Positions 1 to 64,000 of a stretch of DNA of 64,000 bases are shown piece by piece. The stretch spans positions 62,001 to 126,000 of the forward strand of contig NZ_SOEY01000018.1 of assembly GCF_004402535.1 (NCBI RefSeq). Direction: 5' to 3'. Within the stretch, counting starts at the first letter, position 1; the number at the start of each line of letters is the position of its first letter. The notes beneath the pieces were generated by a model. The model did not search any database. It was given only the letters and a program-made list of their open reading frames with translations, and was not told the DNA's origin. Both the position numbers and the translations under genes were made by a program. The DNA is from Cryobacterium glaciale. GTDB lineage: Bacteria > Actinomycetota > Actinomycetes > Actinomycetales > Microbacteriaceae.

Positions 1-304
1 TGCTGTTCACGACCGGGTTGGGTGACAGCCGCATGATGGCGAGGGTCACTCCGAGGATGATCGCGATGATCATCGAGTACACCGTGAGCTGCAGGGTGAC
101 GAACGCCGCCTGGGAGATACGCTGGTCGAATAGATATTTTCCGACCGCCGGCCAGTCGTAGGCCGGGCGCATCGCCGCGTCGGCGATGAACAGGGCGACG
201 ATGAGCAGTAACACGACCGCGAAGGTGTTGCGCCACGGATGGCGCAGGCGAATCGCCTTGATTCCAGGCTCAGTCTTTTCGCCGTTCGCGGCCGTGTTCG
301 TCAT
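1..304 (-). CDS. Polar amino-acid ABC transporter permease, 3' part outside window
   Basis: About 101 residues are visible before the left edge cuts the gene. They show a short cytoplasmic N-terminus, a first membrane helix (TFAVVLLLIVALFIADAAM) and then a segment that begins the HisM/GlnP-type permease domain (QAAFVTLQLTVYSMIIAIILG). In this family such proteins pair with an SBP_bac_3 lipoprotein and a GlnQ-type ATPase, and import polar amino acids across the plasma membrane. The binding-protein gene lies 19 bases upstream on the same strand, so the two are probably one operon. No strong ribosome-binding site is seen in that gap. The substrate cannot be read from the sequence. Confidence 0.8.
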   Translation of the reverse strand, partial: MTNTAANGEKTEPGIKAIRLRHPWRNTFAVVLLLIVALFIADAAMRPAYDWPAVGKYLFDQRISQAAFVTLQLTVYSMIIAIILGVTLAIMRLSPNPVVNS

Positions 305-323
305 GATGCGGGTCGCTTATTCT

Positions 324-1217
324 CTAGCCGTTGGAGGCAGCGTTGATGGTGATGGTGTCGATGCCGCCGTCGGTGACTCCCCAGGCTTCGAGGATCTTGC
401 CGTAGGAACCGTCATCGACCATGGACTGCAGGGCAGCCTGCACGGCTGCCGTCAGCTCAGAACCCTTGTCGACCGTGATGCCGTAGGGCGCCACGTCGAA
501 GCTCTCGCCGGCCGCCTCCAGCTTGCCCTCAGCCTTGCTGATGGCATACAGGGTGACGGGCGAGTCGGCGCTGAGCGCGTCGGCCTTGCCGAGAACGACC
601 GCGTTGGTCGCTTCGTCCTGTGAACCGTAGGTGAGAACTTCGATCTTCTCCAGGCCGGCGGCGGCGCAGGCCGCGTTCTTGGCGGGGAGTTCATCGGTGT
701 CTTCGACCGTGTTGTCCTGCACGGCGACGGTCAGGCCGCAGGCGTTGTCGGGGTCGACGGTTGATCCGGTCGGCGCGGCCCAGAGAATTCCGGCGTTGTA
801 GTAGTTGACGAAGTCGACCTGCTTCTCACGCTCGAGGTTGTCGGTGAACGAGGATTCGCCGATGTCGACGGTGCCGCCGGTGATGCTCGGAATGATGTTG
901 TCGAACGATGCGATCTGGTACTTGGTCGTGAGGCCGAGCTTGGCGGCGATGCCGTTGGAGAGTTCGATGCCCCAGCCGATCGGTGCGCCCGACTCATCCT
1001 TGAACTCGTTCGGCGGGTACGCCGCATCGGTGCCGATCACGAGCACGCCGGCGCTCTTGATGTCCTCGGGGAGCAACGCGACCGCGGCGGCATCCGCTTC
1101 AATGGTGCTTGTCTCGCCGGAGGGCGTCGTGGCGGCCGGGGTGGAGTTGTCGACACAGCCGGTCAGCAGCAGAACGGCGGCGGCGGCGAATGCCGGAACA
1201 ATGTAGCGTGCGCGCAT
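324..1217 (-). CDS. Amino-acid ABC transporter substrate-binding lipoprotein (SBP_bac_3)
   Basis: This 297-residue protein has a lipoprotein signal with lipobox LLTGC (Cys about residue 21), so it should be anchored outside the membrane. The mature part fits the solute-binding family 3 pattern: GVLVIGTDAAYPPNEF at the start of lobe 1, then FDNIIPSITGGTVDIG, and a second lobe with KADALSADSPV. This family binds polar amino acids, and some members bind cystine or S-substituted cysteines. AGAAGGAAG lies just upstream of the ATG and supports the start. It precedes the permease gene at the left edge. Its position next to the sulfur/lyase-type cassette at 1.9-5.7 kb makes an unusual amino-acid ligand possible, but that is inference. 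Confidence 0.85.
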   Translation of the reverse strand: MRARYIVPAFAAAAVLLLTGCVDNSTPAATTPSGETSTIEADAAAVALLPEDIKSAGVLVIGTDAAYPPNEFKDESGAPIGWGIELSNGIAAKLGLTTKYQIASFDNIIPSITGGTVDIGESSFTDNLEREKQVDFVNYYNAGILWAAPTGSTVDPDNACGLTVAVQDNTVEDTDELPAKNAACAAAGLEKIEVLTYGSQDEATNAVVLGKADALSADSPVTLYAISKAEGKLEAAGESFDVAPYGITVDKGSELTAAVQAALQSMVDDGSYGKILEAWGVTDGGIDTITINAASNG

Positions 1218-1355
1218 GGCACTTCCTTCTTTATTTGGTCGAAAATGCGCGGATTCGCCGGTGAACCCACACGCGGGTAAGACCTAACGAGCCTAGTACA
1301 ACCGTCGACGCCTGATTTCGAGCTCCGGGAGCACGAAGACGGTTTTGACGAGCGG

Positions 1356-1919
1356 ATGCTGCGGATCTATCGTCGAGGGGTGCCCACCACCAGCCCGAAC
1401 ATTTTGTACACGTCGCCGACCGACCCGCTCGCCCTCCCGCTGGTGGCCGAGCTGTCGCGGGAGTACGACGAGCGGTACGGCCTGAACGACGGCATTCCGT
1501 CGTCGGCGGAGCTCAGCCGGTATCCGGCGAGGCGCTTTCAACCGATCGACGGCGGCGCCTTCCTGCTGCTCGTGGAGAACGGCCGGGCGGTCGCCGGCGG
1601 CGCGTTCATGCGGGCCGAAGACAACGACGCTTGTCCTGACACCGCGGTCGAGGTCAAACGGGTGTGGACGCATTCCGCCCATCGGCGGCGCGGCCTGGCC
1701 CGCCAGGTGATGGCCGAGCTGGAGGCCGAAGCCGGCCGCCGCGGCATCCGTTCCATAGTGCTGACCACGGGAGCACGCCAACCCGAAGCGGTCGCCCTGT
1801 ACCGCTCGCTCGGCTACGAGCCGCAGTTCGACCTCGACGGCGACTGGGAAGCAGTCGGCTATCTGGAGTTTCGCAAAGCACTCGACGCGGTCGATGAGTC
1901 GGGCGAGACGCCGCTGTAA
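1356..1919 (+). CDS. GNAT family N-acetyltransferase
   Basis: This 187-residue protein is a single GNAT domain. The acetyl-CoA-binding motif A is clear around residues 104-127 (VKRVWTHSAHRRRGLARQVM), followed by the motif B region ALYRSLGYEP. Such enzymes transfer acetyl from acetyl-CoA to an amine, and the acceptor is not predictable here. It is convergent with the ammonia-lyase-like gene, 12 bases apart. The reading frame is open further upstream but has no ATG, GTG or TTG there, so the ATG at 1356 is the longest possible start. In Bacillus organosulfur salvage operons a GNAT N-acetylates the substrate before a flavin monooxygenase acts, which makes the location noteworthy. Function remains unproven. 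Confidence 0.75.
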   Translation: MLRIYRRGVPTTSPNILYTSPTDPLALPLVAELSREYDERYGLNDGIPSSAELSRYPARRFQPIDGGAFLLLVENGRAVAGGAFMRAEDNDACPDTAVEVKRVWTHSAHRRRGLARQVMAELEAEAGRRGIRSIVLTTGARQPEAVALYRSLGYEPQFDLDGDWEAVGYLEFRKALDAVDESGETPL

Positions 1920-1931
1920 GTACGTCGCAAT

Positions 1932-3386
1932 TTAGCTGGCAAGCAGTTGCACCGCCCCGGAAACGAGGTCGGCCGACGGCAGGCCCCGGCCCCAGAGGGC
2001 GTACAGCGCGGGCAGGAGCCCGGCCGCTGACCCGCCGAGCGTGCCCGCCGGATTCGTCGGCTCGAGCAACTGCGCGGCGTGCAGGGCTTCAATCGCCAGA
2101 ATCTCGAGGGTGAGCGCGCGGCTGCGCTGCAGCAGCTGCAGGGCCAGCGGGGCGAAGGTGGCCTGGTCCTCGACGCCAGACAGCGCGGCACCGGCCATAC
2201 TCGCCGGGGTGGCCAGCTGGCGAATCTCGGCCAGGTTCGCCGCGGCCGAATACCAGAGCAGCCCGGGAATCGAACTCGTGCCGGTCGCGCGATCGGGCCG
2301 GGCCAGCTCGGACAGCGCGCTGATGCGCCGCTCACTCGCCGACGCCAGGTGCGCGAGCGCCACCCGCAGCGCGTCGAATTGCAGGGCCAGGGCGAGCACC
2401 TGAAAATTACCGCCCGACACGATGCGACCGGTGTCGACGTCGACGAGCGGGTTGTCGGAGCGGGCGTTGAGTTCAGTCGTAAGCTCGGTGCCGGCCGCCG
2501 CGAGCTGGTCGCGCAGTGCGCCGTGGAGTTGCGGCACGGTGCGCAGGGACAGCGGATCCTGCACGGTGCTCGCCGTCTCGAATGCCGCGCTGCCAGCGAG
2601 GTGTGCCAGAACGGATGCTGCCGCCTGCGCCTGCCCGCGGCGCCCGGTCGCGCGCGCCACGGCCTCGTCGAAGGGACTGAGGTTGCCGCCGCCGCCGCGC
2701 ATCGCGATCGCCTCGAGGGAGAGGGCGACGGCCAGGTCGGCGGCGAGCGCGAGACGGTCGAGCCTGGCCAGCTCGAGCGCGCCGACGCCGACGCTGTAGG
2801 CATTGCTGCTGAGACAGGCGAGGGCCTCGCCGGGAGCCAGATCGAACGGTTCGAGGCCGGCCGTTGTCAGCGCCTGGCGGCCGGGAACGACGGCGCCCCC
2901 GACGACCGCATGGCCGGTTCCGGTGAGCAGGGCGGCCACGGCCGCGAGGTGGGTGAGGTCGGCCGCGCCGACCGAGCCGCGCGCCGGCACGAGCGGCACG
3001 ACCTGCGCGTTCAGCAGGGCGGCCCAGGCGTCGGCCAGGGCGGGGCGCACGCCGGATCCGCCGCGGGTGAACCCGGCCAGACGAACGAAGGCGAGGGCAC
3101 GCACCTCGTCAGCCGGCAGGGCTGGACCGATACCGCCGCAGTGATTGGCGATGATGCGCCGCTGGAACGCGGCGAGGTCGCGCGGGTCGACGGTGGTGTC
3201 GCGTCCGGCACCGAGTTCGGTGTTAAGCCCGTAGACCGGGGCAGCTGCGGCGAGCGCGGCCGCGACGACGGCGTGGGAGCGGGCCAGAAGCTCGGCGGCC
3301 CCGCTGTCGATGGCGACCGAGGCTCCGGCGGCGACTGCCGCGACCTGCACGCGCGTGACCCGGTCGGTGCCGAGAACGACGGGCAC
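1932..3386 (-). CDS. Histidine/aromatic ammonia-lyase homologue lacking the MIO-forming Ala-Ser-Gly
   Basis: At 484 residues it has the usual HutH/PAL core length. Many scaffold residues are kept: Tyr52 in VYGLNTELG, Asn195 in LSSNAYS, VQDP with Arg282, DNPLV (311-315), GGNF (325-328) and Glu406 in GVEDQA. The canonical GSVGASGDLAPLAH motif is instead GSVGAADLTHLA (137-148). The Ser-Gly needed to form the electrophilic MIO cofactor is missing, and the Tyr of QDPYSLR is Leu279. The reading frame is intact, so this is not a frameshift. Ordinary ammonia elimination by the known mechanism is therefore doubtful. It is the last gene of a coupled cassette: its GTG start overlaps the preceding TAG stop (TAGTG). 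Confidence 0.8.
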   Translation of the reverse strand: MPVVLGTDRVTRVQVAAVAAGASVAIDSGAAELLARSHAVVAAALAAAAPVYGLNTELGAGRDTTVDPRDLAAFQRRIIANHCGGIGPALPADEVRALAFVRLAGFTRGGSGVRPALADAWAALLNAQVVPLVPARGSVGAADLTHLAAVAALLTGTGHAVVGGAVVPGRQALTTAGLEPFDLAPGEALACLSSNAYSVGVGALELARLDRLALAADLAVALSLEAIAMRGGGGNLSPFDEAVARATGRRGQAQAAASVLAHLAGSAAFETASTVQDPLSLRTVPQLHGALRDQLAAAGTELTTELNARSDNPLVDVDTGRIVSGGNFQVLALALQFDALRVALAHLASASERRISALSELARPDRATGTSSIPGLLWYSAAANLAEIRQLATPASMAGAALSGVEDQATFAPLALQLLQRSRALTLEILAIEALHAAQLLEPTNPAGTLGGSAAGLLPALYALWGRGLPSADLVSGAVQLLAS

Positions 3387-4687
3387 TAGAAGTCCCGGAG
3401 GTTGGCGCGCAGGCCGCCTCGCCCAAGCTCGGTGCGCAGCAGGCCGCGGCGGCGAAGGGCCGGCACGAGCGGATCGAGGGTGCGGTGCACGTGCGCCGGA
3501 TGTACCTGCCCGGTGAACAGAAAGCCGTCGCCGCCGACAGCATCCGCGAGCTCGGCGAGATGCTCGGCCACTTCGTCGCCGGTGCCGATGATCGCCAGGC
3601 CGTCCTTGTTCGCCCTGGCCTGCAGAATGTCGCGCAGCGTCGAACCGGACGGCGCCGACTTCACGAAATTGTCGAGGGTGCCCTGGTTGCTGTTGGTCGT
3701 CAGCTCGGGCAGCGGCTCGTCGAGGTCGAAGGCCTTGAAGTCGACCCCGGAGAGGTAGGAGACGCCCTGCAACGCTTCGTCGATCGCGGCCTGGGTGAGT
3801 TCGGCCCGGTGCGCGCGCACCGAGGCGGATTCTTCGGCATTCGCGGTGAGGATCGGGTTCACCACGAACAGCACGCGGATGTCGTCGGGATTACGACCGT
3901 GGGCGGCGGCGACGGCGCGCACCGACTCGCGGAAGTCTCGCATCCGCTCTGGGGTGGAGGCGAGGGCGAGCACGACGTCGGAATTCTTGCCGGCGAAGTC
4001 CTGACCGCGGCCGCTCGCGCCGGCCTGCACCATGACCGGCTCTTCGGTCGGCGGCACCGTGTTGAGCGGGCCGCGTACCTGGAAGAACCGACCGTGGTGG
4101 TTGATCGGGTGCACCTTGGTGTGGTCGGCGAAGACGCCGTTCACGGTGTCTTCGAGTACCGCACCCGGCTCCCAGCTGCGCCAGAGCTGACGCACCACGT
4201 CGACCCACTCGTCGGCGCGGTCGTAGCGCAGATCGTGTTCGACCTGCTGATCGAGCCCATAGTTCTGCGCGGCGAGGTCGCTGCCGCTCGTGACGACGTT
4301 GAAGCCGAGGCGCCCGCCGGCGAAGTGCTGCAGGGTCGCGAGCAGCCGGGCCGCGGTGAACGGGTCGTAGAAGCTCGCGCTGAGCGTGGGCACGATGCCG
4401 ATTCTGCTCGTCGCGGCGAGGAGGTAGGGCACGAGCGGCAGCGGATCGTGCTTGGGAACGAAGCGGGCATTCTTCAGGTTGACCTCGGCGGTGCCGCCGT
4501 AGGTGTCGGGCACAGCCACCCCGTCTTCGATGATCAGCAGGTCAAGGCCGCTCGCCTCGAACAGGCGGGCGGCATCCTGGTAGACCGGCGGCTGTTTCCA
4601 GTCATAGCCGATGCCGTAGCTGGGGTCGTTCCAGCCCTGCACGCCGAAGCCCGCGCCGAGAAACCAACCGAAATGCTGCAGGGTCAT
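3386..4687 (-). CDS. Flavin-dependent monooxygenase, NtaA/SnaA/DszA (LLM) family
   Basis: This 433-residue protein matches the bacterial luciferase-like fold of the NtaA/SnaA/SoxA/DszA group. Visible markers are the N-terminal GWNDPSYGIGYDW, the substrate/flavin region RLGFNVVTSGSDLAAQNYG, HHGRFFQVRGPLN and VMVQAGASGRGQDFAGKNSDVVLA. Family members use FMNH2 from a separate reductase to oxidise organosulfur compounds, aminopolycarboxylates or S-substituted N-acetylcysteines. No reductase gene is adjacent. The ATG overlaps the stop of the PLP-enzyme gene by four bases (ATGA), and the stop overlaps the next start by one base, so the three genes are translationally coupled. A longer open frame upstream lies inside the PLP gene and was not used. 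Confidence 0.85.
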   Translation of the reverse strand: MTLQHFGWFLGAGFGVQGWNDPSYGIGYDWKQPPVYQDAARLFEASGLDLLIIEDGVAVPDTYGGTAEVNLKNARFVPKHDPLPLVPYLLAATSRIGIVPTLSASFYDPFTAARLLATLQHFAGGRLGFNVVTSGSDLAAQNYGLDQQVEHDLRYDRADEWVDVVRQLWRSWEPGAVLEDTVNGVFADHTKVHPINHHGRFFQVRGPLNTVPPTEEPVMVQAGASGRGQDFAGKNSDVVLALASTPERMRDFRESVRAVAAAHGRNPDDIRVLFVVNPILTANAEESASVRAHRAELTQAAIDEALQGVSYLSGVDFKAFDLDEPLPELTTNSNQGTLDNFVKSAPSGSTLRDILQARANKDGLAIIGTGDEVAEHLAELADAVGGDGFLFTGQVHPAHVHRTLDPLVPALRRRGLLRTELGRGGLRANLRDF

Positions 4688-5727
4688 GAGGGGTCCTTCG
4701 GAGTTGGGGCGCTGATGGTCGGGGTCAGCAGGCCCTGGCTCGCCAGCCAGGCCTGGTCGAAGGCCTTGGTGAGGTAGTTGGTGCCCGCGTCGGGCGAGAT
4801 CACGACGATCACCGAACCCGGCGCGGCGGTGCGGGCGACCTGCAGCGCGACGGCGACCGCCAGGCCGGAGGACGGCCCGAGCAGCAGGGCCTCCTCCCTG
4901 GCCAGGGCGCGCACGGTGGCGTAGACGGTGTAGTTGTCGATCGTGATGACGTCGTCGAGCACCGAGCGATGAAAGTTGTGCGGCCACCAGTCCCGCGGCC
5001 AGCGTGAGCCGACGCCGTCGACGAGGATCTCGGCCTCCGCTCCCCCGTCGTAGGTCGACCCGGCGGGGTTGGCGCCGATCACGCGCACCCGGCCGTCGGA
5101 GGCCTCCTTGAGAAAACGGCCGGCGCCGCTCACGGTGCCTCCGGTGCCGATCGCGGCGACGAAGTGGGTCACCCGGTGGGCGCTCTGCCGCCAGATTTCG
5201 GGGCCGGTGCTCGCGTAGTGCGCGCCCGGATTGTCGTCGTTCTCGAACTGCTGCGACTGCCAGGCGCCGGGTATCTCGCTCGCGATGCGTTCGGAGACCG
5301 CGCGGGTGTTGCGCGGGCTGTCCGGCCGCGCGGTGCCGTCGGCTTCGACCAGGGTCGCGCCGTAAGCGGTGAGTAAGGCGAGTTTCTCGGCTGAGATCTG
5401 GTCGGTGTGCACGATGACGACCGGATGCCCGGTGAGTCGCCCGACCAGCGCGAGGCCGATTCCTGTGTTGCCAGAGGACGATTCCACGATCGTCGCGCCC
5501 GGCGCGAGCGCACCGCTGGCTTCGGCCTGCCGGATGATGTTGAACGCGACCCGATCCTTGGCCGAACCGCCGGGGTTTCGCCCCTCGAGCTTGACCAGCA
5601 CCCGGGCGGGCAAGCCGGCGGCGAGCACGCTTAGGGCGACCAGCGGGGTGTTGCCGACCAGGTCGGCGACGCTCGCGAGCACGTCTTCGCGCAGCGGTTC
5701 GGCCGCGAGGTCACGGATTCTGGTCAT
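4684..5727 (-). CDS. Cysteine synthase / cystathionine beta-synthase-like PLP enzyme
   Basis: This is a 347-residue fold-type II PLP enzyme. The PLP lysine is Lys57 in EGRNPGGSAKDRVA, the amino-acid loop is ESSSGNTGIG (82-91), and a phosphate-binding GTGGTVSGAG follows. The NPGGSAKDR form and the C-terminal FDQAWLASQGLL resemble CBS, SbnA or CysK2-like enzymes more than classic CysK. The expected chemistry is beta-replacement on O-acetylserine, O-phosphoserine or serine with a sulfur or amine nucleophile. I chose the ATG at 5727, with GGAGAG just ahead. The frame can be extended to a TTG at 5790, but that codon borders the terminator hairpin. First gene of the cassette with the monooxygenase and the lyase homologue. 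Confidence 0.85.
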   Translation of the reverse strand: MTRIRDLAAEPLREDVLASVADLVGNTPLVALSVLAAGLPARVLVKLEGRNPGGSAKDRVAFNIIRQAEASGALAPGATIVESSSGNTGIGLALVGRLTGHPVVIVHTDQISAEKLALLTAYGATLVEADGTARPDSPRNTRAVSERIASEIPGAWQSQQFENDDNPGAHYASTGPEIWRQSAHRVTHFVAAIGTGGTVSGAGRFLKEASDGRVRVIGANPAGSTYDGGAEAEILVDGVGSRWPRDWWPHNFHRSVLDDVITIDNYTVYATVRALAREEALLLGPSSGLAVAVALQVARTAAPGSVIVVISPDAGTNYLTKAFDQAWLASQGLLTPTISAPTPKDPS

Positions 5728-5788
5728 CTCTCCATGGTAAATCTCCCGGTGCACCCTGACCCCATGAGACCGACTTTTACGGGTAGAC

Positions 5789-5832
5789 AAAAACGGATGC
5801 CGCGCAGCCGGCTGGCTTACGCTGCATCCGTT
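5789..5832 (-). terminator. Rho-independent terminator after the iron-siderophore binding-protein gene
   Basis: An inverted repeat of AACGGATGC (5792-5800) and GCATCCGTT (5824-5832) encloses a second small palindrome, CAGCCGGCTG (5805-5814). Read on the minus strand the stem ends in GCATCCGTTTTTG, a hairpin followed by a T-run. It starts about 10 bases after the stop of the binding-protein gene. The PLP/monooxygenase/lyase cassette downstream therefore probably has its own promoter in the roughly 60 bases that follow. Confidence 0.7.
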
Positions 5833-5842
5833 CTGAGCTGGG

Positions 5843-6844
5843 CTACTTGACAGCGGCGGCGAGCAGGGCCACGTAGTCCGTCAGGCCCCAGCTCAGCGAG
5901 AGTCCGGTGGGCGGGGAGACCGAGCTGATGAAGGCCGCGCCGACCGGGGACGCGACCGTGCCGGACTGCACCTGCGGCATGGCCTGGGCGTAGCTCGCGG
6001 TAAGGAACGCGTCGGACTCCTCCTGGGTCGAACCGAAGTTCACCAGCAGGTCGCTGTCGAGCTGGTCGAGTTGCTCGTAGCTGAGCGTGTAGTAGAAGCT
6101 CGCCTCGTCGGTCGCGAGCTCGTCGACGGCGGGCGCGCTGACGAAGCCGAGGTCGAGGGTGAAGTCGACGCGGGGGTCTTCCTTCTTGTAGATGTAGAAC
6201 GTCCCGGCGCTGTCGCTGGTGAGCGCGATGGTCTTGCCCGCGAATTCGGGGTGCGCGGCGGCCTGGTCGGCGATCTCGGCGTCGATCGACGCGAGCAGGG
6301 TGCTCGCTTCATCGGTCTTGCCGAGCGCGGTTCCGGTGATCTCGATGAGGTCGCGCCACGGGGTGGCCCAGGCGTCACCCGGGTAGGCGACGACCGGGGC
6401 GATCTCGCTGAGCAGGTCGTATTCCTGCTCGGTGATGCCGGAGTAGGCGGCGAGAATCACGTCGGGGGCGGCGGCGGCGATGTCTTCATAGGGCGGCTCC
6501 TGGGTGTCGGGCAGGATGACCGGCATCTCTTCGCCGTCGAGCGCCTCGTTGATCCACGGCAGCACGCCGTTCTCGTCGCCGGCGTAGCTTTGGAACGGCA
6601 TCGCGACCGGAATCACGCCGAGCGCGATCGCGTCGTCGGCACTGCCCCAGCCCCAGGTCACCACGCGGGTCGGCTGCTCGTCGATCGTGGTCTCCCCGAA
6701 GGCGTGCTCGATGGTGACCGGAAAGCTGCCGGATGCCGCGGCGCCGGGATCGGTCGAGTCCTCGGCGGCGGCCGTGCAACCGCTCAGGCCGAGGCCGAGG
6801 ATGCTCGCTGCGGCAGCGAGCGTGAGGGTAAGGCGTCGGGACAC
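5843..6844 (-). CDS. Iron-siderophore ABC transporter substrate-binding lipoprotein
   Basis: This 333-residue lipoprotein (lipobox LGLSGC, Cys23) belongs to the FepB/FecB-type helical-backbone binding proteins. Typical parts are VTIEHAFGETTIDEQPTRVVTWGWGSADDAIALGV near the N-terminus, then YEDIAAAAPDVILAAYSGITEQEYDLLSEIAPVVAYPG. It should capture a ferric siderophore outside the membrane and deliver it to the two permeases encoded upstream. An excellent iron box lies about 30 bases before the start, overlapping the end of the ATPase gene. Transcription can therefore start separately from the permease operon. The ligand (hydroxamate, catecholate or other) cannot be told. Confidence 0.9.
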   Translation of the reverse strand: MSRRLTLTLAAAASILGLGLSGCTAAAEDSTDPGAAASGSFPVTIEHAFGETTIDEQPTRVVTWGWGSADDAIALGVIPVAMPFQSYAGDENGVLPWINEALDGEEMPVILPDTQEPPYEDIAAAAPDVILAAYSGITEQEYDLLSEIAPVVAYPGDAWATPWRDLIEITGTALGKTDEASTLLASIDAEIADQAAAHPEFAGKTIALTSDSAGTFYIYKKEDPRVDFTLDLGFVSAPAVDELATDEASFYYTLSYEQLDQLDSDLLVNFGSTQEESDAFLTASYAQAMPQVQSGTVASPVGAAFISSVSPPTGLSLSWGLTDYVALLAAAVK

Positions 6845-6873
6845 GAAGTTCTCCAGTTCGTTAAGGTCAATAC

Positions 6874-6892
6874 TAAGGGTAGCCTACCCTAA
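6874..6892 (-). promoter_or_regulatory. IdeR/DtxR iron box upstream of the siderophore-binding gene
   Basis: The 19-mer TAAGGGTAGCCTACCCTAA is a near-perfect palindrome. It matches the IdeR consensus TWAGGTWAGSCTWACCTWA at 17 of 19 positions. It sits 29 bases before the binding-protein start and covers the stop codon of the ATPase gene. Iron-loaded IdeR/DtxR would be expected to repress here. Confidence 0.85.
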
Positions 6893-7692
6893 ATTAAAAC
6901 CCGGCCGTGGAACCGGCCGATCGGCACGACCATGGGTGCGCCGCAGACTGGATCGGGAACGATTCGCGCCTCGAGGTCGAAGGCGTGCCGCACGATCTCG
7001 GCGGTGAGTGTCTCGGCAGGCGTGCCGTTGGCGACGATGCGCCCGGCGCACATGACGACCAGGTGGTCGGCGTAGCGGGCGGCGAGGTTGAGGTCGTGCA
7101 GCACCATCACGACGGTCGTGCCGCGCTCGCGGTTGCGCTCGAGCAGCAGGTCGAGCACCTCGATCTGGTGGGTCACATCGAGAAAGGTGGTCGGTTCGTC
7201 GAGCAGCAGTATCTCGGGGTCCTGGGCGAGGGCCATGGCGATCCAGACGCGCTGGCGCTGCCCGCCGGAGAGGTCTTCGAGGCGACGTGCGGCGAGTTCG
7301 TCGGTGTTGGTGGCGGCCATCGCGGCGGCGACGATCTCGTCGTCGGTGCTCGACCACTGCCGAAACCAGCCCTGGTGCGGGTAGCGGCCGCGGCCGACGA
7401 GGTCGGCCACGGTGATGCCCTCGGGGGCGACGGGCTGCTGCGGCAGCAACCCCACCACGGTCGCGACCTTCTTTCCGGGCAGCGCCGTGATGTTGCGGCC
7501 GTCGAGGGTGACCTGGCCGGCATCCGGTGTGATCAGCCGGGACAGCCCCTTGAGCAGGGTGGACTTTCCCGAGGCGTTGGCTCCGACGATGACGGTGATC
7601 GCGCCGGGCACGATGGCCAGGTCGAGGTTCTCGATGATGGGCGTCTGGTCGTAGCCGAGGGTGACGCCCTCGGCGCGCAGCAGGTGGGTCAT
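6889..7692 (-). CDS. Iron-siderophore ABC transporter ATP-binding protein
   Basis: This 267-residue ATPase has Walker [12 protein letters not shown] (residues about 33-43), signature [17 protein letters not shown] and Walker [14 protein letters not shown], and it closely follows the FepC/FhuC type. It should power siderophore import by the two adjacent FecCD permeases at the inner face of the membrane. The ATG overlaps the permease stop by one base (TGATG), which indicates coupling. Its last codons contain the iron box used by the binding-protein gene. Confidence 0.93.
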
Positions 7693-8750
7693 CAGGCACC
7701 CTTTCCGGTTGTGTTGCTGGTGGCGAGCAGCCAGAGCAGGTAGGGGGCGCCGATGGCGCCCGTGATGATTCCGGCGGGCAATTCCAGCTGCCCGGGGAGC
7801 AGATGCTGGGCCGCGAAGTCGGCCACGGTCGTGATGAGAGCACCGACCAATGCTGTGGGAATGAGGGCGAGCCCGCCGGTACCGACCACGCGCCGGGCGA
7901 TCGGCGCCGCGACGAAGGCCACGAAGGCGAGCGGGCCGACCGCCGCTGTCGCCGTCGCGGCGAGGGCGACGGCGATCACGAGCAGCACGAGCCGGGTACG
8001 TTCGGCACCGACGCCGAGGCTGCGCGCAAGTTCATCGCCGAGCTGCAGGGCGCGCAGCCGGCCGCTCAGCACGCGCATGACGGGCAGCAGCACGAGCAAC
8101 ACCACCGCCACGACCGAGATGTCCTGCCAGCGGGCACCGCTGACGCTGCCGACCAGCCAGAGCAGGGCGCCCTGGGCGTCGTTGAGGTCGGCGCGGGAGA
8201 GCAGATAGCCGAGCAGGCCCTGCACCATGAACGCGACCCCGACGCCGATCAGAACGAAACGGTAGCCGGCCACCCCGCCGCGCGAGGCCAGCAGGTAGAT
8301 GACACAGGCGACGATGACGGCCCCGGCGAACGCGGCGAGAGAGGTGCCGACGCTTCCGAAGCCGAGGATGAGCATTCCGAAAACGGCGGCGGCGCTCGCT
8401 CCCCCGGTCACCCCGATGATGTCGGGGCTGGCGAGCGGGTTGCGCAGCACGGTCTGGAACAGCGCGCCGGAGAGAGCGAACGCCCCTCCGACGAGCACGG
8501 CGAGGGTCAGCCGCGGCAGCCGCAGCGAGAGCACGATGAAGTTCTCGCTCTGCGTGCCCTGGCCGGTGAGGGTGCGCAGCAGGTCCGGCACGCTCAGCGA
8601 GTACGCGCCGACGGTGAGGCTGAATGCGGCGACGGCCACGAGGGCGCCGACAAGCACGAGCACAATCCCCCGCTCGCGTCTGCTCCGCCGAGCGCGTGCC
8701 TGGGTGAGCGGGGCGGCATCCGCTGTTCTCTCGCTGAGCGTGGTCATCAC
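7692..8750 (-). CDS. Iron-siderophore ABC transporter permease (FecCD family), second subunit
   Basis: This 352-residue hydrophobic FecCD permease shows the hallmark LRLPRLTLAVLVGGAFALSGALFQTVLRNPLASPDIIGVTGGAS, GAERTRLVLLVIAVALAATATAAVGPLAFVAFVAAPIARR and a C-terminal LPGQLELPAGIITGAIGAPYLLWLL. It forms half of the membrane channel for ferric-siderophore import. The start is ambiguous between GTG 8750 and ATG 8747, and both overlap the previous stop. Confidence 0.92.
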   Translation of the reverse strand: MMTTLSERTADAAPLTQARARRSRRERGIVLVLVGALVAVAAFSLTVGAYSLSVPDLLRTLTGQGTQSENFIVLSLRLPRLTLAVLVGGAFALSGALFQTVLRNPLASPDIIGVTGGASAAAVFGMLILGFGSVGTSLAAFAGAVIVACVIYLLASRGGVAGYRFVLIGVGVAFMVQGLLGYLLSRADLNDAQGALLWLVGSVSGARWQDISVVAVVLLVLLPVMRVLSGRLRALQLGDELARSLGVGAERTRLVLLVIAVALAATATAAVGPLAFVAFVAAPIARRVVGTGGLALIPTALVGALITTVADFAAQHLLPGQLELPAGIITGAIGAPYLLWLLATSNTTGKGA

Positions 8751-9805
8751 AGGCCCGCCAGTTTCACGCGGCGCACGAGGGCGATGAGCACCGGCGCGCC
8801 GAGGAACGCGACGACGAGGCCGGCCTCGATTTCGCCGGGCTGCGCGATGACGCGGCCGAGGACGTCCGCCGCGACGAGCAGGGTCGGGCCGAACAACGCG
8901 GAGAAAACGATGATGAGGCGGTAGTCGGGGCCGGTGATCCAGCGGGCCACGTGCGGCACGGCGAGGCCGACGAAGACGATCGGGCCGGCCATGGCCGTCG
9001 CCGAGCCGCAGAGCAGGACGATCGCCACGGCGCAGACGATGCGGGCGAGTATGAGGTTCTGGCCGAGACCACGGGCGAGGTCGTCACCGAGGGCGAGGGT
9101 GTTGAGCATGCGAGCGGCCACGACGCTAAGGATCGCGCCGACCAGGATGAACGGGGCGAGCGGCAGGGCGGCGTCGAGGCCGCGAGCCACGAGCGAGCCG
9201 GCCGCCCAGAACCGATAGCGGTCGAAGGCCTCGGTGTCGGCGAGCAGCACGATCGTGATGAGCGAGGTGAACGCCGCCGTGAGCGCGGTTCCGGCGAGGG
9301 CGAGCTTGACCGGCGTCGCACCCTCCCGGCCGAGCGAACCGATCAGGTAGACGATCGTCGCGGCCACGGCAGCGCCCGCGAAGGCGAACCAGACATAGCC
9401 GAGCGAGGAGGTGACGCCGAACCAGGCGATGCCGGCGACGACGAACAGCGAAGCGCCGGCGTTGACCCCGAGCAGGCCGGGGTCGGCGAGCGGGTTGCGG
9501 GTGACGCCCTGCATGAGGGCGCCGGCCAGGCCGAGGGCGACCCCGGCCAGGAGGCCGACGACGGTGCGCGGCACCCGCAGGTCGAGGATGACGACGCGGT
9601 CAGTCAGCGCAGTGTCGGTCACGGTTTCATCGGGGTTGACCAGGGCATCGACCACGGTGCCGAGGCCGATCTCCCTGGTGCCGACCAGCAGCGAGGCGGC
9701 AATACTGAGGCCGAGCAGCACGAAGGCCAGAGCGAAGCCGATGACGACGCGACGCCGACGGGTGCGAGAGGGCGCGGACGCGGGTCGTTCGCCGATCAGG
9801 GTCAT
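8747..9805 (-). CDS. Iron-siderophore ABC transporter permease (FecCD family), first subunit
   Basis: This 352-residue FecCD permease is a paralogue of the following gene. It shows LRVPRTVVGLLAGVALGLAGALMQGVTRNPLADPGLLGVNAGAS, LCGSATAMAGPIVFVGLAVPHVARWITG and QPGEIEAGLVVAFLGAPVLIALVRR. It is expected to dimerise with the downstream permease. The ATG overlaps the stop of the siderophore-interacting protein gene by four bases (ATGA), so the reductase, both permeases and the ATPase form one coupled operon. Confidence 0.92.
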   Translation of the reverse strand: MTLIGERPASAPSRTRRRRVVIGFALAFVLLGLSIAASLLVGTREIGLGTVVDALVNPDETVTDTALTDRVVILDLRVPRTVVGLLAGVALGLAGALMQGVTRNPLADPGLLGVNAGASLFVVAGIAWFGVTSSLGYVWFAFAGAAVAATIVYLIGSLGREGATPVKLALAGTALTAAFTSLITIVLLADTEAFDRYRFWAAGSLVARGLDAALPLAPFILVGAILSVVAARMLNTLALGDDLARGLGQNLILARIVCAVAIVLLCGSATAMAGPIVFVGLAVPHVARWITGPDYRLIIVFSALFGPTLLVAADVLGRVIAQPGEIEAGLVVAFLGAPVLIALVRRVKLAGL

Positions 9806-10794
9806 TGAGCTTCGGACCGGCCCAGCCGCCAGTAACCCATGAAGGCCACTCGCGACCGGTCGATGCCGGTCTCGCTCACCAGAAAACGTCGCAGCAGTTT
9901 GATCATGCAGGATTCGCCGGCGAGCCAGGCGTAGAACCCCGTTCCGGCCTGGTCGCCCGGCGATTCCCAGAGCAGGTCGCAGTCCACGTCGACCTCCGCG
10001 AGCGGCTGCGGGGTGGCGGCGACCGCCGTATCAACCAGGGGGCGATTGCGGGCGACCCATTCGCGCACGGCATGATCGAGCCGTTGCCCGTGCGGCGCCA
10101 GGTCGCGGGCCAGCCACGTGATCTCGGAGCCAGCAGGGAGAAGGAGGGGCAGGGCATCCGCTTGGGTGGGCACCTCGATGAAGGCGCGGGCGCGGCGGCC
10201 GGCGGGCAGGCTCTCGAGGATGCTGCAGATGGCGGGGGCGGCGGTTTCGTCGCCGGCCAGCAGCAGTTCGGCCGCCTGGGCGGGGTGCCAGTCGAGGCCG
10301 ATGGCGCGGTCGGGGCTGCGCTCGTCGGGGCCGACGATGAGAACATCGCTGCCGATCCGTGCGGCCTGCAGCCAGCGCGCAGCGGGACCGAGCTGGCCAT
10401 GGCCGTGGCTGTTGGGGATTCCGTGGGTGACGAAGTCCACGTCGATCTCACGTTGTTCGGGCCGCACCGCGCGAATCGTGTAGGTGCGAAAGGGGTTGCG
10501 TTCGGCATCGGGCAGCGCCCGCCAGCGGGCGTACCAGCTGCCGTCGGCGATGGTGCGCTCGTCGGCGGCGCCGATGTCGGCCAGGCCCAGTCCGGGCAGC
10601 GGCAGCACGATCTTGACGCGCTGGTCGAGCCCGGCGGTACCAAAGGTGTCAAACTGTGTGCCGAAGAAGGTCACCCGGGTGAAGTGATCGCTGAGAGAAC
10701 GAATGCCCACCACCGTCGCGCGATACGGACGGTACGCCGGGCGGTCAGCGACCGCGGTGGCGTCGAGGCCGGTCTCGATTGGTAAGGTAAGCAT
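9802..10794 (-). CDS. Siderophore-interacting protein (FAD-dependent ferric-siderophore reductase)
   Basis: This 330-residue protein is of the ViuB/SIP type. It has an N-terminal FAD-binding barrel (RPYRATVVGIRSLSDHFTRVTFFG; NPFRTYTIRAVRPEQREIDVDFVTHG) and a C-terminal NAD(P)H-binding domain with LAGDETAAPAICSILESLP and FYAWLAGESCMIKLLRRFLVSETGIDRSRVAFMGYWRLGRSE. Such enzymes release iron in the cytoplasm by reducing the imported ferric siderophore. It is the first gene of the import operon. The iron box covers the ATG itself, so repression should be tight and the mRNA may be nearly leaderless. Confidence 0.92.
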   Translation of the reverse strand: MLTLPIETGLDATAVADRPAYRPYRATVVGIRSLSDHFTRVTFFGTQFDTFGTAGLDQRVKIVLPLPGLGLADIGAADERTIADGSWYARWRALPDAERNPFRTYTIRAVRPEQREIDVDFVTHGIPNSHGHGQLGPAARWLQAARIGSDVLIVGPDERSPDRAIGLDWHPAQAAELLLAGDETAAPAICSILESLPAGRRARAFIEVPTQADALPLLLPAGSEITWLARDLAPHGQRLDHAVREWVARNRPLVDTAVAATPQPLAEVDVDCDLLWESPGDQAGTGFYAWLAGESCMIKLLRRFLVSETGIDRSRVAFMGYWRLGRSEAQ

Positions 10795-10801
10795 TACCTT
10801 A
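10783..10801 (-). promoter_or_regulatory. IdeR/DtxR iron box between the reductase operon and the MFS gene
   Basis: TAAGGTAAGCATTACCTTA matches the IdeR consensus at 18 of 19 positions. It overlaps the start codon of the siderophore-interacting protein and lies about 80 bases before the divergent MFS start. A weaker second palindrome centred on GGCATGCC (about 10803-10821) adjoins it and could be a secondary site. Both flanking genes may thus be iron-repressed. Confidence 0.85.
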
Positions 10802-10883
10802 GTATGGCATGCCTTGCCTCAGTACGGGCGAATGGGCTCAGGTTGGACGGCCCGCACCCGCCCGACCCTAGACTGAAATCATT

Positions 10884-12092
10884 GTGAAAAGTTACTGGAC
10901 CCTGCTGCGCACGCCCGGCGTATCCCGCCTGATCGGCGCGCAGCTGACGGCGAGATTTCCCTTCGGAATGCTTTCGCTCGCCTTTCTCATTCACATCGAG
11001 CAGATCTTTGATTCCTACGGCGCGGCCGGGCTGGTGCTCGGTGCCATGAGTATCGGCCAGGCCATCGCCGGTCCGCTCACCAGCCGGCTGATGGGACGGC
11101 TCGGAATGCGCCCGGTGATCATCGCGACCATGTTCATCTGCGCCGTGTCGATCATCGTGATGGCGCTGGTTCCGCTGTCGGTCGTGAGTCTCATGCTCAT
11201 CGGATTCGTCGCCGGCCTGTCCACCCCGCCGATCCAGCCGGCCGTGCGCACCATCTATCCCAAGATCGTGAACTCGCGCCAGCTGACCCCGTTGTTCTCG
11301 CTCGACGCGTCGGCGCAGGAGATCATCTGGGTGCTCGGCCCGGTGATCGCGACCTTTGTGGCGCTGCAGGTGTCGACGACCGCGGGCATCCTGCTCGCCG
11401 CGTTCTTTCTGGTCGCCGGCGGAATCTGGTTCGTCTCGCTGCCCGAAGTCGGCCGGGTGCGCATCCCGCGCAGTCGCCGCAAGCTCGGCGTCGTGCTCAA
11501 GAAGCCCGAAGTGTTGCTCAGCACCATCGTCGGCTTCACACTCGTCGCCGCCTGCGCCGCCGTCGAGGCCGGAGTGGTCGCGGTGTTCGGCCACGGCAGC
11601 GCCGACGCCGGCTGGGTGCTCGGCATCTTCGCTATCGGTTCGCTCATCGGCGGGCTCGCACTCGGCCATGCCCCGATCGGCCCGTGGGCCCTGGCCGCCC
11701 GCATGCTCATCGTCACGATCGGGCTCGCCCTGGCGAGTCTGTGGCTCACCTTCTGGTGGCTGTCGCTGGCGCTGCTCCTGGCCGGGGTTGGCATTGCGCC
11801 CGCTTTCGCCGTGCTGTTCGGCATCGTCTCGGCGAGCGTGAAGTTCAGCGACACCGCCGAGGCCTACGGCTGGGTCGGCACCGGCCAGCTGATCGGCGCC
11901 GCGATGGGCTCCGCCATTGCCGGCTTCTCGATCGACCGCTCCGGTCCGGTCTCGGCCATCTACGTCGCGGCGGGCTTTGCCGCCCTCGGCTGCATCATCC
12001 CAGCGCTCGGCCGCCGCTGGCACCCCGACCTGCGCGGCCGTGACATCAGCCCCATCCCCGACACCGAGCCGATCCAAATTCAGGTTTCGTAG
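10884..12092 (+). CDS. MFS transporter, probable exporter
   Basis: This 402-residue major facilitator has about 12 hydrophobic segments. The loop after helix 2 reads GPLTSRLMGRLGMRPVIIA, the family's conserved cytoplasmic loop. It is a small-molecule MFS of the type often annotated as drug or siderophore exporter. The start is GTG at 10884. It is divergent from the siderophore-uptake operon across a shared iron box, which suggests export of a metallophore or drug resistance linked to iron. The substrate is inference only. The aldo/keto reductase gene follows 29 bases downstream and may be cotranscribed. Confidence 0.85.
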   Translation: MKSYWTLLRTPGVSRLIGAQLTARFPFGMLSLAFLIHIEQIFDSYGAAGLVLGAMSIGQAIAGPLTSRLMGRLGMRPVIIATMFICAVSIIVMALVPLSVVSLMLIGFVAGLSTPPIQPAVRTIYPKIVNSRQLTPLFSLDASAQEIIWVLGPVIATFVALQVSTTAGILLAAFFLVAGGIWFVSLPEVGRVRIPRSRRKLGVVLKKPEVLLSTIVGFTLVAACAAVEAGVVAVFGHGSADAGWVLGIFAIGSLIGGLALGHAPIGPWALAARMLIVTIGLALASLWLTFWWLSLALLLAGVGIAPAFAVLFGIVSASVKFSDTAEAYGWVGTGQLIGAAMGSAIAGFSIDRSGPVSAIYVAAGFAALGCIIPALGRRWHPDLRGRDISPIPDTEPIQIQVS

Positions 12093-12121
12093 GCCAAATC
12101 CAGGTCTCGTAGCATGGTGTG

Positions 12122-12937
12122 ATGACTTCCCTCACGCTCAACGACGGCCACCTGATTCCCCAGCTCGGTCTCGGGGTCTACAAAATAGCGGATGCCCTCG
12201 CCGCCGACACCGTGCAGGTCGCGCTGGACGCCGGGTACCGTCACGTCGACACCGCCGCGCTCTATGAGAACGAGGTCGGCGTCGGTCAGGGACTCGCCCG
12301 CTCGAGTGTGCCGCGCGAGGACGTGTTCGTGACGACCAAGGTGTGGAATGACCGCCACGGCTATGACGAAACGTTGAAAGCATTCGACGAGAGCCTGGCC
12401 AAACTCGGCCTCGACTACGTCGACCTGTATTTGATCCACTGGCCGGCGCCGCAGCAGAACCGCTACGTGGAGACCTGGCAGGCCCTCGAAGCGCTCCGAG
12501 CCACCGGCCGTGCCCGCTCGATCGGCGTCTCCAACTTTCACCCGTACCACCTGGACCGGCTGCTGAATGAGACCGATATCGTGCCAGTGCTCAATCAGGT
12601 GGAGTTGCACCCGTGGCTGCCGCAAGCAGGCGTGCGTGCGTATGACGCGGCCCACGGCATCCGTACCGAAGCGTGGTCACCCCTGGCCCGCGGGCGCGCG
12701 ATCGCCAACCCGACGCTCGATGCGATCGGCGGCCGCCACGGCAAATCAGCCGCGCAGATCGTGATCGCCTGGCACCTCGCGCTCGGCAACATCGTCATTC
12801 CCAAGTCGGTCACCCCGGCGCGCATTCGCGCCAATATCGACGTGTTCGACATTGTGCTCGACGACGACGACCTCGCGGCTATCGCCGCGCTCGAAACCGG
12901 CGAGCGCACCGGCAAAGACCCGGACGACCTCGACTGA
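12122..12937 (+). CDS. Aldo/keto reductase (2,5-diketo-D-gluconate reductase-like)
   Basis: This 271-residue TIM-barrel oxidoreductase carries the AKR tetrad: Asp and Tyr in DAGYRHVDTAALYENEVGVG, Lys in TTKVW and His in LYLIHWP. GVSNFHPYHLDRLL, NQVELHPWLPQ and the NADPH-binding IPKSVTPARIRANIDVFD are also typical. It should reduce carbonyls with NADPH in the cytoplasm. The natural substrate is not predictable. The frame begins GTG-ATG and I prefer the ATG at 12122. It follows the MFS gene on the same strand. Confidence 0.9.
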   Translation: MTSLTLNDGHLIPQLGLGVYKIADALAADTVQVALDAGYRHVDTAALYENEVGVGQGLARSSVPREDVFVTTKVWNDRHGYDETLKAFDESLAKLGLDYVDLYLIHWPAPQQNRYVETWQALEALRATGRARSIGVSNFHPYHLDRLLNETDIVPVLNQVELHPWLPQAGVRAYDAAHGIRTEAWSPLARGRAIANPTLDAIGGRHGKSAAQIVIAWHLALGNIVIPKSVTPARIRANIDVFDIVLDDDDLAAIAALETGERTGKDPDDLD

Positions 12938-13016
12938 GCGGCCGCGGGTCGAGCCCGGTCCCGCAGGAGGTGCTGCCCGCACGCAGAGAGCGTGCCGGAC
13001 ATACCGGACTTCGACG

Positions 13017-14474
13017 CTATGCGGGCAGGACCCTGATCGTGAACGTCCTACGTGCAGTCGCGCCGGTATTGTCCTTGACCTCTACGGTAAAGGTGAACGT
13101 CCCGGCCCTCGTCGGTGTGCCGGTGACTCTGGCCTCCGGCCTGTTCTCCAGGGTGTTTCCAATGAAGCGTGTTCCGTCCGGAACATTTCCGGAGGCAAGT
13201 TTGAACTTGAACGTCGAGGGGCCGGGGGGATCGCTGCAGACGATATAACCCAAATACGCCTGTCCCACCGTGGCATCAGGCATCTGTGCCGGAGTGAGAA
13301 AGGCGAGTTGCTCGGAGGCTGCCACCGAGGCTGAAGCGCTGACGGACGAGGCGGACGTATTCCCGGCCGCGTCGAAAGCGGCCACCGTGTAGGTGTAGCT
13401 GCCAACGGCGAGGCCGGAGTCGATGAAACTCGCCGAATCCGTCGTAGCCAGGAAGGTGCCGTTACGGTTGACCCGGTAACCGGCCACTCCGGTGTCGTCC
13501 GTACTGACTCCCCAGCTCAGGCTGACCGTAGATCCGACAACGGTAGTCACCAGATTCGTCGGAATCGAGGGAGCGGTGGTATCCGTGACAGGCGGTTCTG
13601 GCACCGTCACCGATGCGCTGTTGCTGGCCGCAGAAACATTGCCCGCACCGTCCACCGCAGCCACCGAATAGGTGTATGTTCCCGGGCTGCGGTTGCTGTC
13701 GTTGTAGACGCTGTTAAGTACGGTGGTGATCACGACGCCGTTGCGGGTAACCCGGTACCCGGTAACGCCCACATTGTCCGTGCTGGCGGTCCAGCCAAGA
13801 TCCGCGGTGGTGCCGGAAAGTGTCGCCGTCAAGTTGGCGGGCACACTGGGAGCGGTGGCGTCGGTCGTCGGTGCAGAGACGGTCACTGAAGCACTATTGC
13901 TCGCACCCGAGGCATTCCCGGCAGCGTCGAAAGCGGCCACAGTGTAGATGTAGGTACCTGCCGTCAGGCCTGAATCGGAAAAGGATGTACCGGTGACAGC
14001 GCCCGCAAGTAGGGTTCCGCTTCGGGTAACGCGATAGCCGGTCACGCCGATATTGTCGCTGCTGGCTGTCCAAGCGAGATTGGCCGTAGCGCCGGAGAGC
14101 GCTGCGGTGAGGTTGGTAGGTGTGCCTGGCGCGCTCGTGTCCACCGTCGGCGGCTGCGTCACGGCGCACCCGGACAGAGTCCTCGTGGTCACTGCCGTAG
14201 AACCGTCCCGCAAGTCCACCGTGCAGTCTGCGGGCGCTGCATACGGGTCACGCTCGATGCGGAACTTACCCGCGCTGTCGCTGCGGCCCATCACTACGTT
14301 ATCCACACTGATGTCGCGGGAAGCAAGGGCGGTCCCCTCGATCCGCAGAGCTGAACCACCGACCTCCGCCCGAGAAACGGATACGGCAGCTTGCGCCGGC
14401 GGTGCGATGATCACGGCGGGCAGCACGGCAGCCGCCAGAATAGCCGCGAAAATCACTAGTTTTCTCTTTGGCAT
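13017..14474 (-). CDS. Secreted protein with three fibronectin type III domains and an Ig-like domain
   Basis: A Sec signal peptide (KLVIFAAILAAAVLPAVIIAPPAQA) opens this 485-residue protein. The order after it is an N-terminal region of about 85 residues with a CTVDL...SGC cysteine pair, three FN3 repeats of about 92 residues (each with PTNL/PANL, SW or AWTASxDN, GVTGYRV, GTYTYTVAAFDAAGN), and a C-terminal putative Ig domain of the He_PIG type (TPAQMPDATVGQAYLGYI ... GTPTRAGTFTFTVEV). No LPXTG anchor, membrane tail or catalytic domain is seen. It may be a matrix, adhesion or polysaccharide-binding protein. The ATG at 14474 has GAGG at good spacing; another ATG lies two codons earlier. Codon use is visibly less GC-rich than in its neighbours, so acquisition by transfer is possible. 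Confidence 0.85.
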   Translation of the reverse strand: MPKRKLVIFAAILAAAVLPAVIIAPPAQAAVSVSRAEVGGSALRIEGTALASRDISVDNVVMGRSDSAGKFRIERDPYAAPADCTVDLRDGSTAVTTRTLSGCAVTQPPTVDTSAPGTPTNLTAALSGATANLAWTASSDNIGVTGYRVTRSGTLLAGAVTGTSFSDSGLTAGTYIYTVAAFDAAGNASGASNSASVTVSAPTTDATAPSVPANLTATLSGTTADLGWTASTDNVGVTGYRVTRNGVVITTVLNSVYNDSNRSPGTYTYSVAAVDGAGNVSAASNSASVTVPEPPVTDTTAPSIPTNLVTTVVGSTVSLSWGVSTDDTGVAGYRVNRNGTFLATTDSASFIDSGLAVGSYTYTVAAFDAAGNTSASSVSASASVAASEQLAFLTPAQMPDATVGQAYLGYIVCSDPPGPSTFKFKLASGNVPDGTRFIGNTLENRPEARVTGTPTRAGTFTFTVEVKDNTGATARRTFTIRVLPA

Positions 14475-14761
14475 AATCATGTCCTCATTTTGAGGTTGCG
14501 ATGTTGCGATGGAGGATACCGTTCCTGGTCTTTTTAGCGACGGCATCCCTGATGCACGAGACCATGCGTACCGCAGCCGGTATCGACCCTGGAGACACGC
14601 AGTGAACAAAACCCGTACGAGGAAACGTACTCCGTTCATAGTGAATTGCAAGGTCTGGTCATCACGGATGGTGGCGGCATCTCGGCGGCTGTCGACAGGA
14701 GCAAGACCCGGACGAACCGGATCGATCGGCCGATCCGAGCTTCGACCGGGGCCCGTCAGAC

Positions 14762-15748
14762 TTACCAGCGCGGGTGAATCTGCTCCCGCAGGAGCCGGTC
14801 ATAGATGTCCTGAACGCCCTCGTTGAAGGCGAGGTCGAGCGGTTCGGCTACGCCGGCGGTCGCGTTTCCCTGCGCCTGGGCGACCGAGCGGGCTCCCGGA
14901 ATGACGGCGCTTACCCCGTCGATCTGGGCTACCCAGGCCAGGGCGGCCTGGGCTGGCGTGAGGCCGACCGGGGCCAGGGCCGCAAACTCCGTGGCGGCCT
15001 GCAGGCCCACCTCGAAGTCGACGCCGGAGAAGGTCTCCCCGACGTCGAAGTGGCTGCCGTCCCGGTTGAAGTTGCGGTGGTCGCTCTCGGCGAAGACCGT
15101 GTCGGCGGTGTATTTGCCGGTCAGCAGCCCGCTGGCCAGCGGAACCCGGGCGATGATGCCCACCCCGGCGGCGCGTGCGGCCGGCAGTACCTCGTCGAGC
15201 GGCTTGAGGCGAAAAGCGTTCAGGATGATCTGCACCGTGGCGATTCCCGGGTGGCTGATCGCGGCGAGGGCCTGGTCGCAGGTCTCGACGCTCACCCCGT
15301 AATTGGCGATGACGCCCTCGTCGACGAGGATGTCGAGCGCGTCGTAGACCTCGCCGGAGTCGAACACCACGCTCGGCGGGCAGTGCAGCTGCACCAGGTC
15401 GAGGGTGTCCATGCCGAGGTTGGCCCTGGACCGATCGGTCCACTCGCGAAAGTTGGCGAGAACGAAGTTCTCCGGCACCTGTTGCGCGCGACGACCCATC
15501 TTCGTGGCGACCGTGATCTCCGCGCCCGGGGCATCATTCGCGAGAAAATTCCCGATCAGCCGCTCGCTGCGGCCGTCACCATAGACATCCGCTGTGTCAA
15601 AAAAGGTGATGCCGGCATCAGCGGATGCAGCCAGCACGCCGGTCGCGTCAGCGTCAGAAACAGCGCCCCAATCGGCGCCCAACTGCCATGTGCCCAGGCC
15701 GATCACGGAAACAGTGCGGCCGGTTCGTCCGAGGGTGCGCTTGTGCAT
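14762..15748 (-). CDS. Aldo/keto reductase (YajO/Tas-like group)
   Basis: This 328-residue AKR has RTLGRTGRTVSVIGLGTWQLG at the N-terminus, catalytic Asp and Tyr in ITFFDTADVYGDGRSERLIG, Lys in VATKMG, His in DLVQLHCP and NADPH-contact residues near SAVIPGARSVAQAQGN. It differs from the reductase at 12.1 kb and belongs to the larger AKR group acting on varied aldehydes or on sugar-like substrates. It stands alone on the minus strand. The kinase gene upstream ends 33 bases away on the same strand, so the reductase could be the last gene of the nucleoside/sugar operon. Confidence 0.88.
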   Translation of the reverse strand: MHKRTLGRTGRTVSVIGLGTWQLGADWGAVSDADATGVLAASADAGITFFDTADVYGDGRSERLIGNFLANDAPGAEITVATKMGRRAQQVPENFVLANFREWTDRSRANLGMDTLDLVQLHCPPSVVFDSGEVYDALDILVDEGVIANYGVSVETCDQALAAISHPGIATVQIILNAFRLKPLDEVLPAARAAGVGIIARVPLASGLLTGKYTADTVFAESDHRNFNRDGSHFDVGETFSGVDFEVGLQAATEFAALAPVGLTPAQAALAWVAQIDGVSAVIPGARSVAQAQGNATAGVAEPLDLAFNEGVQDIYDRLLREQIHPRW

Positions 15749-15781
15749 ATCCCCAGCTTAGGCATCGCAGGGTCGAAAGTC

Positions 15782-16711
15782 TCAGGTCGGGCGACCCCCG
15801 ACGATGGTGACGGCGCGCGCCGCGAGGCGTGCACCGGCATTCGCCGCCGCCGCGATCGACGCGCCCTCGAGCCACGCTGTGACGAAGCCAGCGCCGAAGG
15901 CGTCCCCGGCCCCCGTCGTGTCCGCCCGCTCGACGCGCGCAACAGGAATCATAACCGGAGGTTGGCCGGCGACAGCCACGACTGAGCCCTTGGCACCCAT
16001 GGTCACGGCCACGACCCCAAAGCTTTTGGCCAGTCGCGTCGCAACGTCGAACGGATCGTCAAGTCCCGTGAGGGCGCGCCCCTCGGGGAGGTTGGGTAAC
16101 AGAACGGATGCCCCCGCCACCGCCCGCAGAAAATTCGCGACTCCGAAATCCGCCAGGACGCGCGCCGACCCCGGGTCGACGACAACGGGAACGCAGCGCT
16201 CGCGGCACCTTCTCATGAGGTGTTGAAAGGAGTCGATGGTGCCCTCCGGGTCGTGCTGTCCCGAGAAAACGGTGTACCCGGTGAAGTACAGCGCGGCAGC
16301 ACCGTCGAGAAGGGAGTCTGGAACGTCATGCGGAGTCAGGACCCGGTTCGCACCGCGTTCGGTCAGCACGGTACGGGAGTCGTTGTCATCGACAATGACA
16401 ATGATGGTGCCCGTTGGCCGGGTCGCGTCAGGGGTGAGGTGCGCTCGCACACCGAACTCAGCGAGGAAGCCCGCATGGTAGTCACGGTCGATGGCACCGA
16501 CCCTGCCGATGAAGTCGACCGCGACACCGGCGCTTCCGAACCAGGCCGACACGTTGGCCGCTGCGCCACCCGGAAGCTGCCGAATCGACGACGGAGTGTT
16601 GGTATCGCCCTCAGGCGTCCGGTGCGGTCGCACCATGATGTCGTCGATGACGTCGCCGAACACAACAACGCGTGGGGCGAACTGCGCGGAGTCCACCGCA
16701 GGGTGCGTCAA
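15782..16711 (-). CDS. PfkB family carbohydrate/nucleoside kinase
   Basis: This 309-residue ribokinase-like enzyme has signature 1-like RQLPGGAAANVSAWFGSAGVAVDFIGRVG and signature 2 DTTGAGDAFGAGFVTAWLEG with the catalytic Asp. It should phosphorylate a sugar or nucleoside using ATP. It lies at the end of the nucleoside uptake and salvage operon, so ribose, deoxyribose, pseudouridine or a nucleoside are reasonable substrates. The start is uncertain. The frame opens with a TTG at 16711 that overlaps the stop of a 17-codon ORF (TTGA) and has no ribosome-binding site of its own. A GTG five codons on (16696) is the alternative. Confidence 0.85.
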   Translation of the reverse strand: MTHPAVDSAQFAPRVVVFGDVIDDIMVRPHRTPEGDTNTPSSIRQLPGGAAANVSAWFGSAGVAVDFIGRVGAIDRDYHAGFLAEFGVRAHLTPDATRPTGTIIVIVDDNDSRTVLTERGANRVLTPHDVPDSLLDGAAALYFTGYTVFSGQHDPEGTIDSFQHLMRRCRERCVPVVVDPGSARVLADFGVANFLRAVAGASVLLPNLPEGRALTGLDDPFDVATRLAKSFGVVAVTMGAKGSVVAVAGQPPVMIPVARVERADTTGAGDAFGAGFVTAWLEGASIAAAANAGARLAARAVTIVGGRPT

Positions 16712-16761
16712 CGCGGCACCCGTTCGAGCAGCGCCTGAAAAACCTCATCTTGCGACATCAT
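16708..16761 (-). CDS. 17-residue upstream ORF coupled to the PfkB kinase
   Basis: A strong purine-rich site (GAGGGGGA) precedes ATG-ATG and a short frame encoding MMSQDEVFQALLERVPR. Its TGA overlaps the TTG start of the kinase by four bases. It could be a leader peptide giving translational coupling, or the original N-terminus of the kinase separated by a frameshift. Length alone gives no proof that it is translated. Confidence 0.4.
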   Translation of the reverse strand: MMSQDEVFQALLERVPR

Positions 16762-16826
16762 TCCCCCTCGAATGTTGCTGATCGGCCCGACGGGCCGTCT
16801 ACCCCCCAGAAAACCACACCCTGAGC

Positions 16827-18140
16827 CTAGCGACATCCGACCCGCTCCGCGATCAAAGGTCCACCATTCAGCACGGGCTCCCCCTGGTCGCCGATGCGCC
16901 AGGCGCCCGCAACGGCCTCGAGCGCGCGCGCGAACCGCTCGGGCTCGTCGGCGCTCAGGGTGAACAGCGGCTGACCCTGCACGACGGTGTCGCCGGGCTT
17001 GGCGTGCAGGTCGATGCCGGCGGCATGCTGCACCGGATCCTGTTTGCGCGCCCGGCCAGCGCCGAGCCGCCAGGCGCCGACGCCGAACGGCAGCGCCTGC
17101 TGTTCGACCAGCACGCCGCTGCGCTCGGCGAGCACCACGTGGGTTTCGCGCGCGACCGGCAGCGCGGCATCCGGGTCGCCGCCCTGCGCCCGAATCACTG
17201 CACGCCACTTGTCCATGGCCCGGCCGTCGGTGAGCGCGGCGCTAACGTCGACGCCGGTGATGCCGGCGAGGGCGAGCATCTCCTCGGCCAGCGCCACGGT
17301 GAGCTCGACCACGTCGGATGGACCGCCGCCGGCGAGTACCTCGACCGACTCGCGCACCTCGTTGGCATTGCCGATGGCAAAGCCCAGCGGCACGTTCATG
17401 TTGGTCAGCAAAGCGGATGTCGCCACCCCGGCATCCTCGCCCAGCTCCACCATCGTGCGGGCCAGTTCCCGCGACCGCTCGATGTCCTTCAGGAAGGCTC
17501 CGGAGCCGAACTTCACGTCGAGCACGAGCGCGCTCGTGCCCTCGGCGATCTTCTTCGACATGATCGACGACGCGATCAGCGGGATCGCCTCGACCGTGCC
17601 GGTGATGTCGCGCAGGGCGTAGAGTTTGCCGTCGGCCGGGGCCAGGCCACTGCCGGCCGCGCAGACCACACCGCCGATCTCCTGCAGCTGCTTGAGCATC
17701 TCGGCGTTGGTCAGGTTGGCGCGCCAGCCCGGAATCGACTCGAGCTTGTCGAGGGTGCCACCGGTGTGGCCGAGGCCGCGGCCGGAGAGCTGCGGCACCG
17801 CCGCGCCGAACACAGCGACGAGGGGCATGAGCGGGAGGGTGATCTTGTCGCCGACGCCACCGGTGGAATGCTTGTCGGTGGTCGGCTTGCCGAGCCCAGC
17901 AAAGCTCATGCGTTCGCCGCTGGCCAGCATCGCCATCGTCAGGGAGCGAATCTCGCTGCGGGTCATGCCGTTCAGAAAGATCGCCATGGTCATGGCGGCC
18001 ATCTGCTCGTCGCCGACATACCCACGCGTGTAGGCGTCGATCAGCCAGTTGATTTGCGGCTCACTGAGCTCGCCGCGGTCGCGCTTGGTGTGGATCAGGT
18101 CGACGGCGTCAAACGCTTCGATGGTGGTCACGGTCGACAC
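16827..18140 (-). CDS. deoA: Thymidine / pyrimidine-nucleoside phosphorylase
   Basis: This 437-residue enzyme has the family signature SGRGLGHTGGTLDKLESI, the N-terminal alpha domain FDAVDLIHTKRDRGELSEPQINWLIDAYTRGYVGDEQMAAM and the phosphate-binding KHSTGGVGDK. It cleaves thymidine or uridine with phosphate to the free base and (deoxy)ribose-1-phosphate in the cytoplasm. It follows the cytidine deaminase by three bases, so deaminated (deoxy)cytidine can flow directly into it. The frame starts at GTG 18140. A second GTG three codons later has GGGAG at better spacing and may be the true start. Confidence 0.93.
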   Translation of the reverse strand: MSTVTTIEAFDAVDLIHTKRDRGELSEPQINWLIDAYTRGYVGDEQMAAMTMAIFLNGMTRSEIRSLTMAMLASGERMSFAGLGKPTTDKHSTGGVGDKITLPLMPLVAVFGAAVPQLSGRGLGHTGGTLDKLESIPGWRANLTNAEMLKQLQEIGGVVCAAGSGLAPADGKLYALRDITGTVEAIPLIASSIMSKKIAEGTSALVLDVKFGSGAFLKDIERSRELARTMVELGEDAGVATSALLTNMNVPLGFAIGNANEVRESVEVLAGGGPSDVVELTVALAEEMLALAGITGVDVSAALTDGRAMDKWRAVIRAQGGDPDAALPVARETHVVLAERSGVLVEQQALPFGVGAWRLGAGRARKQDPVQHAAGIDLHAKPGDTVVQGQPLFTLSADEPERFARALEAVAGAWRIGDQGEPVLNGGPLIAERVGCR

Positions 18141-18143
18141 TCC

Positions 18144-18557
18144 CTAGCTGGTGGCGCGGTACTCGGCGAGCTGGCGCGGCCCGAACGCATCCGGCAGCAC
18201 CTCGTCGATGGTTTTGACACCCGACACGGTTTCGAGCAGCATGCCCGGCGCGGAGTGTTCGTAGAGCAGCTGCCGGCACCGGCCGCACGGCATGAGGATG
18301 CCGCCATTCCCGTCGACACAGGTGAACGCAACGAGCCGGCCACCGCCGCTGCGGTGCAACGCGGAGACCAGGCCGCACTCGGCGCAGAGGGTGAGGCCGT
18401 AGGAGGCATTCTCCACGTTGCATCCGCTGACCACCCGCCCGTCATCGACGAGGGCCGCGACGCCGACGGGAAACTTGGAGTACGGCACGTAGGCCGTCTT
18501 CATGGCGGCGAGGGCCTGCGCGCGCAGGGCGGCCCAGTCGACAGCGAAACCGCTCAT
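18144..18557 (-). CDS. cdd: Cytidine deaminase
   Basis: This 137-residue zinc enzyme has the active-site pair NVENASYGLTLCAECGL (Cys ligand and catalytic Glu region) and MPCGRCRQLLYE with two Cys ligands. It has the tetrameric short form's length. It converts (deoxy)cytidine to (deoxy)uridine. The ATG overlaps the stop of the upstream permease by four bases (ATGA) and the phosphorylase follows at once, giving an uptake-deamination-phosphorolysis order. Confidence 0.95.
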   Translation of the reverse strand: MSGFAVDWAALRAQALAAMKTAYVPYSKFPVGVAALVDDGRVVSGCNVENASYGLTLCAECGLVSALHRSGGGRLVAFTCVDGNGGILMPCGRCRQLLYEHSAPGMLLETVSGVKTIDEVLPDAFGPRQLAEYRATS

Positions 18558-19852
18558 TTGATGTACGGCTTTCCGTCGGCGGCGGGTGCCCGCGAGCGGC
18601 CGACGAACCCGGCAACGGCGAAGATCGTCACGACGTAGGGCAGCATGAGCATGAATTCGCTCGGTACCGGCGAGCCGATGATGCCCAGCACGTTCTGGAG
18701 GTTGGTCGCGAAGCCGAACAGCAGGGCCGCGAGGGTGGCCTTGATCGGATGCCACTGGCCGAAGATCACCGCGGCGAGGGCGATGAAGCCCATGCCGTTG
18801 GTCATCTCCTTGTTGAACGCGCCAACGGCACCGAGGGTGAAGTACGCCCCGCCGAATCCGGAGATGACGCCGCCGAGGGTGACGGCGACGAATCGGGTGC
18901 GGTTGACGTTGATTCCGACCGTGTCGGCGGCTTGCGGATGCTCACCGACGGCCCGAACGCGCAGGCCCCACTTGGTACGAAACAGGCCGAAAAACACCAG
19001 GGCAACGGCGACGTACATGACGTAGACGATGATGGTCTGGCGAAACAGCACCGGACCGATGATCGGGATTTCGCTGAGCAGCGGAATGTTCAGCCGCGGA
19101 AAGACGTCCGGTGAGTTGAGGTTGGCGCTCGGAGCGAGCACCTGCGAGTAGAGAAAGCTCGTCAAGCCGATCACGAGCACGTTCAGCACGACACCAACGA
19201 TGACCTGATCGACGAGGTACTTGAGCGCGAAGGCGGCCAGCACCATCGACACGAGCGCCCCGGCCACCATGGCCGCGAGCAGGCCGAGGTAGGGGTTGCC
19301 CGTGGCTGAGGCCACGACCGCGGAGCTGAAGGCTCCGGCCAGGAGCTGCGCCTCGATCGCCACGTTCACGACGCCGGCCCGCTCAGACAGCACACCGCCG
19401 AGGGCGCCGAAGATGAGCGGGGCACTCAGGGTGACCGTGCCGATCAACAGTCCGGGTACCGGAATGGTCGAGCCGGACGCAGCCCAGGCCAGAAAGCCGA
19501 CCAGAAACAGCAGGGCGAACACAATGGTCAGCAGGATCGGGATCTTGCGGTGGCGATAGACCAGCCAGGCAGACGCCGCAGCCAGGAGAACGAGCACGAT
19601 GGCGACGAACACGCCCGTCACGAAGGTCGGCAGGGCAACCTCGGGCAGCTGGATCAGGTCGCGCCCTTCCGATAGACGGAAGGTGCTGAGCTCACCGCGC
19701 TGGCCACGTCCGAGCCCGACGAACAGGAGCAGCGACAGCACCGCGAAGCCGCCGAACGTGATCGGGATCTTCCAGCTGCGAACCTGCGCCGTCGGCTTGA
19801 CGATCGGGGCCGACGATGGCAGCGGAGCGGAATTTTGCGTGATCGTGCTCAT
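18554..19852 (-). CDS. Nucleoside ABC transporter permease (NupQ/BmpC-like)
   Basis: This 432-residue multi-spanning permease belongs to the branched-chain/ribose permease superfamily in its nucleoside branch. TLSAPLIFGALGGVLSERAGVVNVAIEAQLLAGAF and GLRVRAVGEHPQAADTVGINV are typical. An N-terminal extension with three helices before the core is also usual for this subgroup. It pairs with the permease encoded just upstream (ATGA overlap) and with the double-domain ATPase. Confidence 0.92.
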   Translation of the reverse strand: MSTITQNSAPLPSSAPIVKPTAQVRSWKIPITFGGFAVLSLLLFVGLGRGQRGELSTFRLSEGRDLIQLPEVALPTFVTGVFVAIVLVLLAAASAWLVYRHRKIPILLTIVFALLFLVGFLAWAASGSTIPVPGLLIGTVTLSAPLIFGALGGVLSERAGVVNVAIEAQLLAGAFSSAVVASATGNPYLGLLAAMVAGALVSMVLAAFALKYLVDQVIVGVVLNVLVIGLTSFLYSQVLAPSANLNSPDVFPRLNIPLLSEIPIIGPVLFRQTIIVYVMYVAVALVFFGLFRTKWGLRVRAVGEHPQAADTVGINVNRTRFVAVTLGGVISGFGGAYFTLGAVGAFNKEMTNGMGFIALAAVIFGQWHPIKATLAALLFGFATNLQNVLGIIGSPVPSEFMLMLPYVVTIFAVAGFVGRSRAPAADGKPYIK

Positions 19853-21126
19853 TTCGCCACCACCTCGTTGGTCTTGCGAATTCTGGGTTTCTTGGTGGTG
19901 CCGGGTGTCGGCAGGTGGAACATGGCCCGCACCAGCGGCGGCGCCGCGATGAACAGCACGATGAGTGCCTGAACGACCACGACGATGTCGATCGGCACAC
20001 CTTCGGCGGCCTGCATGGCGAAGCCACCGGCTTTGAAGGCACCGAAGAGGACGCCGGCTGCGAAGATGCCCCACGGCTTCGACCGCCCGAGCAGGGCGAC
20101 GGTGATGGCGTCGAAGCCGATGCCGGCATCGATGCCGGAACTGAACCCGGTGGTGAGGGTACCCAGCACCTGGTTGACGCCGGCCAGACCGACGAGAGCA
20201 CCCGAGATAGCCATGGCATACAGGTACACGTTTTTCACGTTGATACCGGCCACCCGGGCCGCGTTCGGGTTCTGCCCGACGGCGCGAAACTGAAAGCCGA
20301 GATTAGAGCGGCTGAGCAGCCACCAGACGAAAATCGTGGCCGCGATGACCGTGAGAAAACCGGCGTGCAGGTTGTACCGCGGGCCGAACAGGTCGGGGAA
20401 CACCGCCGTGGGCAGCATAGGCGGTGTCTTCGGGTTGTTGCTGCCCGGCGCCTGCAGGGCGCCGGGCGTGCGCAGCAGAAACTGAATGAGGTAGAGCGCT
20501 ACGAAGTTGAGCATGATCGTGACGATCACCTCGTGGGCTCCGGTGCGGGCCTTGAGCAGCCCGACGACTCCGCCCCAGATGGCACCGCCGAGCAGCCCGG
20601 CCAGTACGGCCACAATCAAGTGGATGCCGGCCGGCAGTTCGACCGCGAAGGCAACGTAGCCAGCGGCCCCGGCGGCGATGAGCATCTGCCCGCGGCCTCC
20701 GATGTTGAACATGCCAACTCGGAAGGCGAGTCCGACCCCGAGGCCGGCCGCGATCAGCGGCGTCGCGAAGGTGAGGGTTTCGGTCAGCGGACGAATAGCG
20801 GTGAGAAAATTGTTGGCGCGAAAGTTGTAGATCGCACCCTGGAAGAGTGCCGAATAGGCGCCCGAGACGGCGTCCCAGACAGCCCGGAGCAGGTCCGTCG
20901 GCCGAGAAAAGAAATACCCGGCCGTCTCCTGCACGCCTTCGTTCGTGAACGCGATCAGAATGGCGCCGACCACGAGCGCGACCAAGACGGCCAGAAGCGA
21001 AATCATGGCGCTGCCGCCGGTGATGTCGCGCAGGGTCTGGTTCCAGCGCTCCGACCCGTCCTTCGTGGCTGGACCGGAAGCCGGACGTGCCGGGGCCGGT
21101 GCTGCCGGTGGCGTGGCGTCGCTCAC
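19849..21126 (-). CDS. Nucleoside ABC transporter permease (NupP/BmpB-like)
   Basis: This 425-residue permease is the partner of the NupQ-like subunit. Conserved parts are PLIAAGLGVGLAFRVGMFNIGGRGQMLIAAGAAGYV, GAHEVIVTIMLNFVALYLIQF and GFQFRAVGQNPNAARVAGINV. The N-terminus is Pro/Ala-rich and probably unstructured. Its stop overlaps the next start and its start overlaps the ATPase stop, so ATPase and both permeases are coupled. Confidence 0.92.
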   Translation of the reverse strand: MSDATPPAAPAPARPASGPATKDGSERWNQTLRDITGGSAMISLLAVLVALVVGAILIAFTNEGVQETAGYFFSRPTDLLRAVWDAVSGAYSALFQGAIYNFRANNFLTAIRPLTETLTFATPLIAAGLGVGLAFRVGMFNIGGRGQMLIAAGAAGYVAFAVELPAGIHLIVAVLAGLLGGAIWGGVVGLLKARTGAHEVIVTIMLNFVALYLIQFLLRTPGALQAPGSNNPKTPPMLPTAVFPDLFGPRYNLHAGFLTVIAATIFVWWLLSRSNLGFQFRAVGQNPNAARVAGINVKNVYLYAMAISGALVGLAGVNQVLGTLTTGFSSGIDAGIGFDAITVALLGRSKPWGIFAAGVLFGAFKAGGFAMQAAEGVPIDIVVVVQALIVLFIAAPPLVRAMFHLPTPGTTKKPRIRKTNEVVAK

Positions 21127-22643
21127 AGTGCGGCCTCCGCTGCCGGGGCGTGTTCGCCGGCCATCATCAGGCCGAGCGTGGCCCGGGGGGTGTTGCCGGG
21201 AACGATGCCCACGATTTCTCCTCGATACATCACCGCGATGCGGTCGGCGAGCGCGACGACCTCGTCGAGCTCGGTGGAAACGACAATGACCGGAATGCCG
21301 GAGTCCCGGGTTTCAATGATGCGGGTGTGCACGAACTCGATCGAGCCGACGTCGAGCCCGCGGGTCGGCTGCGCTGCCACGAACAGGCGCAGGTCACGGC
21401 TGAGTTCGCGAGCCAGGACCACCTTCTGCTGGTTGCCACCGGAGAGTCGGCCGGCTTCCATCTCGCTGCCCTGCGAGCGAATATCGAACTCGGTGATCTT
21501 CTCCGCGGCGAATTTGGCCCGGAAGGCCAGCTGCAGGTTGCCGGCCTTCACGAACGGTGCCCCAGAGCTGCGGTCGAGCATGAGGTTCTCGGCGATGTTG
21601 AAGTCGGCGATGAGGCCGTCTTCGGTGCGGTCCTCTGGCACGAATCCGACTCCGGAGTCGAGAATGTGCCGCACGCTGTAGCCGCGCAGCGGTTTGCCGT
21701 CGAGCTCGATCGACCCGGTGACGTGCTGCTGCAGGCCGAGCAACGCTTCGGTGAGTTCGGTCTGGCCGTTGCCCTGCACACCGGCGATGGCCAGCACCTC
21801 GCCGGCCTGCACGTCGAAGCTGACGTTGTTGACGACGATCTGGTTGCGCACATCGATCACCGAGAGGTTTTTCACCGACAGTGCGGTACCACGCAACTCG
21901 GGGGCGTTCTTGTGCACCGTCAGTTCAACGGCGCGGCCGACCATGAGCGAGGCCAACTCCGCGTTCGTCGCGGTCGGTGACGCTTCGCCGACGACGGTTC
22001 CCAAACGGATGACGGTGATGCGGTCCGCAACGGCGCGCACCTCCCGCAGTTTGTGCGTGATGAAAACGATCGAGGTACCGGAAGCCGCGAGCTGACGCAT
22101 GATCGTCATGAGCTCGTCGGTCTCCTGCGGAGTGAGCACGGCGGTGGGTTCGTCGAACACCAGCACCTTCGCATCCTGCGACAGCGCCTTGATGATCTCC
22201 ACCCGCTGCTGCACACCAACCGGCAGGTCTTCGATGAGGGCGTCGGGGTCGATATCGAAACCGAACCGGTCGGAGATCTCCCGCACTTTGGCGCGGGCAG
22301 CACTGAGATCGAGACGGCCGCCGAAAGTGGTCTGTTCGTGGCCGAGCACGACATTCTCCGCAACGGTGAACACGGGAACGAGCATGAAGTGCTGGTGCAC
22401 CATGCCGATGCCCGCGTTCATGGCGTCGCCCGGACCAGCGAACTTCTGCACCCTGTCGTCGAGCAGGATTTCGCCCTCTTCGGCGACGTACAGGCCGTAC
22501 AACACGTTCATCAGGGTTGACTTGCCAGCGCCGTTCTCTCCCAGGAGGGCGTGAATCTCACCAGACTCGACGGTGAGGGAGATGTTGTTGTTGGCGACCA
22601 GCGCACCGAAGCGCTTGGTAATTCCGCGAAGTTCGAGCTTCAT
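21123..22643 (-). CDS. Nucleoside ABC transporter ATPase with two nucleotide-binding domains
   Basis: This 506-residue protein has two fused ABC domains. Domain 1 has Walker A GENGAGKSTLMN and Walker B VLVFDEPTAVLTPQE. Domain 2 has GVQGNGQTELTEALLG, with the degenerate Walker A usual for the RbsA/YufO group, LSGGNQQKVVLARELSRD and a Walker B-like LRLFVAAQPTRGLDVGS. It should energise nucleoside import with the two permeases. The start at ATG 22643 (MKLELRGITKRFG) was chosen over an upstream extension inside the intergenic hairpin region. Confidence 0.93.
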   Translation of the reverse strand: MKLELRGITKRFGALVANNNISLTVESGEIHALLGENGAGKSTLMNVLYGLYVAEEGEILLDDRVQKFAGPGDAMNAGIGMVHQHFMLVPVFTVAENVVLGHEQTTFGGRLDLSAARAKVREISDRFGFDIDPDALIEDLPVGVQQRVEIIKALSQDAKVLVFDEPTAVLTPQETDELMTIMRQLAASGTSIVFITHKLREVRAVADRITVIRLGTVVGEASPTATNAELASLMVGRAVELTVHKNAPELRGTALSVKNLSVIDVRNQIVVNNVSFDVQAGEVLAIAGVQGNGQTELTEALLGLQQHVTGSIELDGKPLRGYSVRHILDSGVGFVPEDRTEDGLIADFNIAENLMLDRSSGAPFVKAGNLQLAFRAKFAAEKITEFDIRSQGSEMEAGRLSGGNQQKVVLARELSRDLRLFVAAQPTRGLDVGSIEFVHTRIIETRDSGIPVIVVSTELDEVVALADRIAVMYRGEIVGIVPGNTPRATLGLMMAGEHAPAAEAAL

Positions 22644-22698
22644 TGATCCTGAATTCCTGAGTCGAGCACGACGGGGGAAAAGTGTGGGGAAATGAAAT

Positions 22699-22724
22699 GG
22701 GGAGGCCGACAATCCGGCCTCCCC
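22699..22724 (-). terminator. Perfect 10-bp stem-loop between BMP lipoprotein and ATPase genes
   Basis: GGGGAGGCCG (22699-22708) and CGGCCTCCCC (22715-22724) form a perfect stem with a six-base loop, within the 97-base gap. There is no T-run directly after it. It probably acts as a partial terminator or mRNA-stabilising processing site, letting the binding protein be made in excess over the transporter. Confidence 0.65.
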
Positions 22725-22740
22725 AGGTCACTACAGCGTA

Positions 22741-23847
22741 TTACTGCTTCGGTGATGAAGGCGATTCGACCGTGATCGAACCGTCGATGATGCCGGCCTT
22801 GATGGCGTCGAGTTCGTCGCCCAGGGTCGAGGGGACCTTGGATTCGAAGTCGTGGAACGACGCAATGCCCACGCCGTCGTTGTCGAGAGTGCCGACATAC
22901 GGGGTGGCGTCAAAGGAGTCTTCACCAGCGCCGGAAACGACGTCGGACACGCTGACCTTGATGCCCTTGAGGATGCTCGTGAGGAACAGGCTCTTGTTGG
23001 TCGCGTCGGTCTCGTAGAGGTCAGCGTCAACGCCCACCATGGCGATGTCCTTGCCCGAGCTCTTGATCGCTTCGATCGCGCTCAGGAAAATCGGTCCGCC
23101 CACGGGCAGTAGCACGTCAGCGTTCTGGTCGATGAGCCCTTGCGCGTTGGCGAGCGATTCGACGCCGGCGGCGAAACCACCCGTGAACGACCCGGTCTGC
23201 GAGGCGACATCCCAGCCCAGCGACTTGACATCGGTGCCGTTCTGCTCGTTGTAATACGCGACGCCGTCAGCGAAGCCGTCCATGAAGATGGTGACGGTCG
23301 GGAATTGCATTCCGCCGTAGGTGCCGACGACGCCGGTCTTGCTGTAGCCGGCAGCCGCGTAGCCGGCCAGGAAGGCGGCCGGGGCGGTGTCGAAGATGAT
23401 CGGCTTGATGTTCGGGGCGTCGACCGCGCCATCGAAGTCGAGGTCGGCATCGTTGTCGATGATGGCGAAGTTCACTTCGGGGTTCGCCAGTGCCGATTCG
23501 ACTGTCGCGGCCGCAAGGTTGAACCCGACGGTCACGATGAGGCTGCAGCCCTGGTCGACGAGGTTCTGCACATTGGACTGGTAGTCGGTTTCGGAAGTTG
23601 ATTCCACCGTGATCGGATCGACGCCAAGGGCCTCTGACGCCTCGGTGAGCCCCTCGAAGCCGAGCTGATTGAAGGACTTGTCGTCGAATCCACCAGCATC
23701 CGAGACCATGCAGGGCAGGAAGTCGCTCGCGGCGGCGGAGTTGGTGTCATCGGTCGTGGCGGGCGCCTGGGCACAGGCCGCGAGCATCGCCACGGTACCG
23801 AACATTGCAAGACCGGCAAGTACGGTCTTACGGGTCGAAATTGTCAA
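22741..23847 (-). CDS. BMP-family nucleoside-binding lipoprotein, transporter-linked copy
   Basis: This 368-residue lipoprotein (lipobox AACAQ) belongs to the BMP/PnrA family. Typical parts are CMVSDAGGFDDKSFNQLGFEGLTEASEALGVD, QGCSLIVTVGFNLAAATVESALANPEVNFAIID, GMQFPTVTIFMDGFADGVAYYNEQ and DVLLPVGGPIFLSAIEAIKSSG. It should bind purine or pyrimidine nucleosides outside the cell. The start is TTG at 23847 with a perfect GGAGG five bases ahead, which decides the start. It heads the ATPase-permease-permease-cdd-deoA operon. Confidence 0.93.
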   Translation of the reverse strand: MTISTRKTVLAGLAMFGTVAMLAACAQAPATTDDTNSAAASDFLPCMVSDAGGFDDKSFNQLGFEGLTEASEALGVDPITVESTSETDYQSNVQNLVDQGCSLIVTVGFNLAAATVESALANPEVNFAIIDNDADLDFDGAVDAPNIKPIIFDTAPAAFLAGYAAAGYSKTGVVGTYGGMQFPTVTIFMDGFADGVAYYNEQNGTDVKSLGWDVASQTGSFTGGFAAGVESLANAQGLIDQNADVLLPVGGPIFLSAIEAIKSSGKDIAMVGVDADLYETDATNKSLFLTSILKGIKVSVSDVVSGAGEDSFDATPYVGTLDNDGVGIASFHDFESKVPSTLGDELDAIKAGIIDGSITVESPSSPKQ

Positions 23848-23989
23848 GAGGACCTCCAGGGTGCTGCCCAGCGAGATCGCGAGGGCGTGGTGCGATCCAC
23901 GTTACCGAATGTGCGGCTGCGCAGATGAGCAATGTGGGTGCGCGACCGAGTCGTTACCAAGCCGCGACATTGCGGAAACAATTCTCCCC

Positions 23990-25051
23990 TTACTGGGGCG
24001 AACTGGGGCCGTCCACGGCAATGATCCCCGCTATAATCGCGGCTCGAATCTGGTCGAGTTCATCCACGAGTTCGGCCGAGACGAGCGCAGCCCGATCGTG
24101 GAAGTCGGCGATCTCCACACCGCCGTTCTTCAGGGTCCCCACGAACGCCGTGTTGTCGAAGGTGCCGTCAAGGTCGGCGCCGATGGTCTCGACGACCGCG
24201 GCCGACGTGTTCTTCAGCACGCTCGTGAGCACGACCGACTGGAACTGGGCCGGCAGGGTAACGAAACCGTCATTGTCGACCCAGATGATGGATACACCGG
24301 GCGTCTCGATCGCGGCAGCAGCAGCGCCCTGCCCGACCTGGCCGGCCACCGGCAGGATGATGTCGGCGCCCTGGTCGATGAACGACTGGGCGAGGGCCTT
24401 GCCCTTGTTGACGTCTTCGAAGTCGCCGGTGAAACTGCCGTCCTGGGTGTCCTTGTTCCAGCCGAGCACCTCGACGGTCGTGTCGTGCTTGTCGTTGTAC
24501 ATGGCGACTCCGTCGACGAAGCCATCCATGAACAGGGTCACGGGCGGCTGATTGCCGCCGCCGAAGGTGGCCACCCGGCCGGTCTTGCTCACGCCCGCGG
24601 CCAGGTAGCCGGCCAGAAAAGATGCCTGGGCTGTATCGAAGACGATCGGTTTCACGTTCGGCGCGTCGACGACCTCGTCGACGATCGCGAAGTGCACATC
24701 GGGGTTGGCGGTCGCCTCGGCGAGGGTGGCGTCGGCGAGTTCGAAGCCGACGGTGAGCACGAACTGGCATCCGGTCGCGACGGCCTGGCTCACGTTGGGG
24801 GCCAGATCGGTCTCCGACGTCGACACGATCGCGTCGGTGTCGATGTTGTACGTCGTCGCCGCCTCCTGCAGGCCCTCCCAGCTGGACTGGTTGAAGGAGC
24901 GATCGTCGAGCCCACCCGAGTTCGTGACCATGCGGGCGCAGTAGTCTGGTGCCGTCGCATCCGGTGTGGCGGTGGGTGTCGGCGCCTGCGCGCAGCCGGC
25001 CAGCAGCACAGCGGATGCCGCGAGGGCGGAAACAGCAATCAAGCGACGCAT
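23990..25051 (-). CDS. BMP-family nucleoside-binding lipoprotein, second copy
   Basis: This 353-residue paralogue of the following gene has lipobox LLAGC, CARMVTNSGGLDDRSFNQSSWEGLQEA, FVLTVGFELADATLAEATANPDVHFAIVD and PVTLFMDGFVDGVAMYNDKH. It has no transporter genes of its own and sits 142 bases upstream of the other copy. It may deliver a different nucleoside to the same permeases. The tandem arrangement suggests an old duplication. The two proteins are clearly alike through the core but differ at both ends. Confidence 0.92.
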   Translation of the reverse strand: MRRLIAVSALAASAVLLAGCAQAPTPTATPDATAPDYCARMVTNSGGLDDRSFNQSSWEGLQEAATTYNIDTDAIVSTSETDLAPNVSQAVATGCQFVLTVGFELADATLAEATANPDVHFAIVDEVVDAPNVKPIVFDTAQASFLAGYLAAGVSKTGRVATFGGGNQPPVTLFMDGFVDGVAMYNDKHDTTVEVLGWNKDTQDGSFTGDFEDVNKGKALAQSFIDQGADIILPVAGQVGQGAAAAAIETPGVSIIWVDNDGFVTLPAQFQSVVLTSVLKNTSAAVVETIGADLDGTFDNTAFVGTLKNGGVEIADFHDRAALVSAELVDELDQIRAAIIAGIIAVDGPSSPQ

Positions 25052-25110
25052 AGACACTCCCTTAAGCGTGAACTGGAATTCTAGCCAGTGCTCGCTGAAC
25101 ACCGCGAGCC

Positions 25111-26232
25111 TCACAGCACGTCGCTCGAACCCGAGAGCTTGAGCGCGTCGACGACCGCCTTGACCTTTTGAGCGTTCGCGCTCGTAGTGACCAGCAGTGC
25201 GTCGGGGGTGTCGATCACGACGATGTCTTCGACGCCGATCAGCGCGATCATGCGGCCGGTGTGGCTGACCACGATGCCGCTCGACGAGTCCGCGAGCACC
25301 CGGGCGCCCTCGCCGAGGATGGCGAGGTTGGATTTGCGCCCGCCGGAGTGCAGTTTCGCGATCGAGGCGAAGTCGCCCACGTCGTCCCAGTCGAACTGGC
25401 CGGGGATCACGACGAGTTTGCCCGCCGCAGCGGCCGGTTCGGCGACCGAGTAGTCGATGGCGATCTTCTTCAGACGCGGCCAGACCTGATCGACCACGGC
25501 GCCGCGGGCCGGGGTGTCCCACGCCTCGGCGAGCTTCATCAGCCCGGCGTGCAGTTCGGGCTCGGCAGCCGCGATCTCGGCCAGCAAGAGGTCGGCGCGC
25601 GCGATGAAGATGCCCGCGTTCCACAGGTAGTTCCCGTCAGCGAGGTATTCCTCGGCGACGTCGGGGCTCGGCTTCTCGACGAAGGAGTCGACCGCCAGGG
25701 CGGTCGGGGCCCCGTCGACGGCGAGGGACGCAGCGCTCTTGATGTAACCGAAGCCGATGGCGGCCTCGGTCGGCTGGATGCCGATCGTGACGATGTAGCC
25801 GGCATCCGCTGCGGCGACCGCCTCGGTGACCGCCGAACGAAACTGGGCGTCGCCCTTGATGACCTGGTCGGCCGGGAACGATCCGATGATCACACCGGGT
25901 TCCCGCCGCTGCAGAATGGCGGCGGCAAGGCCGATTGCGGCCGTGGAATCCCGCGGTTCGCTCTCGAGCACGACGTTCGGATCGATGAGTTCGGGGAGCT
26001 GCTGCTCGACCGCGGCGCGGTGGGCACGCCCGGTGACGACCATGATGCGCTGTTCGCCCGACAGCGGCACGAGGCGATCCCAGGTGTCGCGCAGCAGGGT
26101 GTGGCCGGAGCCGGTGAGGTCGTGCAGAAATTTGGGGGCATCCGCTCGCGACAGCGGCCACAGCCGGGAGCCGATGCCGCCGGCGGGAATCACGCTATAC
26201 AGGCGGTCGATGGGCTCACTGGGCGTAATCAT
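25111..26232 (-). CDS. manC: Mannose-1-phosphate guanylyltransferase
   Basis: This 373-residue nucleotidyltransferase has the pyrophosphorylase motif PAGGIGSRLWPLSRADAPKFL, then IGSFPADQVI, the mannose-binding FVEKPSPDVAEEYLADGNYLWNAGIFI and DWDDVGDF. It makes GDP-mannose from mannose-1-phosphate and GTP. It is the short form without the isomerase domain. It is divergent from a GDP-mannose-using glycosyltransferase, which fits supply for mannosylated cell-envelope lipids. Confidence 0.92.
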   Translation of the reverse strand: MITPSEPIDRLYSVIPAGGIGSRLWPLSRADAPKFLHDLTGSGHTLLRDTWDRLVPLSGEQRIMVVTGRAHRAAVEQQLPELIDPNVVLESEPRDSTAAIGLAAAILQRREPGVIIGSFPADQVIKGDAQFRSAVTEAVAAADAGYIVTIGIQPTEAAIGFGYIKSAASLAVDGAPTALAVDSFVEKPSPDVAEEYLADGNYLWNAGIFIARADLLLAEIAAAEPELHAGLMKLAEAWDTPARGAVVDQVWPRLKKIAIDYSVAEPAAAAGKLVVIPGQFDWDDVGDFASIAKLHSGGRKSNLAILGEGARVLADSSSGIVVSHTGRMIALIGVEDIVVIDTPDALLVTTSANAQKVKAVVDALKLSGSSDVL

Positions 26233-26322
26233 TCGCCCAGACTATCGGGCGGCCCCGCTGTCGGACACGATTGTTCATGCGCCCGTCACCCGGCGGCAAT
26301 GGTCACTGCTTAGCCTCAAACC

Positions 26323-27495
26323 ATGCGGATCGCAGTCATCAGCGAAAGTTTTCTCCCCACCATCAGCGGGGTGACCACGAGCGTCTGCAAGGTGCTCGAG
26401 CACCTGGCCGCCGCCGGACACGAGGCCATGGTCATCGCCCCGTCCGGCGCCCCGGCGGAGTATGCCGGATTTCCGGTGCACACCGTCTCCGCCGTCAACT
26501 ACCGCGAATTTCCGGTTGGAATGCCGAGCCCCCAGGTACAGAAGCTGCTCGCCGACTTTCGCCCCGACGTGCTGCACGCCGCGTCGCCGTTCCTTCTCGG
26601 CGCCCAGGGGATCAGCGCAGCCAACCGCCTCGATATCCCCTCGGTCGCCATCTTTCAAACGGATGTCGCCGGCTACGCTCACCGAAACCACCTCGGCCCC
26701 GCCACTGCGCTGGCTTGGCGATTCGTGAAGTGGGTGCACGAGGGAGCCACCCGCACCCTGGTTCCGTCGTCGTCGTCGATGGCCGCCCTGCTCCGGCTCG
26801 GCGTGCCCCGGCTCGCCCTGTGGACCCGCGGCGTCGACCTCACCGGATTCCACCCGAACGTGAAGAACGACCCGGCGGTCCAGGCACTCCGGGAACGAAT
26901 CGCGCCGACGCCCTCCGACGGCGCAACGCGCGACGTCATCATCGGGTACGTCGGTCGCATGGCTCCGGAAAAGCAGGTGGAGCGGCTGCGTGCGCTGCGC
27001 GGGGTGCCGGGCATCCGTTTGGCGTTGGTCGGCGACGGGCCGAGCGTACCTTCTATACGACGCGCCCTGGCCGGTATGCCGGTCACCTGGCTCGGCCGAC
27101 TCTCGGGCGCAGAGCTCGCCGCCGCCTACGCGAGTTTCGACGTGTTCGTGCACGCCGGCACCGAGGAGACGTTCGGGCAGACCGTCCAGGAAGCGCACGC
27201 CGCCGGGCTGCCCGTGGTGGCGCCATATGCGGGCGGGCCGATCGACCTCGTGGCGCACGGCGAGAACGGCTACCTGTTTCGGCCGGACGACAACGGTGAC
27301 CTGCGGCACTGGGTGGGGCAGCTCGTGCGTGACCCGATGCTGCGGGCGCGGATGGGTGAAGCCGGGCGTCGCGCGGTGCTGGGGCGCTCCTGGCCGACGG
27401 TCTGCGCCGAGCTGGTTGACTACTACGAGCAGGCCATCGACGAGCGTCTCGCGGTGCGCGCCGACAGGCACGTGCCTCCCTCGATGCAACGTTAG
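26323..27495 (+). CDS. GDP-mannose-dependent glycosyltransferase family 4 (MgtA/PimB-like)
   Basis: This 390-residue GT-B enzyme has an N-terminal acceptor domain (MRIAVISESFLPTISGVTTSVCKVLEHLAAAGHEAMVIAP) and a C-terminal donor domain with GYVGRMAPEKQVERL, LVGDGPSVPSIRRAL and EETFGQTVQEAHAAGLPVVAPYAGGPIDLV, the last carrying the EX7E-type motif. Actinobacterial MgtA transfers mannose from GDP-mannose to glucuronosyl diacylglycerol or related lipids. A role in mannolipid formation is likely, and the exact acceptor is inferred. Its stop codon lies inside a weak iron box serving sdhCDAB. Confidence 0.88.
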   Translation: MRIAVISESFLPTISGVTTSVCKVLEHLAAAGHEAMVIAPSGAPAEYAGFPVHTVSAVNYREFPVGMPSPQVQKLLADFRPDVLHAASPFLLGAQGISAANRLDIPSVAIFQTDVAGYAHRNHLGPATALAWRFVKWVHEGATRTLVPSSSSMAALLRLGVPRLALWTRGVDLTGFHPNVKNDPAVQALRERIAPTPSDGATRDVIIGYVGRMAPEKQVERLRALRGVPGIRLALVGDGPSVPSIRRALAGMPVTWLGRLSGAELAAAYASFDVFVHAGTEETFGQTVQEAHAAGLPVVAPYAGGPIDLVAHGENGYLFRPDDNGDLRHWVGQLVRDPMLRARMGEAGRRAVLGRSWPTVCAELVDYYEQAIDERLAVRADRHVPPSMQR

Positions 27496-27510
27496 GTAAT
27501 CCTAACCGAC
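27492..27510 (+). promoter_or_regulatory. Candidate IdeR/DtxR iron box upstream of sdhCDAB
   Basis: TTAGGTAATCCTAACCGAC matches the IdeR consensus TWAGGTWAGSCTWACCTWA at 16 of 19 positions. The mismatches are at the centre and right end. It starts within the stop of the glycosyltransferase gene and lies about 95 bases before sdhC. Iron-sparing control of succinate dehydrogenase is known in actinobacteria; direct control here is inference. Confidence 0.5.
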
Positions 27511-27605
27511 ACGAGTGGTCGGAGCACTTGTAGACTACAGAAATGTGCTCACAGCGCATTCTCGGTCTCACTAAAGAGCCATAATTCAGCCAGGGAGGGT
27601 TGTTC

Positions 27606-28019
27606 ATGCCACAGACGGCAGGAACCCTAGATTCTCAGCAGAAGACGACGTCACGTCGCCCCGCCGGCACCCTCTATCGGGGTAACACGGGCATGTGGTC
27701 GTGGGTGTTGCACCGCATCACCGGCGTCGCGATTTTCTTCTTTCTGCTCGTTCACATTCTCGACACGGCCCTGGTGCGCCTCAGCCCCGAGGCCTACAAC
27801 GCGGTCATCTCGCAGTACCAGACGCCGATCATGGGGCTCGGTGAGGTCGCACTCGTCGGCGCCATCGTGTTCCACGCCTTCAACGGACTGCGCATCATCC
27901 TGATCGACTTCTGGAACGCCAAGTACCAGCGGGTGCTGTTCTACGTGGTCATCGGCCTGTGGGTCGTCACCATGCTCGGCTTCGTGCCGCGCCACCTCAT
28001 CAACGTGTTCAGCCACTAG
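27606..28019 (+). CDS. sdhC: Succinate dehydrogenase cytochrome b subunit
   Basis: This 137-residue membrane anchor has three predicted helices. The family motif SWVLHRITGVAIFFFLLVHILDTALVRLSPEAYN includes the Ser/Arg/His region near the quinone and the heme-ligand His. It anchors the SdhAB catalytic part and passes electrons to menaquinone. The strong site GGGAGGG supports the ATG at 27606. A TTG two codons earlier is also possible. First gene of sdhCDAB. Confidence 0.93.
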   Translation: MPQTAGTLDSQQKTTSRRPAGTLYRGNTGMWSWVLHRITGVAIFFFLLVHILDTALVRLSPEAYNAVISQYQTPIMGLGEVALVGAIVFHAFNGLRIILIDFWNAKYQRVLFYVVIGLWVVTMLGFVPRHLINVFSH

Positions 28020-28031
28020 GGGGCGACAGAC

Positions 28032-28484
28032 ATGACTTCAACAATCGAAGCTCCCCGCAGCCCGTACACTCGCTCGGCGAAAAAGCGCGGTCTCAACTGG
28101 GAAAAATGGGGCTGGATCTACATGCGCGTCTCCGGCGTCGTGCTGATCGTGCTGATTTTCGGCCACCTGTTCGTCAACCTCATGGTCGGTGAGGGAGTCA
28201 GCGCCCTGAACTTCGCGTTCGTCGCCGGCAAGCTCGCGAGCCCGTTCTGGCAGACCTGGGACGTACTCATGCTCTGGCTCGCGCTCATTCACGGCGGCAA
28301 CGGCATGCGCACCCTGGTCAACGACTACGCCACGTCGCGGATCAGCCGCGGCATCCTGAAGGGCGCGATCCTGCTCAGCGTCGTCGCGCTGATCGTTCTC
28401 GGCACCCTCGTGGTCTACACGTTCGATGCCTGCCCGGCCGGTTCGCCCGCCGACCTTCTCCCCGCTCTCTGCTCGACCCTATAG
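28032..28484 (+). CDS. sdhD: Succinate dehydrogenase hydrophobic membrane anchor subunit
   Basis: This 150-residue protein has three membrane helices, NWEKWGWIYMRVSGVVLIVLIFGHLFVNLMV and LALIHGGNGMRTLVNDYATS. The His in the first helix and the HGGNGMR motif match actinobacterial SdhD. It completes the cytochrome b part of the complex. It follows sdhC by 12 bases. Confidence 0.93.
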   Translation: MTSTIEAPRSPYTRSAKKRGLNWEKWGWIYMRVSGVVLIVLIFGHLFVNLMVGEGVSALNFAFVAGKLASPFWQTWDVLMLWLALIHGGNGMRTLVNDYATSRISRGILKGAILLSVVALIVLGTLVVYTFDACPAGSPADLLPALCSTL

Positions 28485-28502
28485 GAGCTGCACAAACTCA
28501 TC

Positions 28503-30311
28503 ATGACGACACCTGCACCCGCACCCACCTCCACCCTCGTGGACGGCGTTCACTACCACCAGTTCGACATCGTGATCGTGGGAGCGGGTGGAGCTGGCAT
28601 GCGTGCCGCCATCGAAGCCGGCCCCCACGCCAACACTGCCGTCATCTCCAAGCTCTACCCGACGCGTTCGCACACCGGTGCGGCGCAGGGCGGGATGGCT
28701 GCGGCCCTCGCCAACGTCGAGGAAGACAACTGGGAGTGGCACACCTTCGACACGATCAAGGGTGGCGACTACCTGGTCGACCAGGACGCGGCCGAGATTT
28801 TGGCGAAGGAAGCCATCGACGCGGTCATCGACCTCGAGAACATGGGCCTGCCGTTCAACCGCACGCCTGAGGGCAAGATCGACCAGCGTCGTTTCGGCGG
28901 CCACACCCGCGATCACGGTAAGAGCCCGGTGCGTCGCGCCTGCTACGCCGCCGACCGCACCGGCCACATGATTCTGCAGACGCTGTATCAGAACTGCGTC
29001 AAGCGCGGCATCAACTTCTTCAACGAGTACTACGTACTCGACCTCGTCATGACCAATGTCGACGGCGTCGATCAGCCGTCCGCCGTGGTCGCCCTCGATC
29101 TGTCGAGCGGTGAACTGCACGTGTTCCAGGGCAAGGCGTTCATCTTCGCCACCGGTGGTTTCGGCAAGATCTACAAGACCACCTCGAACGCCCACACCCT
29201 CACCGGTGATGGCGTCGGCATCGTCTGGCGCAAGGGACTGCCGCTCGAGGACATGGAGTTCTTCCAGTTCCACCCGACCGGTCTGGCCGGGCTCGGCATC
29301 CTCTTGACCGAGGGTGCTCGCGGCGAGGGAGCAATCCTGCGTAACGCGAGTGGTGAGCGCTTCATGGAACGCTACGCGCCGACCATCAAGGACCTCGCCC
29401 CGCGCGACATCGTCTCCCGGTGCATGCTCAAGGAGGTCGCGGAGGGTCGCGGCGCCGGCCCGGACAAGGACTACCTGTACCTGGACTGCACCCACCTCGG
29501 CAAGGAACTGCTCGAGACCAAGCTGCCCGACATCACCGAGTTCGCCCGCACCTACCTCGGCGTCGACCCGGTCACCGAGCCGGTGCCGGTCATGCCGACC
29601 GCGCACTACGCGATGGGCGGCATCCCCACCAACGTGAAGGCCGAAGTCTGGCGCAACAACGAGGAGGTTGTTCCCGGCCTCTACGCCGCCGGCGAATGCG
29701 CCTGCGTCTCGGTACACGGCTCCAACCGTCTCGGCACCAACTCGCTGCTCGATATCAACGTGTTCGGCAAGCGCGCCGGCAACAACGCGGTCGAGTACGT
29801 CAAGACGGCCTCGTTCACCCCCCTGCCGGAAGACCCGGCCAAGGAGGTGCGCGAACTTCTCGAGGGCATCCGCTCGTCGACCGGAACCGAACGCATCTCG
29901 GTGCTGCGCAAGATTCTGCAGGAGGAAATGGACAAGAAGGCTCAGGTGTTCCGCACCGACGAGTCCCTCGCCTCCGTCACCGAGACCATTCACCTGCTGC
30001 GCGAGCGCTACAAGAACATCGGCGTGCAGGACAAGGGGCGTCGCTTCAACACCGACCTGCTCGAGGCCGTTGAACTGGGCTTCCTGCTCGACCTCGCCGA
30101 GGTCGTCGTCTACTCCGCCCGCAACCGCAAGGAAAGCCGCGGCGGACACCAGCGCGAAGACTACCTCGTGCGCGACGACGAGAACTACCTCAAGCACACC
30201 ATGGCGTACCTCAAGGGTGACGCAATGAGCGCGGATGCCGCCGACCACATCAAGCTCGACTGGAAACCGGTTGTCATCACCCGCTACCAGCCGATGGAGA
30301 GGAAGTACTAG
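28503..30311 (+). CDS. sdhA: Succinate dehydrogenase flavoprotein subunit
   Basis: This 602-residue subunit has the FAD Rossmann motif [17 protein letters not shown], the covalent-FAD histidine in [15 protein letters not shown], the substrate-site [25 protein letters not shown] and RDIVSRCM, and a C-terminal [13 protein letters not shown]. It oxidises succinate to fumarate on the cytoplasmic side. Length and motifs are those of a complete enzyme. The stop TAG abuts the sdhB GTG start. Confidence 0.97.
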
Positions 30312-31072
30312 TGAGTACCGCCACGATCGATAACAAGCCCGTCGTTCCCGAAGAGATCAAATCCTTCACGGTCACGCTCATTGTTCGTCGCTTCAACCCG
30401 GAGGTCGACGACGAGCCGCACTGGCAGGACTTCGACGTGCAGCTCTACCCGACCGACCGCGTGCTCGACGCACTGCACAAGATCAAGTGGGAGCAGGACG
30501 GTTCGCTGACCTTCCGTCGTTCCTGCGCGCACGGCATCTGCGGCTCGGATGCCATGCGCATCAACGGCCGCAACCGCCTGGCCTGCAAGACGCTCATGAA
30601 GGACCTCGACGTCACGAAGCCCATCTATGTGGAAGCCATCAAGGGCCTGCCGCTCGAGAAGGACCTCATCGTCGACATGGAGCCGTTCTTCGACTCGTTC
30701 AAAGAGGTACAGCCCTTCCTCGTCGCCAAGAGCACGCCGGTCGACGGCAAGGAACGCCAGCAGACCGTTGCCCAGCGTGCCCGCTTCGACGACACGACGA
30801 AATGTATCCTCTGCGCCGCCTGCACGTCGAGCTGCCCGGTGTTCTGGACCGACGGCCAGTACTTCGGTCCGGCCGCGATCGTCAACGCGCACCGGTTCAT
30901 CTTCGACTCCCGCGATGAGAATGCAGCCGTGCGCCTCGACATCCTCAACGACCAGGAGGGCGTGTGGCGTTGCCGCACGACCTTCAACTGCACGGATGCC
31001 TGCCCCCGCGGCATTCAGGTGACCCAGGCCATCGCCGAGGTCAAGCAGGCCATCATGCGTGGCAAAGCGTAA
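30311..31072 (+). CDS. sdhB: Succinate dehydrogenase iron-sulfur subunit
   Basis: This 253-residue subunit has a plant-type [2Fe-2S] domain (SCAHGICGSDAMRINGRNRLACKTL) and two C-terminal cluster motifs (CILCAACTSSCPVFW and CTDACPRGIQVTQAI) for the [4Fe-4S] and [3Fe-4S] centres. It carries electrons from SdhA to the membrane subunits. The GTG at 30311 overlaps the TAG of sdhA by one base, indicating coupling. Last gene of the operon, followed by a strong hairpin. Confidence 0.97.
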   Translation: MSTATIDNKPVVPEEIKSFTVTLIVRRFNPEVDDEPHWQDFDVQLYPTDRVLDALHKIKWEQDGSLTFRRSCAHGICGSDAMRINGRNRLACKTLMKDLDVTKPIYVEAIKGLPLEKDLIVDMEPFFDSFKEVQPFLVAKSTPVDGKERQQTVAQRARFDDTTKCILCAACTSSCPVFWTDGQYFGPAAIVNAHRFIFDSRDENAAVRLDILNDQEGVWRCRTTFNCTDACPRGIQVTQAIAEVKQAIMRGKA

Positions 31073-31091
31073 CTGATTGACTGCACGACAG

Positions 31092-31118
31092 ACACCCCCG
31101 TCGATTCGACGGGGGTGT
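31092..31118 (+). terminator. Terminator hairpin after sdhCDAB
   Basis: ACACCCCCGTCGA (31092-31104) and TCGACGGGGGTGT (31106-31118) pair perfectly, with the innermost bases serving as loop. TTC follows without a long T-run. It starts about 20 bases after the sdhB stop and ends 26 bases before the next start, which suits a stem-dependent actinobacterial terminator. Confidence 0.75.
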
Positions 31119-31143
31119 TCGTGCATCCGGTTAAGCTGACACA

Positions 31144-32214
31144 GTGAAAGAGCTTGTGGAGCGGATCCTCGCGTGGCGCCCCGTGCGGGTGGTGACCCAC
31201 TTCAACAACGTGGGCGGCAGCATCCTCGCCGGGGGCATGTCGTACCAGGCGATCTTCGCCATCTTCGCGGCTGTCTGGGTGGGGTTCTCCATCGCCGGCC
31301 TGTTCCTCACCGCGAACCAGGGACTGCTGAACGCCCTGTACGCGATCATCAACCAGTCCATTCCGGGCCTGATCGGCACCGACGGCATCATCGACCCCGA
31401 CCTGCTCGCCACCGCGGGGATCTTCACCTGGACCGGCGCCATAGCCCTGGCCGGGCTGCTGCTGACCGCCCTCGGCTGGCTGTCCACCACCGCCCAGGCC
31501 GTGCGCACCGTGTTCGACATGCCGCCACAGACCACGTTCTTCATCTGGGTCAAGCTGCGTGAGCTCGGCCTCGGGCTGGTTTTCGGGCTTGCCCTGGTTG
31601 TGTCGGCCCTCGTCTCCCTCGCCAGCACCGCACTGCTGGGGGCTCTGTTCGGCCTGTTCCAGATTCCCCAGGACTCGTTCTTCTACGAGGCGTCGGCCCG
31701 CGGCATCGGCCTCGTGGTGGTGCTCATCATCGACACGGTCACCCTCGCCGGACTGTTCCGGGTGCTGTCACGCGTTCGCATCCCGGTGCGGCGCCTGTTC
31801 GCCGGGGCGCTGCTCGGCGGTGTCGCCCTCGGCGTGCTGAAGATTCTCGGCGGCGCGCTGCTCGGCGGCGCCAGTCGCAACCCGCTGCTCGCGACCTTCG
31901 CCGTCATCATCGGCCTGCTCATCTGGTTCAACCTCGTGAGCACCGTGACCCTGATCGCCGCCTCCTGGATCGCCGTCGGAATGACCGATGCGGGCATTCC
32001 GCCACAATCGCTCAGCGCCGACGATGCGGCCGAGAACCAGGAGAAGCGGATGCAGGACGCCCTGCGGCTGACCGCCCAGGCCGAGCTCACGGCGGCGCGG
32101 GCCGACCTCGACGCGTCGCCCTGGTATGCCCGCTGGGCTGCCCGACGGCGGCTGAGGGCGGCCGAGGCGCGGGTGGCGGAGTATGCCAACGCCGATGAGG
32201 CCCACGCCCGCTAA
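31144..32214 (+). CDS. YihY/UPF0761-type (BrkB superfamily) inner-membrane protein
   Basis: This 356-residue membrane protein has six predicted helices and the family markers GGSILAGGMSYQAIFAIFAAVWVGFSIAG and IWFNLVSTVTLIAASWIAVG. The C-terminal 70 residues are charged and probably cytoplasmic. Earlier names linked this family to ribonuclease BN, which is not supported. Its role is unknown, with transport or envelope functions proposed for relatives. The start is GTG at 31144. The exonuclease III gene follows 13 bases on. Confidence 0.85.
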   Translation: MKELVERILAWRPVRVVTHFNNVGGSILAGGMSYQAIFAIFAAVWVGFSIAGLFLTANQGLLNALYAIINQSIPGLIGTDGIIDPDLLATAGIFTWTGAIALAGLLLTALGWLSTTAQAVRTVFDMPPQTTFFIWVKLRELGLGLVFGLALVVSALVSLASTALLGALFGLFQIPQDSFFYEASARGIGLVVVLIIDTVTLAGLFRVLSRVRIPVRRLFAGALLGGVALGVLKILGGALLGGASRNPLLATFAVIIGLLIWFNLVSTVTLIAASWIAVGMTDAGIPPQSLSADDAAENQEKRMQDALRLTAQAELTAARADLDASPWYARWAARRRLRAAEARVAEYANADEAHAR

Positions 32215-32227
32215 CTAGACTTGACCC

Positions 32228-33085
32228 ATGTCTTCTGCCAAACCCCTTCGCATTGCCAGCATCAACACGAACGGGGTACGAGCGGCGTACCGCAAAGGGA
32301 TGGGCGACTGGCTGGACGCTCGCGACGTCGACATCCTCGCCATCCAGGAGGTGCGCGCCTCCACCGAGGACCTCGAGGGTCTGCTCGGACCGGTCTGGAA
32401 CATTCTGCACGACGCCGCCACCGCAAAGGGTCGGGCCGGAGTCGCCCTCGCGAGCCGTTCCCGGGCGTCCATTCACCGCGTCGCCCTCGGGGCTGAGGAA
32501 TTCGACAGCGCGGGCCGCTGGCTCGAAGCCGACTACGAGGTCGACGGCCAGATCATTACCGTCGTGAGTACCTATGTGCACTCCGGCGAGACCGATACTC
32601 CCAAGCAGGTGGAGAAGTACAAGTTTCTCGATGCCATGATAGCCCGGCTGCCCGAGCTGAGCATGCACAGCCCGCTCGCCCTCGTGCTCGGCGACCTGAA
32701 CGTCGGGCACCGCACGCTCGACATCAAGAACTGGCGCGGCAACAAGAAACACGCGGGGTTCCTGCCGGAGGAGCGTGAGTATTTCGACCGTATCCTCGGG
32801 GCGGAAGGCGACGAGCGATACAACGCGGGTGCCGGACTCGGGTGGGTGGATGTCGGGCGTAAGTGGGCCGGAGAGGTCGAGGGACCGTACACGTGGTGGT
32901 CCCAGCGCGGGAAGGCTTTCGACACCGACACCGGATGGCGGCTGGACTACCATCTGGCCAGCCCGCAGCTGGCGGCATCCGTTGTTTCCTACGTCGTCGA
33001 CCGGGCCGCGGCGTACGACCAGCGCTGGAGCGACCACTCCCCCGTCGTCGTCGATTATGACCTTTCGAAAGAAGCACACTCATGA
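32228..33085 (+). CDS. xthA: Exodeoxyribonuclease III / AP endonuclease
   Basis: This 285-residue metal-dependent phosphoesterase has [13 protein letters not shown], catalytic Glu in [30 protein letters not shown] with the Asp/Asn pair and the terminal [12 protein letters not shown] with catalytic His. It repairs abasic sites and 3' blocks in DNA. The [23 protein letters not shown] stretch is the usual substrate-recognition region. Its stop overlaps the trpS start by four bases (ATGA). Confidence 0.95.
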
Positions 33086-34086
33086 CCAAACCCCGCCTGT
33101 ATTCGGGCATGCAGCCCTCCGCGGAGTCCCTGCAGATCGGCAATTACATCGGCGCGCTGCTCAATTGGAAGTCGCTGCAGCAGACGCACGACGCGTTCTT
33201 CTCCATCGTCGACCTTCACGCGATCACCGTGGCTCAGGAGCCGGCGAAGCTGCGCGAGAACACCCGCGGCACGGCGGCGCAATACATGGCGGCAGGAATC
33301 GACCCGTCGGCGTCGACGCTGTACGTGCAGTCGCACGTCGCCGCGCACGCCCAGCTGGCCTGGGTGCTCAACACCATCACCGGGTTCGGTGAGGCGAGCC
33401 GGATGACCCAGTTCAAGGACAAGTCGGCCCGGCACGGCGCCGACGCGACGACGGTGGGGCTTTTCGCCTACCCGACGCTTATGGCCGCCGATATCCTGCT
33501 GTACCAGACGGCCGTGGTGCCGGTCGGGGAAGACCAGCGCCAGCACGTGGAACTCACCCGCGACCTCGCGGTGCGCTTCAACTCGCGGTTCGGCGACACC
33601 TTCACGATTCCCGAGGTGGCGATCGTGAAGGAGACCGCGAAGATCTACGACCTGCAGAACCCCACGTCGAAGATGAGCAAATCGGCCGAGTCGCACGCCG
33701 GAGTGATCTGGCTGCTCGATGAGCCCGGGGTCACCAAGAAGAAGATCATGCGCGCCGTGACGGATGCCGATGGCGGCGTGGTCTTCGACCGCGAGAACAA
33801 GCCCGGTGTGGCCAACCTGCTCACGATCTACTCCGTGCTGGCTTCGCGCACGATCGAGTCCCTCGAGAACGAGTACGCCGGGCGCGGGTACGGCGACCTG
33901 AAGAAGGGTCTGGTCGAGGTGGTCCTCGGCACCTTCGACCCCATTCGTGAGCGCGTCGCCGAGCTGCTCGGCGACCCCGCCGAGCTCGACCGGGTGCTTG
34001 CGCAGAACGCCGCGCGAGCTTCTGACGTCGCGAATGAGACGCTCGCCACCGTCTACGACCGGGTCGGCTTCCTGCCGCTGCGTTAA
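33082..34086 (+). CDS. trpS: Tryptophanyl-tRNA synthetase
   Basis: This 334-residue class I synthetase has the HIGH-equivalent region [18 protein letters not shown], in which the usual His of HIGN is Gln, and a perfect KMSKS. Other family parts are [34 protein letters not shown] and MTQFKDKS. It charges tRNA-Trp. It is translationally coupled to xthA, a pairing also seen in related actinobacteria. Confidence 0.96.
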
Positions 34087-34107
34087 TCTCTGCGGATCGT
34101 CCTACCC

Positions 34108-34178
34108 GGTCTCGATCGCTCCTCCGTCGCGCCTCGACCAACGAATCCCGCTGATCGAGGTACGAGCGATCGAGATCC
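34108..34178. repeat. Microbacteriaceae REP-like palindromic intergenic element
   Basis: The left arm GGTCTCGATCGCT (34108-34120) and the right arm AGCGATCGAGATCC (34165-34178) are inverted. The inner part contains CTCGACCA and TGATCGAGG, giving a long imperfect hairpin of about 70 bases. Its form resembles the dispersed palindromes of Microbacteriaceae that begin GGTCTCGATACGC and contain CTCGACCA. It lies between convergent trpS and glpK. Only one copy is in this window, so repetition is inferred from knowledge of the family. Confidence 0.6.
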
Positions 34179-34205
34179 CGTGAGACGGTCCTGGGGGCAC
34201 AGCCG

Positions 34206-34235
34206 AAAACCCGGCCACGCGGAGCGCGGGCCGGG
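34206..34235 (-). terminator. Rho-independent terminator after glpK
   Basis: CCCGGCC (34210-34216) and GGCCGGG (34229-34235) form a stem with a 12-base loop. On the minus strand the stem is followed by TTTTCGG. It begins 18 bases after the glpK stop. Confidence 0.7.
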
Positions 34236-34252
34236 CCACGGGGCCGAGCTGG

Positions 34253-35767
34253 TTAGCGCACGTCTTCGTCTACCCAGTCGAGGGTCTTCGTGACGGCCTT
34301 CTTCCAGTTGCGCAGCAGGCGGGCGGCCTCTTCCGGGTCCATGGCGGGCTCCCAGCGAGCATCTTCCTGCCAGTTGGAGCGCAGGTCGCCCTGGCCGCTC
34401 CAGAAGCCGACCGCGAGGCCGGCCGCATACGCTGCACCGAGGGCGGTGGTCTCGGCAACCACCGGGCGCACGACGGGCACGCCGATGATGTCGGCCTGGA
34501 ACTGCATGAGCAGGTCGTTCGCCGTGGCTCCTCCATCGACCTTGAGCTCCGTCAGCGGCACGCCGGAGTCGGCGTTGACCGCGTCGAGCACCTCGCGGGT
34601 CTGATAGGCGATGGCCTCGAGCGCTGCGCGGGCGATGTGGCCCTTGTTGACGTAGCGGGTGAGGCCGACGAGGGCGCCGCGGGCGTCGGAGCGCCAGTAC
34701 GGCGCGAACAGGCCGGAGAAGGCCGGCACGAAGTAGGCCCCACCGTTGTCCTTCACCGTTTTGGCCAGGTCTTCGATCTCGGAGGCGTTCCTGATGATGC
34801 CGAGCTGGTCCCGCATCCACTGCACGAGCGAACCGGTGACCGCGATCGATCCCTCGAGCGCGTAGTGCACGGGGGCGTCTCCGAGCTTGTAGCCCACGGT
34901 GGTGAGCAGTCCGTTCTTCGAGTGGATGATCTCGGTACCGGTGTTGAAGATCAGAAAGTTTCCAGTACCGTAGGTGTTCTTCGCCTCACCCTGGTCGAAC
35001 GCGGCCTGGCCGAACGTCGCGGCCTGCTGGTCGCCCAGGATGCCGGCGATCGGCACCTCGCGCAGCAGGCTGTGTCCACTCGCGATGCCGTAGACCTCGG
35101 AGGATGACTTGATCTCGGGCAGCATCGACTTCGGCACGTCGAAGACGGCCAGGATCTCGTCGTCCCACTGCAGGGTCTCGAGGTCCATGAACATGGTGCG
35201 GCTCGCGTTGGTGACGTCGGTCGCGTGCACGCCGCCCTCTGTTCCACCGGTCAGGTTCCACAGCACCCAGGAATCGGTGGTGCCGAACAGGAGGTCGCCG
35301 GCATCCGCTTTCTCGCGTGCGCCCTCGACGTTCTCGAGGATCCAGACGATCTTGGTGCCGGAGAAGTAGGTGGCCAACGGCAGGCCGACCTTCTCTTTGA
35401 AGCGTTCGACGCCGCCGTCAGCTGCGAGGCGGTCGACGATGACCTGGGTGCGGGTGTCCTGCCAGACGATGGCGTTGTAGACAGGAACGCCGGTGTTCTT
35501 GTCCCAAACGACCGCGGTTTCGCGCTGGTTGGTGATGCCGACGGCTTCGATGTCGTGGCGGGTGATGTTGGCCTTGGACAGCGCCTGGCCGATGGCCTCA
35601 CGGGTGTTGTCCCAGATTTCTTTCGGGTCGTGCTCGACCCAGCCGGCCTGCGGCAGAATCTGTTCGTGCTCGAGCTGACCGGTCGAAATGATCGACCCGG
35701 CCTTGTCGAAGATGATCGCGCGGGAGCTCGTGGTTCCCTGGTCGATGGCGAGAACGTACTTGGCCAT
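34253..35767 (-). CDS. glpK: Glycerol kinase
   Basis: This 504-residue FGGY kinase has the N-terminal phosphate loop [17 protein letters not shown], the glycerol-binding [32 protein letters not shown] and the C-terminal ATP-binding [28 protein letters not shown]. It makes sn-glycerol-3-phosphate from imported glycerol. A clear AAAGGAG precedes the ATG. It is the last of three glp genes on this strand, after glpD and glpF. Confidence 0.97.
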
Positions 35768-35810
35768 ATGTAACTCCTTTGTTGTTCCAGGTGGGTATTA
35801 AGTATAAAAA

Positions 35811-35838
35811 CGGATGCTGCAGCCTGCGTCGGCAGGCT
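35811..35838 (-). terminator. Hairpin with T-run between glpF and glpK
   Basis: AGCCTGC (35821-35827) and GCAGGCT (35832-35838) pair perfectly. The right arm takes in the first base of the glpF stop. On the minus strand the sequence continues GCAGCATCCGTTTTTATAC. This resembles a terminator or attenuator, so glpK may be partly uncoupled from glpF or have its own promoter in the AT-rich stretch that follows. Confidence 0.6.
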
Positions 35839-36596
35839 CAGCCCAGAATGGGCAGGAGCACGCCCGAGGATGCGCCGGCGAGGACGCCGCCGATGATGGG
35901 GCCGAGGACCGGCACCCAGGAATAGGACCAGTCGCTCGATCCCTTGCCCTTGATCGGCAGCAGGAAGTGCGCGATGCGCGGCCCGAGGTCACGCGCGGGG
36001 TTGATCGCGTAGCCGGTCGGTCCACCGAGTGAGGCGCCGATGGCGATCACGAGCAGGGCCACCGGCAGCGCGCCGAGTGCCGAGAGGCCGCCAGCGTCAC
36101 CGTTGCGGCCGAAGCCGATGACGACGAAAACGAGCACGAAGGTGCCGATGATCTCGGTGACGAGGTTCCAGCCGTAGGAGCGGATGGCCGGCCCGGTCGA
36201 GAACACGCCGAGTTTGTTGGCGGCTTCCGGCTCCTGGTCGAAGTGCTGCTTGTAGGCCAGCCACACGACCACGGCACCGAGAACGGCACCGACCATTTGA
36301 GCGCCGATGTAGGCGAGCGTGGATGCGACGTTGACCGGCACCCCGGAACCGAACGTGTCGGCTCCGCTCGCGACGAGGCCGAGGGTGACGGCCGGGTTGA
36401 GGTGGGCACCCGAGTTGTAGGCGGCGATCACACCGGCGTAGACCGCGAGGCCCCAGCCGATGGTGACCATGAGAAAGCCGCCGCCGAAGCCCTTGTTTTT
36501 GGCGAGCGCGACGTTGGCGACCACGCCGCAACCGAGTAAGACGAGGATGGCCGTTCCCACGACCTCAGACATAAAGACGACACCGAGATTGTCCAC
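35838..36596 (-). CDS. glpF: Glycerol uptake facilitator (aquaglyceroporin)
   Basis: This 252-residue MIP-family channel has six membrane helices and both pore motifs: HLNPAVTLG and the GlpF-type YAINPARDLGPRIAHFLLPIKG, where Asp after NPAR marks glycerol rather than water channels. It lets glycerol enter by facilitated diffusion, and glpK traps it. It lies between glpD and glpK on the same strand. Confidence 0.95.
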   Translation of the reverse strand: MDNLGVVFMSEVVGTAILVLLGCGVVANVALAKNKGFGGGFLMVTIGWGLAVYAGVIAAYNSGAHLNPAVTLGLVASGADTFGSGVPVNVASTLAYIGAQMVGAVLGAVVVWLAYKQHFDQEPEAANKLGVFSTGPAIRSYGWNLVTEIIGTFVLVFVVIGFGRNGDAGGLSALGALPVALLVIAIGASLGGPTGYAINPARDLGPRIAHFLLPIKGKGSSDWSYSWVPVLGPIIGGVLAGASSGVLLPILG

Positions 36597-36696
36597 ATTG
36601 ACCTTTCAGATGGGTGTTGCTGTTCACCGACCGACCTTGTTGTCGAGAGCGGCGATCGTGCTGGCGCTCCTAAAAACGTATCGGCGCCCGGGCTGG

Positions 36697-36742
36697 CACC
36701 GGCCGGTTTCCACTGCACGTTCGTGCAGATTGTCGGCCGGTG
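36697..36742 (-). terminator. Nested palindrome after glpD
   Basis: The outer arms CACCGGCCG (36697-36705) and CGGCCGGTG (36734-36742) are perfect inverted repeats. Inside them lies a second perfect stem, CTGCACG/CGTGCAG, separated by TT. It begins eight bases after the glpD stop and so is a likely terminator or processing structure, though it could also bind a regulator upstream of glpF. No T-run is adjacent. Confidence 0.55.
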
Positions 36743-36749
36743 CTCTGGG

Positions 36750-38492
36750 CTACGCGACCAGGATCGACGCCGCACCGACCGGCGCGAGGTCGACCCCGTG
36801 CACGTCGATCAGGATGCCGCGGGCCAGCGCGATCTCCTCGGCCTGGCGCTCGGAATCCCAGCCGAGAACGGGGGCGACGACGAGTGCGAGCTCCTCGATC
36901 AGCGGGGTGGTGACGGCGCCAACGAAGGCCATGCTGGTCCGGCGCAGGAGCAGGTCGATCAGGCGCACGACGCTCTCGGTCCCGACCAAAAATTCGATCT
37001 CGCGCCGGGTGTACGCGGCGTTGTGCCGGAGCGGGGCATCCGCTTCACCGGACGGGTCGGTCAGAAAGTCGATGACCTCGCTCGCACGCGTGCCATAGCG
37101 GGACAGCAGGGCTGCCGCTTGCGCGGAACCGACCTCATCGCCATGCGCGGTGACCCAGACCAGATGGGCCGCTTCCGTGGCCGGAAAATCGCGGCCGCCG
37201 CCGATGGCGAGGCCCTCGGTCGAGACGGTGCGCGGCAGGCCGAGCAACTTCAGGATGTCGGTGCTCAGGTTTTCGGCGAGGGCGCGGAAGGTGGTCCACT
37301 TGCCGCCGACCAGGCTGAGCAGGGTGCCGTCGGCGGCTCCGCTGCGGGGCAGCGGACGCGACTCGATGCGGTAGTCGCGGGAGACAAAACCGGGGGCTTC
37401 CTCGTCGTGGCGAGGCAGCGGGCGCACGCCGGCGAAGCGGAACACGATGTGTGACCGGTCGACCGGGACGGTTGGGAAAACGTGCGCGACCAGGTCGAAG
37501 AAGTAATCGATCTCGTCTTCGGTGCACCGAATAGGCTTGGTCATGTCGTGCTCGAGGTCCGTGGTGCCGACCAGGACGCGGCCCTTGAGCGGGTAGATCA
37601 GTACGATGCGGCCGTCTTCGTGCTCGAAGAAGATCTCCCGGCCCCCGGTCGCCGCGAGCAGCTCCGGGTTGTCGAGCACGACATGGGAGCCCTTGGTGCC
37701 GCCCATGAAGGTGCTCGGCTGCCCGAGCGCCGTGTTGGTCAGGTCGGTCCACGGCCCGCTCGTATTGACGACGACATCCGCGTCAAAGGTGAATTCTTCG
37801 CCGGTGATCGTGTTGCGCAGGAGCACACCGTTCTCATCCATGCCTGCGGCTTCAACGTAATTGGCGGCGCGGGCGTGCGGGCCGGCGTCGAGGCCGTCGC
37901 GCAGCACGTCGAGGGCGAGGCGTTCCGGGTCGTGCATGGCGGCGTCGTAGTAGGTGGCTGTGTACTTGAGGCCGGGATTGAGCAGCGGCAGGGCAGCGAG
38001 CGCCTTGGTGCGGCCCTTGAATTCGTGGCGCGGCACCGAACCGCCGCCCCGGGAGAATGCGTCGTAGATCATCATGCCGATTTTGATGAGCATGGCACCG
38101 CGCTCGACGTGCTTGGCGCCCTGCTTGTGGGTGAGGAAGCGCAGCGGGGCAGCCATCACGCCGGAGAAGGTGGAGAAGATGGGAATGGTCGTCTGTAGCG
38201 GCTTGACGTAGTGCGGCGCGATCTTGAGCAGGCCGTTGCGCTCCTCGACGGATTCCTTGACCAGGCGAAACTCGCCGTTCTCGAGGTAACGCACGCCGCC
38301 GTGGATCATGTGCGAGCTGGCCGAAGAGGCGCCGGAGACGAAGTCGTTCTTCTCGACGATGACCACGTCGACGCCCTGCAAGGCCAGGTCGCGGAAGGTG
38401 GCGATGCCATTGATACCGGCGCCGATGATGAGCACCTGGGCGCGGGGGCGGTCGGAGATCGCGGTCGAAGTCTGTGAGTTTAAGAACGACAT
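36750..38492 (-). CDS. glpD: Aerobic glycerol-3-phosphate dehydrogenase
   Basis: This 580-residue FAD enzyme has the Rossmann motif VLIIGAGINGIATFRDLALQGVDVVIVEKNDFVSGASSASSHMIHGGVRYLENGEF. It also has a central DAO domain (DVVVNTSGPWTD; RIVLIYPLKGRVLVGTTDLEHD; SLVGGKWTTFRALAE) and a C-terminal domain. It oxidises glycerol-3-phosphate to dihydroxyacetone phosphate at the membrane and feeds the quinone pool. The ATG at 38492 has AGAGGTGA at good spacing, and an in-frame GTG lies three codons earlier. It is divergent from the SorC-type regulator. Confidence 0.95.
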   Translation of the reverse strand: MSFLNSQTSTAISDRPRAQVLIIGAGINGIATFRDLALQGVDVVIVEKNDFVSGASSASSHMIHGGVRYLENGEFRLVKESVEERNGLLKIAPHYVKPLQTTIPIFSTFSGVMAAPLRFLTHKQGAKHVERGAMLIKIGMMIYDAFSRGGGSVPRHEFKGRTKALAALPLLNPGLKYTATYYDAAMHDPERLALDVLRDGLDAGPHARAANYVEAAGMDENGVLLRNTITGEEFTFDADVVVNTSGPWTDLTNTALGQPSTFMGGTKGSHVVLDNPELLAATGGREIFFEHEDGRIVLIYPLKGRVLVGTTDLEHDMTKPIRCTEDEIDYFFDLVAHVFPTVPVDRSHIVFRFAGVRPLPRHDEEAPGFVSRDYRIESRPLPRSGAADGTLLSLVGGKWTTFRALAENLSTDILKLLGLPRTVSTEGLAIGGGRDFPATEAAHLVWVTAHGDEVGSAQAAALLSRYGTRASEVIDFLTDPSGEADAPLRHNAAYTRREIEFLVGTESVVRLIDLLLRRTSMAFVGAVTTPLIEELALVVAPVLGWDSERQAEEIALARGILIDVHGVDLAPVGAASILVA

Positions 38493-38615
38493 TGTTGTCA
38501 CCTCTGTCTCGGGGCCGGCCCGTTAATTTGCGCGGGGCGAGCCGTGTGAATAGATTCAGTCTGACAGTCCGACACAATTTCTCAATCGGATTGACCATAC
38601 GTGCAAGGAGCCGCC

Positions 38616-39590
38616 GTGACCTACGCTACCGATCCCGTGCAGTCCGATCGCAGCCGCGACGCACTCACCGCGGCGCACCTGTACTACATGCAGGACCTCA
38701 CGATGGATGCCATCGCCCAGGAGCTGCATACCTCCCGTTCTTCGGTCTCTCGCCTGCTCAGCCATGCCCGCGAGACCGGCCTGGTGGACATTCAGATCAA
38801 GTCTCCACTGGATGCCCCGAGTCACCTCGAGCAGCAGGTCGAGGCCCGATTTCGGATCGAAGCGCACGTGGTTCCAGTTCCGGACAGCGCGAGCGACGTC
38901 GATCGGCTCGAGCGGGTGGCCCTCTCGGTTGCACGAATTCTCGGTCAGTATTTCGACTCGAACATGACCATGGGCATCGCCTGGGGTTCCACCATGAACG
39001 CCATCAGCCGGCACATCACCCCAAAACAGACCCATAACTCGCAGGTCGTGCAGCTCAACGGCGCCGGGAACATGCGCACGACCGGTCTCGGCTACGCGAG
39101 TGAGATTCTCGGCCGCTTCGGCTCGGCCTTCGGCGCACACGTGCAGCAGTTTCCGGTGCCCGCCTTCTTTGACGATCCGGCGACCAAGCAGGCGCTGTGG
39201 CGGGAACGCAGCATCAGCCGCCTGATCGACATGCAGGCCACCATGGACATTGCCCTGTTCGGCCTGGGTTCCCCCTTCTCCGGCGTCATCAGCCGCGTCT
39301 ACGCCGGCGGCTACCTCGAACAGGCCGAATTCGATGCGCTCAGCGCGGCGGGCGTGGTCGGGGATGTGGCGACCGTGTTCTACCGTGCCGACGGCTCAAC
39401 CGACGGCATCACCCTGAACGAACGCTCGACCGGCCCGGACTTCACCGTGCTGCGTCGCACCCCGCGCCGCATCTGCGTCGTGGCCGGCCGTTCCAAACTC
39501 GCGAGCCTGCGCGGAGCCCTGGCCGCGCAACTCATCACCGACCTGTTCGTGGACGAAAGCACGGCCCGCGCCCTGGTCGAGACTCCCTGA
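38616..39590 (+). CDS. SorC-type sugar-binding transcriptional regulator, probable glp regulator
   Basis: This 324-residue regulator has an N-terminal helix-turn-helix (HLYYMQDLTMDAIAQELHTSRSSVSRLLSHARETGLVDI, residues about 22-60) and a C-terminal sugar-phosphate-binding domain of the SorC/DeoR type (GIAWGSTMNAI, TDGITLNERSTG, RRICVVAGRSKLASLRGAL). Its divergence from glpD suggests control of glpDFK by glycerol-3-phosphate or dihydroxyacetone phosphate. That is inference, but the context is strong. AAGGAG five bases before GTG 38616 decides the start over GTG 38601. The intergenic region has a tandem AGTCTGACAGTCCGACA, a possible operator. Confidence 0.85.
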   Translation: MTYATDPVQSDRSRDALTAAHLYYMQDLTMDAIAQELHTSRSSVSRLLSHARETGLVDIQIKSPLDAPSHLEQQVEARFRIEAHVVPVPDSASDVDRLERVALSVARILGQYFDSNMTMGIAWGSTMNAISRHITPKQTHNSQVVQLNGAGNMRTTGLGYASEILGRFGSAFGAHVQQFPVPAFFDDPATKQALWRERSISRLIDMQATMDIALFGLGSPFSGVISRVYAGGYLEQAEFDALSAAGVVGDVATVFYRADGSTDGITLNERSTGPDFTVLRRTPRRICVVAGRSKLASLRGALAAQLITDLFVDESTARALVETP

Positions 39591-39651
39591 TCAGATATTG
39601 AACGGAATACGTCGAAGCGCAGGCTGTTGCACTATAACTAGAAGTACTACA

Positions 39652-39790
39652 CGTGCTCCGGGGTCGGTGTAAATCCGAACCGGCGGTTAAAGTCCGCGAC
39701 CCGCTCGTTTCTTGAGATCTTTCACGGGGCGAGCGGTTGAACTGGTGAAATTCCAGCACCGACGGTTAAAGTCCGGACGGGAGGCGCACG
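39652..39790 (+). ncRNA. FMN riboswitch (RFN element)
   Basis: All landmarks of the RFN aptamer are present: a P1 pair (CGTGC at the start, GCACG at the end), GGGGTCGGTGTAAATCC, AACCGGCGGTTAAAGTCC, a variable hairpin, then TGGTGAAATTCCAGCACCG, ACGGTTAAAGTCCGGA and CGGGAGGCGCACG. It ends about 90 bases before ribD. CGTGC at about 39834 could compete with P1, and GGTTG/CAACC in the expression platform could form the alternative stem. FMN binding should reduce expression of the riboflavin genes. A TATAAC -10-like box lies just upstream (39633-39638). Confidence 0.95.
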
Positions 39791-39880
39791 AGTTGGTTGG
39801 CCCCTACGGTCAACCGACGGGTTTGTTCACGGTCGTGCACACCCATACCCCCGGAGCTCGTCCGACAGGATGAGGGCGGG

Positions 39881-40924
39881 ATGAACAGGAACGCGACGGT
39901 CGGCCTTGACGGCCCGATTGTGCGCAGCGTCATGCAACGTGCCCTCGAACTCGCCACCCACGGCCCGGCCACTGGCGTCAACCCGCAGGTCGGCTGCGTC
40001 ATCCTGAACGCCACGGGCGACACCCTCGCCGAAGGCTGGCACCGCGGCGCCGGCAGCCGGCACGCCGAGGTCGACGCCCTGTCGCAGCTCGCCCCGGGTG
40101 CCGCTCACGGCAGCACGGCCGTCGTCACGCTCGAACCCTGCAACCACGTCGGCCGCACCGGCCCGTGCTCCCTGGCCCTGATCGAGGCGGGTGTCGCCCG
40201 CGTCGTGTACTCCGTGACCGACCCCGGCGAGCAATCCTGCGGCGGCGCGAAGCAGCTGCGCGCTGCCGGCATCGAGGTGCAGGACGGCCTGCTCACCGAG
40301 GAAGGTGAGGCTCTTCTGGGCGATTGGCTCGTCGCCGCGCGCCTTGGCCGCCCGTTCGTCACGCTCAAATGGGCGTCGAGCCTTGACGGACGCGCGGCCG
40401 CCGCCGATGGGTCCAGCCGCTGGATCACCGGGCCGGACGCCCGCCTCGACGTGCACCGGCGCCGCGCGGCCTGCGACACGATTCTGGTCGGCACCGGTAC
40501 CGTGCTCACCGACGACCCGGCACTGACCGCGCGCGACGCCGACGGCGGGCTGCTCGCCCGCCAGCCGGTGCCCGTGGTGGTCGGCCGGCGTGAGGTACCG
40601 ACATCCGCTGCCCTGCTGAACCACCCGCAACAGCCACTGTTTTTCGACGGCCTCGACCTGCCGGGACTGCTGGCGAACCTGCACCAACGGGGCCTGCGCA
40701 GCGTGTTCATCGAGGGCGGACCGACCGTGGCAAGCGCCTTCGTCGCGGCCGGGCTGGTCGACGAATACCTCATCTACCTCGCACCGACACTGATCGGCGG
40801 CCCCGGGCTGGCGCTCGGCGACATCGGTGTGGCCTCCATCGGCGAGCAGCGCCGCCTCAGTGTCCAGTCCCTCGACCGCCTCGGCGACGATATTCGCGTC
40901 GTCGCCCGGCCCCTCACCACCTAA
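39881..40924 (+). CDS. ribD: Bifunctional riboflavin deaminase/reductase
   Basis: This 347-residue enzyme has an N-terminal zinc deaminase domain (HAEVDAL with catalytic Glu, EPCNHVGRTGPCSLAL with two Cys ligands). The C-terminal reductase domain reads PFVTLKWASSLDGRAAAADGSSRWITGPDARLDVHRRRA, then VFIEGGPTVASAFVAAGLVDEYLIYLAPTLIGG. It performs the second and third steps of riboflavin synthesis. The start at ATG 39881 is preceded by GAGGGCGGG. A longer frame reaches back into the riboswitch platform and was rejected. First gene of the operon. Confidence 0.94.
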   Translation: MNRNATVGLDGPIVRSVMQRALELATHGPATGVNPQVGCVILNATGDTLAEGWHRGAGSRHAEVDALSQLAPGAAHGSTAVVTLEPCNHVGRTGPCSLALIEAGVARVVYSVTDPGEQSCGGAKQLRAAGIEVQDGLLTEEGEALLGDWLVAARLGRPFVTLKWASSLDGRAAAADGSSRWITGPDARLDVHRRRAACDTILVGTGTVLTDDPALTARDADGGLLARQPVPVVVGRREVPTSAALLNHPQQPLFFDGLDLPGLLANLHQRGLRSVFIEGGPTVASAFVAAGLVDEYLIYLAPTLIGGPGLALGDIGVASIGEQRRLSVQSLDRLGDDIRVVARPLTT

Positions 40925-40932
40925 GGAACCTG

Positions 40933-41577
40933 ATGTTCACCGGAATCATCGAGGAGCTCGGCCAGATCGAGCGCATCGAGACCACAGCGGATGCCGCCCG
41001 CCTCACCATCCGCGGTCCGCTCGTCGTCGCCGGAGCGCTGCACGGCGACTCCATCGCCGTCTCCGGTGTCTGTCTCACCGTCGTCGAGCGCACCCCCGAC
41101 ACCTTCACCGCCGACGTGATGGCGCAGACCCTCGCCATGTCGACGCTGTCCGGGGCCCGCGTCGGCTCTCCGGTCAACCTGGAACGCGCCGCCCTCGTCG
41201 GCGGACGCCTCGGCGGCCACATCGTGCAGGGCCACATCGACGGCACCAGCACCGTGGTTGCCGTCACTCCCGGCGAGGCCTGGCGGGTGCTGCGCTTCAG
41301 CCTGAGCCCGCAGCTCGCGCCGCTCGTCGTGGGCAAGGGGTCGATCGCCATCGACGGCGTCTCCCTCACCGTGAGCGACATCAGCCCGGCCGCCGAGGCG
41401 AGCCAGTGGTTCGAGGTGTCGCTCATTCCCGAAACCCTTGCCGCCACCACCCTCGGCGAACGCTTGCGCGGCGACCTGGTCAACATCGAGACCGACATTC
41501 TCGCCAGACACGTCGAGCGGATGCTGTCCCTTCGCGCGACCCACAATTCCCACCCCGAAACAAGGAGCGCATCATGA
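40933..41577 (+). CDS. ribE: Riboflavin synthase, alpha subunit
   Basis: This 214-residue protein has the two tandem lumazine-binding domains of riboflavin synthase. MFTGIIEELGQIERIE opens the first, with VSGVCLTVVE, and GGHIVQGHIDGTSTV starts the second, with IDGVSLTVSDI. It converts two 6,7-dimethyl-8-ribityllumazine molecules into riboflavin. It follows ribD by eight bases. Its stop overlaps the ribBA start by four bases. Confidence 0.95.
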   Translation: MFTGIIEELGQIERIETTADAARLTIRGPLVVAGALHGDSIAVSGVCLTVVERTPDTFTADVMAQTLAMSTLSGARVGSPVNLERAALVGGRLGGHIVQGHIDGTSTVVAVTPGEAWRVLRFSLSPQLAPLVVGKGSIAIDGVSLTVSDISPAAEASQWFEVSLIPETLAATTLGERLRGDLVNIETDILARHVERMLSLRATHNSHPETRSAS

Positions 41578-42833
41578 GCCTCGCCGATATTCCCTCCGCA
41601 CTCGACGCCCTGCGCCTCGGCCGACCGGTCATCGTCGCTGACGACGAGGGCCGCGAAAACGAGGGCGACGTCATCATCTCCGCCCAGCTCGCCACGCAGG
41701 AGTGGATCGCCTGGACCGTGCGCTACTCTTCCGGGTTCATCTGCGCCCCGATGACCAACGAGATCGCCGACCAGCTCGACCTGCCCGTGATGGTGCTGAA
41801 CAACGAAGACCCGCTCGGCACCAACTACACGGTGAGCGTCGACGCCGCCGACCGGCTGTCGACCGGCATCAGCGCCGCGGACCGCGCCCACACCCTGCGG
41901 GTGCTGGCCGATCCCCAGTCGGCCCCGGCGAGCCTGCACCGCCCCGGCCACATCCTGCCACTGCGGGCGCGTGACGGCGGCGTGCGGGAGCGCGGCGGCC
42001 ACACCGAAGCCGGCGTCGACCTGATGAAACTCGCCGGGCTGGTTCCGGTCGCGGCGATTGCCGAGATCGTCGCCGAGGACGGCGAGATGATGCGCCTGCC
42101 CGGCCTGCTCGAGCTCGGTGAGCGCGAGGGACTGCTCGTCATCACAATCAAAGACCTGATCAGCTACCTCAACGAGTTTCATCCCAACGAAGCCCTGCCG
42201 ACGATCGCCCCGCTCATCGAGGCGCCGCGGGTCGACTTCGAGGTCGAGACCACGGTGCCCACCTCGCACGGCGCTTTCCGGGTGCGTGCCTATCGAGACC
42301 GCTCCACCGGCGCCGACCACGTGGCCTTCGTCGCCGGCAACCCGGTTGACGGCGCCATCGTTCGGGTGCACTCCGAGTGCCTCACCGGCGAAGCCTTCGG
42401 CTCGCTCAAGTGTGAGTGCGGACCGCAGCTGGACGCCTCTCTCGACATCATCCAGGAGGAAAACGGCGTGGTCGTCTACCTGCGCGGTCAGGAGGGGCGC
42501 GGCATCGGCCTCATCAACAAGCTCCGCGCCTACGAGCTGCAGGAGGACGGCCTCGACACCCTCGACGCGAACGTCGCGCTGGGTCTGCCCGTCGACAGCC
42601 GTGATTACGGCGCGGCCACCAGCATCCTGCACGACCTGGGGTTGAACTCGGTGCGGCTGCTCACCAACAACCCCGAGAAGGTGCGTCAGCTCGAGCTGCA
42701 CGGCGTGGCCGTGACCGAGCGGGTGCCACTCGTCGTCGGCATCGGCGAGTTCAACGAGGAGTACCTCGCGACCAAGCGTGACCGCATGGGCCACCACATC
42801 ACGAACACCGAAATCATGAACGGAATCGCCTGA
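41574..42833 (+). CDS. ribBA: Bifunctional DHBP synthase / GTP cyclohydrolase II
   Basis: This 419-residue fusion has an N-terminal 3,4-dihydroxy-2-butanone-4-phosphate synthase domain with the acidic loop [11 protein letters not shown] and [28 protein letters not shown]. The C-terminal GTP cyclohydrolase II has the zinc-site [21 protein letters not shown] and the active-site [20 protein letters not shown]. It makes both starting compounds of riboflavin. The ATG at 41574 lies in the ATGA overlap with ribE. An upstream extension of the frame is only a shadow of ribE. Confidence 0.96.
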
Positions 42834-43309
42834 TGGCTGGAACAGGACCCACACTCACCGTTGACGGACAGGGCCTCCGCGTCGTCATCGTGGCCGGGCA
42901 GTGGCACGATGTCATCACCGATGGCCTCATCGCCGGCGCCACCCGGGTACTCGAAGCGAGCAAGGCCGAGTTCTCCCTCATTCGCGTACCCGGCAGCTTC
43001 GAACTGCCCGTCGCCTGCAAGGTCGCGCTCGAGAACGGGGCCGACGCGGTCGTCGCCCTCGGCGTGATCATTCGCGGCGGCACCCCCCACTTCGAGTTCG
43101 TCTCGAATGCAGCAACGGATGGCCTCACTCGCGTCGCCCTCGACACCGGCAAGCCCGTAGGGTTCGGCGTGCTGACCCTCGACGACGAGCAGCAGGGCCT
43201 CGACCGGGCCGGACTGCCCGGGTCGAAGGAGGACAAAGGTGAAGAGGCGGCATCCGCTGCCCTCGCGACCGCGCTGCTGCTTCGGCAACTGCGCAGGCAC
43301 GTCGGGTAG
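42833..43309 (+). CDS. ribH: 6,7-dimethyl-8-ribityllumazine synthase
   Basis: This 158-residue lumazine synthase has [59 protein letters not shown] with the catalytic His, and [20 protein letters not shown]. It joins the products of RibBA and RibD into lumazine and usually forms a 60-mer shell. The ATG overlaps the ribBA stop (TGATG). Last gene of the operon. Confidence 0.95.
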
Positions 43310-43343
43310 CTTGTGGCGCATCGTCGTCGCCTAGGCTGAACGC

Positions 43344-43700
43344 ATGGACCTTCTACGCAACATTCTGCTCATTCTGCACTTCGTCGGCTTAGCCTCGCTG
43401 CTCGGCGGCTTTCTCGTGCAGATCAAGCCGATCATTGCCGGCAAGGGCACGATCGTCCCCGCCATGTTCCACGGTGCGTTGACCCAGCTGGTCAGCGGCC
43501 TGCTGCTCGTCGGCGTCATTCAGATGGGCTCGCTCGGCCACATCGACAACGCCAAGATCGGCGTCAAGCTGCTCGTGCTCATCGTGATCACCGTGCTCGT
43601 GATCGTGAATCGCAAGAAGCCGAGCGTGTCGTCGCTCGTGCTCTGGGCCATCGGCGCCCTGACCTTCGCGAACGTCGTCATCGCGGTGCTCTGGAAATAG
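43344..43700 (+). CDS. Small four-helix membrane protein, conserved hypothetical
   Basis: This 118-residue protein is almost wholly hydrophobic, with four predicted helices (LLRNILLILHFVGLASLLGGFLV; LTQLVSGLLLVGVIQM; IGVKLLVLIVITVLVIVN; SLVLWAIGALTFANVVIAVLW). The lone His in helix 1 (LILHFVGLASLLGG) resembles the heme/quinone-type helices of CopD-like or DUF families. I cannot assign a function. It starts 34 bases after ribH and may be cotranscribed. A small GCAGG/CCTGC hairpin follows at 43709-43723. Confidence 0.7.
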   Translation: MDLLRNILLILHFVGLASLLGGFLVQIKPIIAGKGTIVPAMFHGALTQLVSGLLLVGVIQMGSLGHIDNAKIGVKLLVLIVITVLVIVNRKKPSVSSLVLWAIGALTFANVVIAVLWK

Positions 43701-43853
43701 CTGGTGTAGCAGGCGAAACCTGCGGGGGTAAGGTATTTTGTGACCTCTACACGCGGCCACGCCACTATTCGTGCGTACACGCTGCTGCGGGAAGTCTGAT
43801 CGACTTGCGGGTTTCGTCGGCGCTCAGCCCTACAACCGGAGTGTTCCACCCTC

Positions 43854-45206
43854 ATGTCAGCAACCACCGCGTCAGTTTCGACGCCGACAACACCGCTCAA
43901 TCCGAAAAGCCGCGTCATCATGGCGAGCCTCATCGGCACGACCATTGAGTTCTACGACTTCTACGTCTACGCGACCGCCGCGGTACTGGTCTTTCCGCAC
44001 CTGTTCTTTCCCACCGGCAACGAAACCACCGCGCTGCTCGCCTCTTTCGCCGTCTTCGGCGCCGCCATGGTCGCCCGACCGATCGGCGCGCTGTTCTTCG
44101 GCCACTTCGGTGACCGCAAGGGCCGCAAGGCCACCCTGGTCGGCGCGCTCCTCACGATGGGAATCGCGACCTTTTTGATCGGTCTCCTGCCGACCTACGC
44201 CATGATCGGCTGGTGGGCACCATTGATGCTCGTCATCCTGCGCCTCGCCCAGGGCTTCGCCCTCGGCGGCGAGTGGAGCGGCGCGGCCCTCGTCGCGACC
44301 GAGAACGCACCGGTCGGCAAACGCGCCTGGTACGGCACCTTCCCGCAGGTCGGCGCCCCGCTCGGCTTCATCATTGCCAACGGTCTGTTCCTCGGTCTCG
44401 CCCTGGCCCTGCCGTCGACCGACCCGACCCGTCCGTCCGAGGCATTCCTCGAGTGGGCCTGGCGAATCCCGTTCCTGTTCTCGGCCGTGATGGTCATCGT
44501 TGGACTCTGGGTGCGTCTGCGCCTGGTCGAAAGCGAGGTCTTCACCAAGGTCGTCAAGGCCGACCGCGTCGAAAAACTGCCGCTCGCAGCGGTGTTCAAG
44601 TCCAACTGGCGTGAACTCATCCTCGGCACGTTCATCATGCTCGCGACCTACGTGCTGTTCTACCTGATGACCACGTTCACGCTCAGCTACGGTCGCGCCG
44701 CAACGGATGCCCCGCTGCCGGGACTCGGATTCACCTACAACAACTTCATTCTCATGATGATTGCCGGCGTGGTGTTCTTCGGAATCTTTACTCTCGCCTC
44801 TGGCCCGTGGGCCGACAAGCACGGACGTCGCAAGACGCTCATCATCGTGACCCTGTTCATCATCGTGTTCGGCTTTCTCTTCGTGCCGCTGCTCGGCGCC
44901 GGATTCCCCGGCGTGATGCTGTTCCTCATCGTCGGCTTCTCGCTCATGGGTATGACTTTCGGCCCGATGGGCGCTCTGCTGCCCGAGCTGTTCCCGACCA
45001 GCGTGCGCTACACCGGCTCAGCGTTCGCCTACAATGTCAGCTCGATCCTGGGCGCTGCCGTGGCCCCGTTCATTGCCGTCTGGCTCTGGACGGTCGGCGG
45101 GGGCAGCCCGTTCTGGGTCGGCATCTACCTCTCGATCATGGGCGCCATCACCCTGGTCGCGCTGGCTTTGAGCCGCGAAACGAAAGATCTCGACCTGCAC
45201 CGGTAG
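43854..45206 (+). CDS. MFS transporter of the metabolite:H+ symporter (MHS, ShiA/ProP) family
   Basis: This 450-residue, 12-helix permease has the MHS signature: a start with SLIGTTIEFYDFYVYATAAVLVFPHLFFP, then RPIGALFFGHFGDRKGRKATLVGALLTMG, RLAQGFALGGEWSGAALVATENAP and RIPFLFSAVMVIVGLWVRLRLVESEVF. Family members import organic acids such as shikimate, citrate, alpha-ketoglutarate or betaine with protons. The substrate cannot be chosen from sequence alone. It is monocistronic, with a large palindrome at its 3' end. Confidence 0.9.
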   Translation: MSATTASVSTPTTPLNPKSRVIMASLIGTTIEFYDFYVYATAAVLVFPHLFFPTGNETTALLASFAVFGAAMVARPIGALFFGHFGDRKGRKATLVGALLTMGIATFLIGLLPTYAMIGWWAPLMLVILRLAQGFALGGEWSGAALVATENAPVGKRAWYGTFPQVGAPLGFIIANGLFLGLALALPSTDPTRPSEAFLEWAWRIPFLFSAVMVIVGLWVRLRLVESEVFTKVVKADRVEKLPLAAVFKSNWRELILGTFIMLATYVLFYLMTTFTLSYGRAATDAPLPGLGFTYNNFILMMIAGVVFFGIFTLASGPWADKHGRRKTLIIVTLFIIVFGFLFVPLLGAGFPGVMLFLIVGFSLMGMTFGPMGALLPELFPTSVRYTGSAFAYNVSSILGAAVAPFIAVWLWTVGGGSPFWVGIYLSIMGAITLVALALSRETKDLDLHR

Positions 45207-45218
45207 GGACGTGCTCCC

Positions 45219-45271
45219 GAGAGCGGGAAAATTGTTGCTTCAGTCTCTCGAAGCCACAATTTCCCGCTCTC
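45219..45271. terminator. Large imperfect palindrome between convergent genes
   Basis: The left arm (45219-45241, beginning GAGAGCGGGAAA) and the right arm (45250-45271, ending TTTCCCGCTCTC) pair over about 22 positions with one bulge and one mismatch, leaving an eight-base loop. It lies between the MFS gene and the convergent ABC-2 permease remnant. It probably works as a bidirectional terminator and may be a dispersed repeat. Confidence 0.65.
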
Positions 45272-45276
45272 GTGCG

Positions 45277-45692
45277 TTAATCGAGGAAGAGTGCACGGAG
45301 GCGTCTGGTGGTCAGCACCAGGCCGAAAGCAATCATCACCAGGTAGTACAGCACGTGCCAGAGCAGCCCGGCATCCACCTGCCCCGTGGTCAGGGCGCGC
45401 ACGAGCTCAACGCCGTGCCAGAGCGGCAGCGCCTGCATCACGAGCAGGAATCCGGTCGCGTAGAGCAGCCCGCGTGCCAGGGCGAGCGAGATCTCGGCGA
45501 GCGCCACGTCGAGCGGGCCGAGCGAGGTGGCCAGCATGCCCTCGTAGAGCTTGGCGAACTGCATCTTGAAGAACACGTTCCAGGTCGAGCCGTAGATCGC
45601 GCCGTTCATCGCGGCGACCGCGAGCAGGGCCGGGGCGATGAACGCGGCGTACGGCACATTCCGGCCGTCGTCAGTCTGCACCTGGCCGATCA
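45277..45692 (-). pseudogene. Remnant of a second ABC-2 type permease, with internal deletion
   Basis: From LIGQVQTDDGRNVPYAAFIAPALLAVAAMNGAIYGSTWNVFFKMQFAKLYEGMLATSLGPLDVALAEIS the frame follows NodJ/DrrB-type permeases. It then passes straight from GFLLVMQAL to PLWHGVELVRALTTG, skipping the roughly 70 residues that normally lie between. The first roughly 60 residues are also missing. No start codon suits the homologous part. The open frame upstream of 45692 is the shadow of the neighbouring remnant. Probably non-functional. Confidence 0.7.
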
Positions 45693-46123
45693 GGTCCCGA
45701 GGCCGAGCCGCAGCCAGATCGGCTCCGACATGCCATAGGCGAAGACGCGGGACAACTCGGTGCCGTGCCAGAGCGGCGAGATCCAGCCGATCCACTGCAG
45801 ATACGGCGGCAGCACATCGAGGGGAAAAAACGTGCCGGAGAACAGGGTCATCGGCAGGATCCCGAAGCGCTGCACCATGGCAAGTTGGCCGGTGTCGTCG
45901 TTGAGGGTGGTCGTATAGGCCATCACGAACGCGCCGAAAGAAAGGCCGGTGAGCAACGCGATCGGCACCGCGACGAATCCGAGCGCGCCCGGTACCGCAC
46001 CGAAGACCAGCATGAAGACGCAGTAGACCAGGAGCCGTAGCGACGGGTACGCGCAGCCTGCGCTACCGCCGCAGCCAGCACCGCCTCCGCCTCAGGGCGG
46101 ATGCTGTCGCTCGCGCCGCTCAC
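45690..46123 (-). pseudogene. Remnant of a first ABC-2 type permease, frameshifted and deleted
   Basis: A GTG at 46123 overlaps the ATPase stop and starts MSGASDSIRPEAEAVLAAAVAQAARTRRYG. After about 30 residues the homologous frame changes to RLLVYCVFMLVFGAVPGALGFVAVPIALLTGLSFGAFVMAYTTTLNDDTGQLAMVQRFGILPMTLFSGTFFPLDVLPPYLQWIGWISPLWHGTELSRVFAYGMSEP. This corresponds only to the C-terminal half of a NodJ-type permease. About 120 residues, with several helices, are missing at the join. The frame ends at a TGA (45690) where it runs into the second permease. Confidence 0.7.
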
Positions 46124-47046
46124 TCGATCAGGTTTCTGCCGGTGAGCCGCAGAAACACGTCTTCGAGGCTGGAGCGGCGCACGAGGCTGGTGAGCGGGCG
46201 GAGGCCGACCGCGGTCATCCGCTCTAATTCTTTCTCACCGCTGTCGCTGTAGACCAGGATCCGGTCGGGCAGCACCTCGACCCGTTCGCCGAAGCCTTCA
46301 ATTCGACCGGCGACCTCGGCATTCTGGGTGGAGCCGAAACGCACCTCGAGCACTTCGCGGGAGGAGTAACGCCGAATGAGGTCGGCCGGGGAACCCTCGG
46401 CCATGATGCGGCCCTGGTCGACGACGATGAGGCGGTCGCCGAGCTGTTCGGCTTCGTCCATATAGTGGGTGGTGACCAGCAGGATCGTGCCCTGCTCCTT
46501 CAGCCGAAACAGGCGGTCCCACAGAATGTGGCGCGCCTGCGGGTCGAGGCCGGTCGTGGGCTCGTCGAGCAGCAGCAGGCGCGGGTCGTTGATGAGGGCC
46601 CTGGCGATGGTGAGACGCCGTTTCATGCCGCCGGAGAGGTCATCGACCTTGGCCGTGGCCTTGTCGGCAAGCTGGGCGAACTCGAGCAGTTCGTCGGCGC
46701 GACGAGCCACCCGGGCGCGCGGCAGCCCGAAGTAGCGACCGTAGACCAGCAGGTTCTCGCGCACCTTCAATTCCAGGTCGAGATTGTTCTCCTGCGGCAC
46801 GACACCGAGCTGCGAACGAATCTCGGGACCGTACGCGTTAGGGTCGAGACCGAGCACGCGCAGGTCGCCGCTCGTGCGCGTGGAAACCGCGCCGATCATG
46901 CGCATCGTCGTGGACTTTCCGGCGCCGTTGGGCCCGAGCAGCCCGAAGGACTCCCCCGAGGCCACCTCGAAACTGATGCCGTCGACGGCAACGAAATCCT
47001 GGTAGCGCTTGACGAGGTTCTCGGTGACGATGACAGGGCCTGGCAC
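46120..47046 (-). CDS. ABC transporter ATP-binding protein (NodI/DrrA-like)
   Basis: This 308-residue ATPase is intact: Walker A GPNGAGKSTTMRM, signature LSGGMKRRLTIARALINDP, Walker [15 protein letters not shown] and switch His in LLVTTHYMDEAEQL, with the DrrA-type C-terminal domain. It would drive export through ABC-2 permeases. Both permease genes downstream are decayed, so the ATPase may be without a working partner or may serve another one. The start is GTG at 47046. Motif conservation suggests that any loss of the partners was recent. Confidence 0.9.
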   Translation of the reverse strand: MPGPVIVTENLVKRYQDFVAVDGISFEVASGESFGLLGPNGAGKSTTMRMIGAVSTRTSGDLRVLGLDPNAYGPEIRSQLGVVPQENNLDLELKVRENLLVYGRYFGLPRARVARRADELLEFAQLADKATAKVDDLSGGMKRRLTIARALINDPRLLLLDEPTTGLDPQARHILWDRLFRLKEQGTILLVTTHYMDEAEQLGDRLIVVDQGRIMAEGSPADLIRRYSSREVLEVRFGSTQNAEVAGRIEGFGERVEVLPDRILVYSDSGEKELERMTAVGLRPLTSLVRRSSLEDVFLRLTGRNLIE

Positions 47047-47115
47047 AGTGCCCCACTGTAGACCGCAGGCCCGACATTGGGGATTGTTCGCAGCGATGGC
47101 GGTTAAGATCTACGA

Positions 47116-49071
47116 GTGACTACCGCTACCCGTATGCCTGAAACTCCCGCTTCATCTGCTTCGCCGACCGCTGTGAAACCTCCCCGCGGCCGACGTGGCC
47201 GACCAGCTCCCACCGGGCCACGCGCGAAATTCAGCCAGCTACTGCCCTACCTGTTCGAGCACAAGAAGGTGCTCAGCGTCGTCATCGTTTTGAGCGTGCT
47301 CGGCGCCGCCGCGAGTCTCGCCCAGCCGCTGCTCGTGAGCCAGGTCATCACGATCGTGCAGGCCGGCGATCCGCTCGGCTCCCTCGTCGGTGTGCTCATC
47401 GCCCTCGTGGTGATTTCGGGGCTGATCAGCGGTTACCAGCACTACCTGCTGCAGCGCACCGGCGAGGGCGTCGTGCTCTCGAGCCGACGCAAGCTCGTCG
47501 GACGTCTGCTGCGCCTGCCGATCAGCGAGTTCGACGCGCGTCGCACCGGAGACCTCGTCTCGCGTGTCGGCAGCGACACCACCCTGCTGCGCGCGGTGCT
47601 CACCCAGGGCCTGGTCGAAGCGATCGGCGGATCGCTGACCTTCATCGGCGCGCTCGTGGCGATGCTCATCATCGACCCGGTGCTGCTCGGCCTGACCGTG
47701 CTCGTCATCGCCGTGTCGGTGGTCACCGTCACGCTGCTGTCTAGGCGTATTCGCACCGCCAGCACCGCCGCCCAGGTCAAGGTCGGTGACCTCGCCGCGA
47801 GCGTCGAACGTGCCATCAGCGCCATTCGCACCGTGCGGGCTTCCAATGCGACCGAACGCGAAGTCGCTGTCATCGAGGAGGACGCCCGTGGCGCCTGGCG
47901 CATGGGCATCAAGGTCGCCAAGATCAGCGCCCTCGTCGTGCCGATCGCCGGCATCGCCATGCAGGTGTCGTTTCTCGTGGTGCTTGGCGTCGGCGGATTT
48001 CGGGTTGCGAGCGACGCCATCACGATCGCCGATCTGGTGGCGTTCATTCTGTTCCTGTTCATGATGATCATGCCGCTCGGCCAGTTCTTCGGCGCGATCA
48101 CCTCGGTCAACTCGGCGCTCGGTGCGCTCGGCCGCATCCAGGAGATCATCGATCTGCCCGCCGAGGACCAGTTCGACCGCCAGATCGCCCCACTCGCGAT
48201 GACCGTCGGCGCCGCCAACGAGAAGGTCCGCCCCGAAGCCGCCGCGATCAGCTTCGAGAACGTACACTTCGGCTACGCGGCGGCGGCGGTCGACGCCGAG
48301 GCAGGCGCCGCAGCAACGGATGCCGCCACCACGGTTGCCGACAGCCCGGTTGCCGACAGCGCCGCCGACTCGCCCGCCACCACGGAGCAGCGCCCGGTGC
48401 TCAGGGGAGTCTCCTTCAGCGCCCCGCGCGGGCTGCGCACCGCACTCGTCGGGCCGAGCGGCGCCGGCAAGAGCACGATCCTCGCCCTGATCGAGCGGTT
48501 CTACGACGTCTCCGATGGCACGGTGCGGCTGGGCGGGCTGGACATCCGTTCGCTGGATCGCACCGCGTTGCGCTCCCAGATCGGCTATGTCGAGCAGGAC
48601 GCCCCGGTACTCGCCGGGTCGCTGCGCGACAACCTGAAGCTGGCGACGCCCGATGCCACCGACGACGAGTGCGTCGCCGTGCTGCACGCGGTCAACCTCG
48701 GCGAAGTGCTCGACCGCGATCCCGCCGGGCTGGGAGCCGCGGTCGGCGAGTCGGGTGTGAAACTCTCCGGTGGCGAACGCCAGCGGCTCGCGATTGCGCG
48801 GGCGCTGCTCGCGGCGCCGCCTATTCTGCTGCTCGACGAATCGACGTCGAGTCTCGACGGCAAGAACGAGCAGATGATGCGGGAGGCCATCGACGCCGTC
48901 GCGGCCGACCGCACCCTCATCGTCATCGCGCACCGCCTGTCGACCGTGGTCGACAGCGACCAGATCGTGGTGCTCGACCACGGGCAGGTCGTCGGCGTGG
49001 GCACCCACTCCGAGCTCGTCGTCTCTACCCCCCTCTACCGCGACCTGGCGAAGCACCAGCTGCTGGTCTAA
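47116..49071 (+). CDS. ABC exporter with fused membrane and ATPase domains (multidrug/lipid type)
   Basis: This 651-residue half-transporter has six helices (residues about 45-335), GEGVVLSSRRKLVGRLLRLPISEFDARRTGDLVSRVGSD as the coupling region and a complete ATPase: Walker A GPSGAGKSTILALIE, signature LSGGERQRLAIARALLAAP, Walker B ILLLDESTSSLD and His in IAHRLST. An unusual Ala/Asp/Ser-rich stretch of about 40 residues, with a repeated VADS, splits the ATPase domain between FENVHFGY and PVLRGVSF. It should act as a homodimer exporting drugs or lipids. The start is GTG at 47116. Confidence 0.92.
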   Translation: MTTATRMPETPASSASPTAVKPPRGRRGRPAPTGPRAKFSQLLPYLFEHKKVLSVVIVLSVLGAAASLAQPLLVSQVITIVQAGDPLGSLVGVLIALVVISGLISGYQHYLLQRTGEGVVLSSRRKLVGRLLRLPISEFDARRTGDLVSRVGSDTTLLRAVLTQGLVEAIGGSLTFIGALVAMLIIDPVLLGLTVLVIAVSVVTVTLLSRRIRTASTAAQVKVGDLAASVERAISAIRTVRASNATEREVAVIEEDARGAWRMGIKVAKISALVVPIAGIAMQVSFLVVLGVGGFRVASDAITIADLVAFILFLFMMIMPLGQFFGAITSVNSALGALGRIQEIIDLPAEDQFDRQIAPLAMTVGAANEKVRPEAAAISFENVHFGYAAAAVDAEAGAAATDAATTVADSPVADSAADSPATTEQRPVLRGVSFSAPRGLRTALVGPSGAGKSTILALIERFYDVSDGTVRLGGLDIRSLDRTALRSQIGYVEQDAPVLAGSLRDNLKLATPDATDDECVAVLHAVNLGEVLDRDPAGLGAAVGESGVKLSGGERQRLAIARALLAAPPILLLDESTSSLDGKNEQMMREAIDAVAADRTLIVIAHRLSTVVDSDQIVVLDHGQVVGVGTHSELVVSTPLYRDLAKHQLLV

Positions 49072-49085
49072 CCCGCCGCGCCGGT

Positions 49086-49166
49086 ACGCAACGCCGGTAG
49101 ATCTGCGACACGCCGCGTCGATTGACGTGCGATGACGGCGTTTCGCAATTCTTACCGGCGTTACGT
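49086..49166. terminator. Long imperfect palindrome between convergent ABC exporter and mannosidase genes
   Basis: The left arm (49086-49119, containing AACGCCGGTA, GCGA and ACGCCG) and the right arm (49131-49166, containing CGGCGTTTCGC and TACCGGCGTT) are inverted copies with a few mismatches. The right arm includes the mannosidase stop codon. It probably terminates transcription from both sides. Its size and two-block structure suggest a dispersed intergenic repeat. Confidence 0.6.
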
Positions 49167-52100
49167 GCGCCGATAGCGCAGCGTCAGCAGCTGGAACGGG
49201 CGCAACTCCAGCGTCACGGCGGCGTCATCGGTCGCGATCACGGCAACCGGGGCGACGCGGCGTTCGAGCAGGTCGGTCTCGTAGGCCGGGGCCGCCTCGA
49301 ACGAGCGGATGACCCGCGCCAGCGCTCGGGTTCCGTGTGCCTCGTAGACCCGTAGGATTACGTCGCCGCTGTCGTCTTCGGCGAGCTTGACGGCCTCGAT
49401 CACCAGGGCCGGATTGTCGACCGTGAAGAGCGGCTCGATGTGCGCGGCACCCACACCGGCCACCGTGCGCAGGGGAAGGTTCAGTCGGTAGCCTTCATAT
49501 ACCGCATCGGGAATACTTGCTCCGACGCGCAGGGTGACGCGCAGGCTATGGCCGCCCTGGTCTGCGTTCGGGTCGGGGTAGACCGGCGCCCGCAGCAGTG
49601 ACAAGGCGATGGTGGTGCCGACGCAGGGTGCTCCTGAGGCAGCAAATACGGTGCGGCTGATCGCGTGGCCGTAGGTGGAATCGTTGGCGACGGCCACGCC
49701 GAAACCGGGCTCACCGACGTGGACCCAGCGGTGTGCGACGGTTTCCGAACGGGCGGCGTCCCACGACGTGTTCGCATGCGTTGCACGGAATATATGCCCG
49801 AACTGAATCTCGGAGGCGGCCCGGCCTGCCGTGACGTCGAGGGCAAAGTTCAGGCGCAACAGCTTCTGGCGTTCGTGCCAGTCGATGTCGAACGCGAGGT
49901 CGATGGCACTCGACTCACCGGCCAGGATGACGTCTTCGATCACCGACGATGACCCGAACCGGCGGGTGATGCGCACCCCGACCTGGCCGACCGAAAGCCC
50001 GTCGATCTTCTCCACCGACTCGGCATCGGTGAGCGCCTCGAACAGGCGCGCGTGCGGGGTGTCGAGGTCCCAGGCATCCCACTGGGTGGGGGTGTCTCGG
50101 TGCAGGGTGAGTAGGTTGGCCCGCACGCCGCGCGGCACGACCTCGCGTGCGGCGTGGCGGTCGTAGACCGAGCTGAACAAGCCGTCGGTAGCGATCGTCA
50201 CCCGCACGTGCCGGTTCGACAGCAGCCAGCCGGCGGGGGTGCGGGCGATCGTTGCCCCGGCGAGCGGCTCTGCACTGGGCGGAAGGCCGCCGAGCGCCGG
50301 CACACCGTCGAGGCTGTACGGCCCGGCGTTCAGCACGACCGCGCCGGCACCCGGTCCGCACAGCGCCCGAACGACGGCCTCGATCACCCCCGCCAGCACC
50401 CCAGCGACCCGCGCATACTCGCGCTCCGCCTGCTGATGCACCCAAGCGATCGATGACCCCGGAAGAATGTCATGAAACTGGTGCAGCAACACCGTCTGCC
50501 ACGCGTTCTCGAGGGCCGCACGTGGATATTCCATCCCCAGCCGCACGAGAGCCGTGGTCGCCCACAGCTCCGCCTCCCGCAGGAGGTGTTCGCTGCGCCG
50601 GTTGCCCTGCTTGGTGCGCGCCTGCGAGGTGAGGGTGCCGCGGTGGAATTCGAGGTATAGCTCGCCCGCCCATACCGGCGGCGCCGCATATTCCGCCTCG
50701 GCGACCTCGAAGAACCACCGCGGGCTCGACAGCTCTACCATCGGTGAGCCCTCGAGTGATGCCGTGCGGTGCGCGGCGGCGATCATCTCCTCGGTCGGCC
50801 CACCGCCTCCGTCGCCCCAGCCGAACGGCACGAGCGAGGTGTTCGCGGCGCCCTTCTCCGCGAACAGTCGCTCGGCGCGGGCCAGTTCGCGCCCGGAAAG
50901 TTGCGCGTTGTAGTCGGCGACCGGCGGAAAGTGCGTGAAGATGCGGCTGCCGTCGATGCCCTCCCAGAGAAAGCTGTGATGCGGGAACACGTTGGTGTCG
51001 TTCCAGGACAGTTTCTGGGTGAGAAACCAGCGGCTGCCGGCCGCCCGCACGATCTGCGGCAGCGCCGCGGAGTAGCCGAAGGAATCGGGCAGCCAGACCT
51101 CGAGCGGTTCGACCCCAAACTCCTCGATGAAGAACCTCTTGCCGGCCACGAACTGCCGGGCCAGTGCCTCGCCGCCGGGCATGTTGGTGTCAGATTCGAC
51201 CCACATGCCACCGACCGGCACGAAATTGCCGGCCGCGACGGCCCGCCGTACCCGCTCGAACAGGTCCGGGTAGAACTGCGCCAGCCAGGCGTACTGCTGC
51301 GCCGACGAGGCCGCGAACACAAAATCGGGGTGCCGATCGATCAGGTCGAGCGCGTTGGAGAAGGTGCGTGCGACCTTGCGCACGGTTTCCCGCACCGGCC
51401 ACAGCCAGGCGCTGTCGATGTGCGCGTGCCCGACCGCGTGCACCCGATGGGCGCTCGCGTTGGCCGGGCTCGCGAGTACGTCGGCGAGGGCAGCCCGACC
51501 GGCCAGCGCCGTGCCGGCCACGTCGTCGGGGTCGAGCAGGTCGAGGCAGCGTTCGAGCGCGCGCAGAATGTTCGCCCGGCGCGGTTGGGCGGCAGGCAGC
51601 TCGCGGCGCAGGCTGTCGAGCGTGACGATATCTTGCGCGAGGTGCCAGACCTGCGTGTCGCGGACCGCGACATCCGCTTGTCGCAGCAGGTAGAGCGGTG
51701 CGCTGCCAGCCGTGGCGAGGTCGCCGAGCGGAGTGGGGCTGAAGCTGAAGTCGCCGGCGATGTTGGGGTTGGCGGCAGCCTCGATGTAGAGGTCGATCCG
51801 AGTATCGGTCACCGCGACCGTGCGGTTCAACGACTCGATTCCCTTGAGCAGGCGACCGGCGGGGCTGTAGGCGGTTCCCTCGGCCTGAAACCCCGGCACC
51901 GCGATCGTGAACCCCAGGTCGATGACGACCTCGATGCGAGTCTCGGCCAGGCCGGCCCACTTCGGCGGCACCAGCCCGCTGAGGTGAAACCAGACGGTGC
52001 CCCACGGCCGCCCCCACGGCGAGCCCACGGCGAATGGCGTGAACGGATGCGAGACCGCCTCGGCAAACGAGACCGGCTCCCCCGGCGCCGCCCAGGCGGT

Positions 52101-52199
52101 GACCGTGAGCGGGGAGGTGGCCCGATAGATCGCCGGCTGCAGCCGCTCGCGAACGAACCGGTTCAGCCGAGCCTCGACGAGTGCGCTGTCGTCATGCAT
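49161..52199 (-). CDS. Alpha-mannosidase, glycoside hydrolase family 38
   Basis: This 1012-residue enzyme has an N-terminal jelly-roll region (GSPWGRPWGTVWFHLSGLVPP). The GH38 catalytic domain follows with zinc ligands in HAVGHAHIDSAWLWPVRETVRK and the nucleophile Asp in EVWLPDSFGYSAALPQI. A helical middle domain has LHQFHDILPGSSIAWVHQQAEREY, and long beta domains end the protein. No signal peptide is seen, so it acts in the cytoplasm on mannosides or short mannans. It stands alone, with a remarkable palindrome cluster upstream. It may recycle mannose units that the GDP-mannose pathway at 25-27 kb also uses. Confidence 0.93.
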   Translation of the reverse strand: MHDDSALVEARLNRFVRERLQPAIYRATSPLTVTAWAAPGEPVSFAEAVSHPFTPFAVGSPWGRPWGTVWFHLSGLVPPKWAGLAETRIEVVIDLGFTIAVPGFQAEGTAYSPAGRLLKGIESLNRTVAVTDTRIDLYIEAAANPNIAGDFSFSPTPLGDLATAGSAPLYLLRQADVAVRDTQVWHLAQDIVTLDSLRRELPAAQPRRANILRALERCLDLLDPDDVAGTALAGRAALADVLASPANASAHRVHAVGHAHIDSAWLWPVRETVRKVARTFSNALDLIDRHPDFVFAASSAQQYAWLAQFYPDLFERVRRAVAAGNFVPVGGMWVESDTNMPGGEALARQFVAGKRFFIEEFGVEPLEVWLPDSFGYSAALPQIVRAAGSRWFLTQKLSWNDTNVFPHHSFLWEGIDGSRIFTHFPPVADYNAQLSGRELARAERLFAEKGAANTSLVPFGWGDGGGGPTEEMIAAAHRTASLEGSPMVELSSPRWFFEVAEAEYAAPPVWAGELYLEFHRGTLTSQARTKQGNRRSEHLLREAELWATTALVRLGMEYPRAALENAWQTVLLHQFHDILPGSSIAWVHQQAEREYARVAGVLAGVIEAVVRALCGPGAGAVVLNAGPYSLDGVPALGGLPPSAEPLAGATIARTPAGWLLSNRHVRVTIATDGLFSSVYDRHAAREVVPRGVRANLLTLHRDTPTQWDAWDLDTPHARLFEALTDAESVEKIDGLSVGQVGVRITRRFGSSSVIEDVILAGESSAIDLAFDIDWHERQKLLRLNFALDVTAGRAASEIQFGHIFRATHANTSWDAARSETVAHRWVHVGEPGFGVAVANDSTYGHAISRTVFAASGAPCVGTTIALSLLRAPVYPDPNADQGGHSLRVTLRVGASIPDAVYEGYRLNLPLRTVAGVGAAHIEPLFTVDNPALVIEAVKLAEDDSGDVILRVYEAHGTRALARVIRSFEAAPAYETDLLERRVAPVAVIATDDAAVTLELRPFQLLTLRYRRT

Positions 52200-52333
52200 G
52201 CTGGCATCCTACGACCGGCGCGCCCCCGCCGCGCTGCCGGTTCACAGCGGATGCCCGTGCGACCCCGGTCAACCGCACGAGCGGGGCGCCGGGCCCACCT
52301 TGCGACACCGGGCCCACGATAGATCATGGGCCC

Positions 52334-52359
52334 GCTTTCCGGGCCCGGGCCCGGAAAGC
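52334..52359. repeat. Perfect 26-base palindrome in a GGGCCC-rich cluster
   Basis: GCTTTCCGGGCCC is followed at once by its exact reverse complement, with no loop. In the 60 bases on its left GGGCCC occurs three more times, including an inverted CGGGCCCA / TGGGCCCG pair spaced by ten bases. The cluster is about 100-135 bases upstream of the mannosidase start and next to the pckG terminator. It may be an operator array or a cruciform-forming site. Confidence 0.7.
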
Positions 52360-52385
52360 AGTGGGGGTTTCTGGTGGACACGCAC

Positions 52386-52416
52386 ATGGCCCCGTCACCG
52401 GAAGTGACGGGGCCAT
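52386..52416 (-). terminator. Terminator hairpin after pckG
   Basis: ATGGCCCCGTCAC (52386-52398) and GTGACGGGGCCAT (52404-52416) form a perfect 13-bp stem with a five-base loop, starting 14 bases after the pckG stop. There is no strong T-run on the minus side (GTGCGTGT follows). Confidence 0.75.
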
Positions 52417-52430
52417 TCGTGCTGCGGAAG

Positions 52431-54281
52431 CTAGTCCTTGAGGTGGTAGCGCACGCTAGCGAGCTCGGCGCGCAGTGCCGGCGGCACCTTGTCGCCGAAC
52501 TTGTCGAAGTATTCCTCGGTGAGGTCGCACTCGGCGAGCCAGCTGTTCTGGTCGATCGCGAACAGCTGGTCGACGGCTTCCTTCGACAGGTCGAGACCGT
52601 CGAGGTTCAAGCCGTCCTCGGCCGGGAGCAGGCCGATCGGGGTGTCGACGGCGTCGGCGGTGCCCTCGATGCGGCGAATCATCCACTCGAGAACCCGCGA
52701 GTTCTCGCCGAATCCAGGCCAGATGAAGTTGCCGTCAGGGCCCTTGCGGAACCAGTTCACCTGGAAGATGGCCGGAGCGTTGGTGCCGAGCTCCTTGCCG
52801 ACCTTGAGCCAGTGGCCCCAGTAGTCGGCCATGTTGTAGCCGCAGAAGGGGAGCATCGCAAACGGGTCACGACGCAGCTCGCCGACGATGCCGTCAGCGG
52901 CCGCGGTCTTCTCGGACGAGATCGTGGCGCCCATGAATACGCCGTGCTTCCAGCTGCGCGCCTGAGCGACCAGCGGGACGTTGGTCGCCCGACGGCCACC
53001 GAAGACGATGGCGTCGATCGGCACGCCGCCGGCAGCTTCCCAGTCGTCAGCGATCGACGGGCACTGGGCGGCCGCAACGGTGAAGCGCGAGTTCGGGTGG
53101 GCGGCGGTGCGGCCGGACCCGGGAGTCCAGTCCTTGCCCTGCCAGTCGATCAGGTGCTCGGGAGCCTTGTCGGTGAGGCCTTCCCACCAGACATCTCCGT
53201 CGTCGCGCAGGGCGACGTTAGTGAAAATGGTGTTGCCCCACATGGTGGAGACGGCCGTGGGGTTGGTGGTTTCACCGGTTCCGGGGGCGACTCCGAAGAA
53301 GCCGGCCTCGGGGTTGATCGCCCAGAGACGGCCATCTTCACCCTGGCGCAGCCAGGCGATATCGTCGCCGATGGTCTCGACCTGCCAGCCGGGAATGGTC
53401 GGGCGCAGCATCGACAGGTTCGTCTTGCCACACGCCGACGGGAACGCGGCAGCGACGTGGAACACGCCGCCCTCCGGGGAGATCAGCTTGATGAGCAGCA
53501 TGTGCTCGGCGAGCCAGCCCTCGTCCCGGCCCATCACCGACGCGATGCGCAGGGCGAAGGACTTCTTGGAGAGCAGGGCGTTTCCGCCGTAGCCGGAGCC
53601 GTAGGACCACACCTCGCGGGTGTCGGGGAACTGCACGATGTACTTGTCGTCGTTGCAGGGCCATTCCACGTCGGGGCGGGTGATGCCCGACTGGTCGACG
53701 AGCGGGTAACCGACGCTGTGCACGGTGTGCACCCACGGGTCGCCGGCCTCGATCATGGTCAGCACGGTCTCGCCCATGCGGGTCATGATGCCCATGTTGA
53801 GCACGACGTAGGGGGAATCGGTGATCTCGACGCCGAGCTGCGAGATGGGGCCGCCGAGCGGGCCCATCGAGAACGGCACGATGTACATGGTGCGGCCGCG
53901 CATGCTGCCGGCGAAGACGCCGCGCAGTTCGGCGCGCATCGCGGACGGTTCGGCCCAGTTGTTGGTGGGGCCGGCATCCGCTTCATCGGTGGAGCAGATG
54001 AACGTGCGGCCCTCGACGCGGGCGACGTCCTTCGGGTCGGTGCGGGCGAGGAAGCTGTTGGGGCGCCATTCCGGGTTGAGGCGGATGAGCTGGCCGGAGG
54101 CGACGAGCAGTTTGGAGAGCTCGTTGGCTTCACGCTTGGAACCGTCGCACCAGACGATCGCGTCGGGTTCGGTCAGGCGGGCGATCTCATCGACCCAGGC
54201 CTGCAGGTTGGGGTCCGTGCTGCCCGTTCGCTTCGAGTCGGCATCCCCATTGGTCTGGAGGGACGAGTTGGTGAGGGTCAT
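52431..54281 (-). CDS. pckG: Phosphoenolpyruvate carboxykinase (GTP)
   Basis: This 616-residue enzyme has the GTP-PEPCK active-site signature [12 protein letters not shown] with the mobile Cys, plus [34 protein letters not shown] and the Mn-binding GDDIAWL. It converts oxaloacetate and GTP to PEP, the first step of gluconeogenesis, needed for growth on acetate, fatty acids or succinate. It is divergent from a RamB-like regulator over a 179-base intergenic region. Confidence 0.97.
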
Positions 54282-54313
54282 TTTCTGGCCTTTCCGTACG
54301 GCTCGGGTAGGTG

Positions 54314-54321
54314 CAAATTTG
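54314..54321. promoter_or_regulatory. Candidate RamB-type operator in the pckG/regulator gap
   Basis: The gap contains TGCAAATTTG with the perfect palindrome CAAATTTG, about 33 bases before the pckG start. RamB in corynebacteria binds sites with a TTTGCAAA-like core, so this is a plausible but weak match. Additional AT-rich words (GTAAATTTCGGC, CTACAAATC) lie between it and the regulator start. Confidence 0.35.
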
Positions 54322-54460
54322 TGGAACGTCGGGCTGCGTTGCTGTGTGACGTTGCGTGCGGCCGTAAATTTCGGCTACAAATCAAGGATGGCCCCCTTTG
54401 AGAGGCAGAACCTGCGATATTGCTGGTTAAGAATTCGCGTTCTTTAGATATTGTTAAGGA

Positions 54461-55903
54461 ATGTCACCTCAGCCTTCGGATCTGATCACCCTCGGCCATC
54501 GCATCCGCCATTTTCGGGGCGAGCGCGGTCTCACCCTCGACCAGCTCGGTGCACGCGTCAGCCTGGCTGGCAGCCAGCTCTCGCTGATCGAGAACGGCCG
54601 CCGCGAACCGAAACTCTCCACCCTGCAGGACCTCGCGACCGCGCTGTCGGTCGACCTGACCGAACTCCTGCGCCGGGAGGCACCGAACAATCGAGCGGCG
54701 CTCGAGATCGAACTTGATCGGGCCCAAAAAAATCCGCTCTATGGGGCCCTCGGCCTGCCCCTGGTGAAGGTGACCAAGGGGATGCCGCTGCCCGCCATCG
54801 AATCACTGCTCGGCCTGCACCGCGAACTGTCCCGCCGGGCCAGCGAGGCCATCGCGACCCCGGAGGAAGCCCGTCGTGCCAATACCGAATTGCGTGAGCG
54901 GATGCGTGAACAGGGCAACTACATGCCCGAGATCGAGGAACTGGTCGAGGAACGGGTGCGCGCGAGCGGGCACGTGTCGGGCGCTCTCACGCACCGCGAG
55001 GTCAGTGTCATGGCCGATCAGCTCGGTTTCAGCCTCATCTACGTGAACGATCTGCCCAACTCCACCCGGTCGGTCACCGACCTCGCCAACGGACGTATCT
55101 ACCTGCCGCCGGCCTCGATTCCCGGCGGGCACGGTCTGCGGTCGATGGCGTTGCAGGCGATGGGCCACCGTCTGCTCGGGCACGAACGACCCGCCAGCTA
55201 CGCCGAGTTTCTCTGGCAGCGGCTCGAGATCAACTATTTCGCGGCGGCCTGTTTGATGCCGCGCGAGGCATCCGTTGCCTTTCTGTCCAACGCGAAGCAG
55301 GAACGCGAGCTAGCCGTGGAGGATTTTCGTGATGCCTTCGGCGTAACCCATGAGGCGGCAGCACTGCGGCTGACCAACCTGGCCACCTCGCACCTCGATA
55401 TGACGCTGCATTTTCTGCGGGTCAACGGCGACGGCGCCCTGCAGAAGGGGTATGAGAACGACGACCTGCCGTTTCCGGTGGACGTCACGGGCTCGATCGA
55501 GGGCCAGTATGTCTGCAAGCAGTGGAGCGCGCGCAGCGCCTTCACCCACACCAACCGCACCACCGAGTTCTACCAGTACACCGACACCCCGGCCGGCACG
55601 TACTGGTCGGCGACGCAGACCGGTTCAACGGATGCCGGCGAGTTCTCGATCAGCGTCGGAGTCCCGTTCGCGCAGGCAAAGTGGTTTCGTGGGCGGGAGA
55701 CCACGCAGCGCACGGTGTCGCGTTGCCCCGATGAGTCGTGCTGTCGCCGGCCGAACGCGGACGCGGCCGCGCGCTGGGCCGGACGAGCCTGGCCGAGCGC
55801 CCGGCTGCACGCGCACGTGCTGTCACCGCTGCCGTCCGGCACCTTTCCGGGCGTGGACGACTCCGAGGTGTACGCGTTTTTGGAGGCGCACGCGGCGGAG
55901 TAA
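54461..55903 (+). CDS. RamB-like XRE/ScfR transcriptional regulator
   Basis: This 480-residue protein has an N-terminal XRE helix-turn-helix (GHRIRHFRGERGLTLDQLGARVSLAGSQLSLIENGRREPKLSTLQDLATALSV). A central region carries an IrrE/ImmA-like fold with GHRLLGHERP. The C-terminal short-chain acyl regulator domain has CPDESCCRRP, a possible metal or thiol site. RamB-type proteins control acetate, propionate and glyoxylate genes in response to acyl-CoA metabolism. The divergent pckG is its obvious target by position. The ATG has AAGGA directly adjacent, so the mRNA may be very short-leadered. Confidence 0.88.
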   Translation: MSPQPSDLITLGHRIRHFRGERGLTLDQLGARVSLAGSQLSLIENGRREPKLSTLQDLATALSVDLTELLRREAPNNRAALEIELDRAQKNPLYGALGLPLVKVTKGMPLPAIESLLGLHRELSRRASEAIATPEEARRANTELRERMREQGNYMPEIEELVEERVRASGHVSGALTHREVSVMADQLGFSLIYVNDLPNSTRSVTDLANGRIYLPPASIPGGHGLRSMALQAMGHRLLGHERPASYAEFLWQRLEINYFAAACLMPREASVAFLSNAKQERELAVEDFRDAFGVTHEAAALRLTNLATSHLDMTLHFLRVNGDGALQKGYENDDLPFPVDVTGSIEGQYVCKQWSARSAFTHTNRTTEFYQYTDTPAGTYWSATQTGSTDAGEFSISVGVPFAQAKWFRGRETTQRTVSRCPDESCCRRPNADAAARWAGRAWPSARLHAHVLSPLPSGTFPGVDDSEVYAFLEAHAAE

Positions 55904-56069
55904 CTGGTGGCGCGGCGTTCGGCCCGCCTGGCGCTGACGTTTGTTGCAGCCGCGGCCCGGACTGCTGGCGCGCGTGGCAGGCCAGCCGCGCGCGCAGGTT
56001 TCAGGCGCGCAGGCTGCATCCGCTCGTGGTGCGCGCAGGTTGTGGGCGCGCGACCAGAGTTCGCGGAGG

Positions 56070-56690
56070 TCAGGGCGCCAGGGTGCCGGCCGGCAGGGCG
56101 AGTTCGTGCTCGACGATCGTGCGGACGAGGGGCCGCTGGGTGCGGGCGTCGCCGTAGCGCACTGTGGCGTGGGCGGTGAGTCCATCGATGATCCCGAGCA
56201 ACTGCCAGGCCAGGGCGGGCGCGTCATCGACCGCGTATTCGTCGCGGGTCACGCCCTCCTCGAGCAGGTCGACCAGAAATTTCTGCCAGGCATCCATTTG
56301 GCGACCTACCTCGGCGGCGAGCGCCGGGTTTCGCCGACCGAGGCTCCAGGCGTCGAGCCAGACTGCGGTGACCGTGCTGCGCTCAGGGCCGAGCAGGGTA
56401 TCGATCAGGGCGGCGAGGGCGTGCACCGATGTGCGGCAGGCGCCCAGCTCAGTGGCCACCTCGTCGATCTCGGCCGCAACGATCGCGCCGAAAGTGCTGG
56501 CAACCAGCACATTCATGCTGGGCTGGTAGTGCGCGACCAGGGCGGGCGCCACCCCGACGCGAGCGGCGACCGCGCGCACCGTGACGGCGGCAAGCCCCTC
56601 GGTCAGGGCGATCTGGCGGGCGGCCAGAGCGATCTCCGCGGCCCGCTCGGCGGGAGTCTTGCGCCGGTTGCGGGCGGAAAGTGTTGACAT
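56070..56690 (-). CDS. TetR-family regulator
   Basis: This 206-residue regulator has an N-terminal helix-turn-helix (RAAEIALAARQIALTEGLAAVTVRAVAARVGVAPALVAHYQPSMNVLVASTF) and a larger ligand-binding domain. Divergent orientation to the agmatine genes, with operator-like repeats between them, suggests that it represses them and responds to agmatine or a polyamine. The start was set at ATG 56690 (MSTLSARN), because the upstream 14 codons of open frame cover the promoter repeats. The 163 bases before it, at 55907-56069, hold several GCGCGCAGG-like direct repeats but no gene that I can support. Confidence 0.85.
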   Translation of the reverse strand: MSTLSARNRRKTPAERAAEIALAARQIALTEGLAAVTVRAVAARVGVAPALVAHYQPSMNVLVASTFGAIVAAEIDEVATELGACRTSVHALAALIDTLLGPERSTVTAVWLDAWSLGRRNPALAAEVGRQMDAWQKFLVDLLEEGVTRDEYAVDDAPALAWQLLGIIDGLTAHATVRYGDARTQRPLVRTIVEHELALPAGTLAP

Positions 56691-56740
56691 GGGACCCCAG
56701 TGTATATAGTTTGGGACCCAGTTGTTGATCACTTGGTCAA
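56690..56740. promoter_or_regulatory. Operator/promoter region between tetR and the agmatine genes
   Basis: Two direct copies of TGGGACC(C)CAG (56690-56700 and 56712-56721) flank a TATATA box. A pseudo-palindrome TTGATCACTTGGTCAA (56725-56740, arms TTGATCA/TGGTCAA) follows. Either element fits a TetR-family operator. The first copy begins at the regulator's own start codon, consistent with autoregulation. Confidence 0.55.
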
Positions 56741-56761
56741 TAAGAGCCCCAGGAGAACAAG

Positions 56762-57745
56762 ATGCGCCTGATCGAGGCCCCAGCCAACCCCGCCTCGCCC
56801 ACCCGGGTGCAGCAGCCCGACCGCCTCCCCCTGCGCGTCGGTCTCGTGCAGCATCGCTGGCACGCCGAGGAGGCGACGCTTCGGGCCGAGCTGGCCGAAG
56901 GCATCCATCTGGCGGCCGAGGCCGGCGCCCTCATCGTCTTTCTGCCCGAGCTCACTCTCCGCAAATACCCGGGCAACGTGCGGGCCACCGGAACGCCGAA
57001 AGCGGATGCCGAACCGCTCCGGGACGGCCCGACCTTCGCCTTCGCGGCCGCCCAGGCCCGGCTGCACAACGTGATCGTGCACGCCTCGCTGTTCGAACAG
57101 CCCACGTCCACCGATGCCCCCGACGACCCACGCGGCTACAACACGGCCATCCTGGTGTCGCCGAGCGGCGAGCTGCTCGGCCGCACCCGCAAGACCCACA
57201 TCCCGGTCACCGCCGGCTACTACGAGGACACCTACTTTCGGCCGGGGCCGGCCGAGGACGCCTACCCGGTCTACGAGGCGGCCGGAGCACGCCTCGGGCT
57301 GCCGACCTGCTGGGACGAATGGTTTCCCGAAGTCTCCCGGCTGTACGGGCTCGGCGGCGCCGAAATTCTGGCCTACCCCACCGCGATCGGGTCGGAACCA
57401 CTGTTTCCCGGCTTCGACACGCAGCCGATCTGGCAGCAGGTCATCGCGGCCAACGGCATCACGAGCGGACTGTTCATGGTCGTGCCGAACCGGCACGGCG
57501 ACGAGGGCGACCTCACCTTCTATGGCTCGTCGTTCATCTCCGACCCGTTCGGACGGGTGCTCGTGCAGGCGCCGCGCGGCGAGTCCGTGGCGCTCGTGGC
57601 CGATCTCGACCTGGCCCAGCGCGAGGAGTGGCTCACCCTGTTCCCCTTCCTGGCCACTCGTCGGCCCGACAGTTACGGGCGGCTGGCGGCGGCGGTCGAC
57701 CCGGCGCATCCGTTCGGTTCGGCCGCCACCGGGGCCACCGCATGA
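56762..57745 (+). CDS. aguB: N-carbamoylputrescine amidase-like carbon-nitrogen hydrolase
   Basis: This 327-residue nitrilase-superfamily enzyme has the triad Glu in FLPELTLRKYP, Lys in GRTRKTHIPVTAGYYEDTYFRPG and Cys in LGLPTCWDEWFPEVSR. The EDTYFRPG and CWDEWFPE stretches match AguB. It hydrolyses N-carbamoylputrescine to putrescine, carbon dioxide and ammonia. GGAGAAC precedes the ATG. Its TGA overlaps the agmatine deiminase start, so the two enzymes of the pathway are coupled. Confidence 0.9.
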   Translation: MRLIEAPANPASPTRVQQPDRLPLRVGLVQHRWHAEEATLRAELAEGIHLAAEAGALIVFLPELTLRKYPGNVRATGTPKADAEPLRDGPTFAFAAAQARLHNVIVHASLFEQPTSTDAPDDPRGYNTAILVSPSGELLGRTRKTHIPVTAGYYEDTYFRPGPAEDAYPVYEAAGARLGLPTCWDEWFPEVSRLYGLGGAEILAYPTAIGSEPLFPGFDTQPIWQQVIAANGITSGLFMVVPNRHGDEGDLTFYGSSFISDPFGRVLVQAPRGESVALVADLDLAQREEWLTLFPFLATRRPDSYGRLAAAVDPAHPFGSAATGATA

Positions 57746-58770
57746 TCTGGCGGATGCCGGCCGAAACGGCGCCGCAGGACCGCGTGTGGATGGCGTTTCC
57801 GGCCGGCGGTTACACGCTCGGCGACACCGCGGCCGAAGCCCACGAGGCGCGCAGCACCTGGGCCGCCGTCGCGCACGCGATCAGCGACTTCGAACCGGTG
57901 ACCATGGTCGTGGACCCGGCGGCCCGCGCCGGTGCCGTCCGCTACCTGTCGGCCGACATGGAGGTACTCGAGGCTCCGCTCAACGACAGCTGGATGCGCG
58001 ACATCGGCCCGAGCTTCGTGCACGACGCACAAGGCCGGCTCGGCGCCGTCGACTGGACCTTCAACGGCTGGGGCGGCCAGGACTGGGCCAGCTGGGACGA
58101 AGACGAGTCCATCGGCCGTTTTGTCGCGGATGCCGCCGGCGCGACCACCGTGCCATCGACCCTCGTGAACGAGGGCGGCGGCATTCACGTCGACGGCGCG
58201 GGCACCGTGTTCGCGACCCACAGCGTGCAACTCGACCCCGGACGCAACCCCGGCGCCACGCGGGCCTCGGTGGAGGCCGAACTGCGGCGCACGATCGGCG
58301 CCGAGCATGTGGTCTGGCTGCCGCGCGGCCTCACCCGCGACCAGGCACGCTTCGGCACCCGCGGCCACATCGACATGGTCGCCGCCCTGCCGTCGCCCGG
58401 CACGATCCTGCTGCACGCGCAGAACGATCCTGTGCACCCCGACTACCGGCTCACCCGCGAATTGCGGAACCTGCTGGCCGATGCGCACGATGCGGCCGGG
58501 CGGCCCTTCACGATCATCGACCTGCCGGCGCCCGCCGCGGTCCGCGACACGGAGGGGTTCGTGGACTACAACTACGTCAACCACCTCGTGGTCAACGGCG
58601 GTGTCATTGCCTGCAGCTTCGGCGAGGAACGGGCCGATGCCGTGGCCCACGATCTGCTGGCGGCCGCCTATCCGGGGCGCCGGGTGGTGTCGGTCGACGC
58701 ACGGCCGCTGTTCGCGCGCGGCGGCGGCATCCACTGCATCACGCAGCAGCAGCCGACCTCGCCCGCCTGA
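57742..58770 (+). CDS. aguA: Agmatine deiminase
   Basis: This 342-residue PPAD-family enzyme has MPAETAPQDRVWMAFP, the active-site NDSWMRDIGPSFV, VNEGGGIHVDGAGTVFAT, the catalytic His in RGHIDMVA and the nucleophile Cys near the end in GGGIHCITQQQP. It converts agmatine to N-carbamoylputrescine, the substrate of AguB. The start ATG 57742 lies in the ATGA overlap with aguB. A much longer open frame through this region is a shadow. Confidence 0.94.
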   Translation: MIWRMPAETAPQDRVWMAFPAGGYTLGDTAAEAHEARSTWAAVAHAISDFEPVTMVVDPAARAGAVRYLSADMEVLEAPLNDSWMRDIGPSFVHDAQGRLGAVDWTFNGWGGQDWASWDEDESIGRFVADAAGATTVPSTLVNEGGGIHVDGAGTVFATHSVQLDPGRNPGATRASVEAELRRTIGAEHVVWLPRGLTRDQARFGTRGHIDMVAALPSPGTILLHAQNDPVHPDYRLTRELRNLLADAHDAAGRPFTIIDLPAPAAVRDTEGFVDYNYVNHLVVNGGVIACSFGEERADAVAHDLLAAAYPGRRVVSVDARPLFARGGGIHCITQQQPTSPA

Positions 58771-58784
58771 TCAGGCCTGATCGG

Positions 58785-59084
58785 TCAGGAGGCCGTGGCA
58801 ACCCGCCGATTGTGCCAGGCTCGAATCACGATGAACGGAACCAGCACGGCCGCGATGAGCAGCACGAAAGCCCAGGCGCCGATGTCCGGCGTCATGAGGT
58901 TCGCTCCCCAGATCACGAGCGCGACGGCTCCGACGTTCAACAGAACGGATGCCCGCGGCCGGCTCGGCGGGCTGGCGAACAGGGGCAGCGGCGTCGTCGG
59001 GTTTGCCCGGGCCACGAGCAGAACACCGAAGGTACCGCAGGCGAACCCGGCGAGTACGAGAATCGTGCCGAAGATGACTGCCAT
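58785..59084 (-). CDS. Small membrane protein, hypothetical
   Basis: This 99-residue protein has three predicted helices (VIFGTILVLAGFACGTFGVLLVARA; VLLNVGAVALVIWGANLM; GAWAFVLLIAAVLVPFIVIRAW) and a short basic tail. No family is recognised. It is convergent with the agmatine deiminase gene (14 bases apart) and lies 42 bases after the SDR gene on the same strand, so it could be the last gene of that operon. Confidence 0.6.
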   Translation of the reverse strand: MAVIFGTILVLAGFACGTFGVLLVARANPTTPLPLFASPPSRPRASVLLNVGAVALVIWGANLMTPDIGAWAFVLLIAAVLVPFIVIRAWHNRRVATAS

Positions 59085-59126
59085 GCGGTTGATCCCCTAC
59101 TGAGTCGTTACCTCGACCCTACAGTC

Positions 59127-59909
59127 CTACTTCGGCTGCATCCGAATCGCACCGTCCAGCCGGATGGTTTCCCCATTCAGCATGGGATTCTCAACGATAT
59201 GCCGCACCAGGAATGCGAACTCCTCAGGGTCGCCCAGCCGGGACGGATGCGGCACCTGGCCGCCGAGGGAGTCCCGCACCGGCTGCGGCAGGCCCTGCAG
59301 CATGGGGGTGTCGAAGAGGCCGGGCGCAATGGACACGACCCGAATCAGGCTCTGCGCGAATTCGCGGGCCAGCGGCAGGGTCATCGCGGCGACGCCGCCC
59401 TTGGACGCAGCATAGGCCGCCTGCCCGATCTGCCCGTCGAAGGCGGCGACCGAGGCGGTGTTGACAATGACACCACGCTCGGCGCCGCCCTGCCGGTCAG
59501 GGTCACCGAGGGGTTCGGTACGCTGCATCGCCGCCGCGGCCAGCCGCACGACGTTGAAGGTACCCACGAGGTTGATGCGAATGGCCCGTTCGAATTCTTC
59601 GAGCGGCAGCGGGCCGTCGCGGCCGATCGTGCGGGCACCGGGCGCAATGCCGGCGCAATTGACCACGATGCGCAGCGGCGCCAACGCCACTGCCGCGTCG
59701 ACGGCGGTCTGCACGTCGCCCGCGCTCGTCACATCGCCGGCCACGAACCGGGCCCGGCCACCGAGCGCGGCGGCGATCTCCTCACCCGGAGCGCCCGGAA
59801 GGTCGAGCAACACAACGGAGACCCCGGCTTCGTGCAGCGCGCGAACGCAGGCCAGGCCGAGGCCGGACGCGCCTCCGGTGATGAGGGCGGAGCATCCATT
59901 CAGGTTCAT
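59127..59909 (-). CDS. Short-chain dehydrogenase, 3-hydroxyacyl-CoA dehydrogenase type 2-like
   Basis: This 260-residue Rossmann enzyme has the NAD motif [29 protein letters not shown], catalytic Ser in [37 protein letters not shown] with Tyr and Lys, and the C-terminal [40 protein letters not shown]. The last stretch is typical of HSD17B10-like 3-hydroxyacyl-CoA dehydrogenases. It directly follows the thiolase gene with no gap, so the pair likely performs the last two steps of beta-oxidation of some acyl-CoA. Confidence 0.88.
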
Positions 59910-61094
59910 TTAAAGCCTTTCGATCAGCGTGGCATTGGCCATGCCGCCGCCCTCGCACATGGCCTGCAGGCCCCAGCGGCCGCCGGTCATCTCGAGGTGG
60001 TTGAGCAGGGTGCCCAGCAGGCGGGTGCCCGAGGAACCGAGCGCGTGCCCGAGGGCGATGGCGCCGCCGCGCGGATTGAGGCAATCGGGGTCGGCGTGAA
60101 GCTCGCGCAGCCAGGCCAGCGGCACACTCGCGAACGCTTCGTTGACCTCGTAGGCGTCGATGTCGTCGATGCCGAGGCCGGCCCGCGAGAGGATGCGCTG
60201 GGTCGCCGGAATCACGCCGGTCAGCATGAGCAGCGGGTCGCTCCCCACCACGGTGAAGCTGTGAAAGCGGGCGCGCGGGTTGAGGCCGAGCTGTGCGGCC
60301 CGCTTGGCGCTCATGATCAGGGTTGCCGAGGCGCCGTCGGTGAGCGGTGAAGAATTGCCGGCGGTGACGTGCCAGCCGAGCTTCGGAAACCGGGCCGCGA
60401 GGGCGTCGGTGCGAAAGGCGGGGCGGAGGCCCGCGAGCGAGGCGTGCGAGGTGCCGGCGCGAATGGTCTCGTCCTCGCTCACGACGCGGCCATCCGGCCG
60501 GGTGACGGCCACGATCTCTCCCCCGAAGTCGCCGCGTTCGACCGCCGCCGCGGCGAGCCGGTGCGAGCGGGCCGCGTAGTTGTCGAGGGCGTCGCGTCCG
60601 AGGTTCCATTTCTGGTTGATGAGCTCGGCGGAAACGCCCTGATTGACGAGGCCATCGGGGTAGCGCTCGTGCATGAGCGTGCCGAACGGGTCCTGGGAGC
60701 CCGCCGATGACCCGAGCGGAACCCGGCTCATCGACTCGACGCCGCACGCGATGACCACATCAGCGCTGCCGCTCATCACGGCCTGGGCGGCGAAGACGGC
60801 CGCCTGCTGGCTGGAGCCGCACTGCCGGTCGATCGTGATACCGGGAACGGTGTCCGGGAATCCGGCGCTCAGCAGGGCCGTGCGGGTCACGTTGTTGCTC
60901 TGCTCACCGGCCTGGCCGACACAGCCGCCGATCACATCGTCGATCAGCGCCGGATCGAGGTTGTTGCGGCTGACCAGTTCGCGTAGCACGGTGGCCAGAA
61001 GATCAGCCGGATGAATACCGTCGAGCGATCCCCCGGGCTTGCCCCGGCCCGACGGGGTGCGCAGAACGTCGATGATGACAGCTTCATTGCTCAT
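59910..61094 (-). CDS. Acetyl-CoA C-acyltransferase (thiolase)
   Basis: This 394-residue thiolase has the acyl-binding Cys in ITIDRQCGSSQQAAVFAAQ, the catalytic His in GGAIALGHALGSSGTRLLGTLL and the second Cys in CEGGGMANATLI. VNEAFASVPLAW is also typical. It cleaves or forms 3-ketoacyl-CoA. Sequence features fit the degradative/steroid-type thiolases such as FadA relatives, and chain-length preference is unknown. It is first in an operon with the SDR. Confidence 0.93.
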   Translation of the reverse strand: MSNEAVIIDVLRTPSGRGKPGGSLDGIHPADLLATVLRELVSRNNLDPALIDDVIGGCVGQAGEQSNNVTRTALLSAGFPDTVPGITIDRQCGSSQQAAVFAAQAVMSGSADVVIACGVESMSRVPLGSSAGSQDPFGTLMHERYPDGLVNQGVSAELINQKWNLGRDALDNYAARSHRLAAAAVERGDFGGEIVAVTRPDGRVVSEDETIRAGTSHASLAGLRPAFRTDALAARFPKLGWHVTAGNSSPLTDGASATLIMSAKRAAQLGLNPRARFHSFTVVGSDPLLMLTGVIPATQRILSRAGLGIDDIDAYEVNEAFASVPLAWLRELHADPDCLNPRGGAIALGHALGSSGTRLLGTLLNHLEMTGGRWGLQAMCEGGGMANATLIERL

Positions 61095-61156
61095 GACCCC
61101 AGCCTAGGCCCGCGGGGCAGGCACGTCCCCAGCCCTGATCAGCGGATGCGTGCGAG

Positions 61157-61963
61157 TTACCCGGACAGCGCCCACATCGCGACGGCACTCGCCGCGGCGA
61201 CGTTGAGCGAGTCGATGCCGTGCATCATCGGAATCTGCACCACGCTGTCCGCTGCGGCGAGCGCCTCGGGCGTGAGCCCCTCGCCCTCGGCGCCGAGCAG
61301 CAGCGCCAGGCGCTCATGCCGGCTGCCGTCGAAGTCGCGCAGGCTGACCGCTCCGTCGCGCAGGGCAAGGGCGGCCACGTGGAATCCATGCCGGCTGAGC
61401 AGGGCGCGGGTCTCGGTCCAGCCGCCGACCCGAGTCCACGGCACCTGCAACACGGTACCCATCGACACGCGGATGGCCCGCCGGTAGAACGGGTCGGAGC
61501 AGCGGGGCGTGACCAGGATTGCATCCGCTCCGATGGCGCCGGCCGAACGAAAGATGGCGCCGACGTTGGTCGGATCCGACACGTTCTCGAGGATGACGAT
61601 GCGGCGGGCACCGGCCAGCAGGGCGTCGGCGTCCGGCAACTCCGGCCGGTTCATCGCGGCGATCAGGCCGCGGTGCAGAATGTAGCCGGTGAGGTCGGCC
61701 AGCATTTCTCCGGGGCCGACGAACACCGGGACGTCGGCCGCGAAGTCGCCGAGCACCGCGAGCGCCTCGTCGGCCGTGTTGCCGAGCGCGAGCACCGACC
61801 GCGGAATGTGACCTGCGCGCAGGGCCCGCCCGAGCACGAGGGCCGATTCGGCGATGTACAGCCCGTGTTCGGTGCCGCGGGCCTTCTTGAGTGCCACGTC
61901 GGTGAGGTGGGCGTAGTCGACCAGTCGCGGGTCGCTCAGGTCGTCGATCGCGATCAGGGGCAT
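61157..61963 (-). CDS. TrmH/SpoU-family RNA 2'-O-methyltransferase
   Basis: This 268-residue SPOUT enzyme has an N-terminal substrate-binding domain (EHGLYIAESALVLGRALRAG) and the C-terminal trefoil-knot motifs: ILENVSDPTNVGAIFRSAGAIGADAILVTPRCSDPFYRRAIRVSMG, LLLGAEGEGLT and VQIPMMHGIDSLNVAAASAVAMWAL. It uses S-adenosylmethionine to methylate a ribose in rRNA or tRNA. The target is not predictable, although some actinobacterial relatives protect 23S rRNA against antibiotics. The start is ATG at 61963, preceded in frame by a TTG. Confidence 0.9.
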   Translation of the reverse strand: MPLIAIDDLSDPRLVDYAHLTDVALKKARGTEHGLYIAESALVLGRALRAGHIPRSVLALGNTADEALAVLGDFAADVPVFVGPGEMLADLTGYILHRGLIAAMNRPELPDADALLAGARRIVILENVSDPTNVGAIFRSAGAIGADAILVTPRCSDPFYRRAIRVSMGTVLQVPWTRVGGWTETRALLSRHGFHVAALALRDGAVSLRDFDGSRHERLALLLGAEGEGLTPEALAAADSVVQIPMMHGIDSLNVAAASAVAMWALSG

Positions 61964-62080
61964 CCGCAAAGTCTAGCCAAGCGGCCCGCACCCGCCCCGG
62001 CCCTTGCCGGCGCGATCACCTCCCTGGCCGCGCCGCCTACCTGTCCGCGCCCCTCTGCACAGACCGTTACAACATGGTGG

Positions 62081-63562
62081 CTACGAAACCGGAGTGAGCG
62101 TGTACTTCGTGGAGAGGTACTCCTGAATGCCCTCGAGCCCGCCCTCGCGGCCCAGACCGGACTGCTTGACGCCACCAAACGGCGCGGCCGCGTTGGAGAC
62201 CACGCCGGTGTTCAGTCCCATCATGCCGGTCTGCAGTTTGTCGATCATGCGCTGGCCGCGAGCGAGGTCGGTCGTGAACACGTAGCTGATCAGGCCGAAC
62301 TCGGTGTCGTTGGCGAGGCGCACGGCATCCGCTTCGTCGGTGAACGTGCTGATCGCGAGCACCGGACCGAAGATTTCGTCGCGCAGAATGTCGCTGCCCG
62401 GCAAGACGCCGGTGAGCACGGTCGGCGCGTAGAAGGTGCCCTCGCGCTCGATCGCAGCGCCGCCGGTGAGCAGGGTCGCGCCGCGGTTGATCGCGTCTTG
62501 CACGAGGGAATCGGCTTTGGCGACGGCTTTGCCGTCGATCAGCGGGCCGATGGTGATGCCGGCCTCTGTGCCACGCCCGATCTGGAACGCCTCGACCTTT
62601 TCGGTGACCCGACGGGCAAACTCCACGGCGACGGACTCGTGCACGATGAAGCGGTTGGCCGCGGTGCAGGCCTGGCCGATGTTGCGGAACTTGGCGATGA
62701 GGGCACCCTCGACGGCTTTGTCGAGGTCGGCGTCGGCGAAGACGACGAAGGGGGCGTTGCCGCCGAGCTCCATCGAGGTGCGCAGCACGTTCTCGGCGGA
62801 GAGCTTGATGAGCGACTTGCCGACCGCGGTCGAGCCGGTGAAGCTGAGCTTGCGCAGCCGCGGGTCGGCGATGATCGGCTCGGAGACCGCGCCCGACTGT
62901 GATGTCGTGATGACGTTGACGACGCCGGCGGGCAGGCCGGCCTCTTCGAGCAGGGCCACGAAGTGCAGGGTGGTCAGCGGGGTGAGCGCGGCCGGTTTGA
63001 CGACGACGGTGCAGCCGGCAGCGAGCGCCGGGGCGATCTTTCGGGTCGCCATGGCGAGGGGAAAGTTCCACGGAGTGATCAGGAAGCAGGGGCCGACCGG
63101 GTGCTGGGTGACGATCATGCGACCGGTGCCCTCGGGGTTGGCGCCGTAGCGGCCGCTGATGCGCACGGCTTCCTCGCTGAACCAGCGCAGGAATTCGCCG
63201 CCGTAGGCGACCTCGCCGAGTGCCTCGGGCAGCGGCTTACCCATTTCGATGGTCATGAGCAGGGCGAATTCCTGCTTGCGTTCCTGCAGCAGGTCGAAGG
63301 CTCGGCGCAGGATTTCGCCACGCACGCGGGCTGGGGTTGCAGCCCAGTCGGCCTGCGCGGCGTCGGCGGCGTCGAGGGCGGCGGCACCATCGGCCACGCT
63401 CGCGTCGGCGATGGTCTTGATGACCCGCCCGGTGGCCGGATCGGTGACATCGAGGGTGCGACCTCCGGTTGCGGCGACCCACTGGCCGTTGATGTAGAGC
63501 TGGCCCGGCACTCGAGCGAGCAGCTCGGATTCGTTCGTGCGCGCGTCGGTAACAACTGTCAT
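62081..63562 (-). CDS. gabD: NAD(P)-dependent succinate-semialdehyde dehydrogenase
   Basis: This 493-residue ALDH has ITPWNFPLAMATRKIAPALAAGCTVVVKPA, FTGSTAVGKSLIKLSAENVLRTSMELGGNAPFVVF with the general-base Glu, the catalytic Cys in FRNIGQACTAANRF and GLNTGVVSNAAAPFGGVKQSGLGREGG, the GabD-type C-terminal motif. It oxidises succinic semialdehyde to succinate. This links putrescine/GABA breakdown to the succinate dehydrogenase encoded in the window. GGGAGA before ATG 63562 sets the start. Confidence 0.92.
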   Translation of the reverse strand: MTVVTDARTNESELLARVPGQLYINGQWVAATGGRTLDVTDPATGRVIKTIADASVADGAAALDAADAAQADWAATPARVRGEILRRAFDLLQERKQEFALLMTIEMGKPLPEALGEVAYGGEFLRWFSEEAVRISGRYGANPEGTGRMIVTQHPVGPCFLITPWNFPLAMATRKIAPALAAGCTVVVKPAALTPLTTLHFVALLEEAGLPAGVVNVITTSQSGAVSEPIIADPRLRKLSFTGSTAVGKSLIKLSAENVLRTSMELGGNAPFVVFADADLDKAVEGALIAKFRNIGQACTAANRFIVHESVAVEFARRVTEKVEAFQIGRGTEAGITIGPLIDGKAVAKADSLVQDAINRGATLLTGGAAIEREGTFYAPTVLTGVLPGSDILRDEIFGPVLAISTFTDEADAVRLANDTEFGLISYVFTTDLARGQRMIDKLQTGMMGLNTGVVSNAAAPFGGVKQSGLGREGGLEGIQEYLSTKYTLTPVS

Positions 63563-63655
63563 TGCATCTCCCATGCTTGTGTCTGCCCGTCGATCTGACG
63601 GTAATAGCCTAGCTGCGCCCACCAACACGGTCGCTGGCAGCGCATGTTTCTCGGG

Positions 63656-64000
63656 TCAGGTGAACATCAGCGGAACGACCATGCCGACCGTCATCGCCGA
63701 CATGGCGAGGCCCATGCTGGCGTGTTGGGCGGCCGCCCAGCGTTTCTTCGGTCCCGGTCGGTTGACCAGACCGTGAATAACGAGAACGACCACGAGAACG
63801 GATGCTGCGACCAGCACCCAGCCCAGTGGCAGCAGCAGCGACCCGGCCGCCTGCGCGTGCGCCGCGTGCAGTGTCGTGGGGGCCGCGGCATCCGCTGCAC
63901 GAGACGCTGCACCCGCCGGTACAGCCGGCAGCATGGCGAGCCACATGACCGCCATGAACAGGAGTCCGGCCGCATGTTGGGCTGCGGACCGGCGGACATG
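63656..64000 (-). CDS. Membrane protein resembling DUF5134, 5' part outside window
   Basis: The frame is open to the right edge, so the N-terminus is missing. About 114 residues are visible. Two helices start with the same AAQHA and are rich in Met (AAQHAAGLLFMAVMWLAMLP and AAQHASMGLAMSAMTVGMVVPLMF), with another helix between (LLLPLGWVLVAASVLVVVLVIHGLV). The His/Met pattern and layout resemble actinobacterial DUF5134 proteins, sometimes found near copper genes. Metal binding is inference. An ATG at 63955 is only an internal methionine if the gene continues beyond the edge. Confidence 0.6.
   Translation of the reverse strand, partial: HVRRSAAQHAAGLLFMAVMWLAMLPAVPAGAASRAADAAAPTTLHAAHAQAAGSLLLPLGWVLVAASVLVVVLVIHGLVNRPGPKKRWAAAQHASMGLAMSAMTVGMVVPLMFT

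Follow-up and report, generated by a model that had tools for sequence, protein, structure and literature searches.

Three genes with overlapping ends on the minus strand of the window (the complete 64,000-nucleotide stretch of Cryobacterium glaciale DNA that was analyzed) encode a PLP-dependent enzyme, an FMN-dependent monooxygenase and an MIO-less lyase. The trio probably extracts sulfur from an amino acid that is ergothioneine-like or S-substituted. We infer, tentatively and with less than even confidence, that it forms an accessory operon for catabolism, whose enzymes would release sulfur from a small organosulfur compound that derives from histidine and resembles ergothioneine. The overlapping linkage, the membership of the lyase in an MIO-less clade, a conserved active-site signature and the sulfur-gene context in other genomes are observed directly.

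Architecture of the trio

The gene at positions 4684–5727 encodes a PLP-dependent beta-replacing enzyme of 347 residues that is cystathionine beta-synthase (CBS)-like according to family profiles and conserved PLP motifs. An alternative start of its reading frame is located further upstream at 5790. The gene overlaps by 4 bases (ATGA) with that of an NtaA/DmoA-type monooxygenase of 433 residues (3386–4687), assigned from family profiles and solved relatives. This gene in turn shares 1 base with the lyase gene (1932–3386, GTG start, 484 residues), which profiles, alignment and a tree place in the aromatic-amino-acid-lyase family. The coordinates of the open reading frames confirm the coupling by 4 and 1 bases described in the earlier note.

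Beyond the lyase, a GNAT acetyltransferase is encoded on the plus strand (1356–1919); profiles and neighborhood counts make it a possible fourth member. A polar amino-acid ABC importer follows on the minus strand. It comprises an SBP_bac_3 solute-binding lipoprotein (324–1217, identified by profiles) and the start portion of a permease reading frame (2–304) that runs off the left window edge. The permease is complete in locus L009 (11297–12304), where the ATPase is found at 10530–11297.

Conservation of the gene linkage

In loci of other actinobacteria drawn by the lyase, the monooxygenase gene adjoins the lyase gene in 55 of 56 cases and the PLP gene is near it in 55 of 56; the sole miss of either gene is explained by a contig end. 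Loci L011 and L016 were mapped but lie outside this count. Since the linkage recurs in 55 of 56 loci, chance is ruled out as its cause, and the concern that the trio might not be conserved outside this strain is contradicted. Two types of gene order occur, and overlapping ends are frequent in both. The carriers of the tightly linked trio are soil and cold-habitat actinobacteria.

Within the genus, 2 of 57 genomes contain the trio and one more contains a decayed remnant. The trio-free site is visible in three relatives, with importer and siderophore operon present; these two are genus backbone. A literature search, mostly at the level of titles, returned no paper on a coupled trio with an MIO-less lyase, and to this extent the combination is undescribed, as had been supposed.

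The lyase lacks the MIO triad

Textbooks give MIO as the catalytic group in the aromatic-amino-acid-lyase family. The trio lyase matches the family profile (PF00221, Lyase_aromatic, 366 bits) and shares the fold of HutH, with 35% identity to the histidine ammonia-lyase (HAL) of Pseudomonas putida, but stays below the cut-offs of both HutH models (302 bits with a cut-off of 524 and 287 bits with a cut-off of 539). The MIO-forming X-Ser-Gly triad of HutH is absent. At its site (residues 137–144, positions 2955–2978 on the minus strand) the alignment shows GSVGAADL instead of GSVGASGDL, one residue shorter, so that the earlier description of the lyase as MIO-less is correct. The pattern GSVG[AS][AGS]DL is present in 120 of 121 trio homologs (P0001 and the best 120 of 3396 matches; the same set is used for all positions given below). 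The single exception, P0012, is a piece of 316 residues.

Ergothionase (ergothioneine trimethylamine-lyase), a relative that the earlier note did not name, is the one MIO-less member of the family met in the part of the literature surveyed; according to these sources, amine elimination is the known chemistry of the MIO-less clade. The Treponema denticola enzyme (PDB entries 6s7j and 6s7q) has the same fold, lacks MIO, shows the identical one-residue deletion and has Tyr52, Ser193, Asn195, Gln276, Arg282, Phe328 and Glu406 in common with the trio lyase; Leu279 and Phe281 are mostly in common as well. It differs in its operon partners, and only 27% of the residues are identical in the structural alignment. 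In a tree of 54 of the 83 collected rows, for which the trio and ergothionase-type rows were thinned to every second one and the HutH rows to 2 of 7, lyase and ergothionase belong to one MIO-less clade with a support of 100/100, and the trio lyases form a separate, long branch inside it.

Ergothionase has two essential lysines, at the positions that correspond to residues 62 and 379 of the trio lyase. Ergothionase-type proteins (best 120 of 2050) have lysine at position 62 in 120/120 and at position 379 in 115/120 cases. Both lysines are missing from the trio lyases, where Arg62 (118/121) and Tyr379 (120/121) are found. Furthermore, position 309 is arginine in 117/121 trio homologs and in none of the 120 ergothionase-type proteins. 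Structural comparison was indecisive between ergothionase and HAL: VIA puts ergothionase 1.7 Z ahead, whereas Foldseek ranks HALs first.

The clade of MIO-less lyases is wide, and its members are found in several distinct genomic settings. Inspection by eye of the neighbors in six of the eight loci L116–L123, which carry MIO-less relatives without the trio, revealed no common partner (L140 was left out of this reading). One branch is fixed to the monooxygenase and the PLP enzyme, in common soil actinobacteria.

Monooxygenase and PLP enzyme

The monooxygenase matches PF00296 and exceeds the cut-off of the NtaA/DmoA subfamily TIGR03860 (369 versus 279.7 bits); an equivalog cut-off was reached by none of the profiles. 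It is the best conserved protein of the trio, with 64–87% identity in other complete trios. Of the relatives with solved structures, DmoA, DszA and YtnJ (MoxC) are closest; the nitrilotriacetate and EDTA monooxygenases are also among them. Unlike NtaA, DmoA, DszA and YtnJ, it is constantly associated with a lyase and a PLP enzyme.

The PLP enzyme matches PF00291 and reaches no curated cut-off among the 25 families listed. The best NCBIfam model is cystathionine beta-synthase (TIGR01137, 339 bits, cut-off 510), and the best solved relative is the cystathionine beta-synthase Rv1077 (315 bits, the next at 224). An alignment of 61 rows shows the PLP motifs GGS.KDR, SGNTG and GTGGT with a conservation of at least 97%. 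With 347 residues the enzyme is too short for CBS domains. The earlier designation was "CBS/SbnA-like"; the SbnA model scores well below CBS (TIGR03945, 207 bits, cut-off 350).

Sulfur context and proposed pathway

SulP, MetZ, rhodaneses and an MsuE flavin reductase are encoded near trios of other genera, in both families and at differing positions; these are raw counts that are not independent and largely reflect shared synteny of close relatives. The one FMN reductase tested is above the MsuE cut-off. The sulfurtransferase and SulP neighbors are below their NCBIfam cut-offs, and a small rhodanese-like neighbor matched no NCBIfam model. In the trio's own genus, none of the neighboring genes was recognized as a sulfur gene.

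In the proposed pathway, the lyase would eliminate an amine (trimethylamine in the known relative) by plain acid/base catalysis, possibly with Tyr52, Glu406, Arg62 and Arg309 in the role that lysines have in ergothionase-type enzymes. The FMNH2-dependent monooxygenase would cleave the C–S bond, and these two steps may occur in either order. The CBS-like enzyme would then attach the released sulfur to an acceptor of the serine type, yielding cysteine or a thioether. Several observations argue against this reading. These are the absence of both ergothionase-type lysines, the Foldseek ranking, the low or missing profile matches of sulfurtransferase, SulP and the rhodanese-like protein, and the restriction of the sulfur neighbors to other genera. 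The importer is of the amino-acid and not of the betaine type, and within the genus it is shared by genomes that lack the trio. NtaA-type enzymes cleave C–N bonds as well.

Urocanase, which is expected if the product is urocanate, was found in 21 of 24 trio genomes, in one of them by two short pieces only. The three genomes without it, one of which is 99% complete, count against the proposed pathway and weaken urocanate as an obligatory product. Self-made ergothioneine was rejected, with EgtD absent from the C. glaciale genome and from 23 of 24 trio genomes.

A more specific and rather improbable variant is a transsulfuration of ergothioneine. Here the CBS-like enzyme would join the imidazole thione sulfur to a serine-type acceptor, giving S-(imidazolyl)cysteine, and the monooxygenase would split the ring C–S bond and free cysteine directly. 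The lyase, with its two added arginines, would eliminate the amine from the conjugate or the oxidized scaffold. If true, cysteine would be regained from ergothioneine sulfur in a new way, and the aromatic-amino-acid-lyase family would have acquired a new chemistry. If the sulfur reading in general holds, soil bacteria have an additional route of organic sulfur recycling, and a concrete set of substrates can be tested with the three purified enzymes.

Alternative functions

The trio may instead salvage S-substituted cysteines in the style of the Bacillus yxe/ytm operons, which we consider possible but unlikely. Import and N-acetylation by the GNAT would be followed by oxygenolytic C–S cleavage, and the lyase and CBS-like enzyme would handle leaving group and sulfur. 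YtnJ/MoxC is a solved relative of the monooxygenase, and an alignment of the importer SBP with amino-acid binders shows Arg and Asp positions retained. The GNAT is located no more than 5.2 kb from the lyase in 26/26 Microbacteriaceae-type loci (two truncated by contig ends) and was kept by all three genus genomes with trio or remnant, compared to 14/57 overall. The importer is near the trio in 18/63 loci; in L054, L078, L090 and L171 it is encoded immediately upstream in the same orientation. According to the parts of PMC9706529 consulted, a yxe locus is defined by at least three clustered components of the YxeK, YxeL, YxeMNO, YxeP and YxeQ types; importer, GNAT and FMN monooxygenase, matched by family, may correspond to three of these five at the C. 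glaciale locus and occur together in many Microbacteriaceae-type loci. The Bacillus subtilis yxe/scm route for S-(2-succino)cysteine breakdown, as far as described there, has no aromatic-amino-acid-lyase homolog, whereas the trio adds lyase and PLP enzyme. Neither GNAT nor importer is universal at trio loci: the GNAT had no match in 37/37 Micrococcaceae-type loci, and at least ten genus mates have it without the trio. The importer matched in 57/57 genus genomes, trio present or not, so that it is no trio-specific part within the genus and the suggested tie between the two is weakened. An M20 deacetylase is missing among the 14 own-locus proteins (Pfam). The wider genomic context fits the previously suggested sulfur salvage, for which S-substituted cysteine is a possible substrate.

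Degradation of a nitrogen compound (betaine or aminopolycarboxylate) is still less probable. The monooxygenase would cut a C–N bond, as its nitrilotriacetate and EDTA relatives suggest, and the lyase would remove the amine in line with the chemistry reported for its clade. In L170 the trio has a gene of the proline racemase family in its vicinity, which is consistent with this. However, the CBS-like enzyme would have no evident role, and the sulfur genes would be bystanders in spite of their recurrence in both families at differing positions and of the FMN reductase above the MsuE cut-off. Making or breaking of a C–N linked metallophore, the other model of the earlier note, is very improbable. 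It would tie the trio to the siderophore-type operon at 5843–10794, identified by profiles, and the weak SbnA score would agree with it. The CBS score of the PLP enzyme is far higher, and Pfam profiles recognized none of 14 proteins of the own locus as SbnB-type (OCD). Furthermore, the siderophore genes are present at the same place in 3/3 trio-less relatives (84–95% identity), and none of 62 other trio loci gave a match to them at 80 bits. The metallophore link was rejected on these grounds.

Riboswitches and further homologs

No riboswitch reading into the trio was found in the seven loci scanned. A SAM-IV riboswitch is present in two of them, in the same orientation as the divergent MetZ operon, and a riboswitch on the trio was rejected. 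The C. glaciale genome carries another CBS-like gene (a frame of 476 residues, 47% identical to the PLP enzyme of the trio) and a second lyase homolog with 37% identity, of which seven copies from genus mates have a Cys-Ser-Gly triad.

Gene arrangement and linkage of the trio

The PLP gene (5727–4684), the monooxygenase gene (4687–3386) and the lyase gene (3386–1932) all lie on the minus strand. Neighboring genes overlap by 4 bases (PLP/monooxygenase) and by 1 base (monooxygenase/lyase), which bears out the cassette described in the earlier note. Past the lyase follow a GNAT gene on the opposite strand and the SBP, permease and ATPase genes of the importer. A siderophore-type uptake operon (FecB-like SBP, ATPase, two permeases and siderophore-interacting protein) occupies 5843–10794. 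The PLP enzyme has intact motifs and is an extra copy, because CBS-like and CysK-like genes are also present elsewhere in this genome of 3.7 Mb.

Trio loci from other genomes (L-numbers) were collected by a genome-collection scan with an alignment of 32 lyase sequences, which yielded 58 loci. Two of these (L096, L097) contain cyanobacterial/Melainabacteria lyases without monooxygenase and PLP partners. In the remaining 56, the monooxygenase gene adjoins the lyase gene in 55 and the PLP gene is close to it in 55; the incomplete trios L058 and L046 are truncated by contig ends. Identities to the window copies are 64–86% for the monooxygenase, 56–74% for the PLP enzyme and 45–63% for the lyase. 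Six further family loci comprise five full trios and one truncated by a contig end (L175). The trio is a unit and is conserved outside this strain, as the proposal in the earlier note presupposed.

The order PLP–monooxygenase–lyase is found in Microbacteriaceae-type loci and the order monooxygenase–lyase–PLP in Micrococcaceae-type loci, family labels that we assume partly from the genus names. In L062 the PLP gene is divergent from the other two. Both orders show overlapping gene ends. Among 62 loci, overlaps were found in 26 of 59 monooxygenase/lyase pairs (1 base), 31 of 36 lyase/PLP pairs (4 bases) and 10 of 24 PLP/monooxygenase pairs (4 or 1 bases); among possible in-frame starts, the one closest to the stop was used, a choice that biases these counts toward small gaps. 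A proline racemase family gene lies close upstream of the PLP gene in L170 (4442–5455), and a frame in L173 resembles it by eye.

Distribution

A complete lyase is present in two of 57 genomes of the genus (mutual identity 64%). Genome G006 has a decayed remnant (L016; G006:C27:26871-29258), in which the lyase is reduced to a fragment of 140 residues and a monooxygenase fragment carries an in-frame stop; the neighboring GNAT and SBP genes are free of stops. The remaining matches in the genus are 34–38% alike, a level to be expected for HutH. At the family level, lyase matches at E 1e-110 occur in 23 of 299 genomes. Of 396 genomes drawn from the phylum, 18 match at E 1e-100. Three of these 18 matches carry the MIO triad and 13 are MIO-less lyases with no trio partners in the surrounding DNA examined; the other two are the window lyase and that of another trio (L115).

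The importer SBP is matched in all 57 genomes of the genus and the GNAT in 14 (E 1e-40). Thirteen of the latter matches are at least 72% alike, including those of all three genomes with a trio or remnant, and two GNAT matches have in-frame stops. Three trio-less relatives (G036, G026, G019) keep the siderophore operon at the same place. Between it and the SBP lies a GNAT gene in G036 and nothing in G026 and G019; permease, ATPase and helicase genes follow the SBP. The window's siderophore genes have no match of 80 bits in 62 other trio loci. The siderophore operon and the importer therefore belong to the backbone, and the trio is an accessory element.

NtaA/DmoA-type monooxygenase genes with 36–47% identity to the trio enzyme are clustered in L176, L177 and L179 (genomes G004, G005, G031). 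By eye, the clusters in L176 and L177 adjoin ABC transporter frames.

Sulfur genes near trios

Neighbors were counted at 63 trio loci as raw counts, without a random-locus control. A MetZ-like gene is found in 35 loci (33 at a level of at least 92%, two at 34–35%), a small rhodanese-like protein in 33 and SulP in 11, counts that stem from close Micrococcaceae relatives. Other neighbors are a two-domain sulfurtransferase (10 loci), an FMN reductase (4), a second NtaA/DmoA-type monooxygenase (3), the GNAT (26) and the importer (18). At the window's own locus, none of the trio's neighbors was recognized as a sulfur gene.

A MetZ-like example (L048) scores above two family cut-offs, an FMN reductase (L078) above that of MsuE (243 vs 212.5) and two second monooxygenases (L046, L090) above that of TIGR03860. 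SulP examples (L059, L092) are above the Pfam and below the NCBIfam cut-off. Sulfurtransferases of L041 and L046 match mercaptopyruvate sulfurtransferase best, below its cut-off; the latter is above the Pfam rhodanese cut-off. The position of the sulfurtransferase gene varies between loci: 5' of the PLP gene (Leifsonia), past the GNAT (L046) or past the importer (L171). For the small rhodanese-like protein (L048), no NCBIfam model gave a match, and its name was assigned by eye. SAM-IV riboswitches lie at L048 8333–8447 and L059 6595–6706, both Micrococcaceae-type loci, on the strand that carries the MetZ operon, which is divergent to the trio.

Proposed function

Linkage, clade membership, residue signature and gene context of the trio are established. 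Solved relatives of its monooxygenase include DmoA, DszA and YtnJ, which act on C-S bonds; others act on aminopolycarboxylates. The C-S-type relatives, the extra PLP copy and a lyase in the ergothionase-containing clade make organosulfur scavenging the most economical model, with substrate and every reaction inferred. The lyase would eliminate an amine, the monooxygenase would cleave a C-S bond and the PLP enzyme would capture the sulfur. Two trio-specific arginines of the lyase (Arg62, Arg309) suggest that the substrate may bear an additional acidic group. Salvage of S-substituted cysteines is the main rival model: a GNAT accompanies the trio in all 26 Microbacteriaceae-type loci, and of the five components that define a yxe locus in PMC9706529, three are represented by the importer, the GNAT and the monooxygenase.

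No paper on the trio was found in the literature searched, mostly outside subscription journals and including portions of PMC13405746, PMC9706529 and PMC9732360. MIO-less lyases as such are known; we rate as new a branch of them in a new fixed operon.

Neighborhoods of other MIO-less lyases

The neighbors of other MIO-less lyases would fit ergothioneine-type substrates. In L138, the lyase adjoins a urocanase N-terminal domain and an OpuAC betaine-binding protein; a known ergothioneine importer also belongs to the quaternary-amine type (PMC9732360). An M20 hydrolase and, by eye, a urocanase-like frame are near the lyase of L141, and urocanase-like, dihydropyrimidinase-like and carbamoylase-like frames (by eye) lie beside those of L096 and L097. 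Neighbors in Rhizobium bangladeshense are a betaine SBP, an ornithine cyclodeaminase family protein, a PhnD/SsuA SBP and a putative sulfate exporter; those in Rhizobium acidisoli are a betaine ABC importer and two LLM oxidoreductases, one with 33% identity to the trio monooxygenase.

An aromatic amino acid lyase homologue with the altered motif GSVGYLIAT, encoded on a Klebsiella pneumoniae plasmid (L113 501–1979), adjoins a HutD-family gene and an ABC solute-binding protein. Paired homologues of this family occur in the actinobacterial L139 (5522–10834), near ABC genes, and L141 (54–5431), near the urocanase-like frame.
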